DNA from: an uncultured Lachnospiraceae bacterium
GTDB taxonomy: Bacteria; Bacillota; Clostridia; Lachnospirales; Lachnospiraceae
NCBI GenBank assembly: GCA_903789615.1
Contig: CAIFEV010000006.1
Coordinates: 1 to 64,000, forward strand
Direction: 5' to 3'
Length of the DNA: 64,000 nucleotides
Shown here piece after piece: positions 1 to 64,000 of this stretch. The notes below the pieces were generated by a model. It did no database searches. It saw only the letters and a program-made list of their open reading frames with translations, and was not told the DNA's origin. Positions within the stretch are counted from its first letter, which is position 1; the number at the start of each line of letters is the position of its first letter. The position numbers and the translations under genes were made by a program.

Positions 1-79
1 GGCTCTTATGAACCTTTGGTTCTTCTTTTTATACGCTGTGTTTTTTCACAGCCCCGTTTCATAATAATTTCAGGATTTA

Positions 80-1012
80 TTACTTCGCAGCCTGCGCCTG
101 TGCGGCAACCTCAGCGGCAAAATCCTCGTTCTTCTTCTCAAGTCCCTCGCCTGTCTCAAAGCGTACGAACTTCTTCACGGTGATGTTTGCGCCATTGGCC
201 TTTGCAACCGAATCAACATACTGCTTTACGGTCTGCTTGCCATCCTCGGCCTTTACATAGATCTGGTCGAGCAGGCAGATCTCCTTGAGTTCCTTGTTGA
301 GACGGCCCTTGACGATGCCGGCGATAACCTTCTCCGGAGCATTCGGCTTCTCGTTCTTTGCAGCAGCTGTGAGAACTTCTGTCTCCTTCGCAATATAAGC
401 CGGATCTACTTCCTTGTCATTTGTATATACCGGGCGGAGAGCTGCTGCCTGCATGGCAACATTCTTGCCCATCTCGCGGATCGCGTCATTGATGACATCG
501 GTCTGCACATCTACAAGAACGCAGATCTTGCCGTCCATATGCGTATAGCCGGCAACGAAGCCTTCTGGCTCCTCAACCTGTGCGAAGCGGCGGATTTTGA
601 GGTTCTCGCCGATAACCGCGATCTGGCCCTTCAGAGCCTCTTCAACGGTCTTGTCCGGCTCCGCCTCAGACTTCTCGGCAAGGAATCCTTCAATGTCGGA
701 AGCCGTGGTGTTGAGCGCCTGCTCGGCTACTGTCTTTACATAATTTCTGAACTTCTCGTTCTTTGCGACGAAATCGGTCTCGGAGTTCACTTCAACGACA
801 GCGGCCTTCTTGTCATCGCCTGCGATCATGCAGATACCTTCTGCTGCGATACGGCCGGCCTTCTTGGCAGCCTTGGCCATACCGTTCTCGCGAAGGTACT
901 CAACGGCCTTGTCCATATCGCCGTCAACGGCATTCAGGGCCTTCTTGCAGTCCATCATGCCGGCTCCGGTCATCTCACGTAACTCTTTAACCATCGATGC
1001 GGTAATTTTCAT
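80..1012 (-). CDS. tsf: Elongation factor Ts
   Basis: This protein (310 aa, normal length) is the guanine nucleotide exchange factor that recycles EF-Tu-GDP during translation elongation in the cytoplasm. The N-terminal UBA-like region (VKELREMTGAGMMDCKKAL, residues 8-26) and the EF-Tu contact motif TDFVAKNEKF near residue 80 are both present. The tail is Ala-rich. The ATG at 1012 is preceded by an AGGAGA ribosome site. It follows rpsB by 47 bp on the same strand, the usual bacterial rpsB-tsf operon, and shares the rpsB promoter. No clear terminator is seen before the window edge. Confidence 0.98.
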   Translation of the reverse strand: MKITASMVKELREMTGAGMMDCKKALNAVDGDMDKAVEYLRENGMAKAAKKAGRIAAEGICMIAGDDKKAAVVEVNSETDFVAKNEKFRNYVKTVAEQALNTTASDIEGFLAEKSEAEPDKTVEEALKGQIAVIGENLKIRRFAQVEEPEGFVAGYTHMDGKICVLVDVQTDVINDAIREMGKNVAMQAAALRPVYTNDKEVDPAYIAKETEVLTAAAKNEKPNAPEKVIAGIVKGRLNKELKEICLLDQIYVKAEDGKQTVKQYVDSVAKANGANITVKKFVRFETGEGLEKKNEDFAAEVAAQAQAAK

Positions 1013-1059
1013 TTTTATGTTCTCCTGGTAAAACTGGCGGTGAATATCTGGAAGCTGGG

Positions 1060-1830
1060 TTACTGTGCGTCAGCAGCTGTCTCCTGCTGCTCTTCCTCAG
1101 CCTGCTGATCCTGATCGCCGGACTCTTCGGCAGTCTTTGCAGCCTCGTCGCCCTGCTTTGCTTCAATGACAGCATCAGCCATCTTGGAAACAATCAGGCG
1201 GACAGCACGAATCGCGTCATCATTGCCCGGAATCACGAAGTCAAGCTCATCCGGATCGCAGTTCGTGTCGCAGATACCGATGAGCTCGATGCCCAGAGAA
1301 TGAGCCTCGCTGACACAGATCTTCTCCTTCTTCGGGTCAACAATAAAGATAACATCCGGAAGGCGCTTCATGTCGCGGATACCGTTCAGATTTCTGTGAA
1401 GCTTGTCAAGTTCCTTGCGGAGATTGATGACTTCCTTCTTCGGAAGGCGGTCAAACGTGCCATCCTCTTCCATCGTCTCGATTTCCTTCATCTTCTTGAT
1501 GCGGGACTGAATCGTGCGGAAGTTGGTGAGCATGCCGCCCAGCCATCTCTCATTCACATAGAACATACCGCAGCGCTCTGCTTCCTGCTGAATGGAATCC
1601 TGTGCCTGCTTCTTCGTGCCGACAAACAGAACCGTGCCGCCGTTTGCTACGACGTTCTCGATTTCCTTGTAAGCGGCGTCAACCATTCCGACAGACTTCT
1701 GAAGGTCGATGATGTGAATGCCGTTGCGCTGCGTGTAGATGTACGGAGCCATCTTGGGGTTCCATCTTCTCGTCTGGTGGCCGAAATGTACGCCCGCTTC
1801 CAGCAGCTGTTTCATAGATACTACGCTCAT
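1060..1830 (-). CDS. rpsB: 30S ribosomal protein S2
   Basis: Ribosomal protein S2 (256 aa) is a late-assembling component of the 30S subunit. The N-terminus has the S2 signature ([20 protein letters not shown], residues 6-25). The core ends near residue 225 and is followed by an acidic Glu/Gln/Ala tail of about 30 residues, typical of Firmicutes S2. The ATG follows an excellent GGAGGT site. The gene has its own consensus promoter and a structured leader of about 110 nt, which fits autoregulation by S2. tsf follows in the same operon. Confidence 0.98.
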
Positions 1831-1940
1831 AATGTACCTCCGATAGGTTTTTCTTTTGCGGGATTCTTCCCTCTGCTTGACCGGCTGACTCCCAGCGCGG
1901 CACCACGCAGCGGTCCACCCGCATGCTTAATGCACATACG
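1831..1940 (-). promoter_or_regulatory. Structured 5' leader of rpsB (possible S2 autoregulatory RNA)
   Basis: Between the rpsB promoter and its ribosome site lie about 110 nt that can fold well. GACCG pairs with CGGTC (1911-1915 with 1879-1883) and encloses small GCG/CGC and GCTG/CAGC hairpins. A GGGA/TCCC hairpin follows nearer the start codon. Ribosomal protein S2 leaders are known in bacteria. I see structure and position only, and have not matched this to a known family. Confidence 0.4.
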
Positions 1941-1946
1941 GATAGA

Positions 1947-1976
1947 AGTATAGCAAAATAAAAGCCGTGCTGTCAA
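1947..1976 (-). promoter_or_regulatory. rpsB-tsf promoter
   Basis: On the minus strand TTGACA (1971-1976) is followed after 18 nt by TATACT (1947-1952), a near-perfect sigma-A promoter about 115 nt upstream of rpsB. The -35 hexamer lies inside the 3' arm of the codY terminator hairpin. Confidence 0.85.
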
Positions 1977-1996
1977 CACCTGTTTGACTTCACGGC
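1955..1996 (-). terminator. codY intrinsic terminator
   Basis: Read on the minus strand, GCCGTG (1991-1996) pairs with CACGGC (1964-1969), and an inner GTCAA pairs with TTGAC across a 7-nt loop. TTTTATTTT follows. It lies 21 nt beyond the codY stop codon and overlaps the rpsB promoter. Confidence 0.85.
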
Positions 1997-2017
1997 TCCG
2001 CTTCCCGGAGAAGAGTA

Positions 2018-2788
2018 TCAGGCCCCCTCCGGTCTGTCACTTAACACATCATAGATCTTCTCGTTGATCACCCGGATCGATGTCCCGCTGCGTCCGCCGG
2101 ATTTCGTCTCGAGAATGCCGGCACTTACACATTTTTTCAGTGCATTGACGACAGAGGCTCTGGAGACGCCGATGGAATCGGCCAGAGCTGTTCCGACGAT
2201 AACCGTCTCTCCGCTTTTCACGCGCGTTAGAACAGCCCGCAGAGCTGTCATCTCGGAGCGGGAAAGCGTCTCAAGAACAGCCTTCACGTTCTGCTCGCTG
2301 CGAAGATCCGCCGCTTTTTCTTCTTTCAGCGAACGGAAGATCTCCATCCCGATCACCGTCGCGCCGAACTCACAGATGATGATATCGTCGATACTGAGCG
2401 TCCTGTCCCGGAACGTGACCAGCAGCGTGCCCAGCCGGCTCCCCGAGAGAATAACCGGGGAGACCAGACAGCGGCAGTCATTCGGATTGCCGATTCCCAG
2501 AAGCTGCGGATCTGTATTCTCGCTGGTCGAAAGCACATTTACAAGCCGCTGGTTGATCTTCTGATCCAGACGGCTTCCGGTCACCGCAGACGCCAGATCC
2601 GGAATCATTGCCTCTCCCGGCACCACACCGCGTCCCAGCACTCTGCCCCTCTGACCGATCACATACACATCGGACCGGAGTATATCGCTCATAACCCGGC
2701 AGATATCGCTGAATTCGATTCTCGGAGCAGAATACTCATGGAGAAGTTTTTCAATCCGCCTGGTATTATCCAGAAGCTCAACGCTCAT
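2018..2788 (-). CDS. codY: GTP-sensing transcriptional pleiotropic repressor CodY
   Basis: CodY (256 aa) is the Firmicutes global regulator that represses amino-acid uptake and biosynthesis genes when GTP and branched-chain amino acids are abundant. The N-terminal GAF effector domain covers about residues 1-155. A winged helix-turn-helix occupies about 199-240, with the recognition segment DSIGVSRASVVNALKK. The length is typical. It starts only 3 bp after the topA stop, so topA-codY is a transcriptional unit, and it is closed by its own terminator. In Bacillus topA and codY are separated by trmFO, xerC and hslVU, which are absent here. Confidence 0.96.
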   Translation of the reverse strand: MSVELLDNTRRIEKLLHEYSAPRIEFSDICRVMSDILRSDVYVIGQRGRVLGRGVVPGEAMIPDLASAVTGSRLDQKINQRLVNVLSTSENTDPQLLGIGNPNDCRCLVSPVILSGSRLGTLLVTFRDRTLSIDDIIICEFGATVIGMEIFRSLKEEKAADLRSEQNVKAVLETLSRSEMTALRAVLTRVKSGETVIVGTALADSIGVSRASVVNALKKCVSAGILETKSGGRSGTSIRVINEKIYDVLSDRPEGA

Positions 2789-2791
2789 ACT

Positions 2792-4864
2792 TTATTCCTC
2801 TTCCACATATCCGCACTCCGGATTGCTGCAGACTTTCTTTCTGCCCCGGAATACCATGTACGAACCGCAGCGGGGGCAGTTTTCGCCGGCCGGCCGGTTC
2901 CAGCTCATAAAATCACAGTTCGGATTGTCTTCGCATCCGTAGTAAATTCTGCCCTTCCGCGTACGTTTGATCACGACTTCTTTTCCGCACTTCGGGCACT
3001 TGACGCCGATCTTTTCAAAATACGGCTTCGTGTTGCGGCACTCCGGGAAACCGGAACAGCCCAGAAACTTTCCGTGCGGTCCGTATTTGATGAGCATCGG
3101 GCGGCCGCAGAGGTCACACTTCACATCGGAGACTTCATCGGCGATTTTGACTTCAGCCAGCTCCTTCTCGGCTTTCCGGACAGACGCCATGAGATCCGGA
3201 TAAAAATTCTCGATAATGGTCTTCCAGTGCACATTGCCCTGTTCCACGCCGTCCAGAAGCGACTCCATGTTCGCCGTAAATTCAACATTGACGATCTCCG
3301 GAAACGCTTCGCACATCATCTTGTTGACGGCATCGCCAAGCTCTGAGACAAACAGATTTTTCCCTTCTTTAACAATATATCTTCTTTTGAGAATTGTCGA
3401 GATCGTCGGAGCGTACGTACTCGGACGGCCGATTCCCTTCTCTTCCAGAGCGTGTACCAGACTGGCCTCCGTATAGTGAGCCGGCGGCTGGGTAAAGTGC
3501 TGCTGCGGATCAGAGGACAGAAGTGAGAGCTTCGTGTCCGGGCCGATACCGGCCGGTACGCTTGTTTTCTCTTCCTTGTCCGTGTCATCCCGGTAAACGG
3601 AAAGGAAACCATCAAACAGCTTCTGGGAACCGGAGACAACAAAAATGTACTCTCCCGCTGCGATGCGCACCTGCGTCGCCGCAAACTTCGCGGCGCTCAT
3701 CTGACTCGCCGCAAATCTTCTCCAGACCAGACTGTACAGCTTGTACTGCTGCGGAGTCAGCTCGCTCCTGACCATCGCCGGTGTCAGCGTAATATCCGTC
3801 GGCCGGATCGCCTCGTGCGCATCCTGCACGTGGTTCTCGCCGGTCGCCTTTACCGCAGACGCCGGATGACCGACATAGCTGCTCCCGTAGGTCTTTTCAA
3901 TATAATCAGCTGCAGCCGCCTGCGCTTCCTGTGCCACACGCGTCGAGTCGGTACGCAGATATGTGATGAGACCGATGGAACCGCGTCCCTTTATGTCAAC
4001 ACCTTCATACAGCTGCTGGGCGATCTGCATCGTGCGCCCCGTCGGGAAATTCAGCTGCCTCGCGGCCTCCTGCTGCATCGTCGACGTCGTGAACGGAAGC
4101 GGCGCCCGGCGTATTCTCTCGCTTGTCTTCACGCTTTCCACAGCAAATTCCGAAGCACTCACCGCCTGAATGATCTTCTCCGTCTGTTCCCGGCTCTTAA
4201 GCTCGATCTTTCCCTTCTTGTCACCGTAGAATCTGGCTGTGAACGGACGCCTGCTGCCGGAAGCCTGAAGATCTGCCTCAAGCGTCCAGTACTCCTCCGG
4301 AATAAAGGCTGCGATCTCATTCTCCCGGTCGCAGATGATGCGGAGTGCCACAGACTGTACGCGTCCGGCGGACAGTCCGCGTTTGATTTTCTTCCAGAGG
4401 ATCGGCGAAATCTCATAGCCCACGATGCGGTCAAGCACGCGTCTTGCCTGCTGTGCGTCCACGAGATTCATGTCGATGGCTCTCGGCTGCTTCAGCGAAG
4501 CCTGAACAGCCTTTTTGGTGATCTCGTTGAACGTGATCCGCTTCATATTCGAATCGTTCAGATCCATGGCTGCAGCCAGATGCCAGGAGATCGCCTCTCC
4601 CTCGCGGTCCGGATCGGTTGCCAGATAAACGGTGTCCGCCTTCTTCGCGGCTTTCTTGAGGCTCGCCAGAAGCGGCCCCTTGCCGCGGATGGTTATATAT
4701 TTCGGTTCGAAGTCATTGTCCACGTCAATGCCGAGCTGACTCTTCGGGAGATCCCGGATATGACCCTGTGACGCCATAACTTCGTAATTCTTACCTAAAA
4801 ATTTCTGAATCGACTTCACCTTCGCGGGTGACTCCACGATTACAAGATTCTTATGCATATTCAC
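2792..4864 (-). CDS. topA: DNA topoisomerase I (type IA)
   Basis: This enzyme (690 aa) relaxes negative supercoils by single-strand passage. The TOPRIM metal motif DPDREGE is at residues 84-90. The active-site tyrosine is Y302 in GLITYLRTDSTR. Three C-terminal zinc-ribbon modules with C-x2-C/C pairs lie between about residue 585 and the end (CDLC..., CPKC..., CPRC...). Length and architecture are normal for Clostridia. It is followed at 3 bp by codY. A promoter of its own lies in the gap after dprA. Confidence 0.98.
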   Translation of the reverse strand: MNMHKNLVIVESPAKVKSIQKFLGKNYEVMASQGHIRDLPKSQLGIDVDNDFEPKYITIRGKGPLLASLKKAAKKADTVYLATDPDREGEAISWHLAAAMDLNDSNMKRITFNEITKKAVQASLKQPRAIDMNLVDAQQARRVLDRIVGYEISPILWKKIKRGLSAGRVQSVALRIICDRENEIAAFIPEEYWTLEADLQASGSRRPFTARFYGDKKGKIELKSREQTEKIIQAVSASEFAVESVKTSERIRRAPLPFTTSTMQQEAARQLNFPTGRTMQIAQQLYEGVDIKGRGSIGLITYLRTDSTRVAQEAQAAAADYIEKTYGSSYVGHPASAVKATGENHVQDAHEAIRPTDITLTPAMVRSELTPQQYKLYSLVWRRFAASQMSAAKFAATQVRIAAGEYIFVVSGSQKLFDGFLSVYRDDTDKEEKTSVPAGIGPDTKLSLLSSDPQQHFTQPPAHYTEASLVHALEEKGIGRPSTYAPTISTILKRRYIVKEGKNLFVSELGDAVNKMMCEAFPEIVNVEFTANMESLLDGVEQGNVHWKTIIENFYPDLMASVRKAEKELAEVKIADEVSDVKCDLCGRPMLIKYGPHGKFLGCSGFPECRNTKPYFEKIGVKCPKCGKEVVIKRTRKGRIYYGCEDNPNCDFMSWNRPAGENCPRCGSYMVFRGRKKVCSNPECGYVEEE

Positions 4865-4892
4865 TCCGATTCTTTCCGAATAAACAAGCTAA

Positions 4893-4921
4893 AGCATATT
4901 CCTTGGGATACAGAATGTCAA
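4893..4921 (-). promoter_or_regulatory. topA-codY promoter
   Basis: A perfect TTGACA (4916-4921) stands 17 nt from TATGCT (4893-4898) on the minus strand, in the 63-bp gap between dprA and topA. It gives topA-codY a start independent of the comM-dprA promoter. Confidence 0.7.
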
Positions 4922-4927
4922 ATGCGA

Positions 4928-5833
4928 TTATCGGTCCCTCCTGTGAAGTTTCTTTTGAATATCCGGATGACTGACAAGATCGGACGGATCCATCAGAATC
5001 TGTGCACCCTGTGCTATGAGACGGTTGCATCCCCGGCTCATCGGGTCACTCATGCGCCCCGGCACCGCCAGAATGTCTCTCCCCTGCTCCGCCGCCTGAT
5101 CCGCCGTGATGAGCGAGCCCGACTTTTCCGCCGCCTCGATAACCACGCACACATCGGAAAGGCCGCTGATTATCCGGTTGCGGACCGGGAAATGTTCCCG
5201 GAGCGGTTCTGTCCCCGGCGGATACTCCGACAGAATCCCGCCTCCGCTCATGAGGATCGCCTCAAACAGATCAATATTCTCCTTCGGATAACAGATGTCC
5301 ACGCCACAGCCCAGGACCGCCCAGCTCTTTCCGCCGGAATCCGCCGCCGCTCTCCCGGCGGCCGCGTCGATGCCGGCAGCCAGACCGGAAATGACAGCGA
5401 TACCGTTTTGGGCGCATACCCGGCCGATCTGCATGGCCGCCGCTTTACCGTACAGGGTACAGTTCCTGGCACCGACAAGCGCGGCGGCAGGAAGCGTGTT
5501 ATCCGGAAGACTCCCGCGGAAATACAGACAGAGCGGCCTGCCAGGAATCGTCAGAAGCCTGCCGGGATACCCGTCATCTCCCTCGCATATCATGCGGATA
5601 CCGGCGCGCTTCATAGCATGATATTTCCTTTCCGCCTGTCCGCCATCCCGCATCCGGATGAATTCCGATGCCTGTCCCGCCGAAAGTCCGGCGGCTTTCC
5701 CGATCTCTTCCCGGCCTGCACCAAGAATTCTCTCCGGGTTATTCCCGAAATGTTCCAGCAGCCTGCCCGCACGGACCGTTCCGACTCCGGGCAGACAGCT
5801 CAGCAGAAAATACAGATATTCCTTCTGACTCAT
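4928..5833 (-). CDS. dprA: DNA-processing protein DprA (Smf)
   Basis: DprA (301 aa) loads RecA on single-stranded DNA during natural transformation. It is also widespread in species not known to be competent. A helix-hairpin-helix-like N-terminal part (LPGVGTVRAGRLLEHFG) precedes the Rossmann-fold core with VGARNCTLYG, SGLAAGIDAAA and the FPVRNRIISGLSD stretch. It ends soon after the core, so the C-terminal winged helix found in longer DprA proteins is missing, as in the Bacillus form. Its start overlaps the comM stop by 4 nt (ATGA), implying coupled translation with another transformation-associated gene. Confidence 0.95.
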   Translation of the reverse strand: MSQKEYLYFLLSCLPGVGTVRAGRLLEHFGNNPERILGAGREEIGKAAGLSAGQASEFIRMRDGGQAERKYHAMKRAGIRMICEGDDGYPGRLLTIPGRPLCLYFRGSLPDNTLPAAALVGARNCTLYGKAAAMQIGRVCAQNGIAVISGLAAGIDAAAGRAAADSGGKSWAVLGCGVDICYPKENIDLFEAILMSGGGILSEYPPGTEPLREHFPVRNRIISGLSDVCVVIEAAEKSGSLITADQAAEQGRDILAVPGRMSDPMSRGCNRLIAQGAQILMDPSDLVSHPDIQKKLHRRDR

Positions 5834-7365
5834 GCCTCTCCTTTGCTCTCCACGTCTTCAATTCCGCACCGGTATGTCATCGCCTCGAGAAGATCCTCTT
5901 CCCGGATGTCCTCACTTCCCGCAAGATCTGCGATCGTTCTCGCCGTCTTCAGAACCCGGTGATATCCTCGGACACTGACGGCATGTTCCCGGCTGAAATT
6001 TTCCAGAAGACGCTCCCCGTTTCCATCTGTCCGGCAGAAGTCCCGTATCTGCCCGGGCCCGATCTGCGAATTAAACATAAGATCGCTGCCCCGGAAACGG
6101 TAAAGCTGTCTCTGCCTTGCTTCCTCCGCCGCCTGCCGCATGGTTTCTGTCGTGTATGCACCGGGCACACCGCTTCCGGTATCTCTGAGACTTTCATAAC
6201 CGACCGGTTTCATGCGGATGCCGATGTCAAACCTGTCCCACAACGGACCGGATATCCGGGCAAGATATTCTCTTGAGCCGCCTGTTCCTGCCTTGTCCGG
6301 ATTCATGCCCGCGGCAAGAAGCACTCTTGCTGGAAACGTGTACGCCGACCGCAGACCTGTAACCCGCACGAATCCGTCCTGCAGAGGAGCCCGGAGTGCC
6401 TCCAGAATCCGCAGGTCAAATTCAGGCATCTCATCCAGAAACAGGACTCCCTGATCCGCAAGAGTAATCTCCCCTGGCCGCACGTCGCTCCCGCCGCCTA
6501 TCATCGCGGGCAGTGTGATCCTCGTCCCGGGTGAGCGGAACGGTCTTTGTTTCAGAAGACCGCCGCCGGACAACAGCCCGGCAGCCGAGTATATTTTGGT
6601 CAGCTCAAGACTCTCCTCATACGTAAGAGAAGGAAGAATTCCGGAGAGCCGCCTTGCGATCATCGTCTTTCCGCTCCCGGGAGGCCCGATGAGAGCGATG
6701 TTGTGCATCCCGCTCGCAGCCACCAGCGCCGCGCGCTTCGCCTCCGTCTGTCCCCGGACATCGGCAAAATCGTCAGGAGAAACCGCGGCAGCGTCTTTTA
6801 AACCGTCCCGCTTTTCCCGCAGATATCCGTTTCCGGACATTCCTGTCAGCGTCCCACGGCCGTTGATAAAATCACAGCACTCCCTGAGGGACGAAGCGCC
6901 GAACACCTGAACATCCGTCAGGTCCGCACATTCCGCCAGATTGGCCACCGGAACGACGCATGCCGCTATCCCGGCTTCTCTTGCCGCGCAGACAGCCGGC
7001 AGCACACCTCGTACCGGCAGAATATCGCCGCTAAGGCTCAGCTCACCTGTGAAAAAAAGATACGGAATTCTGTCCGGCCGGATGAGTTCGTTGGCAAGCA
7101 GGATTCCGATGGCAATCGGAAGATCCAGGGCTGTCCCGTCCTTCCTCACCCCCGCCGGCGAAAGATTGATGAGAATTTTCTGCTGCCGCAGAGTATAGCC
7201 GGTGTTTTTTATGGCAATCCGCACGCGCTCCCGGCTCTCCCGCACTTCGCTGCCGGGTACACCGACAACTTCGATTGCGGGAATCCCGAATGCGGCATCC
7301 GTTTCAACGCGCACAATCTGTGCGTATATCCCGGCAAATGCACAGCCGGATACACTGCTGAACAT
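5830..7365 (-). CDS. comM: YifB/ComM family magnesium-chelatase-like AAA+ ATPase
   Basis: This 511-aa protein is a ComM-type hexameric helicase, known in other bacteria to promote branch migration during transformation. The N-terminal ChlI-like domain starts FAGIYAQIVRVETD. The AAA+ core has Walker A GPPGSGKT and Walker B LFLDEMPEF, followed by the Mg-chelatase C-terminal domain ending with a YRCGIEDV motif. I chose the ATG at 7365 because the family begins MFSSVSGCAFAG. A GTG 60 nt upstream overlaps the -10 box of the only good promoter and therefore cannot be translated from it. Confidence 0.93.
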   Translation of the reverse strand: MFSSVSGCAFAGIYAQIVRVETDAAFGIPAIEVVGVPGSEVRESRERVRIAIKNTGYTLRQQKILINLSPAGVRKDGTALDLPIAIGILLANELIRPDRIPYLFFTGELSLSGDILPVRGVLPAVCAAREAGIAACVVPVANLAECADLTDVQVFGASSLRECCDFINGRGTLTGMSGNGYLREKRDGLKDAAAVSPDDFADVRGQTEAKRAALVAASGMHNIALIGPPGSGKTMIARRLSGILPSLTYEESLELTKIYSAAGLLSGGGLLKQRPFRSPGTRITLPAMIGGGSDVRPGEITLADQGVLFLDEMPEFDLRILEALRAPLQDGFVRVTGLRSAYTFPARVLLAAGMNPDKAGTGGSREYLARISGPLWDRFDIGIRMKPVGYESLRDTGSGVPGAYTTETMRQAAEEARQRQLYRFRGSDLMFNSQIGPGQIRDFCRTDGNGERLLENFSREHAVSVRGYHRVLKTARTIADLAGSEDIREEDLLEAMTYRCGIEDVESKGEA

Positions 7366-7415
7366 AAAAATAATAAAAAGGCTGGTGGATTCAGATAAAA
7401 GAAAAATGCACCTGT

Positions 7416-7444
7416 ATATTAGCACGGATTCGTGTAAAACTCAA
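7416..7444 (-). promoter_or_regulatory. comM-dprA promoter
   Basis: TTGAGT (7439-7444) is separated by 17 nt from TAATAT (7416-7421) on the minus strand. The transcript would start about 45 nt before the comM ATG. The first two bases of the -35 box are the last bases of the upstream terminator stem. Confidence 0.7.
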
Positions 7445-7477
7445 GAAACAGCCCCGCATCCGCGGGGCTGTTTCTTA
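7443..7477 (-). terminator. Intrinsic terminator of the upp operon
   Basis: A perfect 15-bp stem (AAGAAACAGCCCCGC, 7443-7457, with its complement at 7462-7476) has a 4-nt loop. The stop codon of the last gene is at its edge. On the minus strand the descending arm ends TGTTTCTT. The plus-strand version could also stop antisense transcripts. Confidence 0.8.
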
Positions 7478-8047
7478 GAAAAATCCTATGTACCAGGTCA
7501 TAAAACGGGCTCCGAAAAGTGCGCACACCCAGCAGGACGCAAAGGCAGCCGCGCCGGTCGGAATACGCCTGTCAAGCCGCACATTTCCGGCAATAAGGGC
7601 CAGAAGAAGCTCCATCAGGAAACCGAAAACGCCGACGGCTATTCCGAAATAGAACCCCGGGAGTGCCATCAGAACACAGTCTGTCCAGGTAAAAAACGTT
7701 CCTTTTTGTTCATGCCGCTTCCAGTATTTCCCCGCAAGGATCCGCAGGAAAAACGCGCAGACAAACAGAACGCCTCCGCCAAGAAATCCGGACAGAAGCT
7801 GCTTCCCCCATGCTGCAAACGTATCGCCGGTCAGCAGAATCGTCACAAGCCACCAGATAATGGCAAACACAGAAAAATCCCGCGCGCTTTTTCCTGCGGC
7901 CTGCCGCGCCGCGGCACCGGCCGCAGCGGCAGACAGGCCCATCAGCGGAACGACACGCAAGTCTTCCCCGTAGGCAAAGAACAGACTCACGTACTCCAGC
8001 ACCAGACAGATACCGGTGAGAACGGCCGTACGGCGCCTGTGTTTCAT
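7475..8047 (-). CDS. Prepilin peptidase-like (A24-type) integral membrane protein
   Basis: This 190-aa protein has about six hydrophobic segments and no certain function. Its layout resembles A24 prepilin peptidases. An early EDLRVVP (D29, like the first catalytic Asp-Leu-Arg) is followed by TWTDCVLMALPGFYFG (D123, where the family has GxGD-K). Near the end comes RRIPTGAAAFA, like the family's IPFGPFL segment. The second motif is not canonical, so it may be inactive or only distantly related. No pilin or secretion genes are nearby. The ATG overlaps the upp stop (TAATG), so it is probably co-translated with upp. A longer upstream start would run inside upp. Confidence 0.5.
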   Translation of the reverse strand: MKHRRRTAVLTGICLVLEYVSLFFAYGEDLRVVPLMGLSAAAAGAAARQAAGKSARDFSVFAIIWWLVTILLTGDTFAAWGKQLLSGFLGGGVLFVCAFFLRILAGKYWKRHEQKGTFFTWTDCVLMALPGFYFGIAVGVFGFLMELLLALIAGNVRLDRRIPTGAAAFASCWVCALFGARFMTWYIGFF

Positions 8048-8691
8048 TATTTCGTGCCGAAGATTCTGTCTCCGGCGTCCCCCAGACCCGGGCAGATATA
8101 CGCATCCGCATTCAGCTGTCTGTCGAGCTGTCCGACATAGATCTGAATGTCCGGATATGTCTTCGCCAGTCTTTCCAGTCCTTCCGGAGCGGCGATGATG
8201 CACATGAACTTGATCTTGCGCCCGCCGTGCTGACGAATCAGTTTGATTGCATCACAGGCGGAGCCGCCAGTCGCAAGCATCGGATCGGTCACCACAATGG
8301 TCCGCTCTTCGATAGGGTTCGGAAGCTTGCAGTAGTACTCATGCGGCTCATGTGTCTCAGGGTCCCTGTACAGGCCGATGTGCCCGACTTTGGCCGTCGG
8401 AACAAGATCCAGAATTCCTTCCACCATGCCGAGGCCGGCGCGCAGAATCGGAACGACCGCCAGTTTTCTTCCGGCGATAACCGGAGACATACATTTCTCG
8501 ATCGGCGTCTCAACCTCAATGTCTTTCATCGGAAGATCACTGAGTGCTTCATAGCCCATCAGCATGCCGATTTCCTCGACGAGCGCACGGAATTCATTGG
8601 TTCCGGTAGACTTGTCGCGAAGACGGGTGATCTTGTGCTTGATCAGCGGGTGTTCCATGATTGTGATGTTTTCATTGTCCTTGTAATGCAT
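8047..8691 (-). CDS. upp: Uracil phosphoribosyltransferase
   Basis: The enzyme (214 aa) makes UMP from uracil and PRPP in pyrimidine salvage. Family landmarks are [17 protein letters not shown] near the N-terminus, the PRPP loop [13 protein letters not shown], and the C-terminal [14 protein letters not shown] chose the ATG at 8691 because it follows an AAAGGGGAA ribosome site, whereas the earlier start at 8712 has none. It is followed by the membrane protein gene with a one-base overlap. Confidence 0.96.
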
Positions 8692-8749
8692 AATTCCCCT
8701 TTCGCTGCACATTTTTTAAAGGTTTGCAGCTTCTCTATATATTGTTCCG

Positions 8750-8778
8750 ATTATAGGCTTTCCGGGTCCTCAGCACAA
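8750..8778 (-). promoter_or_regulatory. Candidate upp promoter
   Basis: A perfect TATAAT (8750-8755, minus strand) has a weak TTGTGC 17 nt upstream, which overlaps the stop codon of the preceding HAD gene. The predicted leader is about 50 nt. Confidence 0.5.
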
Positions 8779-9618
8779 CCCGAAGTGACGGAAGGCGTTC
8801 CGGATTCCGTTCTTGTCATAATCATCGGTCACATAGTCCGCCAGAGTCTTGAGGTCCGGATTCGCATTGCCCATCGCCACGCTGATGCCGGCTGCCTGTA
8901 GCATCTCCCGGTCATTGGCGCCGTCGCCAAACGCCATGGTCTGATTTTCGGGGACGCCCAGCGCCTCGCGGATAAGCCGCACACCGTCCGCCTTTGACAC
9001 TCCCATCTCGCTGATCTCTCCGGTCCCGGACTGTCCTTTCAGAAAACTCGACGGAAGAACCAGGCATCCGGGCATCTGTTTCTGCATCCCGGATGCCGGG
9101 CAGGTACTGTGATAATAAAGGATTTTATTCACATCGTGTGTTTCAGCAAAGTGATAAGCTTCCCCGCGGGAAAAATCTCCCGCGCAGATCTTTCGGACGA
9201 TTTTGGCATAGTTGGCCTGAATCCGTTCTCTCTCTCCCTCGCCGAGGCGTCTGACGGCACCCTCGATCAGGTAGTCGATCGAATTGCGGTATTCATACAT
9301 AAAATCGTTGCACTCGCAGATGAAATCCGCGCCGTTATCCTGCAGCCAGCACATCACGCGGGCCGTCATCGCAGGAGGCATCGGCCGGTCACGGAGTACC
9401 TTCCCGTCCAGCTCCACATAGGCACCGGCGCCGGCGACATATCCCGAAAACAGTCCGCTCTCCCGCATATGCGGATAAATCTCGCACATCGACCGGCCAG
9501 ATCCGATGATCAGACGGTGTCCCTTTGCCTTCGCCGCCGCCAGCGCTTCTGCTGCAGAATCCGGGATCACTCCGCGCATATCCGTCAATGTACCGTCGAT
9601 ATCAAGAAAAATCAGCAT
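8770..9618 (-). CDS. Cof-type HAD superfamily hydrolase
   Basis: This 282-aa soluble phosphatase probably acts on a sugar phosphate or on a nucleotide or cofactor phosphate. The true substrate cannot be read from sequence. HAD motif I is DIDGTLTD at residues 5-12. Motif II is the GSGRS segment near residue 40. Motif III/IV is FGDGANDREML near residue 235, and a C2-type cap lies between. The start at 9618 gives the canonical MLIFLDIDG N-terminus and follows GGTGAG. An upstream in-frame start would begin inside the glgP terminator hairpin and is rejected. Confidence 0.9.
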   Translation of the reverse strand: MLIFLDIDGTLTDMRGVIPDSAAEALAAAKAKGHRLIIGSGRSMCEIYPHMRESGLFSGYVAGAGAYVELDGKVLRDRPMPPAMTARVMCWLQDNGADFICECNDFMYEYRNSIDYLIEGAVRRLGEGERERIQANYAKIVRKICAGDFSRGEAYHFAETHDVNKILYYHSTCPASGMQKQMPGCLVLPSSFLKGQSGTGEISEMGVSKADGVRLIREALGVPENQTMAFGDGANDREMLQAAGISVAMGNANPDLKTLADYVTDDYDKNGIRNAFRHFGLC

Positions 9619-9668
9619 TTTACGTATCTCACCTGTCTGTTTCGCGTTCCGTAAAAAGAAACTGCCCT

Positions 9669-9701
9669 TAAAAAGCGGCATGAAGAATTCCTTCATGCCG
9701 C
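9669..9701 (-). terminator. glgP intrinsic terminator
   Basis: An 11-bp stem (GCGGCATGAAG with its complement, 9675-9685 and 9691-9701), a 5-nt loop and a run of five T on the minus strand lie 22 bp beyond the glgP stop codon. Confidence 0.85.
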
Positions 9702-9722
9702 ACACATACGTTTCACACGGAT

Positions 9723-12200
9723 TTACATTTCATCTGGCATTGTAACATGTACCTTGTCCAAATGCCAGATATCTCTCACATATTCCTCGATTGTTCTGTC
9801 GGAGGAAAACTTTCCGGAGCAGGCTGTATTCAGCAGCGCGCTTCTGGTCCACGCATTTCTGTCTCTGTAGCGCCTCTCGATTTCTTCCTGTGCCTGAATA
9901 TAGGAACGGAAGTCCTTCAGGATGAAGTAGGTATCCGCCCTCCGTCCCGGAGTGCTCACGAGAAGAGAATTGTAAATGTCGCGGAAGAGTTCCGGATTGT
10001 CCGGCGAATACTTGCCGTTTACAAGTTCCAGCAGAACCTGGCGGATCTCCTGATCGCTGTTGAAAATCTCCATCGGATCGTATCCGCCGTTATTCTCATA
10101 ATTCACGACTTCCTGCGCACTCATACCGAAGATCACAGCGTTGTCCCTGCCGACCTCCTGCACGATCTCGACGTTGGCGCCGTCCATCGTCCCGAGCGTG
10201 ATGGCGCCATTTAACATGAATTTCATGTTGCCGGTGCCGGACGCTTCCTTGGAAGCTGTCGATATCTGCTCGGAGACATCGGCGCCCGCGAAGATGATCT
10301 CGCCGTTGCTTACACAGTAGTTCTCGATAAAGACAACCTTAAGCTTTCCGTCAATGGACTTGTCATTGTCAATGACATCCGCAACGCTGTTGATGAGCTT
10401 GATCGTCTTCTTGGCGATTACATAGCCGGCGGCAGCCTTGGCGCCGAAGATGAACGTCCGGGGATAAATGTCCGTTTCCGGATGCATCTTGATCCGGTCG
10501 TACAGATACATTACGTGCAGGATGTTCAGGAGCTGCCTCTTATACTCGTGCAGTCTCTTTACCTGAACGTCAAAGATCGAATCCGGGTTAACCTCGATGC
10601 CGTTGTTCTTGTAGATATACTCAGCCAGACGCACCTTGTTCCTGCGCTTGATCGACGCAAAATCCTGAAGCGCCTCCGGATCGTCGGCATAGACCTTCAG
10701 ACGGCTGATCTGGCTCAGGTCGCGGATCCATCTGTCACCGATCTTGTCCGTCACCCAGTCAGCCAGCAGCGGGTTGCCGTGAAGCAGGAAGCGCCGCTGT
10801 GTGATGCCGTTGGTCTTGTTGTTGAACTTCTCCGGGAACATCTCGTAGAAATCCTTAAGTTCCTGCTTTTCCAGAATTTCCGTGTGGAGTTTTGCGACGC
10901 CGTTGACCGAGAATCCGGCGCAGATCGCCATGTTGGCCATCTTCACCTGACCGTCGTAGATAACGGCCATCTTGCGGATCTTCTCGTTGTCATTCGGATA
11001 CTTCGCCTTAATCTGTTCGATAAACCGTCGGTTGATCTCCTCGACAATCTGGTAAATGCGCGGCAGGAGTCTCGAAAACAGTTCGATCGGCCATTTTTCC
11101 AGCGCTTCCGCCATGATCGTGTGATTGGTGTAGGCAACACAGTGGGTCGTCACCTCCCACGCTTCGTCCCAGCCGAATCCGTGCTCATCCATCAGAATGC
11201 GCATCAGTTCCGGAACTGTCAGAGTCGGATGGGTATCGTTCATCTGGAACACAACCTTCTCCGGCAGTTTGTGCAGATCTGAGTTGTGTTCAAGGAAATG
11301 CGCGATGGCCTGCTGCAGGGAAGCCGACACAAAGAAATACTGCTGTTTTAAGCGCAGCTCCTTGCCGGCATAGTGATTGTCGTTCGGGTAGAGAACCTCG
11401 ACGATCGTCTTCGCCAGATTTTCCTCTTCCACCGCCTGGTTGTATTCGCCCTTGTCAAAGGAACACAGGTTGAACGTATTGACCGGTTCCGCGTCCCAGA
11501 TGCGCAGCGTGTTGACTGTATTCACGCCGTACCCCAGAATCGGAATGTCATACGGAACCGCATATACGGCATTATAGCCTTCCTGTGAAAAGACATTTTT
11601 CTTGTTGACGTCATCCCATGTGACTTTCACATAGCCGCCGAACATAACCTTGTGACGGTACTCGCGCTTGATCTCAAACGGATAACCGTCCTTGAGCCAG
11701 TCATCCGGCACTTCGACCTGATAGCCGTTTTCAATCTTCTGCCGGAACATGCCGTACTTATAGCGGATGCCGCAGCCATAGGCCGGATATTCAAGCGTGG
11801 AGAGCGAATCCAGGAAGCACGCGGCAAGACGGCCGAGACCGCCGTTTCCGAGCGCCGGATCCGGTTCCTGGTCCTCGATCACATTCAGATCCAGCCCGAG
11901 CTCATCCAGGGCCTCCCGCATCGGGCCGTAGTCTCTGAGCGCAATCATGTCGTTGCCCAGTGCCCGGCCCATCAGGAATTCCATGGAGAGATAGTACACG
12001 ATCTTCGGATTTTCCCGGTCGTATGTCTTCTTTGTTGCGATCCATTTGTCGATGATGAGATCGCGGACAGCATAAGATACCGCCTGAAAGATCTGCTGAT
12101 TATCCGCGTCCTTCAGGTCTTTTCTGAAGAGCATGCGGCACTTGTCGGCGACATCTTTCTTGAAGCCTTCCTTATCAAACTTTTTATCGGAAAGCTGCAT
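9723..12200 (-). CDS. glgP: Glycogen/alpha-glucan phosphorylase (GT35)
   Basis: This 825-aa cytoplasmic enzyme releases glucose-1-phosphate from glycogen or maltodextrins with a pyridoxal phosphate cofactor. The PLP lysine lies in the EASGTGNMKFMLNG motif near residue 660. The N-terminal KKTYDRENPKIVYYLSMEFL and GNGGLGRLAACFLDS motifs are intact, and the length is typical. A strong AGGAGG precedes the ATG. It lies 33 bp downstream of ileS on the same strand and may be partly transcribed from the T-box-controlled ileS promoter. A strong terminator ends it. Confidence 0.97.
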   Translation of the reverse strand: MQLSDKKFDKEGFKKDVADKCRMLFRKDLKDADNQQIFQAVSYAVRDLIIDKWIATKKTYDRENPKIVYYLSMEFLMGRALGNDMIALRDYGPMREALDELGLDLNVIEDQEPDPALGNGGLGRLAACFLDSLSTLEYPAYGCGIRYKYGMFRQKIENGYQVEVPDDWLKDGYPFEIKREYRHKVMFGGYVKVTWDDVNKKNVFSQEGYNAVYAVPYDIPILGYGVNTVNTLRIWDAEPVNTFNLCSFDKGEYNQAVEEENLAKTIVEVLYPNDNHYAGKELRLKQQYFFVSASLQQAIAHFLEHNSDLHKLPEKVVFQMNDTHPTLTVPELMRILMDEHGFGWDEAWEVTTHCVAYTNHTIMAEALEKWPIELFSRLLPRIYQIVEEINRRFIEQIKAKYPNDNEKIRKMAVIYDGQVKMANMAICAGFSVNGVAKLHTEILEKQELKDFYEMFPEKFNNKTNGITQRRFLLHGNPLLADWVTDKIGDRWIRDLSQISRLKVYADDPEALQDFASIKRRNKVRLAEYIYKNNGIEVNPDSIFDVQVKRLHEYKRQLLNILHVMYLYDRIKMHPETDIYPRTFIFGAKAAAGYVIAKKTIKLINSVADVIDNDKSIDGKLKVVFIENYCVSNGEIIFAGADVSEQISTASKEASGTGNMKFMLNGAITLGTMDGANVEIVQEVGRDNAVIFGMSAQEVVNYENNGGYDPMEIFNSDQEIRQVLLELVNGKYSPDNPELFRDIYNSLLVSTPGRRADTYFILKDFRSYIQAQEEIERRYRDRNAWTRSALLNTACSGKFSSDRTIEEYVRDIWHLDKVHVTMPDEM

Positions 12201-12233
12201 CGTAAAGCCTCCTTTTCTCTGAGAATGCCTGCA

Positions 12234-15200
12234 TTAAAGTTTTTCAACTCCTAATGTAACCGTTTCTCCGTTGATATTCCACTCTTTTGTGATTCCGGCG
12301 CTCTTTCCGGTCACGAGATCATCTGCGAGAACAACCCGGCTGATCTTGTCCGCATTGTCTTCAGCCACCTTCTGGACCGGAGCATTTCCGTTTACATATA
12401 CCCTGATGTGATCCATCACTTCAAATCCGGAATCTTTGCGCATTGTCTGGATCTTGCTGACCAGTTCCCGCACAAAGCCCTCTTCCCTGAGCTCCGGCGT
12501 CAGTTTTGTATCCAGCACAACGGTCACGCCTTTATCGGAGCTGGCCGCGTATCCGTCCACCTGCTTCATGGAGATCAGCAGATCGTCGCGGGTCAGTTCA
12601 ACCGTCTCCCCGTTGACACTAAGCGTCAGAACGCCGTTTTCATGGATCGCATCGATCGCATCGTTTCCGTCTGTCTGTGCCAGTGCCTTGCGGATGCCGC
12701 CGACCAGCTTCCCGTACTTCGGGCCGACCGTCTTGAGCTGCGGCTTCAGCTCATAATCCGTCCAGGCGCGGACATCATCCTTGTACTCAACCTTCTTCAC
12801 ATTGAGCTCGTCCGCGATGATCGCCGTAAAGAACGAATTCAGTTTCCAGTCAGCTTTGATATACATCTGCGCCAGCGGCTGGCGGTTCTTGAGCCCCGTC
12901 GCATTGCGGCAGGACCGGCCGACCGTAACGGCGGTGAGAACATGGTCCATGTCCGCCTCCAGCTGCGGATCAATATACTTTTCCTGAGCCTGCGGATAGC
13001 GGCACAGATGGATGCTCTCCGGCGCGTTCTTGTCAACCGAACGCACAATGTTCTGATAAATCTCGTCCGTCATGAACGGGATCATCGGCGCGGCGCACAG
13101 GCAGACGTTCTTCAGGCAGGTGAAGAGAGTCATGTAGGCATTAATCTTGTCCTGTTCCATGCCCTTTGCCCAGAATCTCTCTCTGGCTCTTCTCACGTAC
13201 CAGTTGGACAGATCGTCGACAAAGTCTTCCATTGCGGCGGCTGCCTCCGGAATTTTATATGCGGCAAGGCAGGAATCCGCTCTGCCGATCATCGTATTCA
13301 TCCGGGACAGGATCCAGCGGTCCAGAACCGTCAGACTGTCGTAGTCCAGGCTGTACTTTGTGGGATCAAACTTGTCAATTTCGGCATACAGCGTGTAGAA
13401 AGCGTATGTATTCCACAGCGTCCCGAGGAACTTTCTCTGACCGTCCCTCACAGCCGCGCCCGAGAATTTCTTCGGCAGCCACGGAGCGGAGTTCGTGTAG
13501 AAATACCAGCGGATCGCGTCCGCGCCGTATTCGTTTAACGCCTCCATCGGGTCGACGGCATTGCCTTTGGACTTGCTCATCTTGTCGCCGTTCTCGTCAA
13601 GTACCAGTCCCATGACGATGACGTTCTTAAATGCCGGCCGGTTGAAAAGAAGCGTCGCCTCCGCGTGCAGAGAGTAGAACCACCCTCTCGTCTGATCCAC
13701 CGCCTCGGAGATGAAGGATGCCGGGAACTGCTTTTCAAACAAATCCCTGTTCTCAAACGGATAGTGGATCTCCGCATACGGGCAGGCACCGGAGTCAAAC
13801 CAGCAGTCGATAACCTCCGGAACTCTCTCCATAGTGCCGCCGCAGTCCGGGCATTTGAAGGTGATCTTGTCCACATACGGTCTGTGCAGCTCAACCTTCG
13901 CGTCGTTTGGATTCCCGGAGAGCTGTGCCATCTCCTGACGGGATCCCACGCAGATCTGCTTTCCGCAGTCCGGGCAGATCCAGACCGGAAGCGGTGTGCC
14001 CCAGTAGCGGTTGCGGGAAAGCGCCCAGTCCTGGATGTTTTCCAGCCAGTTGCCGAACCGCTTTTCGCCGATCGATGCCGGAACCCAGTTGATTTCCTTA
14101 TTATTGCGGACCAGATCGTCACGCACAGCCGTTGTCCTGATGAACCAGGATTCTCTCGCGTAGTAGATGAGCGGCGTACCGCATCTCCAGCAGTGCGGAT
14201 AGTCGTGCTCCACCTTCGGGGCGTCAAACAGAATCCCGCGCTCAGAGAGATCCTTCAGGACCTCCGGATCGCAGCTCACCGCCCCCTCGTCGATCTCGTG
14301 CTGCGTCGGCTTGCAGCGCATTCCGGCGAACTTCCCGGTCTCCGGCTTCATGCGGCCGTGATCGTCGACCATCTGCACGAACGGCGCATCATACTTGCGG
14401 CCCACCCTTGCGTCGTCTTCACCGAACGGCGGCGCAATGTGAACGATTCCGGTACCGTCCGTCATGGTCACATAGTCATCGCAGTACACGAAGAACGCCT
14501 TCTTGTGCTGCTTTGCGGCACACGCAGCGGCGCACTCGTACAGCGGCTCATACTCCTTGTACTCCAGATCCTTCCCGGCAAATGTCTCCAGCACCTCATA
14601 TGCCGGCTTTCCATCCGGATTTCTCTTTTTATCGGAAGCAAGAGGTCCCAGGACCTTGTCAAGCAGCGGCTCTGCCAGATAATAGGTGAATCCGTCGACA
14701 CACTTTACCTTCACGTAGGTGTCTTCCGGATTGACGCAAAGGCCGATATTGGACGGGAGCGTCCACGGTGTAGTCGTCCATGCGAGGAAATACGCATCCT
14801 CCCCCTTCACCTTGAAGCGCACGATGGCCGTACGGTCCTTGATCGTCTTGTAGCCCTGTGCAACCTCGTGAGAGGAGAGCGGCGTGCCGCAGGACGGGCA
14901 GTACGGAACGACTTTGAAGCCCTTGTAAAGCAGTCCCTTGTTCCAGATCTCCTTGAGCGCCCACCATTCAGACTCGATGTAGTCGTCATAGTAGGTTACA
15001 TACGGGTTGTCCATGTCGGCCCAGAATCCGACCTGACGGGAGAACTTCTCCCACATTCCCTTGTATTTCCAGACAGACTCCTTGCACTTTTTGATGAACG
15101 GCTCGATCCCGTACTCTTCGATCTCATCCTTGCCCTCGATGCCGATCTCTTTCTCGACTTCAAGCTCAACCGGCAGTCCGTGCGTATCCCAGCCTGCTTT

Positions 15201-15443
15201 TCTTGGAACCTGCTCGCCCTTCATCGTGTGATAGCGGGGGATGAGGTCTTTGATGCAGCGCGTCTCGACATGGCCGATGTGCGGCTTGCCGTTGGCGGTC
15301 GGCGGTCCGTCGTAGAACATGTAGATCGGGTGACCCTCATTCTCCTTCACCGACTTTTTGAAGATGTCGTTCCTGTTCCAGAACTCTTCGATCTCGGCTT
15401 CGCGCTGTGTAAAGTTGTTGTCGACTGTCACTTTACTGTACAT
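12234..15443 (-). CDS. ileS: Isoleucyl-tRNA synthetase
   Basis: This 1069-aa class I synthetase charges tRNA-Ile. The HIGH motif is within PPTANGKPHIGH (residues about 47-58). KMSKS is in DKMSKSKGN near residue 620. The editing domain and an anticodon-binding C-terminus are present. Its length and VGPKYGKLVGG-type C-terminus match the long eukaryote-like IleRS class found in many Clostridia. CPSCG, CWRCG, CPDCG and CPDCG pairs are seen across the sequence. The ATG follows AGGAGG directly below a leader terminator, so expression should respond to uncharged tRNA-Ile. Confidence 0.97.
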   Translation of the reverse strand: MYSKVTVDNNFTQREAEIEEFWNRNDIFKKSVKENEGHPIYMFYDGPPTANGKPHIGHVETRCIKDLIPRYHTMKGEQVPRKAGWDTHGLPVELEVEKEIGIEGKDEIEEYGIEPFIKKCKESVWKYKGMWEKFSRQVGFWADMDNPYVTYYDDYIESEWWALKEIWNKGLLYKGFKVVPYCPSCGTPLSSHEVAQGYKTIKDRTAIVRFKVKGEDAYFLAWTTTPWTLPSNIGLCVNPEDTYVKVKCVDGFTYYLAEPLLDKVLGPLASDKKRNPDGKPAYEVLETFAGKDLEYKEYEPLYECAAACAAKQHKKAFFVYCDDYVTMTDGTGIVHIAPPFGEDDARVGRKYDAPFVQMVDDHGRMKPETGKFAGMRCKPTQHEIDEGAVSCDPEVLKDLSERGILFDAPKVEHDYPHCWRCGTPLIYYARESWFIRTTAVRDDLVRNNKEINWVPASIGEKRFGNWLENIQDWALSRNRYWGTPLPVWICPDCGKQICVGSRQEMAQLSGNPNDAKVELHRPYVDKITFKCPDCGGTMERVPEVIDCWFDSGACPYAEIHYPFENRDLFEKQFPASFISEAVDQTRGWFYSLHAEATLLFNRPAFKNVIVMGLVLDENGDKMSKSKGNAVDPMEALNEYGADAIRWYFYTNSAPWLPKKFSGAAVRDGQRKFLGTLWNTYAFYTLYAEIDKFDPTKYSLDYDSLTVLDRWILSRMNTMIGRADSCLAAYKIPEAAAAMEDFVDDLSNWYVRRARERFWAKGMEQDKINAYMTLFTCLKNVCLCAAPMIPFMTDEIYQNIVRSVDKNAPESIHLCRYPQAQEKYIDPQLEADMDHVLTAVTVGRSCRNATGLKNRQPLAQMYIKADWKLNSFFTAIIADELNVKKVEYKDDVRAWTDYELKPQLKTVGPKYGKLVGGIRKALAQTDGNDAIDAIHENGVLTLSVNGETVELTRDDLLISMKQVDGYAASSDKGVTVVLDTKLTPELREEGFVRELVSKIQTMRKDSGFEVMDHIRVYVNGNAPVQKVAEDNADKISRVVLADDLVTGKSAGITKEWNINGETVTLGVEKL

Positions 15444-15456
15444 ACTACCTCCTGAA

Positions 15457-15490
15457 ATAAAAAGCCTCCTGTCGCGATACGACAGGAGGC
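15457..15490 (-). terminator. Regulated terminator of the ileS T-box
   Basis: An 11-bp perfect stem (GCCTCCTGTCG and its complement, 15464-15474 and 15480-15490) with a 5-nt loop is followed by TTTTTATTT on the minus strand. It ends just before the AGGAGG of ileS. Confidence 0.9.
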
Positions 15491-15709
15491 CAGAAGTTCA
15501 CCGGTCCGATTCTTATCACGACATACCAGCATATGCGTCCCCGGTAACGGAGGGATACCGTACGGGCTTACTGAACGTGTTCAGCCCGTCTGCTCGGAAG
15601 GGATTTTCAGGATGTCTCGCAGATCAACACCGGCTCTCACCGTCCCGGCTCGCTTTCGTCTCTGCTTTGCACATGGCTGGCATCCTTACTGTCTTCGTCA
15701 ACGCATTTG
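15457..15709 (-). promoter_or_regulatory. T-box leader of ileS
   Basis: The roughly 250-nt leader has T-box landmarks on the minus strand. These are a GACGAAGACAGTA start (15688-15700) with the AGTA motif, CAGAGA, a GGTGAGAGCC distal segment, and a specifier context GACATCCTGAA carrying the Ile codon ATC. A stem III (ACGGGCT/AGCCCGT) and CCGTTACC follow, then TGGTATG, a diverged T-box motif, and a terminator. The antiterminator bulge differs from the common TGGTACCGCG. The rest of the 397-bp non-coding gap holds the ileS and trkA promoters. Confidence 0.75.
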
Positions 15710-15715
15710 CATTTA

Positions 15716-15744
15716 ATTTTAAACAGACGCACCTCTTTTGTCAA
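15716..15744 (-). promoter_or_regulatory. ileS promoter
   Basis: TTGACA (15739-15744), a 17-nt spacer and TAAAAT (15716-15721) on the minus strand place the start just before the T-box leader. Confidence 0.85.
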
Positions 15745-15765
15745 CAAGAAGGCCGCTTTGTCTGC

Positions 15766-15794
15766 TTTACCCGCCTGACAAATGATGCTATACT
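15766..15794 (+). promoter_or_regulatory. trkA-trkH promoter
   Basis: TTTACC (15766-15771), a 17-nt spacer and TATACT (15789-15794) stand about 45 nt before trkA. The promoter is divergent from the ileS promoter, with about 20 bp between the two -35 boxes. Confidence 0.7.
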
Positions 15795-15840
15795 AATTAA
15801 ACTTATCTTAAACGATATTTGCATGAGGATGTGTACAGAT

Positions 15841-17223
15841 ATGGAAATTGTAATCGCCGGCTGCGGTAAAGTCGGATATACGCTGGCTCAGCAGCTGAGC
15901 AGTGAGGGGCATTCCGTCACGGTGATCGATCAGAGTTACGCAAAAGTGTCAGCCCTGACGGACAACGTCGACGTCATCGGTGTCGTCGGAAACTGTGTGA
16001 GCCACAAGACACTCTCGCAGGCAGGCGTTCCGGAAGCGGATCTTCTTATTGCCGTCACAGGCAATGACGAAAAGAATCTTCTGTGCTGCAGCATCGGAAA
16101 AAAGACCGGCCACGTCCGCACCATCGCGCGCGTGCGTGATCCGCTTTACAACAGTGAGATGGCTTTCCTGCGCCGCACGTTTGAGCTGTCCGACATCATC
16201 AATCCGGAGCTGGAAGCCGCGCAGGAGATTTCCCGAATATTCCAGTTTCCTGCCGCCATCGGAGTGGATACATTTGCCAAGGGGGGCGTGGATCTTCTCA
16301 CATTCCAGGTGGCTGCGGGATCGATCCTGAGCGGACTTCACCTGAAGGACTTCCGCCGGCAGATTCACTCGCACATTCTGGTGTGCATGGTATCCCGGGA
16401 CGGAGAGGTCACAATCCCGGACGGCAGTTTCTGCCTGCAGGCCGGAGATCTTGTCAGCATCGTCGCGGATAGAAGCTCCGCCGCCGCGTTTTTTGAAAAG
16501 ATCGGCGTTGTGCGCAGCCGTATCCGCAACGTTATGATAGCGGGCGGCGGCAAGATTTCTTATTACCTTATTAAAGATCTCCTTTCGTCCAATATCTCCA
16601 CGACGATCATCGAAAACGACCCGGCCCGCTGCGATGAGCTGACAGAGCTGTTCCCGGAGGCAACCGTCATTCTGGGAGACGCGACGGACCAGAATCTGCT
16701 GCTGGAGGAGGGCCTGTCCTCCACCGACGGATTTGCGTCGCTGACCGGCATCGACGAGGAGAATATTCTGCTTTCCCTGTATGCCAACCGCATAAGCTCC
16801 GACACGGCCAAGACCGTCACAAAGATCGGCCGCCTTTCGTTTCAGAGCCTCATCGACAATCTGGACATCGGGAGTGTCATCTATCCGCAGGACCTGGTTG
16901 CCTCACACATCATCCGGTTTGTGCGCTCTCTGGATCTTTCCATGCGCCGCAAGAGCGGCAGCGCTTCTTCTTTTGAAACGCTCTACAAGCTGGCCGGCGG
17001 CAAAGCCGAGGCACTGGAATTCCGGATCACGGAAAAATCCCCGGTCGCAGGCATTCCGCTCAGTCAGATGAAAATCAAGCCGAATGTAATGATCGGCTGC
17101 ATCTACCGTCACGGCACGATCATCACGCCTTCCGGCTCCGATCACCTGGAAGAAGGCGATTCCGTCATCGTCGTGACCACCGGCGTGAGAATTCTCGATA
17201 TCTCAGACATACTGGAAGCGTAA
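15841..17223 (+). CDS. trkA: Trk system potassium uptake regulator TrkA
   Basis: TrkA (460 aa) is the cytoplasmic NAD(H)-binding gating ring of the TrkH potassium channel. It contains two RCK units in tandem. The first Rossmann domain begins MEIVIAGCGKVGYTLA (GxGxxG), the second VMIAGGGKISYYL near residue 230. Each is followed by a TrkA-C lobe. The ATG at 15841 places the nucleotide-binding strand at the N-terminus. Earlier in-frame starts run back through the promoter and T-box and are not credible. trkH follows after 10 bp. Confidence 0.96.
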   Translation: MEIVIAGCGKVGYTLAQQLSSEGHSVTVIDQSYAKVSALTDNVDVIGVVGNCVSHKTLSQAGVPEADLLIAVTGNDEKNLLCCSIGKKTGHVRTIARVRDPLYNSEMAFLRRTFELSDIINPELEAAQEISRIFQFPAAIGVDTFAKGGVDLLTFQVAAGSILSGLHLKDFRRQIHSHILVCMVSRDGEVTIPDGSFCLQAGDLVSIVADRSSAAAFFEKIGVVRSRIRNVMIAGGGKISYYLIKDLLSSNISTTIIENDPARCDELTELFPEATVILGDATDQNLLLEEGLSSTDGFASLTGIDEENILLSLYANRISSDTAKTVTKIGRLSFQSLIDNLDIGSVIYPQDLVASHIIRFVRSLDLSMRRKSGSASSFETLYKLAGGKAEALEFRITEKSPVAGIPLSQMKIKPNVMIGCIYRHGTIITPSGSDHLEEGDSVIVVTTGVRILDISDILEA

Positions 17224-17233
17224 CACAGGAAAA

Positions 17234-18676
17234 ATGAACATCAAAAATATCATCTACATACTCGGCTACATCATTCTGTTCACCGGAGCCTTTTTTGTCC
17301 TGCCGTTTTCAACAGGACTTCTCTACCACGAGATGGGGGCCGCACTGCTGTATCTGGGTCTTGGAATTCTGTACATGGCCATCGGTGGGATGATTCTGCA
17401 TTTCCGTCCTAAGACGCGCAGTCTCTTCTCCCGGGACGGCGCCGTTGCGGTTGCGCTGGGCTGGATCATCATGTCCCTTCTTGGTGCCGTTCCTTTCACC
17501 GCCCTAGGCGAAATCCCGTCCTACATTGACGCGGTCTTTGAGACAGTTTCCGGGATCACGACGACCGGCTCCTCCATCCTCACCAATGTCGAGGCTCTCT
17601 CCCACGCCAGCCTGTTCTGGCGCTCCTTCACTCACTGGGTCGGAGGCATGGGTGTGCTCGTACTGATCATGGCCGTCTTCCCGATGATGGGCGGATACGA
17701 CATGAACCTGATGAAGATGGAGAGCCCCGGGCCTTCCGTCACGAAATTTGTGCCGCACATCAAGGATTCCGCAAAGATCCTCTATTCGCTGTATTTTCTT
17801 ATCACAATGGCACAGATTATCTGTCTGCTCATCGCGCGCATGCCGCTCTTTGACACGCTGAGCATCACATTCGGCACGGTCGGCACCGGCGGCTTCGGAA
17901 TCCGGGCGGACAGCTGCGCCTCCTATACAACCGCGCAGCAGTATATCATCAGCATTTTCATGATTCTCTCCGGTATCAATTACACGGCGTATTTCCTTAT
18001 CGCAAGCCGGAAGTGGAAAGCGGCCCTGAAACTCGAGGAAGTCCGCTGGTACCTGATCATCATCGCGGTGAGCACGGCGCTCATCTGCCTGAATATCCGT
18101 CAGATGTTCCCGGATTTTGAGCAGACCTTCCGGGCATCGCTCTTTGCCGTATCCACAATCATCACGACAACCGGATACGCGACGGTGGATTTCAACCTCT
18201 GGCCGTCCTTCTCGAAGTTCATCCTCTGTCTTCTCATGGTCATCGGCGCCTGCGCCGGGTCAACCGGCGGCGGCCTGAAGGTATCCCGCGTTCTTCTTCT
18301 GACACGCGGTCTTAAAAACGAACTGTCGCTGATCGTCCATCCCCACGAGAGACGAATCGTGCGCATGGACGGCGAAAAAGTGGAGAGCTCCACGATCCGC
18401 AACACGCAGGTCTATCTGACTGCGTATACGCTTATCCTGTCGCTCTCCATTCTGATCGTCAGCCTGGATAATTTTGATTTTGAGACAAATGTGACCGCCG
18501 TTCTGGCGACCTTCAACAACATCGGACCGGGCCTTGCCGGCGTCGGCCCCACATCCAATTTCAGCGCTTACTCTCCGCTTTCGAAAATCGTGATGATCTT
18601 TGACATGCTGGCCGGGCGCCTTGAAATCTTTCCTCTTCTGATTCTTCTGTACCGCAAGGCCTGGAAGAAGCACTGA
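17234..18676 (+). CDS. trkH: Trk system potassium uptake protein TrkH
   Basis: This 480-aa membrane protein is the potassium-conducting subunit that works with TrkA. It has the four membrane-pore-membrane repeats of the family. The filter-like segments include SGITTTGSSIL, FGTVGTGGFG, STIITTTGYAT and FNNIGPGLAGVGP. AGRLEIFPLLIL lies near the end. It starts after an AGGAAA site and is in an operon with trkA. It converges with the next minus-strand gene with only 7 bp between stops and no evident terminator. Confidence 0.96.
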   Translation: MNIKNIIYILGYIILFTGAFFVLPFSTGLLYHEMGAALLYLGLGILYMAIGGMILHFRPKTRSLFSRDGAVAVALGWIIMSLLGAVPFTALGEIPSYIDAVFETVSGITTTGSSILTNVEALSHASLFWRSFTHWVGGMGVLVLIMAVFPMMGGYDMNLMKMESPGPSVTKFVPHIKDSAKILYSLYFLITMAQIICLLIARMPLFDTLSITFGTVGTGGFGIRADSCASYTTAQQYIISIFMILSGINYTAYFLIASRKWKAALKLEEVRWYLIIIAVSTALICLNIRQMFPDFEQTFRASLFAVSTIITTTGYATVDFNLWPSFSKFILCLLMVIGACAGSTGGGLKVSRVLLLTRGLKNELSLIVHPHERRIVRMDGEKVESSTIRNTQVYLTAYTLILSLSILIVSLDNFDFETNVTAVLATFNNIGPGLAGVGPTSNFSAYSPLSKIVMIFDMLAGRLEIFPLLILLYRKAWKKH

Positions 18677-18683
18677 TCTTCCG

Positions 18684-20201
18684 TTACTCTGCAAGCTGTA
18701 CGGCGGCCCGGTTGTTCTCATCCGCGGCCGCCGGTATTGTTATGTAGTAGTATTCTTTGCTGTTGTTAATCTTCGCCCTCAGCACATACACGTCGCGCAC
18801 ATATCCTTTGCTGTCCGTGCCATGCGTGACGCTGAGCTTGTCGATCTTGATATTCTCGATCGGATTCGTGCGCTGGTTCCATTCGGAAATCTGAAAGTAG
18901 CCGCTGCGCACCAGCAGGCGGATCTGAGACGGTGTCAGAATCTCTTCCTCACCGATCTCATTCCCCTGCACAACCTGATTGTCGATGCCAAGGAACTGTA
19001 CCGATGTGCGGACATCGCCGGCAAAGTAAACGGTAAACTTCCCGCTGCTCAGATTCCCGGCATCGTCGCTGCTGTAAATCGTGAAGGTGTATGAGCCGTC
19101 GGAGTTGTCCCGGAAAGCGGCGTCATCCGGCAGGGTGAATCCGTAACGTTCCAGTTCCTGACGCACTCTCGCCTCTTTCATGGTCGCTGCCGACGAGCTG
19201 ATGCCCGAAAAATCGCCGCCATTTGCCGTCGGATAGAAGGTATAGCGCATCCCATTCAGCTGGATCTTCATGGTAAAACGTCCGTCGTCCGTAGCGACCG
19301 TTGTGACGCCGTCACTCGACTCCAGACTCCAGTCGTCCGCCGTCTCGCCAAATGCTTCGAAAATCTGCCCGGCGAGCTCAAACGCCTCTGCCTCCGTCCC
19401 TTCGTGCGTCTGAAAAATCCCGGAAACCGTCTTTTCCGGATCCTCCATCTGCGTCTCCGGAACTTCCCAGGAGATATACATCGTATAAGTTTTCTGCGGG
19501 TACAGCACGGACGTTGCGAAATTCCCGTATGGCTTCATCCGGTAGGCGGCCAGGATCACCGTGCCCGCGCCGATGCAGATGAAAACAGGCGTCAGACCGA
19601 ACAGAATCCGCCGGAAAAGAGGACCTCGCCGGAAGCGCACCACGGATCTTGCGATATAGTACAGCCCGCACCCGATCAGGCTTCCGAGCGTGTTGTCCAC
19701 GATGTCGTCGATCTCCGCGATTCCCGTCATCGAATAGTACTGATACACCTCAATGGCAAAGGAATACAGTGCACACACAAACACCACCGGCAGAGCCATG
19801 GAGAGTTTCCGGTGGCAGCCGGAAATAAAGAATCCGAGAGGTACGAACAGCAGGATGTTCAGGACAATATTCTCCCACTGGGGTACAGACACACTGCTCC
19901 AGGCCTGGTAGTAGGATTCCAGAAATCTTCCGAACGGCTCCGCGTACGAAGCGTCCCGCGAGCAGGTCAGAACGATGATGATGAAGCCCCAGGTGAGGGC
20001 CAGAACCGGAAAGGCTGCCCGGACAGGCCGCGCCTCTGCCGCCGGATCAAAGCGGCGCACCGCCAGAAGAAATATCAGCATATAAATGCCGGCGGCAGCA
20101 AGCGCAGCTCCGCATCCGGCCATCAGAATCAGGTACAGCGGAAAGGTGTAGTTTCCGACTGTAACCAGTGAACTCATACTGCTGACAATTCGTTCCGTCA
20201 T
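18684..20201 (-). CDS. VanZ-family membrane protein with large C-terminal extracytoplasmic domain
   Basis: This 505-aa protein starts with a hydrophobic N-terminus. A VanZ domain follows (about residues 45-190, WENIVLNILLFVPLGF and EVYQYYSMTGIAEIDDIVDNTLGSLIG). Another membrane segment lies near 205-225. A hydrophilic domain of about 280 residues follows, with repeated beta-like segments such as TMYISWEVPE and SYTFTIYSSDDAGN. VanZ itself is known for low-level teicoplanin resistance, but most homologues have no assigned role. The C-terminal part is unrecognised and probably outside the membrane. The upstream gene is a lipoprotein amidase, so a cell-envelope role is plausible. Confidence 0.7.
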   Translation of the reverse strand: MTERIVSSMSSLVTVGNYTFPLYLILMAGCGAALAAAGIYMLIFLLAVRRFDPAAEARPVRAAFPVLALTWGFIIIVLTCSRDASYAEPFGRFLESYYQAWSSVSVPQWENIVLNILLFVPLGFFISGCHRKLSMALPVVFVCALYSFAIEVYQYYSMTGIAEIDDIVDNTLGSLIGCGLYYIARSVVRFRRGPLFRRILFGLTPVFICIGAGTVILAAYRMKPYGNFATSVLYPQKTYTMYISWEVPETQMEDPEKTVSGIFQTHEGTEAEAFELAGQIFEAFGETADDWSLESSDGVTTVATDDGRFTMKIQLNGMRYTFYPTANGGDFSGISSSAATMKEARVRQELERYGFTLPDDAAFRDNSDGSYTFTIYSSDDAGNLSSGKFTVYFAGDVRTSVQFLGIDNQVVQGNEIGEEEILTPSQIRLLVRSGYFQISEWNQRTNPIENIKIDKLSVTHGTDSKGYVRDVYVLRAKINNSKEYYYITIPAAADENNRAAVQLAE

Positions 20202-20217
20202 CTGTTCTTAGTCTCCC

Positions 20218-21036
20218 TTACTTCACAAGCCCGAAGTATGTAACGATCGCCTGCGCGTCGGCATCAGCAAGCTTCTGAAGATTGTCCGTCCCGTTTATCC
20301 GGTTCAGATCCTCCTGATTCGTAATAAACCCGTGCTCCACGATGACCGCCGGCACGTGATGGAGCTTCGCGTGATGCAGAATCGCGTAATAATCCGAACG
20401 GCTGCCGTCCGGGTATGTCTGCTGCTCCGGCTCCACGTCGTCCGTCATATCCTTTGTCTGAAATCCCTTGTTGGCAAATCCCAGCGAAGACAGATTCGAG
20501 AGAATCATTCCCCCCAGCTCCTGCCCCATCTGGTTGTACGTCGGCTCATAGTTGGTGTTCTGCACCAGAATCATCGAACCATTTGCCGACTCGTCTCCGG
20601 AGCCGGAATTAAAATGCAGGGAAATCATGAAATCGGCGCCGATCTCCTCCGCATATGCGCAGCGCGCCCGGTTGTCCTCGACAGACCCTCCGGCATCCGG
20701 ATACGGACAGGCCGAAGTCTCCCGCGTCATATATACTTCCACGTTGCTGTACTGCTGCAACTCTTCCTTCAGCATCTCCCCAACCTGCAGCGTCAGGTCC
20801 TCTTCCTTCACGCCGCCGATTCCGGTGGCGCCGGGATGCGCGGAGTCGTGGCCCGGATCAATCAGCAGGACTACCTTTTCAGAAGCCGCAGCAGAAGCAG
20901 ATTCCGTACTTTCCGCTGTATCAGCCGTCGCCGTCTGCGTGCCTGCGCTTCCGGATTCGCACCCGAAGAGCGTGCCCGCCATTACCAGGCACACAAATGC
21001 GCCGGTCATTTTTTTCCAAAGTTTCTTTGTATTCAT
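20218..21036 (-). CDS. Lipoprotein N-acetylmuramoyl-L-alanine amidase (Amidase_3)
   Basis: This 272-aa enzyme is predicted to cleave the amide between MurNAc and the stem peptide of peptidoglycan outside the membrane. The N-terminus is a lipoprotein signal (GTLFGC, lipidated C26), followed by a Ser/Thr/Ala linker to about residue 52. The Amidase_3 fold follows with zinc ligands in IDPGHD (H63), the SLHFNS histidine and the catalytic Glu in VEHGFITN. It lies 16 bp upstream of the VanZ gene and 9 bp after the NUDIX gene, in one transcription unit. Confidence 0.92.
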   Translation of the reverse strand: MNTKKLWKKMTGAFVCLVMAGTLFGCESGSAGTQTATADTAESTESASAAASEKVVLLIDPGHDSAHPGATGIGGVKEEDLTLQVGEMLKEELQQYSNVEVYMTRETSACPYPDAGGSVEDNRARCAYAEEIGADFMISLHFNSGSGDESANGSMILVQNTNYEPTYNQMGQELGGMILSNLSSLGFANKGFQTKDMTDDVEPEQQTYPDGSRSDYYAILHHAKLHHVPAVIVEHGFITNQEDLNRINGTDNLQKLADADAQAIVTYFGLVK

Positions 21037-21045
21037 GTCTATCCG

Positions 21046-21516
21046 TTATCCTTCTTTTTCCAGCGAGACCAGCTCGTATGATTCCAGCACGTCGTTCCGG
21101 TAGATCAGATTCATCCGGAAGAACAGCTTTTCATCCGAGAGAAGGTACGGCAGGAACTTCCGGTCCCCTTCCCACAGATTCAGTTCTTCTATTCTTTCTT
21201 TCGGAATCCACTCCGCGACACCCTCGCTGCAGGGAATCTGCGTCCCGCTGAAATCACTGCTCTTGAAAAAATACACCCGCTCAAAAACCTCGTCGTAGTG
21301 AAAATCCACAATTCCGGCTTTCTGCAGGCTCCCTACGGTAAAGCCGGTCTCTTCGAGGACTTCCCGCCGGATACACATCTCCGGCGTCTCGCCTTCCTCG
21401 ATGTGACCGCCGATCCCGATCCATTTGCCGTGATTCAGATCGTGCTCTTTCGTCACTCTGTGCAGCATGAGGATCCGGCCGCCGCGCTGCAGATATATGC
21501 AGGTTGTCTGCGTCAT
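21046..21516 (-). CDS. NUDIX hydrolase (MutT-like, 8-oxo-dGTP type)
   Basis: This 156-aa protein hydrolyses a nucleoside diphosphate linked to another group. The MutT-like N-terminus TTCIYLQRGGRILMLHR suggests an oxidised nucleotide. The complete Nudix box runs from G37 to F59, with the catalytic R51-E52 and E55-E56. The ATG at 21516 follows GGAGGTG. A 24-residue upstream extension lacks a ribosome site and is rejected. It is the first gene of the NUDIX, amidase, VanZ unit. Confidence 0.9.
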   Translation of the reverse strand: MTQTTCIYLQRGGRILMLHRVTKEHDLNHGKWIGIGGHIEEGETPEMCIRREVLEETGFTVGSLQKAGIVDFHYDEVFERVYFFKSSDFSGTQIPCSEGVAEWIPKERIEELNLWEGDRKFLPYLLSDEKLFFRMNLIYRNDVLESYELVSLEKEG

Positions 21517-21598
21517 AGAACACCTCCGGACAGGCCGAAGCGCTGTCTGAGGTAACATTTTATCATACCGGAGAGAAATTTCCCACACCGTAAGGGTC

Positions 21599-21626
21599 TT
21601 GTTTCCCGGAAAAATGAGTCTATACT
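21599..21626 (+). promoter_or_regulatory. Promoter of the membrane protein gene at 21656
   Basis: TTGTTT (21599-21604), a 16-nt spacer and TATACT (21621-21626) lie just upstream of a GGAGG site and the ATG. The placement makes earlier in-frame starts unlikely. Confidence 0.55.
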
Positions 21627-21655
21627 GGAAAGACGGCGTCAGCCAGGGAGGAAAA

Positions 21656-22459
21656 ATGGGCTATTATTTCAGACATTACACAGATCTTTCCATAACCGGA
21701 CCGTTCTTTCTGGTCGTTCTGGCCGGCATGTTCATCGTTCTTGCGATCATCGCCCTCATCGCCAGACGCAGCGGAAAGACAGAGTATGAACGGACCAGAC
21801 GGAACGGACACACAAAACAGATAACCAGAAAACAGCTGAACCGAGCGAATACCCGGATTTTTCTGGACAGATTTTACGAACTGGTGTTTTCGAGCACTTC
21901 TGTCCTGTTGATGATGTTCACCTATATCTGCATCAAGAACATGATCTACGAAGGGCAGATTAAAGAACCATTTACCACCATCTGGAGCGACTGGGAGAAT
22001 TTCTTCCTGCTGTTTCTGATTCTGTTCTCGGTTTTCATAACGATATTCTTTGATCACGTGGTCGTCAGGATCCGCTCGCTCACCCCCGATGCCATGGCCA
22101 ACATCCGGCTCAGCTCATCGGTCTACATCCTGATCCTTCTCATCGCGATCTATATCGGCTACGGGGAACACGCGTACATGAACCTGATCTTCATGATGAG
22201 CGCCATGGTGGCCGGCCGCTTCATATATTTTGATTTCACCATCAAAGACTTCAAGCGGCTGTGCGCCGGAGTCGGCGAAAGCATGCCGTTTATCGGACTG
22301 CTTCTTGCCTACTCCGGACTGCTCAGCTTCTACGGTTTCCAGACCAAAGTGCTCATCAGCGCCTACGGCATCATCATCAGCCTCTTCATCGAGCATCTCT
22401 TTATGTGCGCCGGTATCCTACTCATCGAGCGCACACCGATTCACCGGCTCTTCTGCTGA
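21656..22459 (+). CDS. Multi-pass membrane protein of unknown function
   Basis: I do not recognise this 267-aa protein. It has about seven hydrophobic helices. The first spans ITGPFFLVVLAGMFIVLAII. A basic cytoplasmic stretch of about 45 residues follows, rich in Arg/Lys (RRSGKTEYERTRRNGHTK), then six more helices to the C-terminus. The start at 21656 follows GGAGG. It stands alone on the plus strand and converges with a NifX-like gene 6 bp away. Confidence 0.75.
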   Translation: MGYYFRHYTDLSITGPFFLVVLAGMFIVLAIIALIARRSGKTEYERTRRNGHTKQITRKQLNRANTRIFLDRFYELVFSSTSVLLMMFTYICIKNMIYEGQIKEPFTTIWSDWENFFLLFLILFSVFITIFFDHVVVRIRSLTPDAMANIRLSSSVYILILLIAIYIGYGEHAYMNLIFMMSAMVAGRFIYFDFTIKDFKRLCAGVGESMPFIGLLLAYSGLLSFYGFQTKVLISAYGIIISLFIEHLFMCAGILLIERTPIHRLFC

Positions 22460-22465
22460 ATATGT

Positions 22466-22798
22466 TTAAAGTTCCGACAGGTTCCCGTTCTGCAGAGCCT
22501 GAAATGCGGCGTCCGTGCCACCTTCAAAGGTGAAGCATCGGATGCCGTTTTCTTTTAAGACCGCCAGCTCGCGCGGCAGAAAACGCTTCGCCACGACTAT
22601 CTTCACCTTTAATTCCATCAGCATGTCCTTCAGCTCATCCCACGGCCTCTCCCCCACGGACAGCATCTGCTTCATCCGGTTCTTCCCGTTGACAAATGAG
22701 AAATAATTCAGATACCGGCACTTTGAGAGCACACCGACACTCCCGTCTGCGTCATTGACAATCACCGCATAGTAGGCAAATGGCATTTTTGTATCCAT
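22466..22798 (-). CDS. NifX/NifB-type dinitrogenase cofactor-fold protein (paralogue 1)
   Basis: This 110-aa protein resembles the dinitrogenase iron-molybdenum cofactor-binding fold (NifX, NifY, VnfX, C-terminal NifB). Homologues bind metal clusters, but many lack nitrogenase partners, as here. Landmarks are VIVNDADGSVG, then VVAKRFLPRELAVLKENGI and FEGGTDAAFQAL. The motif RFLPR-ELA-LKE-GI is shared with the protein at 26104-26475. It is divergent from feoA across a 226-bp gap, which suggests a link to iron. It follows AAGGAG. Confidence 0.7.
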   Translation of the reverse strand: MDTKMPFAYYAVIVNDADGSVGVLSKCRYLNYFSFVNGKNRMKQMLSVGERPWDELKDMLMELKVKIVVAKRFLPRELAVLKENGIRCFTFEGGTDAAFQALQNGNLSEL

Positions 22799-22841
22799 AG
22801 CGTTTTTCTCCTTTTCGTTATTTTATTCTAACTTATCAAAG

Positions 22842-22853
22842 AGTTGTGCAACT
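22842..22853. promoter_or_regulatory. Inverted repeat upstream of the NifX-like gene
   Basis: AGTTGTGCAACT has two 5-bp arms around TG. It lies about 45 bp upstream of the NifX-like ATG and upstream of the feo promoter. A related GTTGC/GCAAC repeat lies at 22956-22969. The two could be an operator pair for one regulator. Confidence 0.3.
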
Positions 22854-22879
22854 GTAAATAGTATATGCTTATTTTGTTC

Positions 22880-22907
22880 TTGACCTTTTCCGGCTTTATG
22901 TTATGAT
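22880..22907 (+). promoter_or_regulatory. feo operon promoter
   Basis: TTGACC (22880-22885), a 16-nt spacer and TATGAT (22902-22907) give a leader of about 110 nt before feoA. The surrounding DNA is markedly AT-rich. Confidence 0.6.
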
Positions 22908-22955
22908 TTGTCTGTTTGATATAACAAACTTCTGTAAGTGACTAACAATTTTGAT

Positions 22956-22969
22956 GTTGCACGCGCAAC
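22956..22969. promoter_or_regulatory. Inverted repeat in the feoA leader
   Basis: GTTGC-ACGC-GCAAC lies about 50 bp below the feo -10 box. It may be an operator or a small RNA hairpin. It resembles the repeat at 22842-22853. Confidence 0.3.
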
Positions 22970-23024
22970 TTCAATTGCAGAAGCTGTACTTTGATGTGTC
23001 TTATGCGAAGAAGAAGGTGAAGAA

Positions 23025-23234
23025 ATGCCGATCGCATTTGCAGAAATCGGGCAGCCATTTGTCATAAGCCGTATTGCCGGCAGTGATGCTGTCCGTCATC
23101 ATCTCACGGAGCTGGGCTTTGTCCCGGGAACGACCGTGACGGTGGTGTCAGGTGTCGGAGGAAACCTGATTGTCAGGGTCAAGGACGCGCGGGTCGCCAT
23201 TGACCGCGGACTTGCCATGAAGGTTTTTTCATAA
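23025..23234 (+). CDS. feoA: Ferrous iron transport protein A
   Basis: FeoA (69 aa) is a small cytoplasmic SH3-like protein required for FeoB activity. The family pattern is clear: an N-terminal IGQPFVISRIAGSDAVRHHL, then ELGFVPGTTVTVVSGVGGNL and the ending VAIDRGLAMKVF. AGAAGGTG precedes the ATG. It is the first gene of the feo operon. A second, decayed feoA and then feoB follow. Confidence 0.9.
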   Translation: MPIAFAEIGQPFVISRIAGSDAVRHHLTELGFVPGTTVTVVSGVGGNLIVRVKDARVAIDRGLAMKVFS

Positions 23235-23282
23235 ACCGCCCCGGCGGATAAGTACGAAAGGAAGAAGGAGGAGAGACTGGTT

Positions 23283-23394
23283 ATGCGAACTCTGGGAGAC
23301 GTAGCAGTCGGAGAAACATGCGTTGTAAAGCGGCTCCACGGCGAAGGTCCGACAAAGCGGCGCGAAACCAAAGGCACGCAAGAAGGAGGATTTT
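23283..23394 (+). pseudogene. Truncated second feoA
   Basis: After a good AAGGAGG site, an ATG opens a frame whose first 27 residues (MRTLGDVAVGETCVVKRLHG...) match the FeoA N-terminus (LGDLKPGE-VVKRL-GEG-KRR pattern). The remaining beta-barrel is missing. The frame runs on into feoB out of phase and stops at 23510, giving a 75-aa nonsense product. Many Clostridia carry two feoA genes before feoB, so this looks like the second copy after an internal deletion. Confidence 0.65.
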
Positions 23395-25704
23395 ATGGCA
23401 GAAATTCGAATTGCCCTCGCCGGCAACCCAAACTGCGGGAAAACAACGCTGTTCAACGCGCTCACCGGTTCCCGCCAGTATGTCGGAAACTGGCCGGGTG
23501 TAACGGTTGAAAAAAAAGAAGGAAAACTGAGAGGACGCGATGACGTGATCATCCAGGACCTTCCCGGTATCTATTCACTCTCCCCGTATACACTGGAGGA
23601 ACTTGTTTCCAGAAAATATCTGGTCGAGGAGCGGCCGGACGTCATCCTGAACATCATCGACGGTACAAACATCGAGCGCAACCTGTATCTCACCACACAG
23701 CTCATGGAAGTCGGCATCCCCGTCGTCATGGCCGTGAACATGATGGACATCGTCCGCAAGAACGGCGACTCGATAAACATCCACAAACTCTCCGAGAAGC
23801 TGAACGCTCCGGCAATTGAGATTTCCGCCTTAAAGGGCGAGAACATTCAGGAAGCCGCAGATCTTTGCATCCGGACAGTACAGGAAAAGAAAGCATACAA
23901 AAACCCGGAATTCTTCACAGGCGTCGTACAGGAATCCCTGAACGGCATTGAGAAGGATCTCGGCAGCCAGGTGGATCCGGCGCTCGGCCGCTGGTACGCG
24001 GTGAAGATCTTCGAGCGCGACAAGAAACTCGCCTTGGAAAAGACATTCACCAGAGTCCAGCTCTCCGACATGGAGCGGTACATCGAAAAGGCCGAGAAGG
24101 AACTCGATGACGACTCCGAGAGCATCATCACCAATCAGAGGTATGAGTACATCGCCGGCGTTGTGGCTGCGGCCGTAAAGAAAAAGGGCGCAAAACACAG
24201 CATGACAGTATCCGACCGGATCGATCGGATCGTCACCAACCGCGTGCTCGGCCTTCCGATATTTTTCTGCATAATGCTTCTCATCTATGCACTCTCGATG
24301 GGCGGCGCCAATGGTGACTTCGGCTCCGGCATCGGCATCGGAACCATCGGAACCAACTTCCTGAACGATACGTTTTTCGGCGAATGGGTACCCGGCTGGG
24401 TTGACGCGCTTCTGCTGAATGTGCTTCACCTGTCCGACTCCGGCATTGCCTACAGTCTGATCCAGGACGGCATCGTCGCCGGTGTGGGATCCGTGCTCGG
24501 ATTTGTTCCGCAGATGATCGTACTGTTCTTCTGCCTCGCCATCCTGGAGGACATCGGATATATGGCCCGCGTTGCCTTCGTCATGGACCGTATCTTCCGT
24601 CAGTTCGGCCTTTCCGGGAAGTCCTTCATCCCGGTTCTCGTCGCCGTCGGATGCGGTGTTCCGGGCATTATGTCAACCCGGACCATCGAAAATGACCGCG
24701 ACCGCAAACTCACGATCATGACGACGACCTTCATTCCGTGCGGCGCCAAGATGCCGATCATCGGACTGATCGCCGGCGCGATGTTCGGCGGCAGCTCTCT
24801 CATCGCCGTGAGCGCGTACTTCATCGGCATGGCTTCGATCGTTCTCTCCGGAATCATTCTGAAGAAATTCAAGGCATTTGCCGGCGAGCCGGCTCCTTTC
24901 GTCATGGAGCTTCCGGCTTACCATGTTCCTTCCATGAAAAATGTGCTCCGTGCCACCTGGGAGCGCAGCTGGTTTTTCATCAAGAGAGCCGGATCGGTCA
25001 TCGTTCTCTCGACGATTCTCATCTGGTTCCTGCAGAGCTTCGGCGTTGTCAGCGGTCATTTCACCTATATCAGCGACAATGTCTGGGATACGTTTACGGA
25101 AGATGAGACACAGGTTTCCGCTCTCGCCGCAAAGATGAACATTCCGGAGGATGAGCTCTCATCCACCGATGTCTCGCTGCTGGCGGATGTCGCACAGCCT
25201 GTATCCGTGATCTTCACACCTCAGGGCTTCAACTCCTGGCGTCCGACCGTTGCCACGATTTCCGGTCTTGTCGCCAAGGAAAATGTCGTCGGCACCATCG
25301 GGGTTCTCTACAACTACGATGATTCCGAGGAAGAACTTGATGAGAACGGCACGCAGATCTGGACGAAATTCGCAGCGGATTTCACGCCGATCTCCGCATT
25401 CGCGTTCATGCTCTTCAACCTGCTGTGCGCTCCGTGCTTCGCGGCAATGGGTGCCATCAGGCACGAGTTGAATAATCAGAAGTGGACGCTGGCGGCCATC
25501 GGATACATGTGCCTGTGGGCTTACTGCGTATCCGCGATGTTCTACCAGATCGCAGGACTTGTAACCGGGACTGTCGCCTTCTCCGGTCTCACCGTAGTGG
25601 CCTTCGCTCTGCTGGCCCTGCTTGTCTACCTGCTCTTCCGCAAGGGATACAAGCCGGATGAAACGATCCGCAATCTCACCTCTGTGGAGGCAGCCGGAGA
25701 CTGA
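23395..25704 (+). CDS. feoB: Ferrous iron transport protein B
   Basis: FeoB (769 aa) is the inner-membrane Fe(II) transporter with an N-terminal GTPase. The G1 loop GNPNCGKTT is at residues 10-18. DLPGIYSL (G3) and the NMMD (G4) motif follow, then a helical GDI region to about residue 270. The membrane domain holds the two conserved Gate cores, around VAVGCGVPGIMSTR and FNLLCAPCFAAMGAIR. The ATG follows AAGGAGG, which lies inside the feoA remnant. Length and motifs are normal. Confidence 0.97.
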   Translation: MAEIRIALAGNPNCGKTTLFNALTGSRQYVGNWPGVTVEKKEGKLRGRDDVIIQDLPGIYSLSPYTLEELVSRKYLVEERPDVILNIIDGTNIERNLYLTTQLMEVGIPVVMAVNMMDIVRKNGDSINIHKLSEKLNAPAIEISALKGENIQEAADLCIRTVQEKKAYKNPEFFTGVVQESLNGIEKDLGSQVDPALGRWYAVKIFERDKKLALEKTFTRVQLSDMERYIEKAEKELDDDSESIITNQRYEYIAGVVAAAVKKKGAKHSMTVSDRIDRIVTNRVLGLPIFFCIMLLIYALSMGGANGDFGSGIGIGTIGTNFLNDTFFGEWVPGWVDALLLNVLHLSDSGIAYSLIQDGIVAGVGSVLGFVPQMIVLFFCLAILEDIGYMARVAFVMDRIFRQFGLSGKSFIPVLVAVGCGVPGIMSTRTIENDRDRKLTIMTTTFIPCGAKMPIIGLIAGAMFGGSSLIAVSAYFIGMASIVLSGIILKKFKAFAGEPAPFVMELPAYHVPSMKNVLRATWERSWFFIKRAGSVIVLSTILIWFLQSFGVVSGHFTYISDNVWDTFTEDETQVSALAAKMNIPEDELSSTDVSLLADVAQPVSVIFTPQGFNSWRPTVATISGLVAKENVVGTIGVLYNYDDSEEELDENGTQIWTKFAADFTPISAFAFMLFNLLCAPCFAAMGAIRHELNNQKWTLAAIGYMCLWAYCVSAMFYQIAGLVTGTVAFSGLTVVAFALLALLVYLLFRKGYKPDETIRNLTSVEAAGD

Positions 25705-25741
25705 AACCCGCCGGTACAAGGCACCGATATTGTAACGTCTG

Positions 25742-25768
25742 CAGGCCCTGCCAAAACGGCAGGGCCTG
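25742..25768 (+). terminator. Hairpin between feoB and the Cys-rich peptide gene
   Basis: CAGGCCCTGCC and its complement form an 11-bp stem with a 5-nt loop, 38 bp after feoB. The following TGTTATCATC is poor in T. It may be a weak terminator, or protect the feoB transcript from degradation and lower expression of the next gene. Confidence 0.55.
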
Positions 25769-25803
25769 TGTTATCATCAGTAATGAGAAGGAGGTATACT
25801 TTT

Positions 25804-26007
25804 ATGCCATCCGTACTTGGCAACCTGATCGCGCTGGCGCTCGTAGCGCTTCTGATCTTCGTGTGTGTCCGCTATCTCATCACCCACCGTCACGAGGGGT
25901 GCACGGGAAACTGCGGGTCCTGCGGCGGGTCCTGTTCATCCGAAAAACGAATGAGCGAAGAAAGGCTGGCCCGTGCCGTCAGGAAACATGAGAAAGAGCA
26001 TCTGTAA
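25804..26007 (+). CDS. FeoB-associated Cys-rich membrane protein
   Basis: This 67-aa single-pass protein has one N-terminal helix (LIALALVALLIFVCVRYLI), then a Cys/Gly cluster (GCTGNCGSCGGSC) and a charged tail. Such peptides regularly follow feoB in anaerobic Firmicutes and are thought to assist iron handling. The ATG at 25804 follows AAGGAGG. The frame could open 36 nt earlier, but without a ribosome site. Confidence 0.85.
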   Translation: MPSVLGNLIALALVALLIFVCVRYLITHRHEGCTGNCGSCGGSCSSEKRMSEERLARAVRKHEKEHL

Positions 26008-26026
26008 AACAGAATATGTCTGAACC

Positions 26027-26073
26027 AAAAGAACTGCCGCATCCGGAAAATGGTCCGGGCGGCAGTTCTTTTT
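26027..26073. terminator. Bidirectional terminator after the feo operon
   Basis: AAAAGAACTGCCGC (26027-26040) pairs with GCGGCAGTTCTTTT (26059-26072), and the loop holds a nested CCGG pair. T-runs exist on both strands, so it can end both the feo operon and the converging NifX-like gene. Confidence 0.85.
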
Positions 26074-26103
26074 CAGTCTGTTCTCTTTTCTTTGTTTCTG
26101 CTT

Positions 26104-26475
26104 TCAGTAGATGCTCTTAAGCCGGCCCTTGCGGTAATCACGGATCGCAGCACCCGGACCGCCGTCAAAGGTATACGCCTGTATTCCGGCTTCTTTAAGC
26201 TGCGCGAGATCCCGGGGAAGAAATCTGGCTGCGATAACGGCATCTGCGGAGAGTTCCCGCAGCATCCGGATGCGCTCCTGCGTCTCCGAATTCTCCGGGA
26301 AACGAAGCATCTGCTTTTTCAGGATTTTACCATCCCGGACACCGTAAAGCTCAAAGTGGTCAATCTTCTCAAAGTCCGGGATCGGGCCGCCGCCGGGAAA
26401 TCCGACGACGACAAATTCCGTTCCCTCTCCCTTGGAGATGACACGGCTCTTCTCACGGTCAAACAGATGAAACAT
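26104..26475 (-). CDS. NifX/NifB-type dinitrogenase cofactor-fold protein (paralogue 2)
   Basis: This 123-aa protein has the NifX-like fold seen at 22466-22798. Shared landmarks are ARFLPRDLAQLKEAGI and FDGGPGAAIRD. The N-terminal half differs and contains FVVVGFPGGGPIPDFEKIDHFELYG. No nitrogenase genes are present, so its role is unknown, with metal-cluster handling plausible. The ATG at 26475 lies 3 nt past the upstream stop and follows GAGGAG. The gene is coupled to the membrane protein gene at 26479-27210. Confidence 0.65.
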   Translation of the reverse strand: MFHLFDREKSRVISKGEGTEFVVVGFPGGGPIPDFEKIDHFELYGVRDGKILKKQMLRFPENSETQERIRMLRELSADAVIAARFLPRDLAQLKEAGIQAYTFDGGPGAAIRDYRKGRLKSIY

Positions 26476-26478
26476 CAA

Positions 26479-27210
26479 TCAGTACTCCTCATACGGCTGA
26501 ATGCTGCATGCTGCACCGAAGTACAGAATGTAGAACGCCAGCACGGCCACCTGAAGCAGGCTTACATCCAGGAAGAAGCTGCTAAGAAGCGCTGCAATCA
26601 GCACGATGGAAAGAACCACCGAGAGCACCTTTTTCTCTTTTCTTCCGCAGATTCCGGCAAGCAGTGTCAGGACGCCGATGACGCACACCGCCGCGCCGAA
26701 TGCATGCGCCGCACTCATATTCAGTCTGTCAATCCGGGCATCCCCGAAGAGTCCGCCGCCAAGCAGAGCCAGCGCCGCTCCACCGACAATCTCCAGTGCC
26801 GATGCAATGATGGAGAGGAGCGACATGACACGCATAAAGGCCGAGGTATAGTATACCGTGTTCTCCTCGTCTTCCCCTTCTTCTACGTCCTCCTCCGGTT
26901 CTTCCTCCTGCGGTATGATCCTCTGGATCCGGCGTTTTCTGACGGGTATCTGCTCTTCCTCCTGCCCGGCTGTCTGGGTTTCCCCCGTGGTTTCAGGCTC
27001 GTCCGGCTGCTGTGAAGTTCCCGGCTGCACATCCTGTGCGGCCTCCTGCTGCTGCGCCGAAGCCTGAGACGGCGCTGCTGCCTGTCGGCTGTTCGTCTCG
27101 TCAATATCAAGTGCCTCAAAGACCGTCGTCAGGTCTCCGTCCTGATCGCGGTCTGTTTCATCATTCGAAGGGATATCGCGTTCCCGTTCTTCCAGTTCTT
27201 TAAAACCCAT
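26479..27210 (-). CDS. Membrane protein with long acidic disordered N-terminus
   Basis: I do not recognise this 243-aa protein. The first 115 residues are hydrophilic and low-complexity (Glu, Asp, Gln and Pro-rich, with a basic patch VRKRRIQRI). About four membrane helices follow to the C-terminus (e.g. VMSLLSIIASALEIVGGAAL and VLSIVLIAALLSSFFL). The ATG at 27210 follows AAAGGAGG. It ends 3 nt before the NifX-like start, so the two are probably co-translated. Confidence 0.7.
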   Translation of the reverse strand: MGFKELEERERDIPSNDETDRDQDGDLTTVFEALDIDETNSRQAAAPSQASAQQQEAAQDVQPGTSQQPDEPETTGETQTAGQEEEQIPVRKRRIQRIIPQEEEPEEDVEEGEDEENTVYYTSAFMRVMSLLSIIASALEIVGGAALALLGGGLFGDARIDRLNMSAAHAFGAAVCVIGVLTLLAGICGRKEKKVLSVVLSIVLIAALLSSFFLDVSLLQVAVLAFYILYFGAACSIQPYEEY

Positions 27211-27272
27211 TTGTCCTCCTTTGCTGCTGCAAAGCGGTACCACATGCTTTGCCTGGTTATACAGACATACAG

Positions 27273-27301
27273 ATTATACCATATCCGCAGGATCTCATAA
27301 A
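27273..27301 (-). promoter_or_regulatory. Promoter of the acidic membrane protein gene
   Basis: A perfect TATAAT (27273-27278, minus strand) carries an extended -10 (TGG before it). The -35 region is weak. The leader is about 60 nt. Confidence 0.55.
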
Positions 27302-27319
27302 GTTCATTGTGAGGCCGTT

Positions 27320-27949
27320 TCAGGACTTTCCAAGTTTCTTCCGGATCGCTCCGGCGACATCGGTTCTGTCCATCTGCGGCGTTCCGATTTTGCGCAGAGC
27401 CGGCCAGTGCCGCCAGATCATGAGAAGCAGCAGCACAAGGGAAAGTACCCCGGCCTCATATCCCTCCCGAACCCACATGCACACGGTAAATACCGCCGGG
27501 ATAACCACGGCGCCTGCGGCCAGAGACTGTGTGGCAAGTACAACCATCATGCCGGAAATCATCGATAGAAACCCGAAAAGCGGCGAAAAAAGCGTTATTC
27601 CCGCACACGTCGTGGCCACGCCCTTGCCGCCCCGCAGTTTCAGCCAGAACGGAAAGTCGTGTCCCAGCGTGACGCCCAAAGCCGCCCACAGCACGCAAAT
27701 GTGGCCCAGGCGGCCGCTAAAAAGCAGCCACGCCAGGACCACACCTAAAACAGTCTTTCCTATGTCACCGGCCAGCACCAGAATGCCGGGACCAATCCCA
27801 AGAGCGGCCATCACATTGGCCATTCCGGGGTTTCCGGTCGCTCCGACCTCGCCGGCCGGTTTTCCGGCCACCTTCCGGCACACCACCTCTGCCGTGATGA
27901 AGCACCCGCAGAGATATCCGATGATCAGGCAGCCGATTCTCTCAGCCAT
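27320..27949 (-). CDS. plsY: PlsY-like acyl-phosphate glycerol-3-phosphate acyltransferase (divergent)
   Basis: PlsY (209 aa here) makes lysophosphatidic acid from acyl-phosphate and glycerol-3-phosphate at the membrane. Five or six hydrophobic helices and the GHDFPFWLKLRGGKGVAT loop (motif 2) identify the family. Motif 1 reads GATGNPGMANVMAALG instead of the usual GSGN-GATN. The C-terminal motif lacks the usual Asn-Ile pair (RHWPALRK). It may be a second, specialised copy. The ATG at 27949 follows GGAAAAA and fits the family N-terminus better than the start 36 nt upstream. Confidence 0.75.
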   Translation of the reverse strand: MAERIGCLIIGYLCGCFITAEVVCRKVAGKPAGEVGATGNPGMANVMAALGIGPGILVLAGDIGKTVLGVVLAWLLFSGRLGHICVLWAALGVTLGHDFPFWLKLRGGKGVATTCAGITLFSPLFGFLSMISGMMVVLATQSLAAGAVVIPAVFTVCMWVREGYEAGVLSLVLLLLMIWRHWPALRKIGTPQMDRTDVAGAIRKKLGKS

Positions 27950-28027
27950 CGCTTTTTCCTTCTTTCCCGTATCTGTGATTCTCATTGTACGACAATCCGG
28001 TCAGCGGGAAAAGAGGGACAGGCCGCT

Positions 28028-29311
28028 TCAGGCAAATGCCGCCTTGAACGCCTGATCCAGATCCTCAACAATGTCCTGAGCATTCTCGGTGCCGATGGAC
28101 AGGCGGATGGTGCTCGGGCGGATGTTCTGCTCCTCAAGCTCCTTCTCGGAGAGCTCAGCGTGTGTCGTGGTCGCCGGATGAATAACAAGCGACTTTACGT
28201 CCGCCACGTTGGCAAGATCGGAGAAGATCTTCAGGTTGTCGATGAAGCGGAATGCCTCCGGCTGTCCGCCCTTGATATCAAAAGTGAAGATGGAACCGCC
28301 GCCGTTCGGGAAGTACTTCTCGTACAGCTTGTGGTCCGGGTGATCCGGGAGCGACGGATGGTTGACATGTGCCACATACGGGCTTTTCACAAGGTAATCC
28401 AGAACCTTTTTCGTATTCTCCCAGTGGCGGTCAAGCCGCAGAGACAGGGTCTCGGTGCCCTGCAGAAGCAGGAAGGCATTGAACGGAGAGATCGTCGCGC
28501 CCTCGTCGCGCAGGATGATAGCACGGATGTACGTCGCGTAGGCCGCCTTGCCGGCCGCCTGTACGAAGGATACGCCGTGATAGGACGGATTCGGCTGTGT
28601 GAACTGCGGATATTTGTCGGAGGCGCTCCAGTCAAAGCTTCCGCCGTCCACGATGATGCCGCCCAGCGTCGTGCCGTGACCGCCGATGAACTTGGTCGCG
28701 GAGTGAACCACAATGTCCGCCCCGTACTCAAACGGGCGGATCAGGTACGGCGTGCCGAACGTGTTGTCCACCACGAGCGGAAGGCCGTGTCTGTGCGCGA
28801 TTTTCGCAATCTCTTCGATGTCCGGAATGTCCGCGTTCGGGTTGGTCAGCGTCTCGATGAAGATGAGCTTCGTCTCCGGGCGGATCGCCGCCTCCACCTC
28901 TTCCAGATTTCTTGTGTTGACAAATGTCGTCTGAATCCCGTAAACCGGCAGCGTGTGCTCCAGAAGGTTATAGGAGCCGCCGTAGATCGTTCTCTGAGCA
29001 ACCACATGATCGCCGGCGCCGGCAAGAGCGGTGATGGCATAGGTGATCGCCGCCGCGCCGCTTGCGACAGCCAGGCCAGCGACACCGCCTTCAAGCGCTG
29101 CGATTCTCTTTTCAAGCACATCCTGGGTGCTGTTTGTGAGACGGCCGTAGATGTTGCCGGCGTCTCTCAGGCCAAAACGGTCCGCCGCGTGCTGCGCGCT
29201 GTGGAACACGTACGATGTAGTCTGATAGATCGGAACGGCTCTGGAATCGGTCGCCGGATCAGCCTGCTCCTGTCCTACATGAAGCTGAAGTGTCTCAAAT
29301 CTGTATGCCAT
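28028..29311 (-). CDS. metY: O-acetylhomoserine (thiol)-lyase
   Basis: This 427-aa PLP enzyme converts O-acetylhomoserine and sulfide (or methanethiol) to homocysteine (or methionine). The PLP lysine is in VHSATKFIGGHGTTLGG near residue 210. The N-terminus (FETLQLHVGQEQADPATDSRAVPIYQTTSY) is typical of MetY rather than of cystathionine lyases. GAGG precedes the ATG. The 137-bp upstream gap shows no SAM riboswitch that I can recognise. Confidence 0.94.
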   Translation of the reverse strand: MAYRFETLQLHVGQEQADPATDSRAVPIYQTTSYVFHSAQHAADRFGLRDAGNIYGRLTNSTQDVLEKRIAALEGGVAGLAVASGAAAITYAITALAGAGDHVVAQRTIYGGSYNLLEHTLPVYGIQTTFVNTRNLEEVEAAIRPETKLIFIETLTNPNADIPDIEEIAKIAHRHGLPLVVDNTFGTPYLIRPFEYGADIVVHSATKFIGGHGTTLGGIIVDGGSFDWSASDKYPQFTQPNPSYHGVSFVQAAGKAAYATYIRAIILRDEGATISPFNAFLLLQGTETLSLRLDRHWENTKKVLDYLVKSPYVAHVNHPSLPDHPDHKLYEKYFPNGGGSIFTFDIKGGQPEAFRFIDNLKIFSDLANVADVKSLVIHPATTTHAELSEKELEEQNIRPSTIRLSIGTENAQDIVEDLDQAFKAAFA

Positions 29312-29448
29312 CCTCGTAAACCTCCCTGAATGTCTGGAAACGGCGCAGCTCCTGTTTGCCCGCGGCCGTCATTTGTTTTCGGATGACAAGATAGTAAATC
29401 AACCTTTCAGCTGTGTCCAATACAAAAAATAAGAGCTTTGTGATAGTT

Positions 29449-30849
29449 TCAGTCTATAACATGTATCCGCCGCACACACAGCACGCCGGCTCTGTGCGGC
29501 AGATGCACCTTCCCGGCCGGACTCTCCGCTTTTCCTGCTTCTCCCGCTTTTCCCGGTGTCCCTGTTTCATCCGGATACAGCGTGAGGATGAGCCGGCAGC
29601 TTTCTTTCTTCAGGAGTTCCCGGTCCAGAGAAGACAGGCCAACTTTTATCTCCCGCGACAAGCCGCCGGGGATTTCCGCTTTTTTTCTGCCGCCTGGCGT
29701 CTCAAGCCTGCCGCTAACGGCCGTGTACCGGAAGCTAAGCCAGATCTCTCCCATGCCTTCCGGGAGATCCGTAAGCAGAATTTCGGCACGTTTCCCGCCT
29801 GGAACAGATAGCTCATCCGGCAGCGCCGTTACCTGTACTTTCGGATTCACCGGTGCGAATCCCCGTGCCACGACCCGCATCTTCGGGTAGGTGATAAGCG
29901 ACAGAACCGCCTTTTCCCCGGATGGCGCCGGAAGCAGAGCATCATATCCTCCCTTTCCGTCTTCTGTCACCTGTGCATTGCCGGTGATGAGTTCCTCGCC
30001 GTCTCTGGTCACGATCTTTTCTGCCGCTTCAGCCTCCTTTTCCGCAAGCAGGAGGATACGATCCTTTCCCATACTGCCGCCGATTGTGAAGTCAGCATCA
30101 GGCCTAAGCCCCGCATCCACGCTCGCACTGATGAGCCCCGCGTATCGGGCCGGCCCCGCCACTTCCGGTCTTTTCCCTTTTTCTCTGCCAAAGACATACA
30201 GGTCTCCGCCGCCCGCGGCTCCCCGCAGGACCTCACAGAGCGAGTCTTCGGTCAGAATCACAGCGCCACCGGTTCTGACAACGCTCATCAGGCGGCAGTT
30301 GCCGATCCGCGGCTGCCAGTACTCCTCCATGTCCGTCCGCGCAAGCATCGTGAAGAGCATCGCATGAAGAGCCGCGCCGTGCGACACGACAAGAATCGTC
30401 TCCTGCGTGTTTCCGTATGTTTCCAGAAGACTCTTCAGGAAATCTGACGTCCGGCTGATGAGCTGCCCGAAACTCTCTGCCCCCTCCGGTGCCTGGTACG
30501 CCTGCGGATGGTACGCGAAATTGCGGTGATTCTCCGACATCTTTCCCGAGAGCTTCGGGTCAAAGGAGTAAAACGTCCCCTCGTCCGGCCCGAAACTCAT
30601 CTCAAGGAGCCGCTTATCCTCCGTGATCCCCTCTCCTGTCAGTCCGGACACGATCTGAGCCGTCTGCCTTGCGCGGATGAGCGGACTCGTGAACACTCTG
30701 TCAAACGTGATTCCTTTTGCCGCCGCCCGGGCTGCTTCTTTTTCTGCCTGCCGGATCCCTTCCGGATTCAGCGGAATATCGGTCTGTCCCTGCAGCCTGT
30801 GCGAGGCATTCCAGTCTGTCTGTCCGTGTCTGAGTAAATACAGTCTCAT
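29449..30849 (-). CDS. Histidine phosphatase fused to an unknown C-terminal domain
   Basis: This 466-aa protein has two parts. Residues 1 to about 205 are a histidine phosphatase (phosphoglycerate-mutase superfamily), with the catalytic RHG at 7-9, FTSPLIRARQTA near 53-64, and VVSHGAALHA (H157). Residues from about 210 to 466 are an unrecognised mostly beta-like region with a Gly/Pro/Glu-rich tail. Its ATG overlaps the cytX stop (ATGA), so it is the last gene of the thiamine-salvage operon. A phosphatase acting on a thiamine intermediate would fit, but this is inference. A 27-residue extension upstream is rejected. Confidence 0.8.
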   Translation of the reverse strand: MRLYLLRHGQTDWNASHRLQGQTDIPLNPEGIRQAEKEAARAAAKGITFDRVFTSPLIRARQTAQIVSGLTGEGITEDKRLLEMSFGPDEGTFYSFDPKLSGKMSENHRNFAYHPQAYQAPEGAESFGQLISRTSDFLKSLLETYGNTQETILVVSHGAALHAMLFTMLARTDMEEYWQPRIGNCRLMSVVRTGGAVILTEDSLCEVLRGAAGGGDLYVFGREKGKRPEVAGPARYAGLISASVDAGLRPDADFTIGGSMGKDRILLLAEKEAEAAEKIVTRDGEELITGNAQVTEDGKGGYDALLPAPSGEKAVLSLITYPKMRVVARGFAPVNPKVQVTALPDELSVPGGKRAEILLTDLPEGMGEIWLSFRYTAVSGRLETPGGRKKAEIPGGLSREIKVGLSSLDRELLKKESCRLILTLYPDETGTPGKAGEAGKAESPAGKVHLPHRAGVLCVRRIHVID

Positions 30850-32021
30850 TTCGTCTTCTTTTCTGTCAGTTTCCCCACGCAGGTATAAGCCGCCGCGCAC
30901 ACAGCCACAGCCGGCAGCGTGCTGCCGCATGGAATGTCAAGTGTCATAAAATACCGGTACAGAAGGAATCCTGCAATCCACACCAGCAGTGCCGGCCAGG
31001 TGAAGCCTCTGCGCTCATCGCGGTTCTTCAGAATATAGTAATCCGCAATCTGCACGCCGATCATCGGGGCAAAGACCGATCCGATGAAATACAGGAATCC
31101 CGTGATGTCATCCATGGGAAATGCAATCGCAAGCACAGACCCGGCAACAGTCACCGCGACGGCCGTCCATTTCCCTGAGATTCTGGACGAGAGTGACTCG
31201 GCGGAGATTCCGGCCGACATGGCATCCAGAAACGTCGTGGTCACCGTCGAAAAGATGATGATGACAAGCCCTGCGATGCCCAGGCCTGCGCGGACCATGA
31301 TCGCGGCGATATCCGTCGTCCCGGCAAAGCCTGCCGCTCCCATTCCGATCAGAAACATCCAGCAGCTCACCAGTCCATACGTGACCGTGCTCACAATGGC
31401 AGCCGGACGAGGCTTTTCTGCTTCTCTCGTATAATCGCTGATGCACGGAAGCCAGGAAAGCGGCATCGATGCGGACAGCTCCACTGCTGCTCCAAAGCTC
31501 ATGGCCTGCGCATCTGCAGCAGGGAACGCACCGCCCCTGAAGATCACGGTGCAGAGCACGACGGTCAGGATAAACAGGGCACTCATCGCCACGAGATTCA
31601 GTTTCCCCAGATTTTTCACACCGATGAGAATCCAGATGATGATCAGGGCGCCGATGCAGATGCACCAGATCCAGGATCCGACCGGAAGTGCGCCGACAGC
31701 CGCAAGGGCGCCGTCATAGATCATGATCGCCGTCCAGCCCGCCAGCTGGATGATGTTTAAAATCACAAAGAGCAGCCCGCCCTTCGCACCGAAGGTCTGT
31801 TTCACCGTCTCCATCGAGCTTCGGCGCTCAAGCCCGCCGATGAGGCCGGCCAGGTACAGCAGAAAGCAGCCGATTATATGGCCGAGAATAATCGCAGCCA
31901 GGCCCTTTCTAATTCCAAGCGGCGCGAAGTATGTTCCGGTCAGAATCTCTGCCAGCGACACACCGGCACCAAACCATATCAGCCCGTTTTCAAAAAGCGA
32001 AGTCCTTTTCTCTGTGCTCAC
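30846..32021 (-). CDS. cytX: Putative hydroxymethylpyrimidine transporter CytX (NCS1 family)
   Basis: This 391-aa, roughly 12-helix permease belongs to the nucleobase-cation-symport-1 family. It is close to CytX, which imports the thiamine precursor HMP. The N-terminus NGLIWFGAGVSLAEILTGTY matches the family. The gene overlaps thiD upstream by 4 nt and the phosphatase downstream by 4 nt, so a role in HMP salvage is strongly supported by context. No TPP riboswitch is visible at the operon start. Confidence 0.9.
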   Translation of the reverse strand: MSTEKRTSLFENGLIWFGAGVSLAEILTGTYFAPLGIRKGLAAIILGHIIGCFLLYLAGLIGGLERRSSMETVKQTFGAKGGLLFVILNIIQLAGWTAIMIYDGALAAVGALPVGSWIWCICIGALIIIWILIGVKNLGKLNLVAMSALFILTVVLCTVIFRGGAFPAADAQAMSFGAAVELSASMPLSWLPCISDYTREAEKPRPAAIVSTVTYGLVSCWMFLIGMGAAGFAGTTDIAAIMVRAGLGIAGLVIIIFSTVTTTFLDAMSAGISAESLSSRISGKWTAVAVTVAGSVLAIAFPMDDITGFLYFIGSVFAPMIGVQIADYYILKNRDERRGFTWPALLVWIAGFLLYRYFMTLDIPCGSTLPAVAVCAAAYTCVGKLTEKKTK

Positions 32022-32827
32022 TTCCCGGCCTCCTGTGCAAAGTAACCGTTCAGGTCAAACGCGTGATTCATCGGGCCGCTGCCCTTTCCGAGATCCAGCA
32101 TCGCCGCAAGAGCACCTGAAATATATTCCTTCGCCCGCCCGACGGAAGCCTTCAGATCAAATCCCTTGGCGAGATTGGCCGCGATGGCACTTGAAAGCGT
32201 GCATCCGGTGCCGTGCGTATTCGGGTTGTCGATCCGTTTCCCTTCAAACCAGAAAGCCCCCTGAGGACCGACGAGCAGGTCATTGGCATCATTCACGCTG
32301 TGGCCGCCTTTGCACAGAACCGCACAGCCGTACGTCTCGTAAATCAGTCTTCCGGCTTTCTCCATGTCCTCTTTTGTTTTCACCGGATGCCCAGTCAGAA
32401 CTTCCGTCTCGGGCACGTTCGGAGTGATGACGGCTGCGATCGGCAGCAGTTCTTTTTTCAGGGTTCCGATCGCGTCGTCCTCCAGCAGCTTTGCTCCGGA
32501 TGTAGCCACCATGACCGGGTCCACAACAATATTTTCCGCCTTATACTGTCTGAGTTTCTCCACGATCACCCGTATAAGTGCCGACTCGGAGACCATCCCG
32601 ATCTTTACCGCCTCCGGACGGATATCCGTGAACACCGCATCAATCTGCCGTCCGAGAAACTGCGGCGTGACATTCAGAATTCCCGTCACGCCCGTCGTGT
32701 TCTGGGCCGTCAACGCTGTTATGGCGCTCATTCCGAAAACGCCGTTCATGATCATTGTCTTGAGGTCAGCCTGAATTCCCGCGCCGCCGCTGGAATCACT
32801 GCCCGCTATCGTCAGTGCTGTATGCAT
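32018..32827 (-). CDS. thiD: Hydroxymethylpyrimidine/phosphomethylpyrimidine kinase
   Basis: ThiD (269 aa) phosphorylates HMP and HMP-P to give HMP-PP for thiamine synthesis. The ribokinase-like signatures are SDSSGGAGIQADLKT (residues 10-24), DPVMVATSGAKLL, and the C-terminal GTGCTLSSAIAANLAKG anion hole. It starts 3 bp after the preceding gene and overlaps cytX by 4 nt, giving an import-and-activate module. thiE is at 47915. No other de novo thi genes are in the window. Confidence 0.96.
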   Translation of the reverse strand: MHTALTIAGSDSSGGAGIQADLKTMIMNGVFGMSAITALTAQNTTGVTGILNVTPQFLGRQIDAVFTDIRPEAVKIGMVSESALIRVIVEKLRQYKAENIVVDPVMVATSGAKLLEDDAIGTLKKELLPIAAVITPNVPETEVLTGHPVKTKEDMEKAGRLIYETYGCAVLCKGGHSVNDANDLLVGPQGAFWFEGKRIDNPNTHGTGCTLSSAIAANLAKGFDLKASVGRAKEYISGALAAMLDLGKGSGPMNHAFDLNGYFAQEAGK

Positions 32828-32830
32828 GTT

Positions 32831-33646
32831 TCACCTTCTGTATGTATTTGCATCAAATCCAAGATCCTTCGGCAGGTACTTGTTCCCGGCAAGCCCCGAA
32901 GAGGCCGCAAAAATCGGCTGGCTTCCGCGGTATCTGACCGGCACCCCGTCCGCGTCCGTCACGCTTCCCCCTGCCTCCGTGACAATGAGGGCTCCGGCCG
33001 CATAATCCCAGAGGTGCAGCTTCCACTCAAAGAAAAGACCCGATGTCCCGCAGGCCACCTGGCACAGGTCCCACGCTGCCGTCCCGGTGTTGCGGACATC
33101 AATGCAGCGGTCCATATAGAATAAGGTCGTCTCCATCGCCAGCCGGTGCATGTCAAGATCATACGGCGTGGAGCCGAAGATCACCAGGCTTTTCGCAAGC
33201 GGATCATCCGAGCAGTGGATCGGCCTGCCGTTTAAGCGCGCACCGCACCCCTTTTGGGCCTCAAACAGCATGTCCTGATACGGATTGTACACGACGCCGA
33301 AAAGCGGCTGGCCGTCCTCAAGCAGCCCGCAGGAAATCACCGACGGGCGGAATCCCTTGATGAAATTGCTGGTTCCGTCGATCGGATCGATGACAAATGT
33401 GAGACCATGCGCGTTTTCCTCTCTGAACACGTCGTGTCCCTCTTCCTCGCCGATAAAGCGCGCGCCGGAAACGGCGTTTCCGAGTTCCCGGATCAGATAT
33501 TCCTGCGTTCTCTTGTCAAATTCCGTGACATAATTCGAAAAGCCTTCTTTTTTGCTCACCGCCGATGCGATGTCTTCGGCCGACAACAGGATTTTTCCGG
33601 CTTCGCGGACAATCTGTCTGATTTTTTCTTTTACCTGCTCTTCCAT
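32831..33646 (-). CDS. Inositol monophosphatase family protein
   Basis: This 271-aa metal-dependent phosphatase has the IMPase signature. GEEEGHD (residues 66-72) and IDPIDGTSNFIKG (86-98) carry the metal ligands D87 and D90. WDYAAGALIVTEAGG is near residue 212. The real substrate in the family may be inositol-1-phosphate, NADP, PAP or a sugar phosphate. It sits in the thiamine-salvage operon, 3 bp before thiD and 11 bp after the HD gene, so an operon-related phosphate ester is possible. The myo-inositol operon lies far away at 58-64 kb. Confidence 0.88.
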   Translation of the reverse strand: MEEQVKEKIRQIVREAGKILLSAEDIASAVSKKEGFSNYVTEFDKRTQEYLIRELGNAVSGARFIGEEEGHDVFREENAHGLTFVIDPIDGTSNFIKGFRPSVISCGLLEDGQPLFGVVYNPYQDMLFEAQKGCGARLNGRPIHCSDDPLAKSLVIFGSTPYDLDMHRLAMETTLFYMDRCIDVRNTGTAAWDLCQVACGTSGLFFEWKLHLWDYAAGALIVTEAGGSVTDADGVPVRYRGSQPIFAASSGLAGNKYLPKDLGFDANTYRR

Positions 33647-33657
33647 GTGTTCCTCCC

Positions 33658-34161
33658 TTACGCTTCCGGCTTCAGACCGAACATCCGGGTGCAGATGTCT
33701 TTGCCTGTCTTTGTCCGGAAAATTTTTTCCCGCACCGCTTCGGCGGCCTTTTCCGATTCACCGTCCTCATAGAGATTTACGAGAAAATCCGCCTCAACGA
33801 GAATCTGGTAATCGTCTCCCTCTATATCGGTATATGTGTGATGGTGTCCGACGAGAAACTCCACCCTTCTGATCTGTACTTCCGGATACCCCAGATTCTG
33901 AAGCAGTGTGCGGGCCTCTTCCGGCCCCAGCTGCTCCTGGTGCTTCCCATCCGAATCCCCGTACATCTTCAGACTGTTCCGGATCCCGATGTCGTGTACG
34001 ATCGCGGCTGTCTCAAGCGTCTGACGGGTCTGCTCCCGGATCCCTTCTCCCACGGCAATCAGATGCGCAAACTCGTAAACCTTCAGAAAATGCTGGATCT
34101 GTTTCGGCATTCCCGTGTCGTACCTGATCATCGCGCGGATCAGTTCTGCATTTTTATCCAT
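33658..34161 (-). CDS. HD domain phosphohydrolase-like protein
   Basis: This 167-aa protein has an HD metal-dependent phosphohydrolase fold. FAHLIAVGEG supplies the first His, AAIVHDIGI the His-Asp pair, and LVGHHHTY further metal ligands, with a later EADFLVNLYED. The substrate is unknown. The ATG at 34161 follows AAGGAG. A 17-residue extension upstream is unlikely. It is the first gene after the promoter of the HD, IMPase, thiD, cytX, phosphatase unit. Confidence 0.8.
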   Translation of the reverse strand: MDKNAELIRAMIRYDTGMPKQIQHFLKVYEFAHLIAVGEGIREQTRQTLETAAIVHDIGIRNSLKMYGDSDGKHQEQLGPEEARTLLQNLGYPEVQIRRVEFLVGHHHTYTDIEGDDYQILVEADFLVNLYEDGESEKAAEAVREKIFRTKTGKDICTRMFGLKPEA

Positions 34162-34215
34162 CACGATTCTCCTTACCATGCAAATTCCTGTGCCCCAGGA
34201 TGACACACACACATT

Positions 34216-34244
34216 ATTTTACTACAACAGCCGGCACATGCGAA
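34216..34244 (-). promoter_or_regulatory. Promoter of the HD-IMPase-thiD-cytX operon
   Basis: TTCGCA (34239-34244), a 17-nt spacer and TAAAAT (34216-34221) on the minus strand give a leader of about 50 nt. This is too short for a TPP riboswitch. Confidence 0.55.
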
Positions 34245-34265
34245 CCAAAAGGCAGGGAATACTGG

Positions 34266-34271
34266 TATAAT
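34266..34271 (+). promoter_or_regulatory. sdaAB-sdaAA extended -10 promoter
   Basis: TGGTATAAT is a perfect -10 with an extended TG. No good -35 is present. The ATG of sdaAB is about 25 nt downstream, after AGGAGGAG. Confidence 0.6.
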
Positions 34272-34296
34272 GTAGAAACAGGAGGAGGACTGCGGC

Positions 34297-34983
34297 ATGA
34301 AACTCACAGATATCATCGGACCGGTGATGGTCGGCCCGTCCAGTTCCCACACGGCCGGGGCCGTGCGCATCGGAAATGCAGGAAGGCGGCTGCTGGGACA
34401 GCCGGTCCGGGAAGCGCGAATCAGTCTTCACGGCTCCTTTCTTGCGACCGGAAGAGGGCACGGCACGGACAAGGCGCTTGTCGCCGGACTTCTCGGCATG
34501 GCGGTCGATGACCGCCGGATCCCGGACAGCTTTGAACTGGCGAGGCATGCGGGGCTATCCTTTTCCATAGACGGCATCGATCTGGGAGACGCTGCACACC
34601 CGAATTCTGCAAGACTCATTCTGACCGGCGAAAGGGGACGGAAACTGGAGATGGTCGGCGCCTCCATCGGCGGCGGCCGGATCTGCATCACGGAGCTTGA
34701 CGGGCTGCCTGTGAATTTTTCCGGAGACTTCCCGACGCTGATTGTTCACAACGAAGACCTGCCCGGGCACGTGGCCAGAGTGACAACCCTGCTCTCGGAC
34801 TCCGGCATCAATATCGCGTACATGCAGCTCAACCGCGCCCACCGGGGCGGCCAGGCCGTCATGGTTCTGGAGTGCGACCAGGAGGTCCCGCAGGAAGTTC
34901 TCACGAGACTTCAGGCGATGGACGGCATCGTCAAGGTCACATTCCTCTCGCTCTTACCGGAAGGAGAAATGTCGGATGTATGA
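34297..34983 (+). CDS. sdaAB: L-serine dehydratase, iron-sulfur-dependent, beta subunit
   Basis: This subunit (228 aa) pairs with SdaAA to deaminate L-serine to pyruvate and ammonia. The N-terminus has IGPVMVGPSSSHTAGAVRIG, the family signature. A C-terminal ACT domain follows from about residue 150 (DLPGHVARVTTLLSDSGINIAYMQL), which may sense serine. It overlaps sdaAA by 8 nt. Confidence 0.96.
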   Translation: MKLTDIIGPVMVGPSSSHTAGAVRIGNAGRRLLGQPVREARISLHGSFLATGRGHGTDKALVAGLLGMAVDDRRIPDSFELARHAGLSFSIDGIDLGDAAHPNSARLILTGERGRKLEMVGASIGGGRICITELDGLPVNFSGDFPTLIVHNEDLPGHVARVTTLLSDSGINIAYMQLNRAHRGGQAVMVLECDQEVPQEVLTRLQAMDGIVKVTFLSLLPEGEMSDV

Positions 34984-35857
34984 TTCATTTGCCAGGCTGT
35001 GCGCTGATGAAAGAGAAAAGAATCGCCCGCTCTGGGAACTGATCCGCTCGGAGGACTGCGCCGAAAACGGGCAGAGTCTGTCCGACTCCTGGCAGGAGAT
35101 GGAGCGGATGTACGCGGCGATGAAGGAGGAGGACCGGGACTACGATCCGGGCCGCCTCTCCAACAGCGGTCTTGTCGGGGATGAAGCCGGGCGGATGCAT
35201 GCGTACCGGACAGCCGGGAGCACGATTTCCGGACCGTTTATGAGTCTTGTCATGGAACGGGCGCTCAAGATCGCGGATTCCAATGCCTGCATGCAAAGAA
35301 TCGTCGCTTCTCCCACAGCCGGATCCTGCGGCGTGGTCCCGGCCGTGCTGCTCAGTATTCAGGAAGCACGAGATATTCCGGACAGGCAGATCGTTCAGGC
35401 ACTGTATGTTGCCGGCGGGATCGGCGGGATCATAGCCAGCCGTGCCACGCTGGCGGGTGCCGAAGGAGGCTGTCAGGCCGAGGTCGGCGCCGCGTCCGCC
35501 ATGGCCGCCGGAGCCCTCGTAAGTCTCATGGGCGGCCGTGCGCAGCAGACAGCCAATGCCGCAGCACTGGCGCTTAAAAACCTTCTGGGACTTGCCTGTG
35601 ACCCGGTAGCGGGGCTTGTCGAAGTTCCCTGCGTGAAGCGCAACGTCATCGGCGCCGTGAACGCAATATCCGCCGCGGATATGACCATGGCCGGCATTGC
35701 AAGCCGCATCCCGCCGGACGAAGTGATTGACGCCATGCGCACCATCGGAAAGCGCATGGACCCGGGGATCCGGGAAACCGGAACGGGCGGACTGGCAGGC
35801 ACGCCGACCGCCGTCAGAATCCGGGAACAGATAAGAGCCGCGAAGCAGGAGAAGTAA
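34976..35857 (+). CDS. sdaAA: L-serine dehydratase, iron-sulfur-dependent, alpha subunit
   Basis: The catalytic subunit (293 aa) binds an oxygen-labile 4Fe-4S cluster. The conserved cysteines lie in SPTAGSCGVVPAVLLS, GAEGGCQAEVGAA, LACDPVAGLVEVPC and nearby positions. Length and motifs are normal. Its ribosome site is inside the end of sdaAB, so the two are co-translated. A terminator directly encloses the stop codon. Confidence 0.96.
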   Translation: MYDSFARLCADEREKNRPLWELIRSEDCAENGQSLSDSWQEMERMYAAMKEEDRDYDPGRLSNSGLVGDEAGRMHAYRTAGSTISGPFMSLVMERALKIADSNACMQRIVASPTAGSCGVVPAVLLSIQEARDIPDRQIVQALYVAGGIGGIIASRATLAGAEGGCQAEVGAASAMAAGALVSLMGGRAQQTANAAALALKNLLGLACDPVAGLVEVPCVKRNVIGAVNAISAADMTMAGIASRIPPDEVIDAMRTIGKRMDPGIRETGTGGLAGTPTAVRIREQIRAAKQEK

Positions 35858-35880
35858 TTCCTGTTTCGCGGCTCATTTTC
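35835..35880 (+). terminator. sdaAA terminator
   Basis: GAGCCGCGAA-CAGGA and TCCTG-TTCGCGGCTC form a long stem. The sdaAA stop codon is in the loop, and ATTTTC follows. It may also stop the converging MATE transcript. Confidence 0.75.
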
Positions 35881-35902
35881 TGCATGCGATGCATCCGCCC
35901 TG

Positions 35903-37309
35903 TTATTTGGAAGCGGCCTCCTTTTTTTCAAACATAGCCGATATTCTTTTGTTTACGCGCGCAAGCAGCAGGATGGCGCATATGGCAGCCACACCCTCGC
36001 CGGCCGGGAATGCCCACCAGACGACGTCAAGTGCACCCGGAAGAGTAGAAAGCGCCATGGCAAGCGGAAGCGGAACTATAAGCAGGCGCAGCAGAGAGAT
36101 GATGAGCGAACTCGTGCCCGACTCCAGCGCCTGGAAGATGCCCTGCGCCGCGATGTTGATGCCGGCGGCGATAAAGCCGATGGAGATGATGCACATTGCC
36201 AGAATGCAGAGCTGTTCCGTGTCCGCGGAAAGGCCGAAGATGCCCGCCAGCTGCTTCGCAAACAGCTGCATGAGCACAAATCCGATGACCATGATGACCG
36301 TAACGTCAATCATGCCCCATTTTTCCCCTTCTGCAATTCTCTTGCGGGAACCGCGGCCGTAGTTATAGGAAATCAGCGGCGTGATCGCATCGCGGATCCC
36401 GAATCCGGCGAAGTAGATGAACTGCTGGATTTTGTAGAAAATGCCGTAGGCCGTCACCGCCGACGCACTGATCCGGCCAAAGATGATATTGACGCCGTAG
36501 GTCATGAAACTCATCAGCGCCTGCATGATTATGGCCGATACACCGATCGAGTAGATGCCCTTCACCGTGTAGCCCTCGAGCTTCAGATAGCGCAGGCCGG
36601 AAGGGATCTCCTGGTTTTTGGCGTACTGGAAGTACATCGCAAGGAGCGTCGTCACAAACTGTCCGATGACGGTGGCAATCGCCGCTCCGGCAATTCCCAG
36701 CTGCGGAAAGCCGATTAGGCCGTAGATCATGATCGGATCGAGGACAATGTTAGTCAGCGCGCCGATGATCTGTGCTGCCGTGGAAAGCTTCGTCTTACCG
36801 GTGCTCTGCAGGAGCTTCTCGTAAATTCCCCACATGATGCTGGCAATGCTTAAGGAAGTGCAGATGCCCAGATACTCCGTGGCCATCTCCAGAATGACAG
36901 GATCAGACGTCTGAGACTTCAGGTACGGCCCCATGCCGAAAAGTCCGAAGAGAACGAACACAACGTACATGATGAGCGAAAGCGTGATGCCGTTTCCGGC
37001 AGTTCTTGCCACCCCTTCGCGGTTCTTCTGCCCCAGCTGTCGGGAGAGCATGGCACCCACACCGACGCCGGTTCCGATGCCGAAAGCCACGAACAGCATC
37101 TGCACCGGAAACGCCAGTGTCAGAGCGTTGACCGCCAGCTCGCCAAGCGGCCTGGCAGCACCGTCCGTGCCCGGCATTCTGGACACAAACATGGAGTCCA
37201 CGATGTTGTACATTGCCTGCAGCATCATGGAAAGCACAATCGGCAGTCCCATCGACACAAGGAGACGCGGCACCGGCTCGGTGCCCATCAGGTTTTCTTT
37301 CTGATTCAC
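35903..37309 (-). CDS. MATE family multidrug/Na+ antiporter
   Basis: This 468-aa protein has about 12 membrane helices and the DinF-like clostridial MATE signature (MGTEPVPRLLVSMGLPIVLSMMLQ, then YNIVDSMFVSR). Such pumps export cationic drugs in exchange for Na+ or H+. The GTG start at 37309 overlaps the stop of the upstream DUF2798-like gene (GTGA), and AGAGAGG precedes it, so translation may depend on the upstream gene. The pair lies behind a promoter and an attenuator-like leader. Confidence 0.92.
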   Translation of the reverse strand: MNQKENLMGTEPVPRLLVSMGLPIVLSMMLQAMYNIVDSMFVSRMPGTDGAARPLGELAVNALTLAFPVQMLFVAFGIGTGVGVGAMLSRQLGQKNREGVARTAGNGITLSLIMYVVFVLFGLFGMGPYLKSQTSDPVILEMATEYLGICTSLSIASIMWGIYEKLLQSTGKTKLSTAAQIIGALTNIVLDPIMIYGLIGFPQLGIAGAAIATVIGQFVTTLLAMYFQYAKNQEIPSGLRYLKLEGYTVKGIYSIGVSAIIMQALMSFMTYGVNIIFGRISASAVTAYGIFYKIQQFIYFAGFGIRDAITPLISYNYGRGSRKRIAEGEKWGMIDVTVIMVIGFVLMQLFAKQLAGIFGLSADTEQLCILAMCIISIGFIAAGINIAAQGIFQALESGTSSLIISLLRLLIVPLPLAMALSTLPGALDVVWWAFPAGEGVAAICAILLLARVNKRISAMFEKKEAASK

Positions 37310-37579
37310 TTCTGGTTACCTCTCTTCTGGTTGTACTTGTCAAACACCAGGTGACAGAACGGCGCAGCGGCGAACATGTTCCAGAAAAACGCCATCGGGA
37401 AGTTCTTGAGAAGCTTCCAGCAGTGCCCCGAGGAAAACCTGATTGGTCATCGTGGAAAATCCCCCGACGTTCAGATTGAATCCCTCCTTGATCGCCACGT
37501 TGTACACTTCCATTCCGAAAGCCATCACATAACTCATGAGAAGTCCGAACACGACTCCCTGCACCTTTGTTTTCGGCAT
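37306..37579 (-). pseudogene. DUF2798-like small membrane protein, frameshifted
   Basis: From the ATG at 37579 (after GGAGGA) the frame encodes MPKTKVQGVVFGLLMSYVMA and runs to VFLGAL. It then loses the family pattern and stops at 37340. One frame over, the second half continues as WKLLKNFPMAFFWNMFAAAP to a TGA at 37306-37308, which overlaps the MATE start. One extra base near 37418-37430, a region with a run of four C on the plus strand, would explain this. It may be a real mutation, a sequencing error or, less likely, programmed frameshifting. Confidence 0.65.
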
Positions 37580-37614
37580 CTTTTTCTCCTCCAAAAGGTT
37601 AATCCTTTAAGCAC

Positions 37615-37681
37615 AAAAAAAGAGCCACATGGAGATGTCTGCCAACGGAAGTCATGTCTTCCACACATCCATATTGCTCTT
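37615..37681 (-). terminator. Attenuator-like terminator in the DUF2798-MATE leader
   Basis: On the minus strand AAGAGC and ATATGGA-TGT pair with ACATCTCCATGT and GCTCTT, with a nested GGAAG/CTTCC hairpin, followed by seven T. It lies between the promoter and the ribosome site, so most transcripts would stop there unless something prevents folding. A six-codon leader frame (ATG at about 37672, MDVWKT then TGA) overlaps the 5' arm. Confidence 0.7.
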
Positions 37682-37725
37682 GTCTTTAAATATTCCCCGC
37701 GCCCACATTCCCGGCGCATCTGCAT

Positions 37726-37754
37726 ATTATAGCGATTTGCTCCGGAATTTTCAA
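37726..37754 (-). promoter_or_regulatory. Promoter of the DUF2798-MATE unit
   Basis: TTGAAA (37749-37754), a 17-nt spacer and a perfect TATAAT (37726-37731) on the minus strand give a leader of about 140 nt. The gap from 37595 to 37899 has no gene. It holds this promoter and the attenuator, and the part beyond 37755 shows nothing else clear. Confidence 0.8.
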
Positions 37755-37899
37755 AGACATTTTTCGAATTAGCTTATTGACACTGCCACATCCTGCGCTT
37801 CTGCTGTTCTCACCTGTTATTCTCTGATGCGCCGGCTTTGTCTTTGTGTTATAAAGGAATCAGAAAACACCCGTAAATTTTTCCGGAGGAGGAAAGCAA

Positions 37900-38814
37900 A
37901 TGCTCTCAATTGACAGATCTGATTTTACCCGCATTTACTCGGCACTGATGGTCCCGTTTAACGAAGACGAAAGCGTGAATTTCAAGGCTCTCGGACAGCT
38001 CGTGGAGCGTGAGATCCGGGAAGGTGTGGAAGGTTTTTATGTGTGCGGTTCGTCCGGCGAAGGACTGCTGCTCTCCCTTGAGGAGCGGGAAAAGGTCACC
38101 GAATATGTCGTGAAGCAGGCGGCAGGCAGAGTTCCCATCATCGCACACTGCGGGACAGTCCGCACGGCGGATGTGATCCGGCTTGCCAGACACGCAAAGC
38201 AGTGCGGCTGCGCGGCTGTATCCATGATCCCGCCTTATTACTATCATTTTTCCATGACGGAAATCACGAACTATTATATGGATGTCATCCGGGCGGTTCC
38301 GGACATGCCTGTCATCATCTACAACATACCGTCGTTCACCGGTATTGAATTTAATAAAGACAACGCTCCGGAACTTCTCGCAGATCCGAATATCATCGGA
38401 ATCAAGCATACGTCAAAGGATCTGTACAACCTGGAGCGCATGGCGGACGCCTTCCCGGAAAAGATTCTGATAAACGGATTTGACGAGCAGTTTCTGGCCG
38501 CTCTGTGCATGGGCGCGCAGGCGACAATCGGAACAACCGTCAACCTCTTTTATCCGCTCTTCAAGGGTATCCGCGCGGCTTTTGAAGCCAGAGACCTGGC
38601 CGCCGGCAGAATCTTCCAGCAGGATCTGAACCGGCGCATGGAGACAATCGTAAAAGTCGGGCTCTTTCCGGCGACAAAATACGGCTGTACCCTGAAAGGC
38701 ACCGACTGCGGAAACTGCCGCCGCCCCTTCTCTCCCCTCACGGATGAGCAGAAGCGGCTCATCGAACAGACGGTTGCTTCTCCGTATCCAAAGGAACTTC
38801 AAAAATATATCTGA
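37900..38814 (+). CDS. DapA/NanA family aldolase, probably N-acetylneuraminate lyase-like
   Basis: This 304-aa class I aldolase uses a Schiff-base lysine (K169 in IGIKHTS). The catalytic tyrosine is Y141 in IIYNIPSFTG, and the substrate carboxylate loop is GSSGEG (residues 50-55). The GSSGEG loop and the ending CRRPFSPL resemble N-acetylneuraminate lyases more than dihydrodipicolinate synthase. No other sialic acid genes are nearby, so the substrate is uncertain. The ATG follows GGAGGAGG. It is a single-gene unit; a hairpin follows. Confidence 0.8.
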   Translation: MLSIDRSDFTRIYSALMVPFNEDESVNFKALGQLVEREIREGVEGFYVCGSSGEGLLLSLEEREKVTEYVVKQAAGRVPIIAHCGTVRTADVIRLARHAKQCGCAAVSMIPPYYYHFSMTEITNYYMDVIRAVPDMPVIIYNIPSFTGIEFNKDNAPELLADPNIIGIKHTSKDLYNLERMADAFPEKILINGFDEQFLAALCMGAQATIGTTVNLFYPLFKGIRAAFEARDLAAGRIFQQDLNRRMETIVKVGLFPATKYGCTLKGTDCGNCRRPFSPLTDEQKRLIEQTVASPYPKELQKYI

Positions 38815-38825
38815 CATACAGTACG

Positions 38826-38869
38826 TAAAAAGGACTGCTGCCATTCCCTGAAACGAATAGCAGCAGTCC
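38826..38869 (-). terminator. mtnA terminator
   Basis: GGACTGCTGC (38832-38841) pairs with GCAGCAGTCC (38860-38869), with a partial ATTC/GAAT inner pair. Five T follow on the minus strand. The plus side is followed by CTTCTGTTTGT, so it can also end the aldolase gene. Confidence 0.85.
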
Positions 38870-38916
38870 CTTCTGTTTGTAGTTCTTTATAGTTTCCAGG
38901 GTTTTCCGCCGGCATC

Positions 38917-40026
38917 TCAGATAAGGCCCAGCTTCCGGAACCCTTCCGAATAGTCCGGTCCGTTTACCAGTCCCTTTTCGGTGATGATGCCGGTGATCAG
39001 GCTGTGATCCGTCACGTCAAAGGCCGGGTTGAAGGAAGCGTCCACGCCCTCCGGCGCCATCGGCTCACGGTACCACATCGTCTTGATTTCCTCCGGATCG
39101 CGCATCTCGATCGGGATCTGTTCCCCCGTCGGCGTCTTCGGGTCGATCGTAGAGCTCGGAGCGCAAACATAGAACGGAACACCATAATGCTTTGCGATAA
39201 TGGCAAGACCGGATGTTCCGATCTTGTTGGCTGCATCGCCATTGGCCGCCACACGGTCACAGCCGACGAAAATGATCTTCACGCGGCCGGACTTCATCAG
39301 GAGCGAGGCCATGTTGTCGCACTGCACAGAGGTCGTAATGCCGGCATTGTACAGTTCAAACGAAGTCAGACGCGCCCCCTGCAGGAGCGGCCGGGTCTCG
39401 TCGCAGTACACATGCATGTCTCTGCCCTTCCAGCCGTGCTCCAGCGCAATGTACATCGGCGCCGTCGCGGTTCCGTACTTGGCTGTCGCGAGGGTTCCGG
39501 CGTTGCAGTGCGTCATGATTCCCAGCTCCTGCCCTTCTTCCTTCCGACTCTGAAGAAGGGTAAAGCCGATTTCGCCGATATTGCGGCTGATCTGCACGTC
39601 CTCGTCGCGGATAGCCTGCGCTTCTGTAAAGAGAATTTCCTTCAGCTGCGCAACCGGTTTCCCGGAATTTTTCCGGCAGACGTCATCCATTCTGTCAAGC
39701 GCCCAGAACAGGTTTACCGCTGTCGGGCGGGATGTCGCCAGATAATCCTTGTCGGATTTAAATGTTTTGTAGAATTCCTCAAAAGAGTCCGCCTTGTACT
39801 TTCCGGCAAGCACCGCCATGCCGTACGCAGCGCACACGCCGATGGCCGGGGCCCCTCTGACTCTGAGTTTCTTGATTGCCTCCCAGATTTCTTCACGGGT
39901 GTCAAGATGAATGCGCCGTATCGTCCCCGGAAGCAGTGTCTGATCGATAATATCAACATACGACCGGTCTTCCGGCAGCTTCACGGTGATGACCTTTTCA
40001 AAAAATTCGTCCAGTTTCCGGTTCAT
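38917..40026 (-). CDS. mtnA: S-methyl-5-thioribose-1-phosphate isomerase
   Basis: MtnA (369 aa) converts methylthioribose-1-phosphate to methylthioribulose-1-phosphate in methionine salvage. The substrate loop RVRGAPAIGV, the catalytic Cys in THCNAGTLAT and the Asp in GCDRVAANGDAANKIGT are all present. The ATG at 40026 follows AAGGAG. An upstream 13-residue extension would overlap the deoD end. It lies 13 bp after deoD. Some eIF2B-like relatives act on ribose-1,5-bisphosphate, but the length and the RRIHLDTREEIW start favour MtnA. Confidence 0.93.
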   Translation of the reverse strand: MNRKLDEFFEKVITVKLPEDRSYVDIIDQTLLPGTIRRIHLDTREEIWEAIKKLRVRGAPAIGVCAAYGMAVLAGKYKADSFEEFYKTFKSDKDYLATSRPTAVNLFWALDRMDDVCRKNSGKPVAQLKEILFTEAQAIRDEDVQISRNIGEIGFTLLQSRKEEGQELGIMTHCNAGTLATAKYGTATAPMYIALEHGWKGRDMHVYCDETRPLLQGARLTSFELYNAGITTSVQCDNMASLLMKSGRVKIIFVGCDRVAANGDAANKIGTSGLAIIAKHYGVPFYVCAPSSTIDPKTPTGEQIPIEMRDPEEIKTMWYREPMAPEGVDASFNPAFDVTDHSLITGIITEKGLVNGPDYSEGFRKLGLI

Positions 40027-40039
40027 CTCTGCCGCTCCT

Positions 40040-40768
40040 TCAGACCATCTTCCAGGCTGTTTCAAGTGCCAGCTTCATCATATCGGTGAAGTTGTTCTGG
40101 CGCTCTTCGGCGCTCAGCGCCTCTCCGGTGAAAATGTGGTCGGATACGGTGAACATGGCCAGTGCCTTCTTATGGCAGCCCATCGCAGTCCAGTACAGAC
40201 CGGCCGCTTCCATCTCGACCGCCAGAATCCCCATGTCGCGCAGTTTCTGGTTCAGATCCGGCTGCGGATAGTAGAAGAAGTCCGAAGAATACACCTGTCC
40301 GACGGTCGTGCGGATGCCGAGTTCTTCCGCAGAATCCATGCATTTCTTAAGCATCTCGTAGGTGCAGGTCGGAGCCAGAACGCCCGGTACGCCGTACGCG
40401 CTTCCGTAATTTGAATTGGTGGAAGCACCCAGTGCCACCAGGACATCGCCAACCTTCACATCCTCGCCGATGCCGCCGGCGGAACCTATGCGGATAATGG
40501 ATTCAACGCCGAACTGGTCGTAGAGTTCCTTCGTGTAGATTCCCACCGACGGAATACCCATGCCGTGGCCCATGACTGAAATCTTTTTGCCCCTGTACGT
40601 GCCGGTGTAGCCGAGCATGTTGCGGACGGTGTTAAAGCACACCGGATTTTCCAGAAAATGATCTGCCACAAACTTCGCTCTCAGCGGATCACCGGGCATC
40701 AGAACGACCTTCGCGATCTCCCTGCCGTCTTCCACGGAAATACTTGCCGAACCTGACTCTTTTGCCAT
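40040..40768 (-). CDS. deoD: Purine-nucleoside phosphorylase, DeoD type
   Basis: This 242-aa hexameric phosphorylase splits purine nucleosides, and in some bacteria methylthioadenosine, with phosphate. Landmarks are VLMPGDPLRAKF, the phosphate loop RIGSAGGIG, and the purine site VEMEAAGLY with the catalytic Asp in TVSDHIFTGE. Next to mtnA it may produce methylthioribose-1-phosphate from methylthioadenosine, supplying the MtnA substrate. No dedicated mtnN or mtnK is seen. This pairing is inference from context. Confidence 0.93.
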   Translation of the reverse strand: MAKESGSASISVEDGREIAKVVLMPGDPLRAKFVADHFLENPVCFNTVRNMLGYTGTYRGKKISVMGHGMGIPSVGIYTKELYDQFGVESIIRIGSAGGIGEDVKVGDVLVALGASTNSNYGSAYGVPGVLAPTCTYEMLKKCMDSAEELGIRTTVGQVYSSDFFYYPQPDLNQKLRDMGILAVEMEAAGLYWTAMGCHKKALAMFTVSDHIFTGEALSAEERQNNFTDMMKLALETAWKMV

Positions 40769-40846
40769 TTTGTATTCCTCTCTTATTATCGTATGTTTAC
40801 GGATTGTTCCGCGTTTCGCACTTTGCTGAACATTTTATCATATTTT

Positions 40847-43351
40847 TTACATTCCCAGCAGATCGAACTGCTCGAAGGAGATCAGGACTTCGTGATCCTT
40901 CTTCGGGTTCCGGTACTTTACTTCCACCGACTTCTTTGTCTGGCTGTAATACCATCCCTCTTCAGCAGCCTCAAACTTCGGACGGTACAGGAAGTGCGGT
41001 ATCTCGCGGCCGTCAAGCTGAACGAAGAATGGTCCCTTCTCCCGGTGCACCACATCCAGGCGGATGGTATTGGCCGCGGAAGGATAGCTGCCTGTCGAAG
41101 CAAACCGGATATATGTTCTCGCACCGGACTGTACGCGGATCTCCGTTCTGCGGTATACACCGTCTCTGTACGCGTTGGTCACGCCGTCGTCATCGTACAG
41201 AACAAAGCTGCTGTCGCGGTCCGGGACGATGAGAATCCCGAGATCCTTCACCGGATCCTTTGCAAGACTGCGCACCGGACTCACGGCAAATGGCACAATC
41301 GCCCCGCTCGTCAGGAACAGCGGCACACTGCTCAAATCGACCGGAACCTCGATCGTCTGTCCGCCCTCATACGGACGGCGGGTGTAGAAATCGTAATACA
41401 TGCTGCCCTCCGGCAGATACACGCTCTTGCTGACAGCACCCGGATCAACCACCGGTGCCGCAAGAAGTCCGTCGCCCCACAGGAAGGTCTCTCCTTCGTT
41501 CCACGTCTTCGGGTCATTCTGGAACGCCAAAAACAGCGGCTCCATAATCGGAAGTCCCGTCTCATGCGCGCGGTTTTCCAGTGAATACAGATACGGGCTC
41601 ATCTGGTACCGGAAGTGAATCGCTTTCCGGATCAGATCCTTGCTGCCGGAATACATCCACGGCTCGGTGACCGTGTTGTCGGTGTTCGTGGAGTGTATGG
41701 AGAAGCGCGGCATAAACGCGCCCATCTGAACCCAGCGCACAAACAGCTCTTCGTCCGGAGCCGGTCCGTAAAAACCGCCCACATCACAGCCGTGGTTCGC
41801 GACGCCGGAAAGCCCCATGCCCAGAATTGTGGCGATGTTGTACTTCAGCGTATCCCAGGACGTGAAGTTGTCACCGGCCCAGACCTGTGCATAGCGCTGA
41901 ATGCCTGCGTGACCGGAACGGCATACGGAGAACGGGCGTTCCTTCCCGTCTGTATACTCCTCGATCGCCTCGTCTGACAGCCGGCACATGAGGTTGCTCA
42001 TGACCGGTTTGAGCTCGCCGATCGTGGCGCCCTTTCCCTCAAACGAAACGCGGCAGTCCTTGTCAACCATGCTGTCATACTCGCAGTTGTCATTCCAGAT
42101 CGAGCGGCAGCCGTACTGAAGAAGGCTGTCCCGGATGTAGCGCTTCCAGTTTTCTCTGGACGACTCCTTCGTGAAATCCACGAACTCACCCGGTCCGCCC
42201 CACCAGGTGCCGACACCCGGTTCTTCCGAATCGGACGCCTTCACCATCATGTCCTTCGCTTCCATCTCCTTCAGGAGCGGATGAACCAGAAGCATGCCCG
42301 GCTTGATGTTCGGCGATACAAGAACGCCGCGCTCCTTCATGCCCGCAAACCAGGCGGCCGGATCCTTGAATCGCTCATGATTCCATGTGAAGCAGCATCT
42401 CTTGACGCCCTCTTTTGTCTCAATCGCGCAGTATCCGGATGAGAGCTGGAATCCGTCGATCGGGATATCCTCCTGCTTCGCGGTGTCGGCAAATTCCGTG
42501 ATCGCATCATCCGCATCCTTCGGCAGTTCCGAGTAATACATGGACGACCCGAGATATCCGAGTCCCCCTTTGGGCAGAAGCATCGACTTGCCGGTCAGAT
42601 CCGTGTAGCGGCTGACAACCTCCCGTATTGAAGGCCCGGCAATGAAGAACAGGTCGATATCGCCCGCATCCGTGCAGTATGTCGAATAGTGGTGCCAGTA
42701 ATTGCGCCGCTCGCGGCCCATGTTGAAATAACACTCCGCCGTGTTGTGATAGAAATATCCGGTTGCCTGCTTTGTGGCCGCTGCCAGACGGATATAGAAC
42801 GGAATGTGCTTGTACAGCGAATCGGTCTCTTTCGGGTTGTATCCCATTGAGTCGCCCGGCGCCATGTTCATCATCTTCTGCGCCTTGTTGATCTCACCGG
42901 ACTTCTCGCCGAAGCCGTAGTAACAGTCGTCGTCGCCCAGCCAGCTCGTGTGGAATCTCCTGCTGTTGCCATCCTCCCGGCACGCCAGGTCCGGAATGTC
43001 CTCGTGCAGCACATTCCCGGCCGCATCCAGAATACGGATGAGAAATGGTTTCTTTTGTATCTCAACTGTAAGTTTCTTTCCGCGGATTACCGCTGTGTCA
43101 GCACCGTCCGTAAGAAGGCTCTCTGCCACCTTCACTTTCTTTCTCTCATTTTTAAACAGATCATCCGTACGGGAGTCCCAGGCGGTGAGCACCAGACTGT
43201 AAGAAGCCTCGTCCCACTCTCCCGTAAATCCGGCTCTCAGGCGCACAATATCGTCCGTCAGGAACCAGATCCGTATCTCCACAGCATTGGTCTGCACGGA
43301 AACGTAATTTTCTTTTTGTGTCACAGCTGTGACTTCCCGGCAAATCTTCAT
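40847..43351 (-). CDS. GH31 family glycoside hydrolase (alpha-glucosidase/xylosidase-like)
   Basis: This 834-aa cytoplasmic enzyme has the GH31 layout. A beta-sandwich N-terminus reaches about residue 250. The (beta/alpha)8 barrel carries the likely nucleophile D421 in SIWNDNCEY and acid/base D494 in WAGDNFTSWDTL. C-terminal beta domains follow. There is no signal peptide, so it acts on imported oligosaccharides. Alpha-glucosidase is most likely, but alpha-xylosidase is not excluded. A TATAAT overlaps the stop of hypF just upstream, without a good -35 box. No transporter is adjacent. Confidence 0.92.
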   Translation of the reverse strand: MKICREVTAVTQKENYVSVQTNAVEIRIWFLTDDIVRLRAGFTGEWDEASYSLVLTAWDSRTDDLFKNERKKVKVAESLLTDGADTAVIRGKKLTVEIQKKPFLIRILDAAGNVLHEDIPDLACREDGNSRRFHTSWLGDDDCYYGFGEKSGEINKAQKMMNMAPGDSMGYNPKETDSLYKHIPFYIRLAAATKQATGYFYHNTAECYFNMGRERRNYWHHYSTYCTDAGDIDLFFIAGPSIREVVSRYTDLTGKSMLLPKGGLGYLGSSMYYSELPKDADDAITEFADTAKQEDIPIDGFQLSSGYCAIETKEGVKRCCFTWNHERFKDPAAWFAGMKERGVLVSPNIKPGMLLVHPLLKEMEAKDMMVKASDSEEPGVGTWWGGPGEFVDFTKESSRENWKRYIRDSLLQYGCRSIWNDNCEYDSMVDKDCRVSFEGKGATIGELKPVMSNLMCRLSDEAIEEYTDGKERPFSVCRSGHAGIQRYAQVWAGDNFTSWDTLKYNIATILGMGLSGVANHGCDVGGFYGPAPDEELFVRWVQMGAFMPRFSIHSTNTDNTVTEPWMYSGSKDLIRKAIHFRYQMSPYLYSLENRAHETGLPIMEPLFLAFQNDPKTWNEGETFLWGDGLLAAPVVDPGAVSKSVYLPEGSMYYDFYTRRPYEGGQTIEVPVDLSSVPLFLTSGAIVPFAVSPVRSLAKDPVKDLGILIVPDRDSSFVLYDDDGVTNAYRDGVYRRTEIRVQSGARTYIRFASTGSYPSAANTIRLDVVHREKGPFFVQLDGREIPHFLYRPKFEAAEEGWYYSQTKKSVEVKYRNPKKDHEVLISFEQFDLLGM

Positions 43352-43399
43352 ATTACAGGTCTCCCTTCGTCTTTGTGAGTCAGTTCGATACAGCGTATC

Positions 43400-45871
43400 T
43401 CAACGCATTATACTCTCTTTATTCCATTTCCGGGCAGCCGATATGGCCTGGCCAAGTGAAATTCCGCCGTCACCCGGCGGCAGAAGGTGATGGCGCAGCA
43501 CCGTCATGTTCCCGGAAATCAGACAGTCCTCCAGCATACCTGTCAGAAGCGTATTCTGAAAACTCCCGCCGGAAAGTGCCGCCGTACGGATTCCGGTTTC
43601 CTGCGCTTCCCGCAGTACCTCCTCTGCCGTAAGACGCGCAAGCGCAGCATGGAACAGCCACGCAAGACGGCCTGTCTCTTCTTCGTTTTCCGCTCCGGTT
43701 CGAAGCTGTTCCAATCTCTCACGGACAATCTCAAAAAAGAGCCGGTCCGTGCGGATAAGATGGCGGTCCGTCACACCGGATGCCGCATCCGGCAGGCCGA
43801 ACGGTCTTTCACCATCTGCCTCCGTCTTTTCCTGCACCTGCATCCGCAGGAAGAATTTCTGAAGTTCTGCCTGCCGGCTGCTTTCACTCACCTGCTCTTC
43901 ATACGTCATCGCGGCGAACTGCAGAGCTGATGCTGCCTCGCCTTCAAATGTGGACTCGCGCCGCACGGAAAGGACCGCAGACACCGCATCAAAAAGCCGC
44001 CCGGCGCTGGTTGAAATCACCGTGTTGACACCATTTTTCCGCATGCTCTCAAGAACCCGCACGACCGGCGGCTGTGCCAGGGAAAGCTCTCCGGCAATCC
44101 GGGCAGCCGCCTCCGGCTCTGCCTCATCCAGCAGCATGGATACGGCGCACCGCCATCCTTCCTTTGCCGCCATATCCGCCCCCGGCATCCGAAACGGTGC
44201 GATGCTGGCCATTCGTTTAAATCCGTCATAATCACACTGCAGGATTTCGCCGCCCCACACGGTGCCGTCCGTTCCGTAACCTGTACCGTCAAACACGACG
44301 CCCAGAACCGGTTCCGGGTGATTGTTCTCCGCCATGCACGATAGCACATGGGCATAGTGATGCTGCACTGCAACAAGCGGAAGGCCGAGACGCTCAGCTT
44401 CCCGTCTTGCAAACTTCGCCGACGCATATCCAGGATGCATATCGCAGGCGATCACGTCCGGCTTTGCCCCAAGCATATCCTTCATTCGCGCAGCGGACTG
44501 CTCCAGGGCTGTCAGCGTCCTCTCGTCGCGAAGATCTCCGACATACGCGGACGGGTAAAAAAGCCCGTTTATTCCGATCGTGAATACATTTTTCAACTCG
44601 CTGCCCACCGCAAAAACCGTGCCGTGAAACGGCTTTTCTCCAGCCGGTTCGTCCACCGGAAACGGAAGCGGCGCAAAGCCGCGCGACCGGCGCACCATAT
44701 ACGGTTCGCCGCGGTAAAAGTCCATAACGGAATCATCCGAGCGGATCAGAATCGGCCGGTTGTTTGTGAGAATCACGTCCGCAATGCCGGCAAGCTCTTC
44801 TCTTGCATCCGCGTCCGTGCGGCAGATCGGCGCACCCGAATCATTCGCGCTCGTCATCACCAGAATGTCGGTCATCGCCACTTCATCCGGGTACCGGAAC
44901 AGCAGCAGCTGGACCGGCGCGTACGGCAGCATGACACCGAGGAACGGACTTCCCGGAGCGATACTCTCCGCCGCCCGCCTGGCGGTGCTTCCCTTCCTTC
45001 CGCTTCTTTTTTTCAGCAGCAGGATCGGTTTCTGATGCCCGGTGAGAATTGTTTCCTGTTTTTCATCAAATACGCACTCCCGCGCCGCCGTGTCCCTGTC
45101 CGCTGCCATAATGGCGAAGGGCTTGCGCATCCGGTTCTTTCGCTGCCTGAGTTTTCGCACAGCCGCCTCATCGGCTGCATCGCAGACAAGATGAAAGCCG
45201 CCGATCCCCTTCACGGCGGCAATCCCGCCGTTCATGATCGTCTGCCGCACCCGCGTTATGGCCTCAGCCCCGCGCACCGTCTCATTGTCCAGCAGAAACA
45301 CCTCCGGACCGCAGTGATTGCAGCACACGGGCTGCGCGTCGTAGCGGCGGGATGAGGGGTCTTTGTACTCCTTCCGGCATTCCGGGCACATCGGGAAAAT
45401 CTTCATGGAGGTGCGCTCCCGGTCGTACGGAAGGCCTTCCATGATCGTGAGGCGCGGACCACACTGTGTACAGTTGATAAAGGGGTGCAGGTACCGGCGG
45501 TTTTCAGGATCAAACAGCTCACGGCTGCAGGTATCGCAGATCGCGATGTCCGGCGGAATGAACGCAGCCCCCTCTTCGATCTTACTTTCTTCTATGGTAA
45601 AGTTCTGATATGTGCGGGCTGCTTTGGTCCTGCGTCTCACGTCTGTTTTCAGAATGACGGCCCGCTGCGGCGCCTTTTCCTTCAGAGCGCGGATATAGCC
45701 TTCAACCGCTTCTTCCTCTCCTTCGGCCGTGATCTCGACGTAAGCACCGCGGTTGCAGACTCTGCCGGAGAGAGAAAACTCTCCCGCCAGCCGGGCGGCA
45801 AACGGGCGGAACCCCACGCCCTGTACGATCCCGAAAATATGAATATCAGCCTGAATCAGCATTCCTGTCAT
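43400..45871 (-). CDS. hypF: Carbamoyltransferase HypF
   Basis: HypF (823 aa) makes the thiocarbamate on HypE that becomes the cyanide ligands of [NiFe]-hydrogenase. It has an N-terminal acylphosphatase domain (residues 8-92, FGIVQGVGFRPF). Two zinc-finger modules follow (CDTC at 112-115 with CTQC at 134-137, and CPEC at 162-165 with CNHC at 184-187). A YrdC/Sua5 domain reaches about residue 390, and a Kae1-like domain ends the protein (HHYAHVLSCMAEN). It overlaps the DUF362 gene by 4 nt. No hypA-E or hydrogenase subunits are in the window. Confidence 0.95.
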   Translation of the reverse strand: MTGMLIQADIHIFGIVQGVGFRPFAARLAGEFSLSGRVCNRGAYVEITAEGEEEAVEGYIRALKEKAPQRAVILKTDVRRRTKAARTYQNFTIEESKIEEGAAFIPPDIAICDTCSRELFDPENRRYLHPFINCTQCGPRLTIMEGLPYDRERTSMKIFPMCPECRKEYKDPSSRRYDAQPVCCNHCGPEVFLLDNETVRGAEAITRVRQTIMNGGIAAVKGIGGFHLVCDAADEAAVRKLRQRKNRMRKPFAIMAADRDTAARECVFDEKQETILTGHQKPILLLKKRSGRKGSTARRAAESIAPGSPFLGVMLPYAPVQLLLFRYPDEVAMTDILVMTSANDSGAPICRTDADAREELAGIADVILTNNRPILIRSDDSVMDFYRGEPYMVRRSRGFAPLPFPVDEPAGEKPFHGTVFAVGSELKNVFTIGINGLFYPSAYVGDLRDERTLTALEQSAARMKDMLGAKPDVIACDMHPGYASAKFARREAERLGLPLVAVQHHYAHVLSCMAENNHPEPVLGVVFDGTGYGTDGTVWGGEILQCDYDGFKRMASIAPFRMPGADMAAKEGWRCAVSMLLDEAEPEAAARIAGELSLAQPPVVRVLESMRKNGVNTVISTSAGRLFDAVSAVLSVRRESTFEGEAASALQFAAMTYEEQVSESSRQAELQKFFLRMQVQEKTEADGERPFGLPDAASGVTDRHLIRTDRLFFEIVRERLEQLRTGAENEEETGRLAWLFHAALARLTAEEVLREAQETGIRTAALSGGSFQNTLLTGMLEDCLISGNMTVLRHHLLPPGDGGISLGQAISAARKWNKESIMR

Positions 45872-46992
45872 CTCATCCGGATGAGCTCATACTCCCTTGT
45901 ACCCAGTCCTATCTCCTCGGCGTGCGACAAAGTCTCCTTCCAGCGGATGTTCGGATTGGAGTCCCGGAAATTATCATGATATCTGTGCCAGCCCGGCTTG
46001 ATCAGGTTGTCGGAAAGCTGGCTGTTCGGAAGCGGTACGGACGAAAGGCAGGCGTCCGCGCACGCCTGGTCCAGTGCCACCGGATCAAAGGAAGCAAACA
46101 TCCCGACGTCCGGCAGGATCGGCGCATCATTTTCCCCGTGGCAGTCGCAGTTCGGCGAAATGTCCTGAACCAGACTGATGTGGAAACACGGGCGCCCTGC
46201 GCATACAGCTGCCGAGTACTCCGCGATCTTTTCACCTAAGATCTCATTGGCATTCTCGTTGGTGTTCTCGATTGCGTCAAAGGCGCAGGCGCCGATACAG
46301 CGCCCGCATCCCTTGCAGAGATCCTCGTGAATCACAGCCTTACCGGTCTCATAGCTGATGGCGTCACTTCCGCACTCTGTGGCACAGCGGCGGCAGGTCC
46401 GGCACCGGTCGGCGATGACATGCGGCTTTCCGGAGTTATGCTGCTGCATCTTTCCGGCGCGGGAGCCGCATCCCATGCCTATATTCTTCAGGGCGCCTCC
46501 GAACCCGGTCGCCTCGTGGCCCTTGAAGTGGGTCAGGCTGATGAAAACATCCGCGTCCATAACCGCCCGGCCGATGAGCGCTTCCGTAAAAATCGTGCCG
46601 TTTGGAACCGGAACTGCAACGTCATCTGTTCCGCGCAGACCGTCTCCGATGATAATCTGGCACCCCGTCGTCATATAGTTGAAACCGTTGACCTCGGCGC
46701 AGTACAGATGATCCAGCGCATTCTTGCGGTATCCCGGATACAGCGTGTTGCAGTCCGTCAGGAACGGCTTCCCGCCCTGCTCCTTCACAACATCCGCGAC
46801 CGCCCTGGCGTAATTCGGGCGAAGGAACGCGAGATTTCCCATTTCGCCGAAATGCATCTTGATTGCCACAAACTTGCCGTCCATGTCAATCGTGCCGATC
46901 CCCGCCCTGCGGATAAGCTTCTGAAGTTTTTCCGTAAGGCTCACGCCGACACTCGTCCTGAAATCCGTGAAATACACTTTTGATTTTTCCAT
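45868..46992 (-). CDS. DUF362 family protein with two 4Fe-4S clusters
   Basis: This 374-aa protein has a DUF362 domain (residues 1 to about 190, with VAIKMHFGEMGN and SLTHFKGHEATGFGGALKNIGMG). A bacterial ferredoxin module follows (CRTCRRCATEC and CKGCGRCIGAC, about 200-245), then the rest of DUF362. Its function is not known; electron transfer is likely. It overlaps hypF downstream by 4 nt and tcdA upstream by 1 nt, so all three are one co-translated unit. Confidence 0.88.
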   Translation of the reverse strand: MEKSKVYFTDFRTSVGVSLTEKLQKLIRRAGIGTIDMDGKFVAIKMHFGEMGNLAFLRPNYARAVADVVKEQGGKPFLTDCNTLYPGYRKNALDHLYCAEVNGFNYMTTGCQIIIGDGLRGTDDVAVPVPNGTIFTEALIGRAVMDADVFISLTHFKGHEATGFGGALKNIGMGCGSRAGKMQQHNSGKPHVIADRCRTCRRCATECGSDAISYETGKAVIHEDLCKGCGRCIGACAFDAIENTNENANEILGEKIAEYSAAVCAGRPCFHISLVQDISPNCDCHGENDAPILPDVGMFASFDPVALDQACADACLSSVPLPNSQLSDNLIKPGWHRYHDNFRDSNPNIRWKETLSHAEEIGLGTREYELIRMR

Positions 46993-47810
46993 TACGACTT
47001 CTCCTGTTTCATCTGCCTGTTTTTAATTGCCGATTTTGTCCGTTCCGAGCCGTCAAATCCGGTCAGATCGCGCACGATCTTTGACGCTGCCAGAATCCCC
47101 GCCGCCGACGGGACAAATGCAGTCGACCCCGGTATATCTCTTCTCTGTGTGCACTTGCGCTTCGTGCCCGGCGGGCAGATGCAGTGCACGGCGCAGGAAT
47201 TGTTCTCGTCATCCACAGGACGGATGGCCGGCTCTGTCGAATACACGACCGTGAGCTTCTTTATGCCGCGCTTCCGGCATTCCCGCCGCATCACCTTGGC
47301 GAGCGGATCATTCACGGTCCTGTACAGATCTGTGATGGTGAGTTTTGTCGGGTCAATGCGGTTTCCGCATCCCATGCTGCTTATCACCGGGACATGAACG
47401 CGCACTGCCTCCTCGATGATGTCCAGCTTTCCCGTCACTGTATCGATGGCGTCCACGACATAATCCCATTGGGAAAAATCAAATTTCCCCCGCTCTTCCG
47501 GCAGATAAAAGCATTTGTATGTGTTGACGGTTATAGACGGGTCGATGTCGTGAATCCGCTTTTCGGCAGCATCCACCTTGTACTGCCCGATACTGCTTCT
47601 TGTCGCAAGGATCTGACGGTTCAGATTGGTAAGGCAGATACGATCATCATCGATCAGATCCAGTGTCCCCACTCCGCTTCTTGCCAGCGCCTCGACGACA
47701 TATCCGCCGACGCCGCCGATCCCGAAAACCGCCACCCGCGCGCGGCGCAGCTTTTCAAGATTTTCATCTCCCATCACGAGCGCTGTCCGTGAATATTGAT
47801 TCAATGCCAT
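46992..47810 (-). CDS. tcdA: tRNA threonylcarbamoyladenosine dehydratase (TcdA/CsdL, ThiF superfamily)
   Basis: This 272-aa E1-like enzyme adenylates t6A37 of tRNA to form cyclic t6A. The nucleotide motif is VFGIGGVGGYVVEALARSG, followed by the DDDRICLTNLNRQ loop. The CCPPGT-like region (CICPPGTKRKC) near residue 215 has several cysteines, and PGSTAFVPSAAG precedes the C-terminus. I chose the ATG at 47810, preceded by GAGG. An ATG 12 nt upstream is possible. It opens the tcdA, DUF362, hypF unit. Confidence 0.92.
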   Translation of the reverse strand: MALNQYSRTALVMGDENLEKLRRARVAVFGIGGVGGYVVEALARSGVGTLDLIDDDRICLTNLNRQILATRSSIGQYKVDAAEKRIHDIDPSITVNTYKCFYLPEERGKFDFSQWDYVVDAIDTVTGKLDIIEEAVRVHVPVISSMGCGNRIDPTKLTITDLYRTVNDPLAKVMRRECRKRGIKKLTVVYSTEPAIRPVDDENNSCAVHCICPPGTKRKCTQRRDIPGSTAFVPSAAGILAASKIVRDLTGFDGSERTKSAIKNRQMKQEKS

Positions 47811-47914
47811 GTATATCCTCATCCTTCTTCAATCCATATACTTCTGATACATTATACTCCCGAAAGGGTGTTTTCTGTAGTAAAATAGGGAGAAATCAGT
47901 CAGGAGTACCCATC

Positions 47915-48574
47915 ATGAAGAAAATCTACAAAAAAACAAACTGCACGGCCGAAAGCCTGCTCTTATACGCGATCACCGACAGACGATGGCTGAACGGCCG
48001 GAGCCTGACAAGTGTGGCAGAGGACGCACTGCGGGGCGGTTCCACGTTTCTGCAGCTGCGGGAAAAAGATCTGGACGAGGAACATTTCCGGGAAGAAGCC
48101 CTCTCGCTCAAGGCGCTCTGTGCCCGGTATCACGTGCCATTTGTCCTGGACGACAATGTAAAACTGGCAAAGGAACTGGACGCAGACGGCGTGCACGTCG
48201 GCCAGTCCGACATGCAGGCATCTGATGTCCGTGCGCTTCTCGGACCCGACAAGATTCTCGGCGTCTCCGCGCAGACCGTGGAGCAGGCCCTCGCGGCTGA
48301 GAAAATGGGCGCCGACTATCTCGGCGTCGGCGCTGTCTTTGCAACCGGATCGAAGGCCGACGCGAAGACGATTGCAAAGGACACCCTGAAGGCCATCTGT
48401 GACGCGGTCTCCATTCCCGTCATCGCCATCGGCGGCATTACCGCCGACAATGTGGGGGAACTCTCCGGCACCGGCATCGCCGGGATTTCGGTCATCAGCG
48501 CGATCTTTGCGAAAAAGGACCCGGAAGCATCCGCAAAAGAACTCCGGCAGAAAGTCCTCGCGCTGCTGCGCTGA
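47915..48574 (+). CDS. thiE: Thiamine-phosphate synthase
   Basis: ThiE (219 aa) couples HMP-PP with hydroxyethylthiazole phosphate to give thiamine phosphate. The TIM-barrel motifs are YAITDRRWL, FLQLREKDLD, FVLDDNVKLAKELDADGVHVGQSD, GVSAQTVEQA, GVGAVFATGSKADA and the C-terminal AIGGITADN. The ATG at 47915 follows AGGAG. A longer frame upstream is antisense to tcdA and not real. It is a single-gene unit with no TPP riboswitch, yet fits the thiD-cytX salvage operon at 30-34 kb. Confidence 0.96.
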   Translation: MKKIYKKTNCTAESLLLYAITDRRWLNGRSLTSVAEDALRGGSTFLQLREKDLDEEHFREEALSLKALCARYHVPFVLDDNVKLAKELDADGVHVGQSDMQASDVRALLGPDKILGVSAQTVEQALAAEKMGADYLGVGAVFATGSKADAKTIAKDTLKAICDAVSIPVIAIGGITADNVGELSGTGIAGISVISAIFAKKDPEASAKELRQKVLALLR

Positions 48575-48587
48575 ATTTCTGCCGGAG
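48542..48587. terminator. Terminator between thiE and the FAD/Fe-S oxidoreductase gene
   Basis: CTCCGGCAGAAA (48542-48553) pairs with TTTCTGCCGGAG (48576-48587), with a 22-nt loop that holds the thiE stop codon. The minus side is followed by TTCTTTTG, so it better terminates the minus-strand gene. Confidence 0.6.
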
Positions 48588-48607
48588 CTCTTCACAGGCC
48601 TCATTTC

Positions 48608-51439
48608 TCACGACTGTTCGGTCGGATACTCGTGCCTGCCGGTCGCCTTGTATTTAAGAATCTTAAAACTGCGTTTCGCCGCATACGGCCCGACGCATTT
48701 CATCATCTCTTCTGCCGTGTGCATGCTGCTGGCCTCCGGGATATCCCGGCTCAGATGGATCGCATCGAACCGGCAGCGCGTCGTGCACAGGCCGCAGCCG
48801 ATGCACTGGTTCAGGTCAACCCAGGTGGCACCGCAGTGCAGGCACCGCTTTGCCTCCGTTTTTACCTGTTCTTCCGTGAGCGGAAGACGCAGGTCGCTGA
48901 AGCTCTTTGCCGCCACGCCCGGCTTCATGCCCAGCACCTGGCGCGGTGAATTGTCATACGACTCAATGCGGATGTCGTCTTTGTCCAGCTCGATGAATTC
49001 TCTCCGGTCGCGCCCGATCGTGAGCGACTGGCCAGGATGAACAAACCGGTTGATGGAAACCATCCCTTCGCGGCCGTCTGCAATCGCATCGATTGCAAAT
49101 CTTGCCCCGTGAAAGATGTCACCGCCCACAAACACATCCGGCTGCGCCGTCTGCAGAGTCACCGGATCCGCCTCGGCACATCCGTTCCCGCGCAGTTTTA
49201 TCCGGCTGCCCTCAAGCAGTCCGCCCCACTGGGCGCTCTGCCCGATGGCCATCAGCACACTGCTGCATGGAACCGTAATCGTGTCGTTCTCATCGTACTT
49301 CGGGTCAAATCTTCCTTCGGCATTGATAAGCGACGTACATTTCTTAAAGACAACGCCTTTCACGCGGCTCTTTCCGTCCGGATCTTTTACCGTGAGGATC
49401 TCCTTCGGGCCCCATCCGTTCTTCACGGTGATACCCTCCGCCTCGCATTCCGCCACTTCGTCTGCCGCTGCGGGCATCTGCTCCCGCTGCTCCAGACAGA
49501 TCATCGTGACCTTTCCGTCTGTCAGCCGCTCCGCCGTCCGTGCCACATCCGCCGCGACATTGCCGCCGCCGACGACTACGACGTCCCCGCTGAGCGTTTC
49601 ATCCCGGTTCTGCGTCACACGGCGCAGAAACTCCACACCAGACGTAACGCCGCAGGCATCCTCCCCCGGCACACCCGCCATGCGTCCGCCCTGCAGGCCG
49701 ATCGCGATGAAAAATGCCTTGAATCCCTGTTTCCGCAGCGCATCCAGTGTGATGTCTTTTCCGACCTCCACGCCGCAGCGGATCGTAACCCCCATCCTGC
49801 GGATGATGTCGATCTCCGCATTAACGACGTCCTTTTCAAGCCTGAAATCCGGTATGCCGTTCATAAGCATTCCTCCCGGACGCTGCTCTTTTTCAAACAC
49901 CGTGACAGGATATCCTTCCTGCCGCAGGTAGTATGCGGCGGTCAGCCCGGCCGGGCCGCCTCCGATGACGGCTACTGGATATTCCGTCCACTGCTTTCCA
50001 TCCTGATTCTCACACGGCGGAAGGTACGTGTACTCCCCGGAGAGTTCTCTCCTTGCAAGGAATTTCTTGATCTCGTCGATTGCAAGCGGCGCGTCGACAC
50101 TGCCTCTCGTGCAGCGGTCCTCACATCTTCTGTTGCAGATCGCCCCGCAGACAGCCGGGAACGGATTGTCCTCGCGGATGAGCGCGAGCGCCTCGTCATA
50201 GCGCCCCTCCGAGGCCATCTGAATGTATCCCTGAACGGCCAGATGCGCCGGGCAAGCCGTCTTGCACGGCGACGTACCGGTGTCGTAGCAGTTAATCTTG
50301 TTGTGATCCCGGTAATCCGGGTCCCACTTATCCTCGCCCCACGGCATGTCGTCCGGCAGCTCGTGCATCGGGTATTTCACCCGGCTTCCGTCTTTACGGC
50401 AGAGCTTCTGCCCCAGGCGCGCGGCGCCCGCAGGACACACTTCCACACATTTGCCACAGGCGACACAATGTTCCGGGTCCACATGTGCCCGGTATGCAGA
50501 GCGTGACATGTTCGGCGTGTTGAAGAGCTGGGACGTGCGCAGGCCGTAGCAGCTGCCCGGTGAGCAGTTGCAGATGCCGACGATCCGGTTCGGGCCGTCC
50601 AGATTGGTGATCTGATGGACATATCCCTTGCGCTCCGCACGCATGATGATATCCATAGCCTCATCACGGGTAATGTACTGTGCGTCTTTTCCGGTCTCCA
50701 CCAGGAATTCCGCGATATCGCCGACACCGATGCACATGTAGCCTTCAATATCACCGACGCCCTCGCCGCGCTGCCTCTGGGACTTCCGGCACGCGCAGAT
50801 CATCTTGCAGAACTTGTCATACTTTTTCAGCCAGTGCGAGAGGTGCTCCACGCTTACCGACTGACTCTGCGCCTCGATTGCCTTCTCGACCGGAATCACG
50901 TGCATGCCGATCCCGGCACCGCCCGGCGGCACCAGCTTCGCAGCAAGCTCCAGCGGCTCCTGCGGCGCCAGATTGAACATCGTCGCGAGTTCCGGGTGCT
51001 CATCCATCAGTGTCGGATGCTCCACCATGTACTCGCCGGACCCGACCACCCACTTCGGAATCAGGTACTGAATGTGATGGTCCGCGTTGTCGCGGTTCTG
51101 CTCGACGATGCCGATCCCTATGAGACGGTCGATCACCTTCTGCGTCTCTTCCACCGTCATGTGATTGCGCACCGAGAGTTCCAGCGTCGTAAGACCGACG
51201 CGCCGTTTGCGGAAACTCAGCATGAATCTTACTTCGTCCTTTGTCAGAAGACGGTCCAGGATCCAGAAATCCATGTGGTTTTCGTGCATGCCTCCCGGCA
51301 TTTTGCGCGGAATGCTGTCCGTGATCATCACGGCAAGTTTCCGCACGAGCTCCCGTTTCTCAGGATCCTTTTCCACAAAGTCCGTCTGCGGAAAATCCCG
51401 TTCATTCACGTGGATCCTGGGATTTACTTCTTTGGGCAT
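48608..51439 (-). CDS. FAD-dependent oxidoreductase fused to 4Fe-4S modules (GltD-like)
   Basis: This 943-aa protein has several parts. An N-terminal region (about 1-320) has winged-helix-like segments and a CKMICAC cluster (211-217). A ferredoxin motif CVACGKCVEVC lies at 325-335. A GltD-like Fe-S domain follows (C392, C396, C431, C435, C439, C443). FAD binding is at VIGGGPAG (491-498) and NAD(P)H binding at VVVGGGNVAA (621-630). A C-terminal ferredoxin is at 866-889. It resembles NADPH:ferredoxin-type or glutamate-synthase small-subunit reductases, but no gltB lies nearby. Its partner is unknown. Confidence 0.85.
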   Translation of the reverse strand: MPKEVNPRIHVNERDFPQTDFVEKDPEKRELVRKLAVMITDSIPRKMPGGMHENHMDFWILDRLLTKDEVRFMLSFRKRRVGLTTLELSVRNHMTVEETQKVIDRLIGIGIVEQNRDNADHHIQYLIPKWVVGSGEYMVEHPTLMDEHPELATMFNLAPQEPLELAAKLVPPGGAGIGMHVIPVEKAIEAQSQSVSVEHLSHWLKKYDKFCKMICACRKSQRQRGEGVGDIEGYMCIGVGDIAEFLVETGKDAQYITRDEAMDIIMRAERKGYVHQITNLDGPNRIVGICNCSPGSCYGLRTSQLFNTPNMSRSAYRAHVDPEHCVACGKCVEVCPAGAARLGQKLCRKDGSRVKYPMHELPDDMPWGEDKWDPDYRDHNKINCYDTGTSPCKTACPAHLAVQGYIQMASEGRYDEALALIREDNPFPAVCGAICNRRCEDRCTRGSVDAPLAIDEIKKFLARRELSGEYTYLPPCENQDGKQWTEYPVAVIGGGPAGLTAAYYLRQEGYPVTVFEKEQRPGGMLMNGIPDFRLEKDVVNAEIDIIRRMGVTIRCGVEVGKDITLDALRKQGFKAFFIAIGLQGGRMAGVPGEDACGVTSGVEFLRRVTQNRDETLSGDVVVVGGGNVAADVARTAERLTDGKVTMICLEQREQMPAAADEVAECEAEGITVKNGWGPKEILTVKDPDGKSRVKGVVFKKCTSLINAEGRFDPKYDENDTITVPCSSVLMAIGQSAQWGGLLEGSRIKLRGNGCAEADPVTLQTAQPDVFVGGDIFHGARFAIDAIADGREGMVSINRFVHPGQSLTIGRDRREFIELDKDDIRIESYDNSPRQVLGMKPGVAAKSFSDLRLPLTEEQVKTEAKRCLHCGATWVDLNQCIGCGLCTTRCRFDAIHLSRDIPEASSMHTAEEMMKCVGPYAAKRSFKILKYKATGRHEYPTEQS

Positions 51440-51462
51440 TTATACACCCCCTTTTATTTCCG

Positions 51463-53064
51463 TCAGCTAAAAAGCCCTCCTTCTTCAGCTTCCGGATTTC
51501 TCACAATATATGTCCCGCCCGTTATGGACGCGGTCATACGGTCATCATAGAAGAACCACACGCGGCTGTGAGCAGCGTCAAATTCCCACGCATTGAACCG
51601 GAACTTGTCCTTTCCGCCCGTGATGTCACACTTCTCGCAGTTCTTGAGCCGCCATTCCAGAACGTCTGTCAGGAAGCACGCACCGAACTGCGGAACAGCC
51701 AGCAGAATCTTTGCCGATGTTCTGTCATTGTGTTTCCGCACGCGATGCAGCGTCAGGTTCAGGACCTTTCCCGAATCCTTGCGGCCCACCCTGATCTCAC
51801 ATGCATATCCGTCTTTAAGCGCCTCGTGCAGTCCGAGCGGATAGGAGCACTTTAGGCGCTTCCTGGCGAAATCCTTCTCGGCAAATGCGCCCGATTTGAT
51901 CAGAATATCTTTTGACTCCGACAGCGCATTCACAATCTTTGCCTGAACCGAATCATCGCCGTAGTGGGCGCCGTTTTCCACGCGCAGACGGATGGCCAGA
52001 TCCGCCATCAGGAAGTGACGGTACGCCTCGAGAACATCGGTCTTCACGCCGATCCCGCGAAGATAGCAGTTCCCCTTTCTTCTGGCGGCGTCGGCAAACG
52101 GGCAGTCCGTGTCGCCCTTTGTGAACTGCTCAAAGGTTGTCTCGTACGCCCGGTCATTCAGCCGGAACGCCGTGTCGTCATTTACCGCTACGCCGTTGCC
52201 CTTGTGAAAGCAGTCGGCGAGCTTGTATTCCGCCTCCATGTCGCCGCCCGCGGCAGCAATCGTGAAGTAATAAAACGCCTTCTGATAATCCGGCTTTCCG
52301 TCCGAAATCCGGCCATAGTAATAGATATATCCGAGCATATCGGCGGCCCTGTTGTTCCCGGGCTGAAGCTGTGTCAGGCGCTCAAGGTCTTCCGCAGCCA
52401 GGTTCCAGTCGCACGGGAATATGTCATTTCCGCCATAGCTGCCGGACGCCTCTGCCTCCAGGGCATCCGGTACATTCTTTTTCGCGAGTTCGCGGGCAAA
52501 GCGGGCAAAGAGCTTTTTTCCTGTCTCGTCCAGGTGCTTCCTCTCCTGCGCACTGCTGCAGCTTCGGATGAACTGCAGCTTGATGCTGTCCGGGTATTCC
52601 CGCTCCAGCGCTGTTTTTTCCGCATTGGCCTTGTACATTGCGATCAGGTTCTGCAGGGAACGGATATCCGCCTGACTCGCGACCGTTCTGCTCTCGTCCT
52701 CGCATTCAACCCACATGTTGTCTAGACGCTCCAGGATAATCTCAACGACTCTGTCCTCCGTGTCCGGAAGCGCTGCCTTGTCCGGGTTCCCGGTCGTATA
52801 CACGGTGTAATCGGTGGAATCATGAAAAAGCTCTCTCAGCGGCTTTGCCCAGCCGTTCTCAAATGCATCGACCGTCATGCCTCCGGCAGCCAGATTGGCA
52901 AGCAGTGCCTCCACGTCTCTGAGCGTGAAGTTGTAACCGTCCTCCACAACGATTCTGTCCGGCTTTCTTTTGGTTCCGATAATCTGTGACAGCGGCTTCT
53001 CGAGCCTCACAAACTGCCGCATTTCTTCCTGGGTGATCGTCTGCGCATTTGACTTTCTGGCCAT
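51463..53064 (-). CDS. Sel1-repeat (TPR-like) protein of unknown function
   Basis: This 533-aa soluble protein has an N-terminal half with no recognised domain (residues 1 to about 225, starting with a basic/polar segment then RPDRIVV-like beta strands). Sel1-type repeats follow at about 235-355 (AADMLGYIYYYGRISDGKPD, KLADCFHKGNGVAV, GNCYLRGIGVKTD). A C-terminal part with FGACFLTDVLEWRL and a Cys pair is also unrecognised. Sel1 repeats mediate protein contacts. The ATG at 53064 follows AGGGGA, and the ATG 21 nt upstream has none. It lies 23 bp upstream of the oxidoreductase start. Confidence 0.7.
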   Translation of the reverse strand: MARKSNAQTITQEEMRQFVRLEKPLSQIIGTKRKPDRIVVEDGYNFTLRDVEALLANLAAGGMTVDAFENGWAKPLRELFHDSTDYTVYTTGNPDKAALPDTEDRVVEIILERLDNMWVECEDESRTVASQADIRSLQNLIAMYKANAEKTALEREYPDSIKLQFIRSCSSAQERKHLDETGKKLFARFARELAKKNVPDALEAEASGSYGGNDIFPCDWNLAAEDLERLTQLQPGNNRAADMLGYIYYYGRISDGKPDYQKAFYYFTIAAAGGDMEAEYKLADCFHKGNGVAVNDDTAFRLNDRAYETTFEQFTKGDTDCPFADAARRKGNCYLRGIGVKTDVLEAYRHFLMADLAIRLRVENGAHYGDDSVQAKIVNALSESKDILIKSGAFAEKDFARKRLKCSYPLGLHEALKDGYACEIRVGRKDSGKVLNLTLHRVRKHNDRTSAKILLAVPQFGACFLTDVLEWRLKNCEKCDITGGKDKFRFNAWEFDAAHSRVWFFYDDRMTASITGGTYIVRNPEAEEGGLFS

Positions 53065-53210
53065 GGTAAAGTCCCCTTTGTTCAATCCGTCTTCATATTC
53101 TCAAACCAATAATACCACGTTTACTTTGCAACTTGTAGGCAATCTGTTTTCCCAAAACAGCCGCATCCGGTGTATACTGTTGGTAATTTCAAATCGGAGG
53201 TTTACCGCTT

Positions 53211-53630
53211 ATGTTTGATGAAAACTGCGCCTACTGTGCGGAGGGCGAAAAGCTCGCCGCGTTCGGCATCAAGATCTGTGAGATGCCGATGTCCAAGCTC
53301 ATTCTGTTCAAAGAGCAGACCCACAGAGGCCGTGTGATCGTTGCCTGCAAAAAGCACGTCGACGATGTCACCCAGCTCACAAAGGAAGAGCGTGCCCAGT
53401 TCATGGAGGACATTAACCGCGCCGCAGAATGCCTTCACAAGACATTCCACCCGGACAAGATCAACTTCGGAGCATACGGCGACACCATGCACCACCTGCA
53501 TGTCCATCTCGTTCCGAAGTACCGGGACGAAGCCGAGTGGGGGGATGTCTTTGCCATGAATCCGCACAAGGTTGAACTGAGTGATGAAGAATATCAGAAA
53601 CTGATCGAAGAGATCAAAGCCAATCTCTGA
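53211..53630 (+). CDS. HIT family protein (nucleotide hydrolase/transferase)
   Basis: This 139-aa protein has the histidine triad HHLHVHLV (residues 94-101) and a CAYC pair at 6-9, as in HinT-like phosphoramidases. The substrate is probably an adenosine phosphoramidate or dinucleotide. GGAGG precedes the ATG, and a TATACT lies about 40 nt upstream without a strong -35. It is a single-gene unit between divergent and convergent neighbours. Confidence 0.93.
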   Translation: MFDENCAYCAEGEKLAAFGIKICEMPMSKLILFKEQTHRGRVIVACKKHVDDVTQLTKEERAQFMEDINRAAECLHKTFHPDKINFGAYGDTMHHLHVHLVPKYRDEAEWGDVFAMNPHKVELSDEEYQKLIEEIKANL

Positions 53631-53686
53631 AATCCGGGTGAATCCGGCCCCGGGAACGCTGTGCATACTCCTGCGGGGCAGAAATA

Positions 53687-53727
53687 ACCGCCGAAGTCAG
53701 AACAAGTCTGATTCCGGCGGTCTTTTT
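53687..53727. terminator. Bidirectional terminator between HIT and alcohol dehydrogenase genes
   Basis: ACCGCCG (53687-53693) pairs with CGGCGGT (53715-53721), with a nested TCAGA/TCTGA stem. CTTTTTAG follows on the plus strand and TATTTCTG on the minus strand. Confidence 0.85.
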
Positions 53728-53730
53728 AGT

Positions 53731-54921
53731 TTATTTCCATGAATCCTCGTAGATTTCAATGCACTCATCTCTTGTGAGCGGCACCGGGTCGAACTTCAGA
53801 AGTCTCTGGGTCGTCGCGATGGCGTTGTCCGCCATCTTCGCCGCATCTTCCTTTCGGATCCCGTAGTCGGACATCTTCAAATCATCCACGCCGCACGCCT
53901 TTTGAAGGGACAGAAGCGCTTCCAGGAAATCCTCCGCCCTTTTGGCATCCGTCTTTCCCAGATACCCTGCCATGTTAACAAATGTCTCATCCGCGCAGTG
54001 CAGACTGACAAAATGCCGGTAATACGCCATGGAGATCATGATAAGACCCGCACCGTGCGGAAGCGCCGGGTAATACGCGCTCATGGCGTGCTCGAGCGCA
54101 TGCTCGCCGATGCAGGAACTGCTGATCATGGCATAGCCCCCGAGCATGCTGGCAAAGCTCATGCCGGTCCTGGCTTCCATATCGCTCCCGTCTCTGACAG
54201 CTCTCGCCAGATACTTCCCGACGTTCTCAATTGCAGTCCGGGTCACCATGCCGCTGAACGCACAGGCGTTCACCGACAGGTGGCACTCCAGGCTGTGAAA
54301 CAGAGCGTCAAATCCCTGATAGGCCGTGAAGCGGGGCGGCACGGACGCGGTGAGCTGTGGGTCAACCACGGCGATCCTTGCAAAGAGGCTGTCCATGCGG
54401 CCGAGGCCGATCTTTTCATTGGTCAGCGGATTCGTGACGACGCCGTTGGCATCCACCTCCGATCCGGTTCCGGCCGTGGTCGGAATCGCGATCCACGGCA
54501 GCGGCTCCTTCTCCGGCTGCCGGTTCAAGCCTGTCATTCCGCCGGCATAGTCCCACAGATCATCAGACGGCTGCGGCGCAAACATTGCCATGATCTTGCC
54601 GGCGTCAAGCACCGAACCTCCGCCGAGCGCGACCACAAAATCGCAGCCCTGCTCTCTGGCCAGATTTGCTCCCGCTTCCACCGTGGATTTCACCGGGTTT
54701 GCCTCAACCTTGTTATAGAGCACATATTTCACGCCGGCTGCCGAAAGTTCCTTTTCGGTCCGGTCAAGATACCCATTTTCAATCACCGAACGGCCGCCGC
54801 TTGTCACCAGCAGTGCCTTCTTTCCCGGCATCTTCTGCCTGTGCAGGTCACTGAGCACGCCGCTCCCGAACAGCACGTGGGTCGGCTCAAAAAATGTAAA
54901 AGCTTCACGCATGAGCGCCAT
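53731..54921 (-). CDS. Iron-containing alcohol dehydrogenase (group III)
   Basis: This 396-aa NAD(P)-dependent enzyme reduces aldehydes to alcohols or the reverse. The nucleotide site is ALGGGSVLDAGK. PTTAGTGSEVDANGV follows. Metal ligands are the Asp and His of FDALFHSLECHLS and the two His in GEHALEHAMSAYYPALPHGAGL. The N-terminus FTFFEPTHVLFGSG is like butanol-dehydrogenase-type enzymes. It lies 23 bp downstream of the GH28 gene, so it may act on a product of that sugar pathway, but the substrate is not known. Confidence 0.9.
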   Translation of the reverse strand: MALMREAFTFFEPTHVLFGSGVLSDLHRQKMPGKKALLVTSGGRSVIENGYLDRTEKELSAAGVKYVLYNKVEANPVKSTVEAGANLAREQGCDFVVALGGGSVLDAGKIMAMFAPQPSDDLWDYAGGMTGLNRQPEKEPLPWIAIPTTAGTGSEVDANGVVTNPLTNEKIGLGRMDSLFARIAVVDPQLTASVPPRFTAYQGFDALFHSLECHLSVNACAFSGMVTRTAIENVGKYLARAVRDGSDMEARTGMSFASMLGGYAMISSSCIGEHALEHAMSAYYPALPHGAGLIMISMAYYRHFVSLHCADETFVNMAGYLGKTDAKRAEDFLEALLSLQKACGVDDLKMSDYGIRKEDAAKMADNAIATTQRLLKFDPVPLTRDECIEIYEDSWK

Positions 54922-54944
54922 CTCCTCCCCATCTGAAAGTGTTC

Positions 54945-56249
54945 TTACTCGTCAATTCTCTCTCTGCTGCAGAACTCCTTCATACTCCCGTCAATCTCAA
55001 GCTGCCCGTCCAGCGTGAAATTCTGCACATTCCGGGTGTACAAAACCGATATCTCATGGCGGTACACGCCCCTTGCCGACGGCATCTCGTCAAACACATC
55101 CGGGACGTGACTGCTCTGGCGCTTCAGTCTCAGAATCACATCCGAGAGATGAACATCCCGCACCGGCGAGTTTTCTTCTCCTGCGATGATAGACGTCCCC
55201 TCGCCGTCCATGTACAGATGGTCCACAAATATGCGGCTGATCTTTCCGGGAATGCGCTCAACGCCGCTGCGTCCTGTGGCGGAAATAAAAAGCGGGTCGC
55301 CCTTGCCCCACCACACGTGCACACCGGTGTCCCGCGTGGTGCAGTCTGCGTAACGCCTGGCATTTCCGGTTACGTGGTGGATCAGAATGTCATGAATCTT
55401 TCCTCCGTCGCGGCTGAAGATTCCAAAGCCTCTCGTGCAGTCCGAGAGCACGCAGTCCGAAAGGATAATGTGATGGATATCGCCCCACGTCTCCGTACCG
55501 ATTTTCAATGCGCAGGAGCGCGAGCGCATTGTGCAGCCGCTGATCACGATGTTCTCCGAGGCACCGTATTTTTTTGTCATCGGCGCCGTCGTCTTCACGA
55601 CAATACAGTCATCGCCCGTCCGGATGATGCACCCGCGGATCACGACATTGCTGCAGCAGTCCGGATCAATGCCGTCATTGTTGGCGCCCCGCTCGTTGTT
55701 CAGGATCCGGATGTTCTCGATCAGTACGTCCTGACAGCCGGCCAGATGAAGCGTCCAGTACGCCGAGTCCTCAAACGTCACGTCCCGCACCGTCAGCTTC
55801 CGGACATCCTCGAGAAAACTCATCCTCGGGCGGAATCCCTTTACTGCCAGCGGGCACTCATGAAGGCCGCCGTCCGCGTTATCGTCCCAGAATGCAAGTC
55901 TTCCCTGTCCGTCAATCGTGCCGTTTCCGGAAATTGTGATGTCCTCCTCGTGCCGGGCAAACAGAAATACGCCGCCTTCCCAGCCGGTGTCCGCGTTATC
56001 GTCCTCAAAATCTTTCATGAAGTCGATGACGTCGGAAGGATCAAGACTGGAGACGAGTCTCGCACCCGTATCCAGGTGCAGTTCAATGTGCGAGCGCAGC
56101 CGGAGGGAGCCGGAAAGAAAGGTGCCGGCCGGAATATTGACCGTTCCGCCTCCGGCTTTTGCCACCGTGTCGATCGTCTGCTGAATGGCCGCGGTGGCTT
56201 TTGTCCTGCCGTCACCCACCGCACCGAATTCCGTGATATCCCGAATCAT
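54945..56249 (-). CDS. GH28 glycoside hydrolase (polygalacturonase-like), cytoplasmic
   Basis: This 434-aa right-handed beta-helix enzyme has the GH28 active site. NNDGIDPD (190-197, with D192 and D195) is followed by TGDDC (211-215, D213-D214). The usual GHG motif is not plain; SRSCALKIGTETWG lies in its place. It starts MIRDITEFGAVGDGRTK and has no signal peptide, so it acts inside the cell on imported oligogalacturonate or a related sugar. It lies 18 bp after the AAA+ gene and 23 bp before the alcohol dehydrogenase. Confidence 0.85.
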   Translation of the reverse strand: MIRDITEFGAVGDGRTKATAAIQQTIDTVAKAGGGTVNIPAGTFLSGSLRLRSHIELHLDTGARLVSSLDPSDVIDFMKDFEDDNADTGWEGGVFLFARHEEDITISGNGTIDGQGRLAFWDDNADGGLHECPLAVKGFRPRMSFLEDVRKLTVRDVTFEDSAYWTLHLAGCQDVLIENIRILNNERGANNDGIDPDCCSNVVIRGCIIRTGDDCIVVKTTAPMTKKYGASENIVISGCTMRSRSCALKIGTETWGDIHHIILSDCVLSDCTRGFGIFSRDGGKIHDILIHHVTGNARRYADCTTRDTGVHVWWGKGDPLFISATGRSGVERIPGKISRIFVDHLYMDGEGTSIIAGEENSPVRDVHLSDVILRLKRQSSHVPDVFDEMPSARGVYRHEISVLYTRNVQNFTLDGQLEIDGSMKEFCSRERIDE

Positions 56250-56267
56250 ATGCTTCTTATCCTGCCT

Positions 56268-57788
56268 TTACTTAAGGATCTGTCTGACCTCATCGGCGCC
56301 GTAGCGCACGAATAATTTCCCGTTCTCTTCGATCTCCAGCAGCGCATGCGCCGCCAGATGCTCGGCTGCCTGTTCCAGGTCCCGCACGCCCGGCAGACCG
56401 ATATAATGGTCCACAACCGCCGCGGCGCCGTCATCACTCACCACGCATTCCTCCGGATGCATTCCCATCCGGCGCAGCACTTTCGGCAGAGAGAAGCGCT
56501 GAAAGATAATCTTCTTCTCCTCCGGCGAATAATCCGGGATGTCGATCACGGCAAAACGCGTCATCAGCGGATCGCTGATGCGGCTGCGGTCATTGGCCGT
56601 CGCGATCGGGTATACGCCGGTCGTCGGCACCGTGCACTCCATGTAGTTGTCGGTAAATCCCAGGTTGTCAAGAAGCGTCAGGAGCGCGTCCGCCGGATTG
56701 CCGTGCGAGCTCTTCGAGTCCGCCTTGTCCAGCTCATTGATGATAAAGACAAGATTGCTCTCGCCTGCCTGATAAAATGCCTCCATGATGGATCCCGGCT
56801 TTGCGTTTGAATACACTCTCGAACTCCCGGTGAGCTGCTCCGCGTCATGGATGGAACTCATGTCCAGGCTCGTCCACGGAAGCTGCAGAATCCGCGCCAC
56901 CGCATATGCGATCTGTGATTTACCGGTGCCGGCAGGGCCGACCAGAAGCAGTCCGTACGCCGGAAGCGTATGCGTCCGGTTAATCTGGATGATCGTCTCA
57001 ATGACTCTCTGCTTCACGTTTTCAAGACCAAACAGTTCTTCGTCAAGGATCTGTCTGGCACGCTTCGGATCAATCGAGCCAAAGTAGGAATCCTTCCAGC
57101 GGATATTGAGCATGATCGAGAGTGCCCGCAGGGCATGCCGCCTCTCGTCCGGTCCCACTTCCCGGGAGCGGGCGACCGCCAGATTGCGCTTTGCCCATTT
57201 CCGGATGTTGACCGGCAGTGTCTCGCCGGCGCAGGTGAGGTAGTCCGAGATCGTCTGCAGACTCGTCAGCTTCATCTCGTCGCTGTCTTCCTCTTCGATG
57301 TCCGAATCCGCCGCTTCGCGCACCGGAGGCTTGCTCTCCAGAAGCCTGCGGATCACATACTGCAGAAATCCGTCCTCGGCCGAGAGCTTCGCGACGCCGC
57401 CGGAATCCACCTCACGGATCTTGTAGACTGCATACCCCTCCGGTGTGGACTGTCCCGTCAGCCGGACCAGAATCTGACTGCTGCCCAGCCACGCGATGAG
57501 CCTTGTGAACCGGGAATCCACTTTCAGGATATCCTCTGTCCTGCGGGTGTCCGGCCGGCCATACCCGAACGCCGTGCCTTTCTTCGGATCTGTGAACAGC
57601 CCCGTCACATGGTGTTCCAGTTCTCCGCCGCGCTGAGCGATCACAAGCATCGGGTGCGCGCTGTCACAGGCCGGATTGTCCGCATCAAATTCCGTGTAAG
57701 TCACTTTCGCAGCGATTTCTTCCTGTCTTTTCTTTTCCTGTTCAGCCGGCACCCCGCCATTGCTGAAATCAAAAATACGATCTGCCAT
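56268..57788 (-). CDS. Lon-like AAA+ ATPase lacking a protease domain
   Basis: This 506-aa protein has an unrecognised N-terminal half (1 to about 235, with an acidic linker near 160-172) and a C-terminal AAA+ domain like that of Lon. FGLENVKQRVIETIIQI (253-269) is followed by Walker A GPAGTGKS (284-291). The Walker B region is LVFIINELDK (346-355), with Asn where most have Asp. Sensor 1 is IATAND (395-400) and a likely arginine finger is in DPLMTRF. No Ser-Lys protease domain follows. Its client is unknown. It lies 18 bp upstream of the GH28 gene and 24 bp after flavodoxin on the same strand. Confidence 0.75.
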   Translation of the reverse strand: MADRIFDFSNGGVPAEQEKKRQEEIAAKVTYTEFDADNPACDSAHPMLVIAQRGGELEHHVTGLFTDPKKGTAFGYGRPDTRRTEDILKVDSRFTRLIAWLGSSQILVRLTGQSTPEGYAVYKIREVDSGGVAKLSAEDGFLQYVIRRLLESKPPVREAADSDIEEEDSDEMKLTSLQTISDYLTCAGETLPVNIRKWAKRNLAVARSREVGPDERRHALRALSIMLNIRWKDSYFGSIDPKRARQILDEELFGLENVKQRVIETIIQINRTHTLPAYGLLLVGPAGTGKSQIAYAVARILQLPWTSLDMSSIHDAEQLTGSSRVYSNAKPGSIMEAFYQAGESNLVFIINELDKADSKSSHGNPADALLTLLDNLGFTDNYMECTVPTTGVYPIATANDRSRISDPLMTRFAVIDIPDYSPEEKKIIFQRFSLPKVLRRMGMHPEECVVSDDGAAAVVDHYIGLPGVRDLEQAAEHLAAHALLEIEENGKLFVRYGADEVRQILK

Positions 57789-57812
57789 TTTCCCCGGATT
57801 CCAATCTGTAAA

Positions 57813-58283
57813 TTACTGTGCCAGCCATTTTCTGATAGCATCGTCGGTTGTTGCTGCCGTTATCCTGAGGCCCTCGCCGATCTTCGCCTCCGGATACAGC
57901 CTGCGCAGTTCCTCCGTGCTCTGCTTCACGCCGGCACCGCCGGACGTGGCAAATGGCAGAATCGTGTGACCGGAAATGTCGAAACTGTCAAGAAATGTGT
58001 CGATAATCCTCGGGGCCTTTCCCCACCAGATCGGATATCCTACGATAATCGTGCCGTATCCGTCGACATATGGCAGTTTTCCTTTGATCGCCGGCCGGCA
58101 TCCCTCGTCCTCCATCTCGATGTTGCAGCGGGCCTCGGAAGCTGTCCAGTCCAGATCTTCTCTGGTGTACGCATCCTCAGGCTCGATCCGGAAGTCCTCC
58201 GCGCCAAGAATTCCCGCGATTCTCTTCCCGGCCTTCTCTGTATTGCCGTCAACGCTGAAATATACTACAAGTGCTGGTTTCAT
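57813..58283 (-). CDS. Flavodoxin family protein
   Basis: This 156-aa FMN-binding electron carrier or quinone/flavin reductase has the phosphate loop YFSVDGNTEKAGKRI (8-22) and GYPIWWGKAPRIIDTFLDS. The flavodoxin-4 pattern ATSGGAGV appears later. The ATG at 58283 follows AAGGAA. A longer frame upstream overlaps the iol terminator and is rejected. It is followed by the AAA+ gene, 24 bp away. Confidence 0.9.
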   Translation of the reverse strand: MKPALVVYFSVDGNTEKAGKRIAGILGAEDFRIEPEDAYTREDLDWTASEARCNIEMEDEGCRPAIKGKLPYVDGYGTIIVGYPIWWGKAPRIIDTFLDSFDISGHTILPFATSGGAGVKQSTEELRRLYPEAKIGEGLRITAATTDDAIRKWLAQ

Positions 58284-58385
58284 ATAGCTTCCTTTCCTGC
58301 ATAATGCACTTTTCATTGTTGTACTGCCTGTATTATACGGCAAAGCAGGCGGAAATAACAGTTTGCCGGAAGCGGCCCATGCCTG

Positions 58386-58421
58386 CAAAAAAAGAACCGC
58401 ACCAATTACGGCACGGTTCTT
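58386..58421 (-). terminator. Inositol operon terminator
   Basis: AAGAACCG (58392-58399) and CGGTTCTT (58414-58421) form the stem around a small inner pair, with five T following on the minus strand. It lies about 30 bp after the aldolase stop and closes the iol operon. Confidence 0.88.
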
Positions 58422-58450
58422 TTCACCGGGATCTTCCGGGTCCTGTTCCA

Positions 58451-59302
58451 TTACATCTTCGGAACCTTTCCGCAGTTAAACACGCGGATGTGGTGCTTTA
58501 CGTTTTCGTATACGCCCTGTACTTCCGCCTCGCTCAGGTCAAAGTAATTGTGCGCTCCTTCGCTCTTCAGATACTTTTCCGCAGACGCGGTCAGGTGATT
58601 AAAACTTGCCGTCGCAATGTTGACCTTGCGGATGCCGCACCCGATCGCTCTCTGAAAGTCCGCATCGCTGATGCCGCTGCCGCCGTGAAGGACGAGCGGA
58701 AGACTGCCGGTTCTCTTATGGATTTCCTCCAGCACGTCAAATGCCAAGTGCGGAGCTGTAGGATAGTTTCCGTGCGCATTGCCGATGGCGACGGCAAGGC
58801 AGTCAATTCCTGTCTCCTGCACAAAACGCTGTGCGGCCGCAGGATCCGTGTAGCGGATCTCATGCTCCTCGCCGCCTTCTGCGCCGCCGACCAGACCGAG
58901 CTCTGCCTCTACCGTCGCACCGTACTTTGCCGCGCGTCTGACAACTTCCTTTGTGCGCTCGATATTCTCCTCAAACGGATAGGTCGAGCTGTCAAACATC
59001 ACGGACGTAAATCCGTAATCGAGCGCCTCCTGAACAACCTCCATCGTGAGGCCGTGGTCCAGGTTCAGCGCCACGTCAACCTTTGCCGATTTGGCCGCGG
59101 AGACCATCATCGGTCCCATGAGCCGGAACGGGGATGCTGCCATGCGCTTCTCGGCAATCTGCATGATCACCGGCGTATTCATCTCCTCCGCCGCCCGGAT
59201 CACACCCATGACCATTTCCATGTTGCCGACATTAAATGCACCTACGCCTCTGTCCTGCGCCTGTGCATCCAGCATCAGCTTTTTCATTGTGACAAGTGCC
59301 AT
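58451..59302 (-). CDS. iolJ: Class II aldolase, probably 6-phospho-5-dehydro-2-deoxy-D-gluconate aldolase
   Basis: This 283-aa zinc aldolase is of the fructose-bisphosphate aldolase class II family. Metal and substrate ligands lie in LNLDHGL, VEAELGLVGG, AIGNAHG and LHGGSGI, with the catalytic Asp in DHG. In the iol operon its expected reaction is splitting 2-deoxy-5-keto-gluconate-6-phosphate into malonate semialdehyde and DHAP. Fructose-bisphosphate or tagatose-bisphosphate aldolase is not excluded from sequence alone. It is the last gene, before the terminator. Confidence 0.85.
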   Translation of the reverse strand: MALVTMKKLMLDAQAQDRGVGAFNVGNMEMVMGVIRAAEEMNTPVIMQIAEKRMAASPFRLMGPMMVSAAKSAKVDVALNLDHGLTMEVVQEALDYGFTSVMFDSSTYPFEENIERTKEVVRRAAKYGATVEAELGLVGGAEGGEEHEIRYTDPAAAQRFVQETGIDCLAVAIGNAHGNYPTAPHLAFDVLEEIHKRTGSLPLVLHGGSGISDADFQRAIGCGIRKVNIATASFNHLTASAEKYLKSEGAHNYFDLSEAEVQGVYENVKHHIRVFNCGKVPKM

Positions 59303-59314
59303 GTGTGCTCCTTA

Positions 59315-60469
59315 TCAGGCCCAGAGATTGCGGTACATCTGCTCGATGTCTTCCTTCGTGATATCACGCATTGTGTTCTGCGGAGAACCAGAATCCAGCG
59401 CATCCGAAGCCATCTTCGGAATCTGTGCGAAGAACTCGTCGCGGTTCACGCCGTACTGCTCGAGTGTCGGTGTATTCAGCTCATCAACAATGCCGCAGAC
59501 AGCTGCCAGGAACTTCTCAGAAGCCGTCTTGTCATCATCCTCTGCTGACGCCACGCCGATTGTGCGTCCCAGGATGGCAAATCTGTCATACGCGCCCGGA
59601 AGAGCAAACTTGAAGCACTCCTTCAGAAGCATTGCGTTGCTGAGGCCATGTGCTATGTGGAAGATTGCGCCGATCGGACGGCTCATGCCGTGGATCAGGG
59701 TAACGGATGAGTTGTTGAAGCTGATGCCGGCTTCCAGAGCTGCGATAGACATCTGAACTCTGGCCTCTTCATCCTTGCCATTCTTGTAAGCCTTCGGCAG
59801 ATATGCGAAAATTCTCTTCACAGCAGACAGGGCAAATGTATCCGAAAGCGGCTGTGCCTTTCTGGATGTGAAAGCTTCTGTGCAGTGGCACAGAGCATCC
59901 AGTCCGGTGTGAGCGGTAACACCTGCCGGTGCCGTCATTGTGAACTGCGGATCGATGATGGCCAGGGTGGACATCAGGCAGGCACCTTTGAGCAGCATCT
60001 TGACCTGCTTCTGTGTATTGTTGATGATCGTGAACTGTGTCGCCTCAGAACCGGTTCCGGCTGTCGTCGGGATCGCTACAAGCGGCGGCATCTTTACATC
60101 GATGACCTTGCCCATGTAATCGTCGATGCTTCCGCCATTTTCCACAAGGGATCCGATCGCCTTCATGGAGTCCATCGGGCTGCCGCCGCCGAGGCCGATC
60201 AGGAAATCGCACTTCTCTGCCTTGTACTTCTCAAGGCCTGCCGCAATCATGGTGTCAGTCGGCTCGCCGGTGATATCCGAATAAATCGCGTAGTCAACCC
60301 CCTCGTCCTTCAGAGCTGCCTCAACCTTGCCGCAGTTGCCGAGCTTGACCATCATCGGGTCCGTTACGATCAGAGCTTTCCTGCCGAAGCCCGGAAACTT
60401 TGCCTTTGCAAGGTCCAGAGCACCGCTGCCGTTGATAATCTGTCCAGGTACAATAAATTCTCTTGCCAT
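59315..60469 (-). CDS. Iron-containing alcohol dehydrogenase in the inositol operon
   Basis: This 384-aa group III Fe-alcohol dehydrogenase has LGGGSPMDSMKAIG, PTTAGTGSEATQFT, and the ligand segments GLDALCHCTEAF and HGMSRPIGAIFHIAHGLSNA. The position between iolB and the aldolase suggests that it reduces malonate semialdehyde to 3-hydroxypropionate, or reduces acetaldehyde, to regenerate NAD in anaerobic growth. That assignment is inference. It differs clearly from the dehydrogenase at 53731-54921. Confidence 0.87.
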   Translation of the reverse strand: MAREFIVPGQIINGSGALDLAKAKFPGFGRKALIVTDPMMVKLGNCGKVEAALKDEGVDYAIYSDITGEPTDTMIAAGLEKYKAEKCDFLIGLGGGSPMDSMKAIGSLVENGGSIDDYMGKVIDVKMPPLVAIPTTAGTGSEATQFTIINNTQKQVKMLLKGACLMSTLAIIDPQFTMTAPAGVTAHTGLDALCHCTEAFTSRKAQPLSDTFALSAVKRIFAYLPKAYKNGKDEEARVQMSIAALEAGISFNNSSVTLIHGMSRPIGAIFHIAHGLSNAMLLKECFKFALPGAYDRFAILGRTIGVASAEDDDKTASEKFLAAVCGIVDELNTPTLEQYGVNRDEFFAQIPKMASDALDSGSPQNTMRDITKEDIEQMYRNLWA

Positions 60470-60502
60470 TGTCTGTCTCCTCTGTGGTTAAGCCACACGT
60501 CT

Positions 60503-61291
60503 TCAGTCAAACTTCGCGTCATTCATCCAGAGATACCGGTCGTCCTCAAAGCGGCTCGTCTGCAGCCACGGATTGTCCGGAAGATGACGGATCATCCAGC
60601 AGGTGTACATCTGGAAACCCGGCGCCGCCGACTGCGGATGAAGCTGCCCGCCCGGGATCGCCGAAAAGCTGTTGTCAACGCTCTTGAAGACCTGATCGCC
60701 TACGAAGCTTGCGCCGAATCCTTCCGGACGGTCAAACTTGAAATAATAGCACTCCGGCTGCGGATGTCTGTGCGGCAGATATCCCGACCAGTTGCCGCGG
60801 TCATTGAGCACCTCGCCGAGAACCATGTTGCTCTCCGGGCAGATGTCCTTGTCAAAGATCGTGTTCACGCGGCGCTTCGCTGTGTTGCCGTACTTGCCGA
60901 CAGCCGACCACTTCCACGGAGCATCCTCCGGCTTGTAAAGCTTTGCGGCAAACTTCGTGTCATTCTTCGTGCGCTGTACAAGAATCTGAGAATCCGCCAG
61001 TGCTTTCACGGCAAATGCACTTCCCGTCGCAACATGCAGTGCCCACGGGCCTTCGGTGAATACATCCTTGCGGGATGCTTCCTGCGTCGTCCCGTCCCAG
61101 GAAAACTCTACTCTTCCGGAAAGAAGCAGCGCAGCCGCTTCCTCGCCGTCAGTCGTGAAATTTCTTGTCTCTCCGGACTTCATGCGATAGACACGGATGT
61201 CCATCATCATGTCCGAATAGTCATTCGTATATGTTGTGAGAATTTCCTCACCATTCGCATCAAACTGCGGATAGCCGAATACCTTGCTCAT
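60503..61291 (-). CDS. iolB: 5-deoxy-glucuronate isomerase
   Basis: IolB (262 aa) converts 5-deoxy-glucuronate to 5-dehydro-2-deoxygluconate in myo-inositol catabolism. It is a two-cupin protein. The family motif VLNDRGNWSGYLPHRHPQPE, with its metal-binding His residues, lies near the middle. YYFKFDRPEGF and HPQSAAPGFQMYTCWM follow. Length is typical. iolD precedes it by 142 bp, the largest gap in the operon. Confidence 0.96.
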   Translation of the reverse strand: MSKVFGYPQFDANGEEILTTYTNDYSDMMMDIRVYRMKSGETRNFTTDGEEAAALLLSGRVEFSWDGTTQEASRKDVFTEGPWALHVATGSAFAVKALADSQILVQRTKNDTKFAAKLYKPEDAPWKWSAVGKYGNTAKRRVNTIFDKDICPESNMVLGEVLNDRGNWSGYLPHRHPQPECYYFKFDRPEGFGASFVGDQVFKSVDNSFSAIPGGQLHPQSAAPGFQMYTCWMIRHLPDNPWLQTSRFEDDRYLWMNDAKFD

Positions 61292-61369
61292 ACGAAAATA
61301 TCCTTTCTTTCTTCACATTCCGGCGCTGCCGCGCCTGCATGCTCAGATCTGTTGTCGTGCCTGGAGCCC

Positions 61370-61402
61370 GGCCAGATTGGCCTGCAAGCAGTCCATCTGG
61401 CC
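61370..61402 (-). other. Hairpin in the iolD-iolB gap
   Basis: GGCCAGAT (61370-61377) pairs with ATCTGGCC (61395-61402) with a 17-nt loop. No T-run follows, so it is not an ordinary terminator. It may be an RNA processing or stability element between iolD and iolB. Confidence 0.4.
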
Positions 61403-61433
61403 GTCTGCTCCGGCACTGGACTTATCACATCCA

Positions 61434-63365
61434 TCAATACTTTCTTGCCTGGTCGCGATGTTCTTTGACGTCTTCTGCGGCTTCGCGGACACTTTCTTTT
61501 TCCGATGTCATTGCGATTCCGACGTTCCACCATGCATCATACCCGTCGGTCATGGTCTTCGGGATGATTTTCAGGTCAAACAGGCACGCAACGGTCTGTT
61601 TCTTGGAATCTTCAAGGGCATCTCTCAGCTCTTTCACGCTGCGGCAGGTGTAGGTCTTCATGCCGTATGCCTGGCCGATCAGTGCATAGTTGGTTCTCAC
61701 GAGATCGCCGTCCGGCTTCTTGCCTGTGAAGTAGCGGAACTCTGTTGCAAGAGAGCCGACGCCGTGCGTCATCTCCAGATTGTTGATGCAGCCGAAACCG
61801 CAGTTATCAAATACCAGGATGTTGGTCTTGACCTGATCCTGCATGATCGCGCCCAGCTCGGAGTTGAGCATCTGGAAGCCGGAGTCGCCGATCACGGTGT
61901 ACTCTTCATGATCCGGATCCGCCAGCTTTACGCCCAGCGAAGCGCCGATCTCATACCCCATGCAGGAATAAGCGTACTCAACATGATAGCCGCCTCTTCT
62001 GTCCGTTCTCCACAGACGCTGCATGTCGCTCGGAAGCGAACCGCCGGCCGTGATCATCGTGGCATCCTTGTCGATCACCTGATTCAGCGTTGCGATCGCA
62101 GCGGTCTGCGTCAGGGTCGTGTCGAACTTCTTGACAAATTCCGGAATCGTCCGCGGATCTCTCGGCTTGATTTCCGGCTCGAAGTCATCGCCCGTGTAAA
62201 CGATCGAAGCGAGACGGTCATATTCCTTGTCCCAGTCTGCTCTTGCCTTGGCAATTGCATCGCCCCACTGTGAATCATAGCTCTTTGCGCGCAGATTCTC
62301 AGCGAGCTTTTCAACCGTTGCCTTTGCGTCGCCGACAGCCTTTGTCGCATCATACTTATAGGCATGATAGCGGCTGTAGTTGATCGTCACGAACTTCACG
62401 TCCGGATTGCGGAACAGCCACTTGGAACTTGTCGTGAAATCAGAAAGACGGGATCCGACAGCAATGATACAGTCAGCCTTCTGTGCAAGGCGGTTTGATG
62501 CAGACGTACCGGTCACACCGATACCGCCCATGTTGTACGGATGGCTGGAGATGCAGGCTGACTTTCCTCCCTGTGTCTCGCCGTACGGAATGTGGAACTC
62601 CTCCGCGAACTTCTCAACCGTCTCACCGGCCTCGGAGAAACGCACGCCGCCGCCGACAATCATCATCGGGTTCTTCGATGCGGCGATAACCTCTGCGATA
62701 TCCTCGACCTCTTCCGGAACAGCAGCCGGACGATTGATACGATGCACTCTCTTGCGGAAGAAATATTCCGGATAGTCATAGCACTCGCCCTCGACATCCT
62801 GCGGAAGCGCGATGCAAACAGCGCCGCAGTCAGCCGGATCGGTGAGCACGCGCATTGCGTTTACAAGAGCCGGCATAACCTGCTCCGGTCTCTGAATGCG
62901 GTCCCAGTACCTGCAGACCGGCTTGAACGCATCATTGGTCGTCACAGCCAGACTGTAGGTCTGCTCCAGCTGCTGCAGAACCGGATCCGGCTGGCGGGAA
63001 GCGAATGTGTCACCCGGGAATACCAGAAGCGGAAGGTTGTTGGCCGTGGCAGTCGCGCAGCCGGTCACCATGTTTGCAGCGCCCGGTCCGATCGACGAGG
63101 AGCACGCGATGATCTTCTTGCGGTTATTCTGCTTGGCAAATGCTGTCGCAGCATGGCACATTCCCTGCTCGTTGCGGCCCTGGAATACCTTGAGCTGCCC
63201 CGGATCCGAGTCCAGTGCCTCACCGAGTCCGAGTGCGATTCCGTGTCCGAAGATTGTAAAAAAGCCTTCGACAAACTTTGTCGTAACACCGTCATAGCTG
63301 ACGTACTGGTTATCAAGAAATTTTACGATCGCCTGCGCCGTCGAGAGATGATATCGTTTTTCCAT
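61434..63365 (-). CDS. iolD: 3D-(3,5/4)-trihydroxycyclohexane-1,2-dione hydrolase
   Basis: IolD (643 aa) opens the inositol-derived ring to 5-deoxy-glucuronate. It is a thiamine diphosphate enzyme of the acetolactate-synthase type. The N-terminal catalytic Glu region is GRNEQGMCHAATAFAKQ. The Mg/ThDP motif GDSGFQMLN with NCGFGCIN occurs near residues 490-530. The ring-opening protein family shares YNMGGIGVTGTSASNRLA. Length is normal. A GGAGA site precedes the ATG. It lies 30 bp after iolC. Confidence 0.96.
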   Translation of the reverse strand: MEKRYHLSTAQAIVKFLDNQYVSYDGVTTKFVEGFFTIFGHGIALGLGEALDSDPGQLKVFQGRNEQGMCHAATAFAKQNNRKKIIACSSSIGPGAANMVTGCATATANNLPLLVFPGDTFASRQPDPVLQQLEQTYSLAVTTNDAFKPVCRYWDRIQRPEQVMPALVNAMRVLTDPADCGAVCIALPQDVEGECYDYPEYFFRKRVHRINRPAAVPEEVEDIAEVIAASKNPMMIVGGGVRFSEAGETVEKFAEEFHIPYGETQGGKSACISSHPYNMGGIGVTGTSASNRLAQKADCIIAVGSRLSDFTTSSKWLFRNPDVKFVTINYSRYHAYKYDATKAVGDAKATVEKLAENLRAKSYDSQWGDAIAKARADWDKEYDRLASIVYTGDDFEPEIKPRDPRTIPEFVKKFDTTLTQTAAIATLNQVIDKDATMITAGGSLPSDMQRLWRTDRRGGYHVEYAYSCMGYEIGASLGVKLADPDHEEYTVIGDSGFQMLNSELGAIMQDQVKTNILVFDNCGFGCINNLEMTHGVGSLATEFRYFTGKKPDGDLVRTNYALIGQAYGMKTYTCRSVKELRDALEDSKKQTVACLFDLKIIPKTMTDGYDAWWNVGIAMTSEKESVREAAEDVKEHRDQARKY

Positions 63366-63395
63366 ATATATATTCTCCTGTCATTTGTCACCTGC

Positions 63396-64000
63396 TCACA
63401 CGCGGGCAACCATTTCTCCGTAGAGTTTCTTTTCTTCGCTGATAAAGGCTTTCACCTGCTCTGTGTCCGGAAGGGAATCCGAACAGTTGTTGCTCCGGAC
63501 CATCATGGACGCCTCGGCGCTTCCGAACTCCAGGCAGTCCTGAAGATCCCATCCCGAGAACAGTCCGTACAGGAATCCGCTGCCATATCCGTCGCCGCCG
63601 CCGAATCCCTTTCGCGCCGTCACCGGAAACGGCCTGATGGAAAATTTCTTTCCGTCGCAGGCATACGCGGTCGAGCCCTGCATCCCGTGCTTGATGACGC
63701 AGATCTTCGCGTTCTTCTTCTGCCAGTATTCAGCGGACTCTTCGTCGGTCATCCCCTCGCAAATCAGCTTCTCCGTCAGATCAAACTCCTCGCGGGAACC
63801 CATGATGATATCCGCCTTTCCGGCAATCAGGGAATAGTAAATGGAAATCTCATCCGCGTTCTTCCAGTTGTAAGCCCGATAGTCAATATCGAAAATCAGC
63901 TTTGTTCCGACCTTCTCTGCCAGCATGGCAGCCTTGACGGCCGCTTCTCTTGACGGGCTTTCCGCCAGGGAGGTTCCGGAAATCAGGAGGGCTTTGGCAG
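63396..64000 (-). CDS. iolC: 5-dehydro-2-deoxygluconokinase (5' end cut off by window)
   Basis: The window holds the C-terminal 201 residues of a PfkB-family kinase that phosphorylates 2-deoxy-5-keto-gluconate. In frame before the first internal Met are KALLISGTSLAESPSREAAV and AAMLAEKVGTK, so the gene runs past position 64000. The catalytic PfkB motif reads FGGGDGYGSGFLYG, where many kinases have GAGD. The aspartate is kept. It is followed by iolD. Confidence 0.93.
   Translation of the reverse strand, partial: AKALLISGTSLAESPSREAAVKAAMLAEKVGTKLIFDIDYRAYNWKNADEISIYYSLIAGKADIIMGSREEFDLTEKLICEGMTDEESAEYWQKKNAKICVIKHGMQGSTAYACDGKKFSIRPFPVTARKGFGGGDGYGSGFLYGLFSGWDLQDCLEFGSAEASMMVRSNNCSDSLPDTEQVKAFISEEKKLYGEMVARV

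Follow-up and report, generated by a model that had tools for sequence, protein, structure and literature searches.

The gene at 56268-57788 on the minus strand of the window, a 64,000-nucleotide stretch of DNA from an uncultured Lachnospiraceae bacterium (contig CAIFEV010000006.1, positions 1 to 64,000), encodes a protein that is, judged by its sequence, derived from Lon and not a Lon protease. It retains the AAA+ motor of Lon, lacks the protease domain and carries asparagine in place of the Walker-B aspartate. We propose, with a probability of roughly 0.55, that the protein acts as a stand-alone Lon-derived AAA+ ring, which would use ATP to remodel or unfold its clients without degrading them. 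A role as unfoldase, assembly factor or regulator, put forward in the first-pass annotation of this DNA, is plausible on these comparisons.

The open reading frame begins with ATG, codes for 506 amino acids and contains no internal stops. It is composed of the following parts:

56268..57788, minus strand: whole gene, protease-less Lon-type AAA+ protein of 506 amino acids (reading frame and translation; relatives compared)
57765..57788, minus strand: N-terminal motif MADRIFDF, residues 1-8, family form M-P-V-F-D-F, predicted disordered (pLDDT below 50 for residues 1-12)
57321..57710, minus strand: N-terminal domain, residues 27-156, OB-like strand order without clear structural match (AlphaFold2 of the domain alone)
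57264..57320, minus strand: acidic linker, residues 157-175, predicted mostly disordered (pLDDT below 50 for 157-170)
57069..57263, minus strand: Lon-like three-helix bundle, residues ~176-240 (VIA-align; predicted helices 177-190, 193-207 and 213-227)
56529..57068, minus strand: AAA+ alpha/beta subdomain, residues ~241-420 (Pfam AAA, E 7e-15; superposition on 6u5z_A)
56916..56939, minus strand: Walker A GPAGTGKS, residues 284-291, with K290 and S291 (conserved GKS)
56811..56813, minus strand: Y326, aligned with a Lon tyrosine (invariant in the 50-sequence alignment; Tyr in 44 of 44 Lons)
56724..56750, minus strand: Walker B VFIINELDK, residues 347-355 (N351 codon at 56736-56738)
56592..56594, minus strand: N399, sensor 1 (122 of 122 family members; 44 of 44 Lons)
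56556..56558, minus strand: R411, probable arginine finger (122 of 122; 44 of 44)
56271..56528, minus strand: AAA+ lid (alpha subdomain), residues ~421-506, ending at about E. coli Lon residue 580 (VIA-align, 6u5z_A 250..580)
56382..56384, minus strand: R469, probable sensor 2 (122 of 122; 44 of 44)

The roles given for N399, R411 and R469 are those of their counterparts in Lon, and the Lon tyrosine aligned with Y326 is the pore-loop-1 tyrosine.

Relationship to Lon is supported at the level of both sequence and predicted structure. Searched with the whole protein, Pfam recognises an AAA domain above its cut-off (E 7e-15), and among solved structures those closest to it in sequence are Lon proteases (3m6a, E 5.9e-39). 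The NCBIfam model of Lon (TIGR00763) matches residues 191-490 against model positions 267-568 of 795 only, with a score of 177.4 bits, below the NCBIfam cut-off of 608 bits. Because this match stops at model position 568 and the reading frame itself ends at residue 506, the protease part is absent, in agreement with the first reading of the sequence. None of the 142 family members counted has room for a C-terminal Ser-Lys protease domain and two further members examined lack it as well, so that protease-bearing homologues in the clade number 0 of 142 and 0 of 2. In a structure model built from 50 aligned relatives (mean pLDDT 83), residues 176-506 superpose on residues 250-580 of E. coli LonA (6u5z_A; Z 26.0, rmsd 3.3, 327 aligned), which indicates that the three-helix bundle of Lon is kept and that the chain ends where the AAA+ part of Lon ends. 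VIA-align rows mostly begin at residue 175-180 of the protein, matched to Lon residue 244-253 or its mitochondrial equivalent, and all rows with Z of 19.5 or more are bacterial, yeast or human mitochondrial Lon entries, presumably of LonA or LonC type. The N-terminal 235 residues had been regarded as unknown; this still describes residues ~1-156 and the linker, whereas residues ~176-235 match the Lon bundle. Pfam did not list the N-terminal substrate-binding domain of Lon, either with the whole protein at E up to 1 or with residues 1-168 at E up to 5, though a strongly diverged form of this fold may be present.

The source genome (2.45 Mb, 99.6% complete) encodes two Lons on another contig, both above the Lon cut-off and 34% and 32% identical to the 506-residue protein over the matched part. 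At E 1e-30, the Lon profile matches only these two and the gene at 56268-57788 in this genome (13 of 25 candidates scored).

LonA (TIGR00763; 6u5z, 6n2i, 3m6a) and the family protein have the three-helix bundle, AAA+ alpha/beta subdomain and lid in common at 25-30% identity, together with the Walker-A lysine, Walker-B glutamate, sensor 1, R411, R469 and the pore tyrosine. LonA possesses a Ser-Lys protease and the Lon N-terminal domain, whereas the family protein has no protease and no recognisable Lon N-terminal domain. The Walker-B Asp, Walker-A Thr and Arg at 320 of LonA are replaced by Asn, Ser and Thr, and three residues that LonA keeps after D374 are missing; the comparison at 320 and D374 was made with a Lon set filtered on DE[IVL]DK, taken from the same 44 loci as the Lons described below. 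LonB, LonC and LonBA, the last described from Firmicutes, are likewise AAA+ proteins of the Lon family; every Lon contains an ATPase and a protease domain, according to PMC9569914, and the family protein has no protease domain. The literature searched, which takes in only a minor part of the subscription journals, yielded no account of a Lon family devoid of the protease. Proteasomal ATPases of the PAN/Rpt and Mpa/ARC groups are built from an OB domain followed by AAA+. Their domain order would be alike if the N-terminal domain of our protein, a candidate only, is an OB fold; the family protein differs from them in that its best AAA+ sequence match is Lon and in that the Lon three-helix bundle lies between the two domains.

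The asparagine that the first-pass annotation had pointed out in Walker B (IINELDK) proved to be a constant trait of the family. All 142 family sequences counted (122 of a first set and 20 added later; 139 distinct, forming 120 clusters at 90% identity) carry INELDK as well as the Walker-A GKS, and both motifs recur in two further members, namely the last of 59 copies found in the taxonomic family and one from the phylum search. N351 is coded for by AAT in 82 and by AAC in 60 of the 142 sequences; the use of two codons is a sign of purifying selection, by which the residue appears to be held. Walker-B Asp was found in 44 of 44 Lons, a non-random set made up of the two Lons of the source genome, the top scorers of the searches at phylum and class level and three located next to family genes. 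As a DE[IVL]DK filter would force this aspartate, the 44 Lons were picked and compared without any motif filter. A second substitution accompanies the first one: at Walker-A position 291 every one of the 122 members of the first set has Ser, and all 44 Lons have Thr. The remaining residues of the active site, K290, E352, N399, R411 and R469, are identical in all 122 members and in all 44 Lons, and Y326 is invariant in the alignment of 50 sequences. Walker A, sensor 1 and the likely arginine finger, pointed out earlier in the first-pass annotation, are kept throughout these 122 members, as is the Walker-B Glu, and the lid is present. The Walker-B Asn is, on these alignments, neither a private mutation nor the mark of a broken gene. 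In ClpX, the site of the ClpP-docking loop lies between sensor 1 and the arginine finger region. Sensor 1 and R411 are separated by 11 intervening residues in the 506-residue protein, which leaves no room for a docking loop of the ClpX type.

The family is centred on Lachnospiraceae. Carriers account for 56 of 200 sampled genomes of this taxonomic family, with 59 copies of the gene. In the order, 46 of 392 genomes are carriers, all within the same taxonomic family, and in the class 6 of 391, one of them (G523) from another family. A phylum-wide profile search found 3 of 398 genomes at E below 1e-250 in a sample that took in few genomes of the taxonomic family, the next match (8.6e-60) being a Lon. 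The best 80 of 488 relatives come mostly from Lachnospiraceae or from loosely named clostridial and Firmicutes bins. The 142 sequences take in 58 of the 59 copies; beyond them lie the majority of the remaining carriers in the order and the relatives past the best 80 of 488. Median pairwise identity among the 122 members is 75%. In a tree of 30 members, chosen by hand from the 122, and the 44 Lons, the two groups are separated by a branch whose support is 100/100, a rough value given the midpoint root and a bootstrap that had not settled. A long stem (3.9 + 2.8 changes per column, hence saturated) joins the family to Lon, and the branches within the family are short. The family is, as far as this tree can be read, one clade far from Lon.

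At least twelve of the 56 carriers (G009, G044, G066, G074, G083, G086, G139, G153, G154, G187, G190 and G197) have no Lon above the curated cut-off, and eight of these twelve genomes have a completeness of 90% or more and a contamination of 5% or less. There, the family protein needs no Lon as partner or protease. Weak protease-end matches in the twelve genomes belong to open frames of 455-518 codons, which we take to be RadA or ComM. Neither the family gene nor Lon was matched in 20 further genomes of the 200; considered with the twelve Lon-free carriers, Lon itself seems to be patchy in the taxonomic family. One member of the family, WP_075681081.1 of Roseburia sp. 831b, is 62% identical over residues 5-470. 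The protein is constant across many gut bacteria, yet this single annotation calls it only "AAA family ATPase", a name without function.

The N-terminal domain is more difficult to place. Residues 27-156, folded alone by AlphaFold2 with 96 relatives as the first-pass annotation had recommended, gave a confident model (pLDDT 91.2) with the order strand-strand-strand-helix-strand-strand, which by eye fits an OB fold, that is a five-stranded barrel with a helix between strands 3 and 4. Structural matches are weak: the best Foldseek E is 0.29, and the best VIA-align row (Z 4.5, rmsd 3.6, 78 aligned) is within the range of unrelated folds, so the OB fold is a lead and no assignment. The weak VIA-align rows are, as we take them, mostly OB folds, and the matched chains include SSB, PriB, RecG and RPA as well as toxin B subunits, into which nothing was read. 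Pfam returned only DUF6296 (E 0.12) for residues 1-168; for the N-terminal pieces of three relatives it returned only DDHD (0.92) for L115 and no match for L116 and L117. A sequence search of the PDB with the domain, run to E 10, found nothing, and no viral structure matched it at better than E 0.045.

Two subtypes can be distinguished by what precedes this domain. In 127 of 142 members, FDF stands 0-5 residues after a Met, typically as MPVFDF, at or near the start of the protein. Seven members (L115-L119, L121 and L242, the last assigned by eye) have a helical domain of ~65 residues in place of the FDF tail, and the remaining eight show near-forms (e.g. VYDF, VFSF) or a short start. Both subtypes are present together in four genomes (G062, G071, G091 and G1183); the tail in G062 is VFEF. 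The idea that FDF is a tag common to other proteins was rejected: in 40 carrier genomes, the pattern ATGCCNGTNTTYGAYTTY had 39 sites in 36 genomes, of which three fell not in the family gene but in frames of 35, 101 and 51 codons, and a reversed-pattern control gave one match. The helical domain did not serve as a link to a partner either, as a search of 20 genomes matched six family members and all else had E of 0.05 or worse.

Gene neighbourhood was equally silent on partners. The gene follows a Flavodoxin_4 gene and lies 18 bases before a GH28 gene, and Pfam confirmed both of these same-strand neighbours reported earlier; KduI/IolB, a TPP enzyme, a class II aldolase and two Fe-ADH genes are nearby. 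The whole minus-strand run at 51463-63365 consists of the TPP enzyme (IolD-like by reading), KduI/IolB, Fe-ADH, class II aldolase, Flavodoxin_4, the AAA+ gene, GH28, Fe-ADH and a Sel1-repeat protein; it is accompanied by a HIT-domain gene on the opposite strand and looks like a region for myo-inositol or uronate use. A hairpin followed by a T run, terminator-like by eye, is located at ~58380-58430 between the aldolase and flavodoxin genes; with such a terminator upstream, flavodoxin-AAA+-GH28 would be a separate unit. The search for conserved neighbours proposed in the first-pass annotation was carried out with all open reading frames of 80 amino acids or more at 122 loci, and it revealed none. 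Within 400 bases of the gene no family was more frequent than a MATE-type transporter and argininosuccinate synthase (both named by reading of their sequences), found at 6 of 122 loci each with sides or orientation mixed, and the flavodoxin family is adjacent at 3 of 122; neighbours are under-counted here, since some loci are short contigs or have ~1.5 kb of flank. An operon or function by neighbourhood was rejected on these counts, and the flavodoxin and GH28 genes, not being conserved, give no functional information.

A remodelling ring of this kind would probably assemble into a hexamer, as Lon does. Its N-terminal domain and the FDF tail may capture clients or an adaptor, which the pore tyrosine Y326 would then pull, and E352, N399, R411 and R469 would still carry out hydrolysis. 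Asn351 and Ser291 may hold Mg2+ more loosely than Asp and Thr do, so that the motor could be slow or tightly regulated. Favourable to such a ring are the invariant residues K290, E352, N399, R411, R469 and Y326, shared with the 44 Lons, the superposition of residues 176-506 on 6u5z_A, N351 held through two codons, the carriers without Lon, the source genome in which, with 13 of 25 candidates scored, only two Lons match besides the family gene at E 1e-30, and the missing space for a ClpP-docking loop. Against it, several positions fixed in Lon differ, among them Arg to Thr at 320 and the three residues missing after D374, and neither the neighbours nor the N-terminal motif nor the helical N-terminal domain named a client or adaptor. 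PMC6344862 further reports that McrB D279N and D279A fail to oligomerise, and that mutation of the Walker-B Asp in most other AAA+ proteins gives forms that assemble but are hampered in hydrolysis.

The same mutants lend weight to the main rival of the remodelling ring, an ATP-binding switch: a ring that assembles on ATP, hydrolyses it very slowly or not at all, and serves as scaffold, clamp or sensor following ATP/ADP levels. The fixation of N351 in 142 of 142 sequences together with Ser for Thr at 291, both next to Mg2+, and the long stem that separates the family from Lon are also consistent with it. However, a non-hydrolysing protein would be expected to lose some of its catalytic Glu, sensor 1, arginine finger and sensor 2; all are kept, which favours a working ATPase, and on balance we find the switch doubtful. 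A wider picture would embrace both readings as a class of ATP-gated switches or gentle remodellers, which lost the protease, acquired an FDF-tailed, client-capturing front and retuned Mg2+ by Walker-A Ser and Walker-B Asn towards binding over fast hydrolysis, with FDF and helical subtypes that may form mixed rings; taken as a whole, it appears unlikely.

A Lon motor with its pore tyrosine preserved might also be the unfoldase half of a split protease, handing clients over to a separate peptidase such as ClpP, HslV or a free S16 domain. This is improbable, as there is no conserved neighbour and no insertion between sensor 1 and R411, the Lon profile recovers just the two Lons and the family gene in the source genome at E 1e-30 among 13 of 25 candidates scored, and the twelve carriers with nothing at the Lon cut-off offer only weak protease-end matches in the 455-518-codon frames. 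Rings that act on nucleic acids have precedents in MCM or RuvB-like proteins. An OB-like N-terminal domain that binds DNA or RNA would agree with the weak SSB, PriB, RecG and RPA matches; their Z of at most 4.5 is within the range of unrelated folds, though, and the pI of the domain lies mostly on the acidic side (median 5.8, from 4.5 to 9.3, with a median net charge of -3, in 122 members), which disfavours simple nucleic-acid binding. Such a ring is quite improbable. The absent protease domain and the patchy presence of the gene (46 of 392 genomes of the order) might finally be taken for signs of a decaying Lon paralogue without function. The 75% median identity, invariant active-site residues and N351 kept through codon changes already indicate strong purifying selection, and we regard decay as hardly credible.

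The protein would be a naturally occurring case in which the motor of an AAA+ protease lost its protease and came to carry a fixed Walker-B Asn. The same change is made in the laboratory to study and break AAA+ enzymes, as with McrB D279N (PMC6344862). Since it retains the Glu, the family lends itself to a clear-cut test of whether an AAA+ enzyme truly requires the Walker-B Asp.

Other origins and contexts were also considered. A phage or plasmid origin was rejected: of the nine matching phage records not one reached 80% coverage of the query, and out of 73 matching records of a plasmid collection one covers the query, a 243-kb Roseburia replicon. PADLOC gave nine matches, confined to the AAA+ part (best DolB, E 5e-8), and no partner gene was conserved at the 122 loci. 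A link to sporulation was discarded as well, since SpoIVA (TIGR02836, E 1e-30) is as frequent in carriers as in non-carriers (28 of 40 each), the latter being genomes without a family match in the 200-genome search; two of these 56 matches, both in carriers, are below the curated cut-off. The member from another family of the class (L244, G523:C12) is 49% identical over the N-terminal part and may represent a transfer or a misplaced bin. One of the two Lons of the source genome (L003, G000:C4:186171-187067) sits on a long branch (0.79) and departs from most Lons around pore loop 2.
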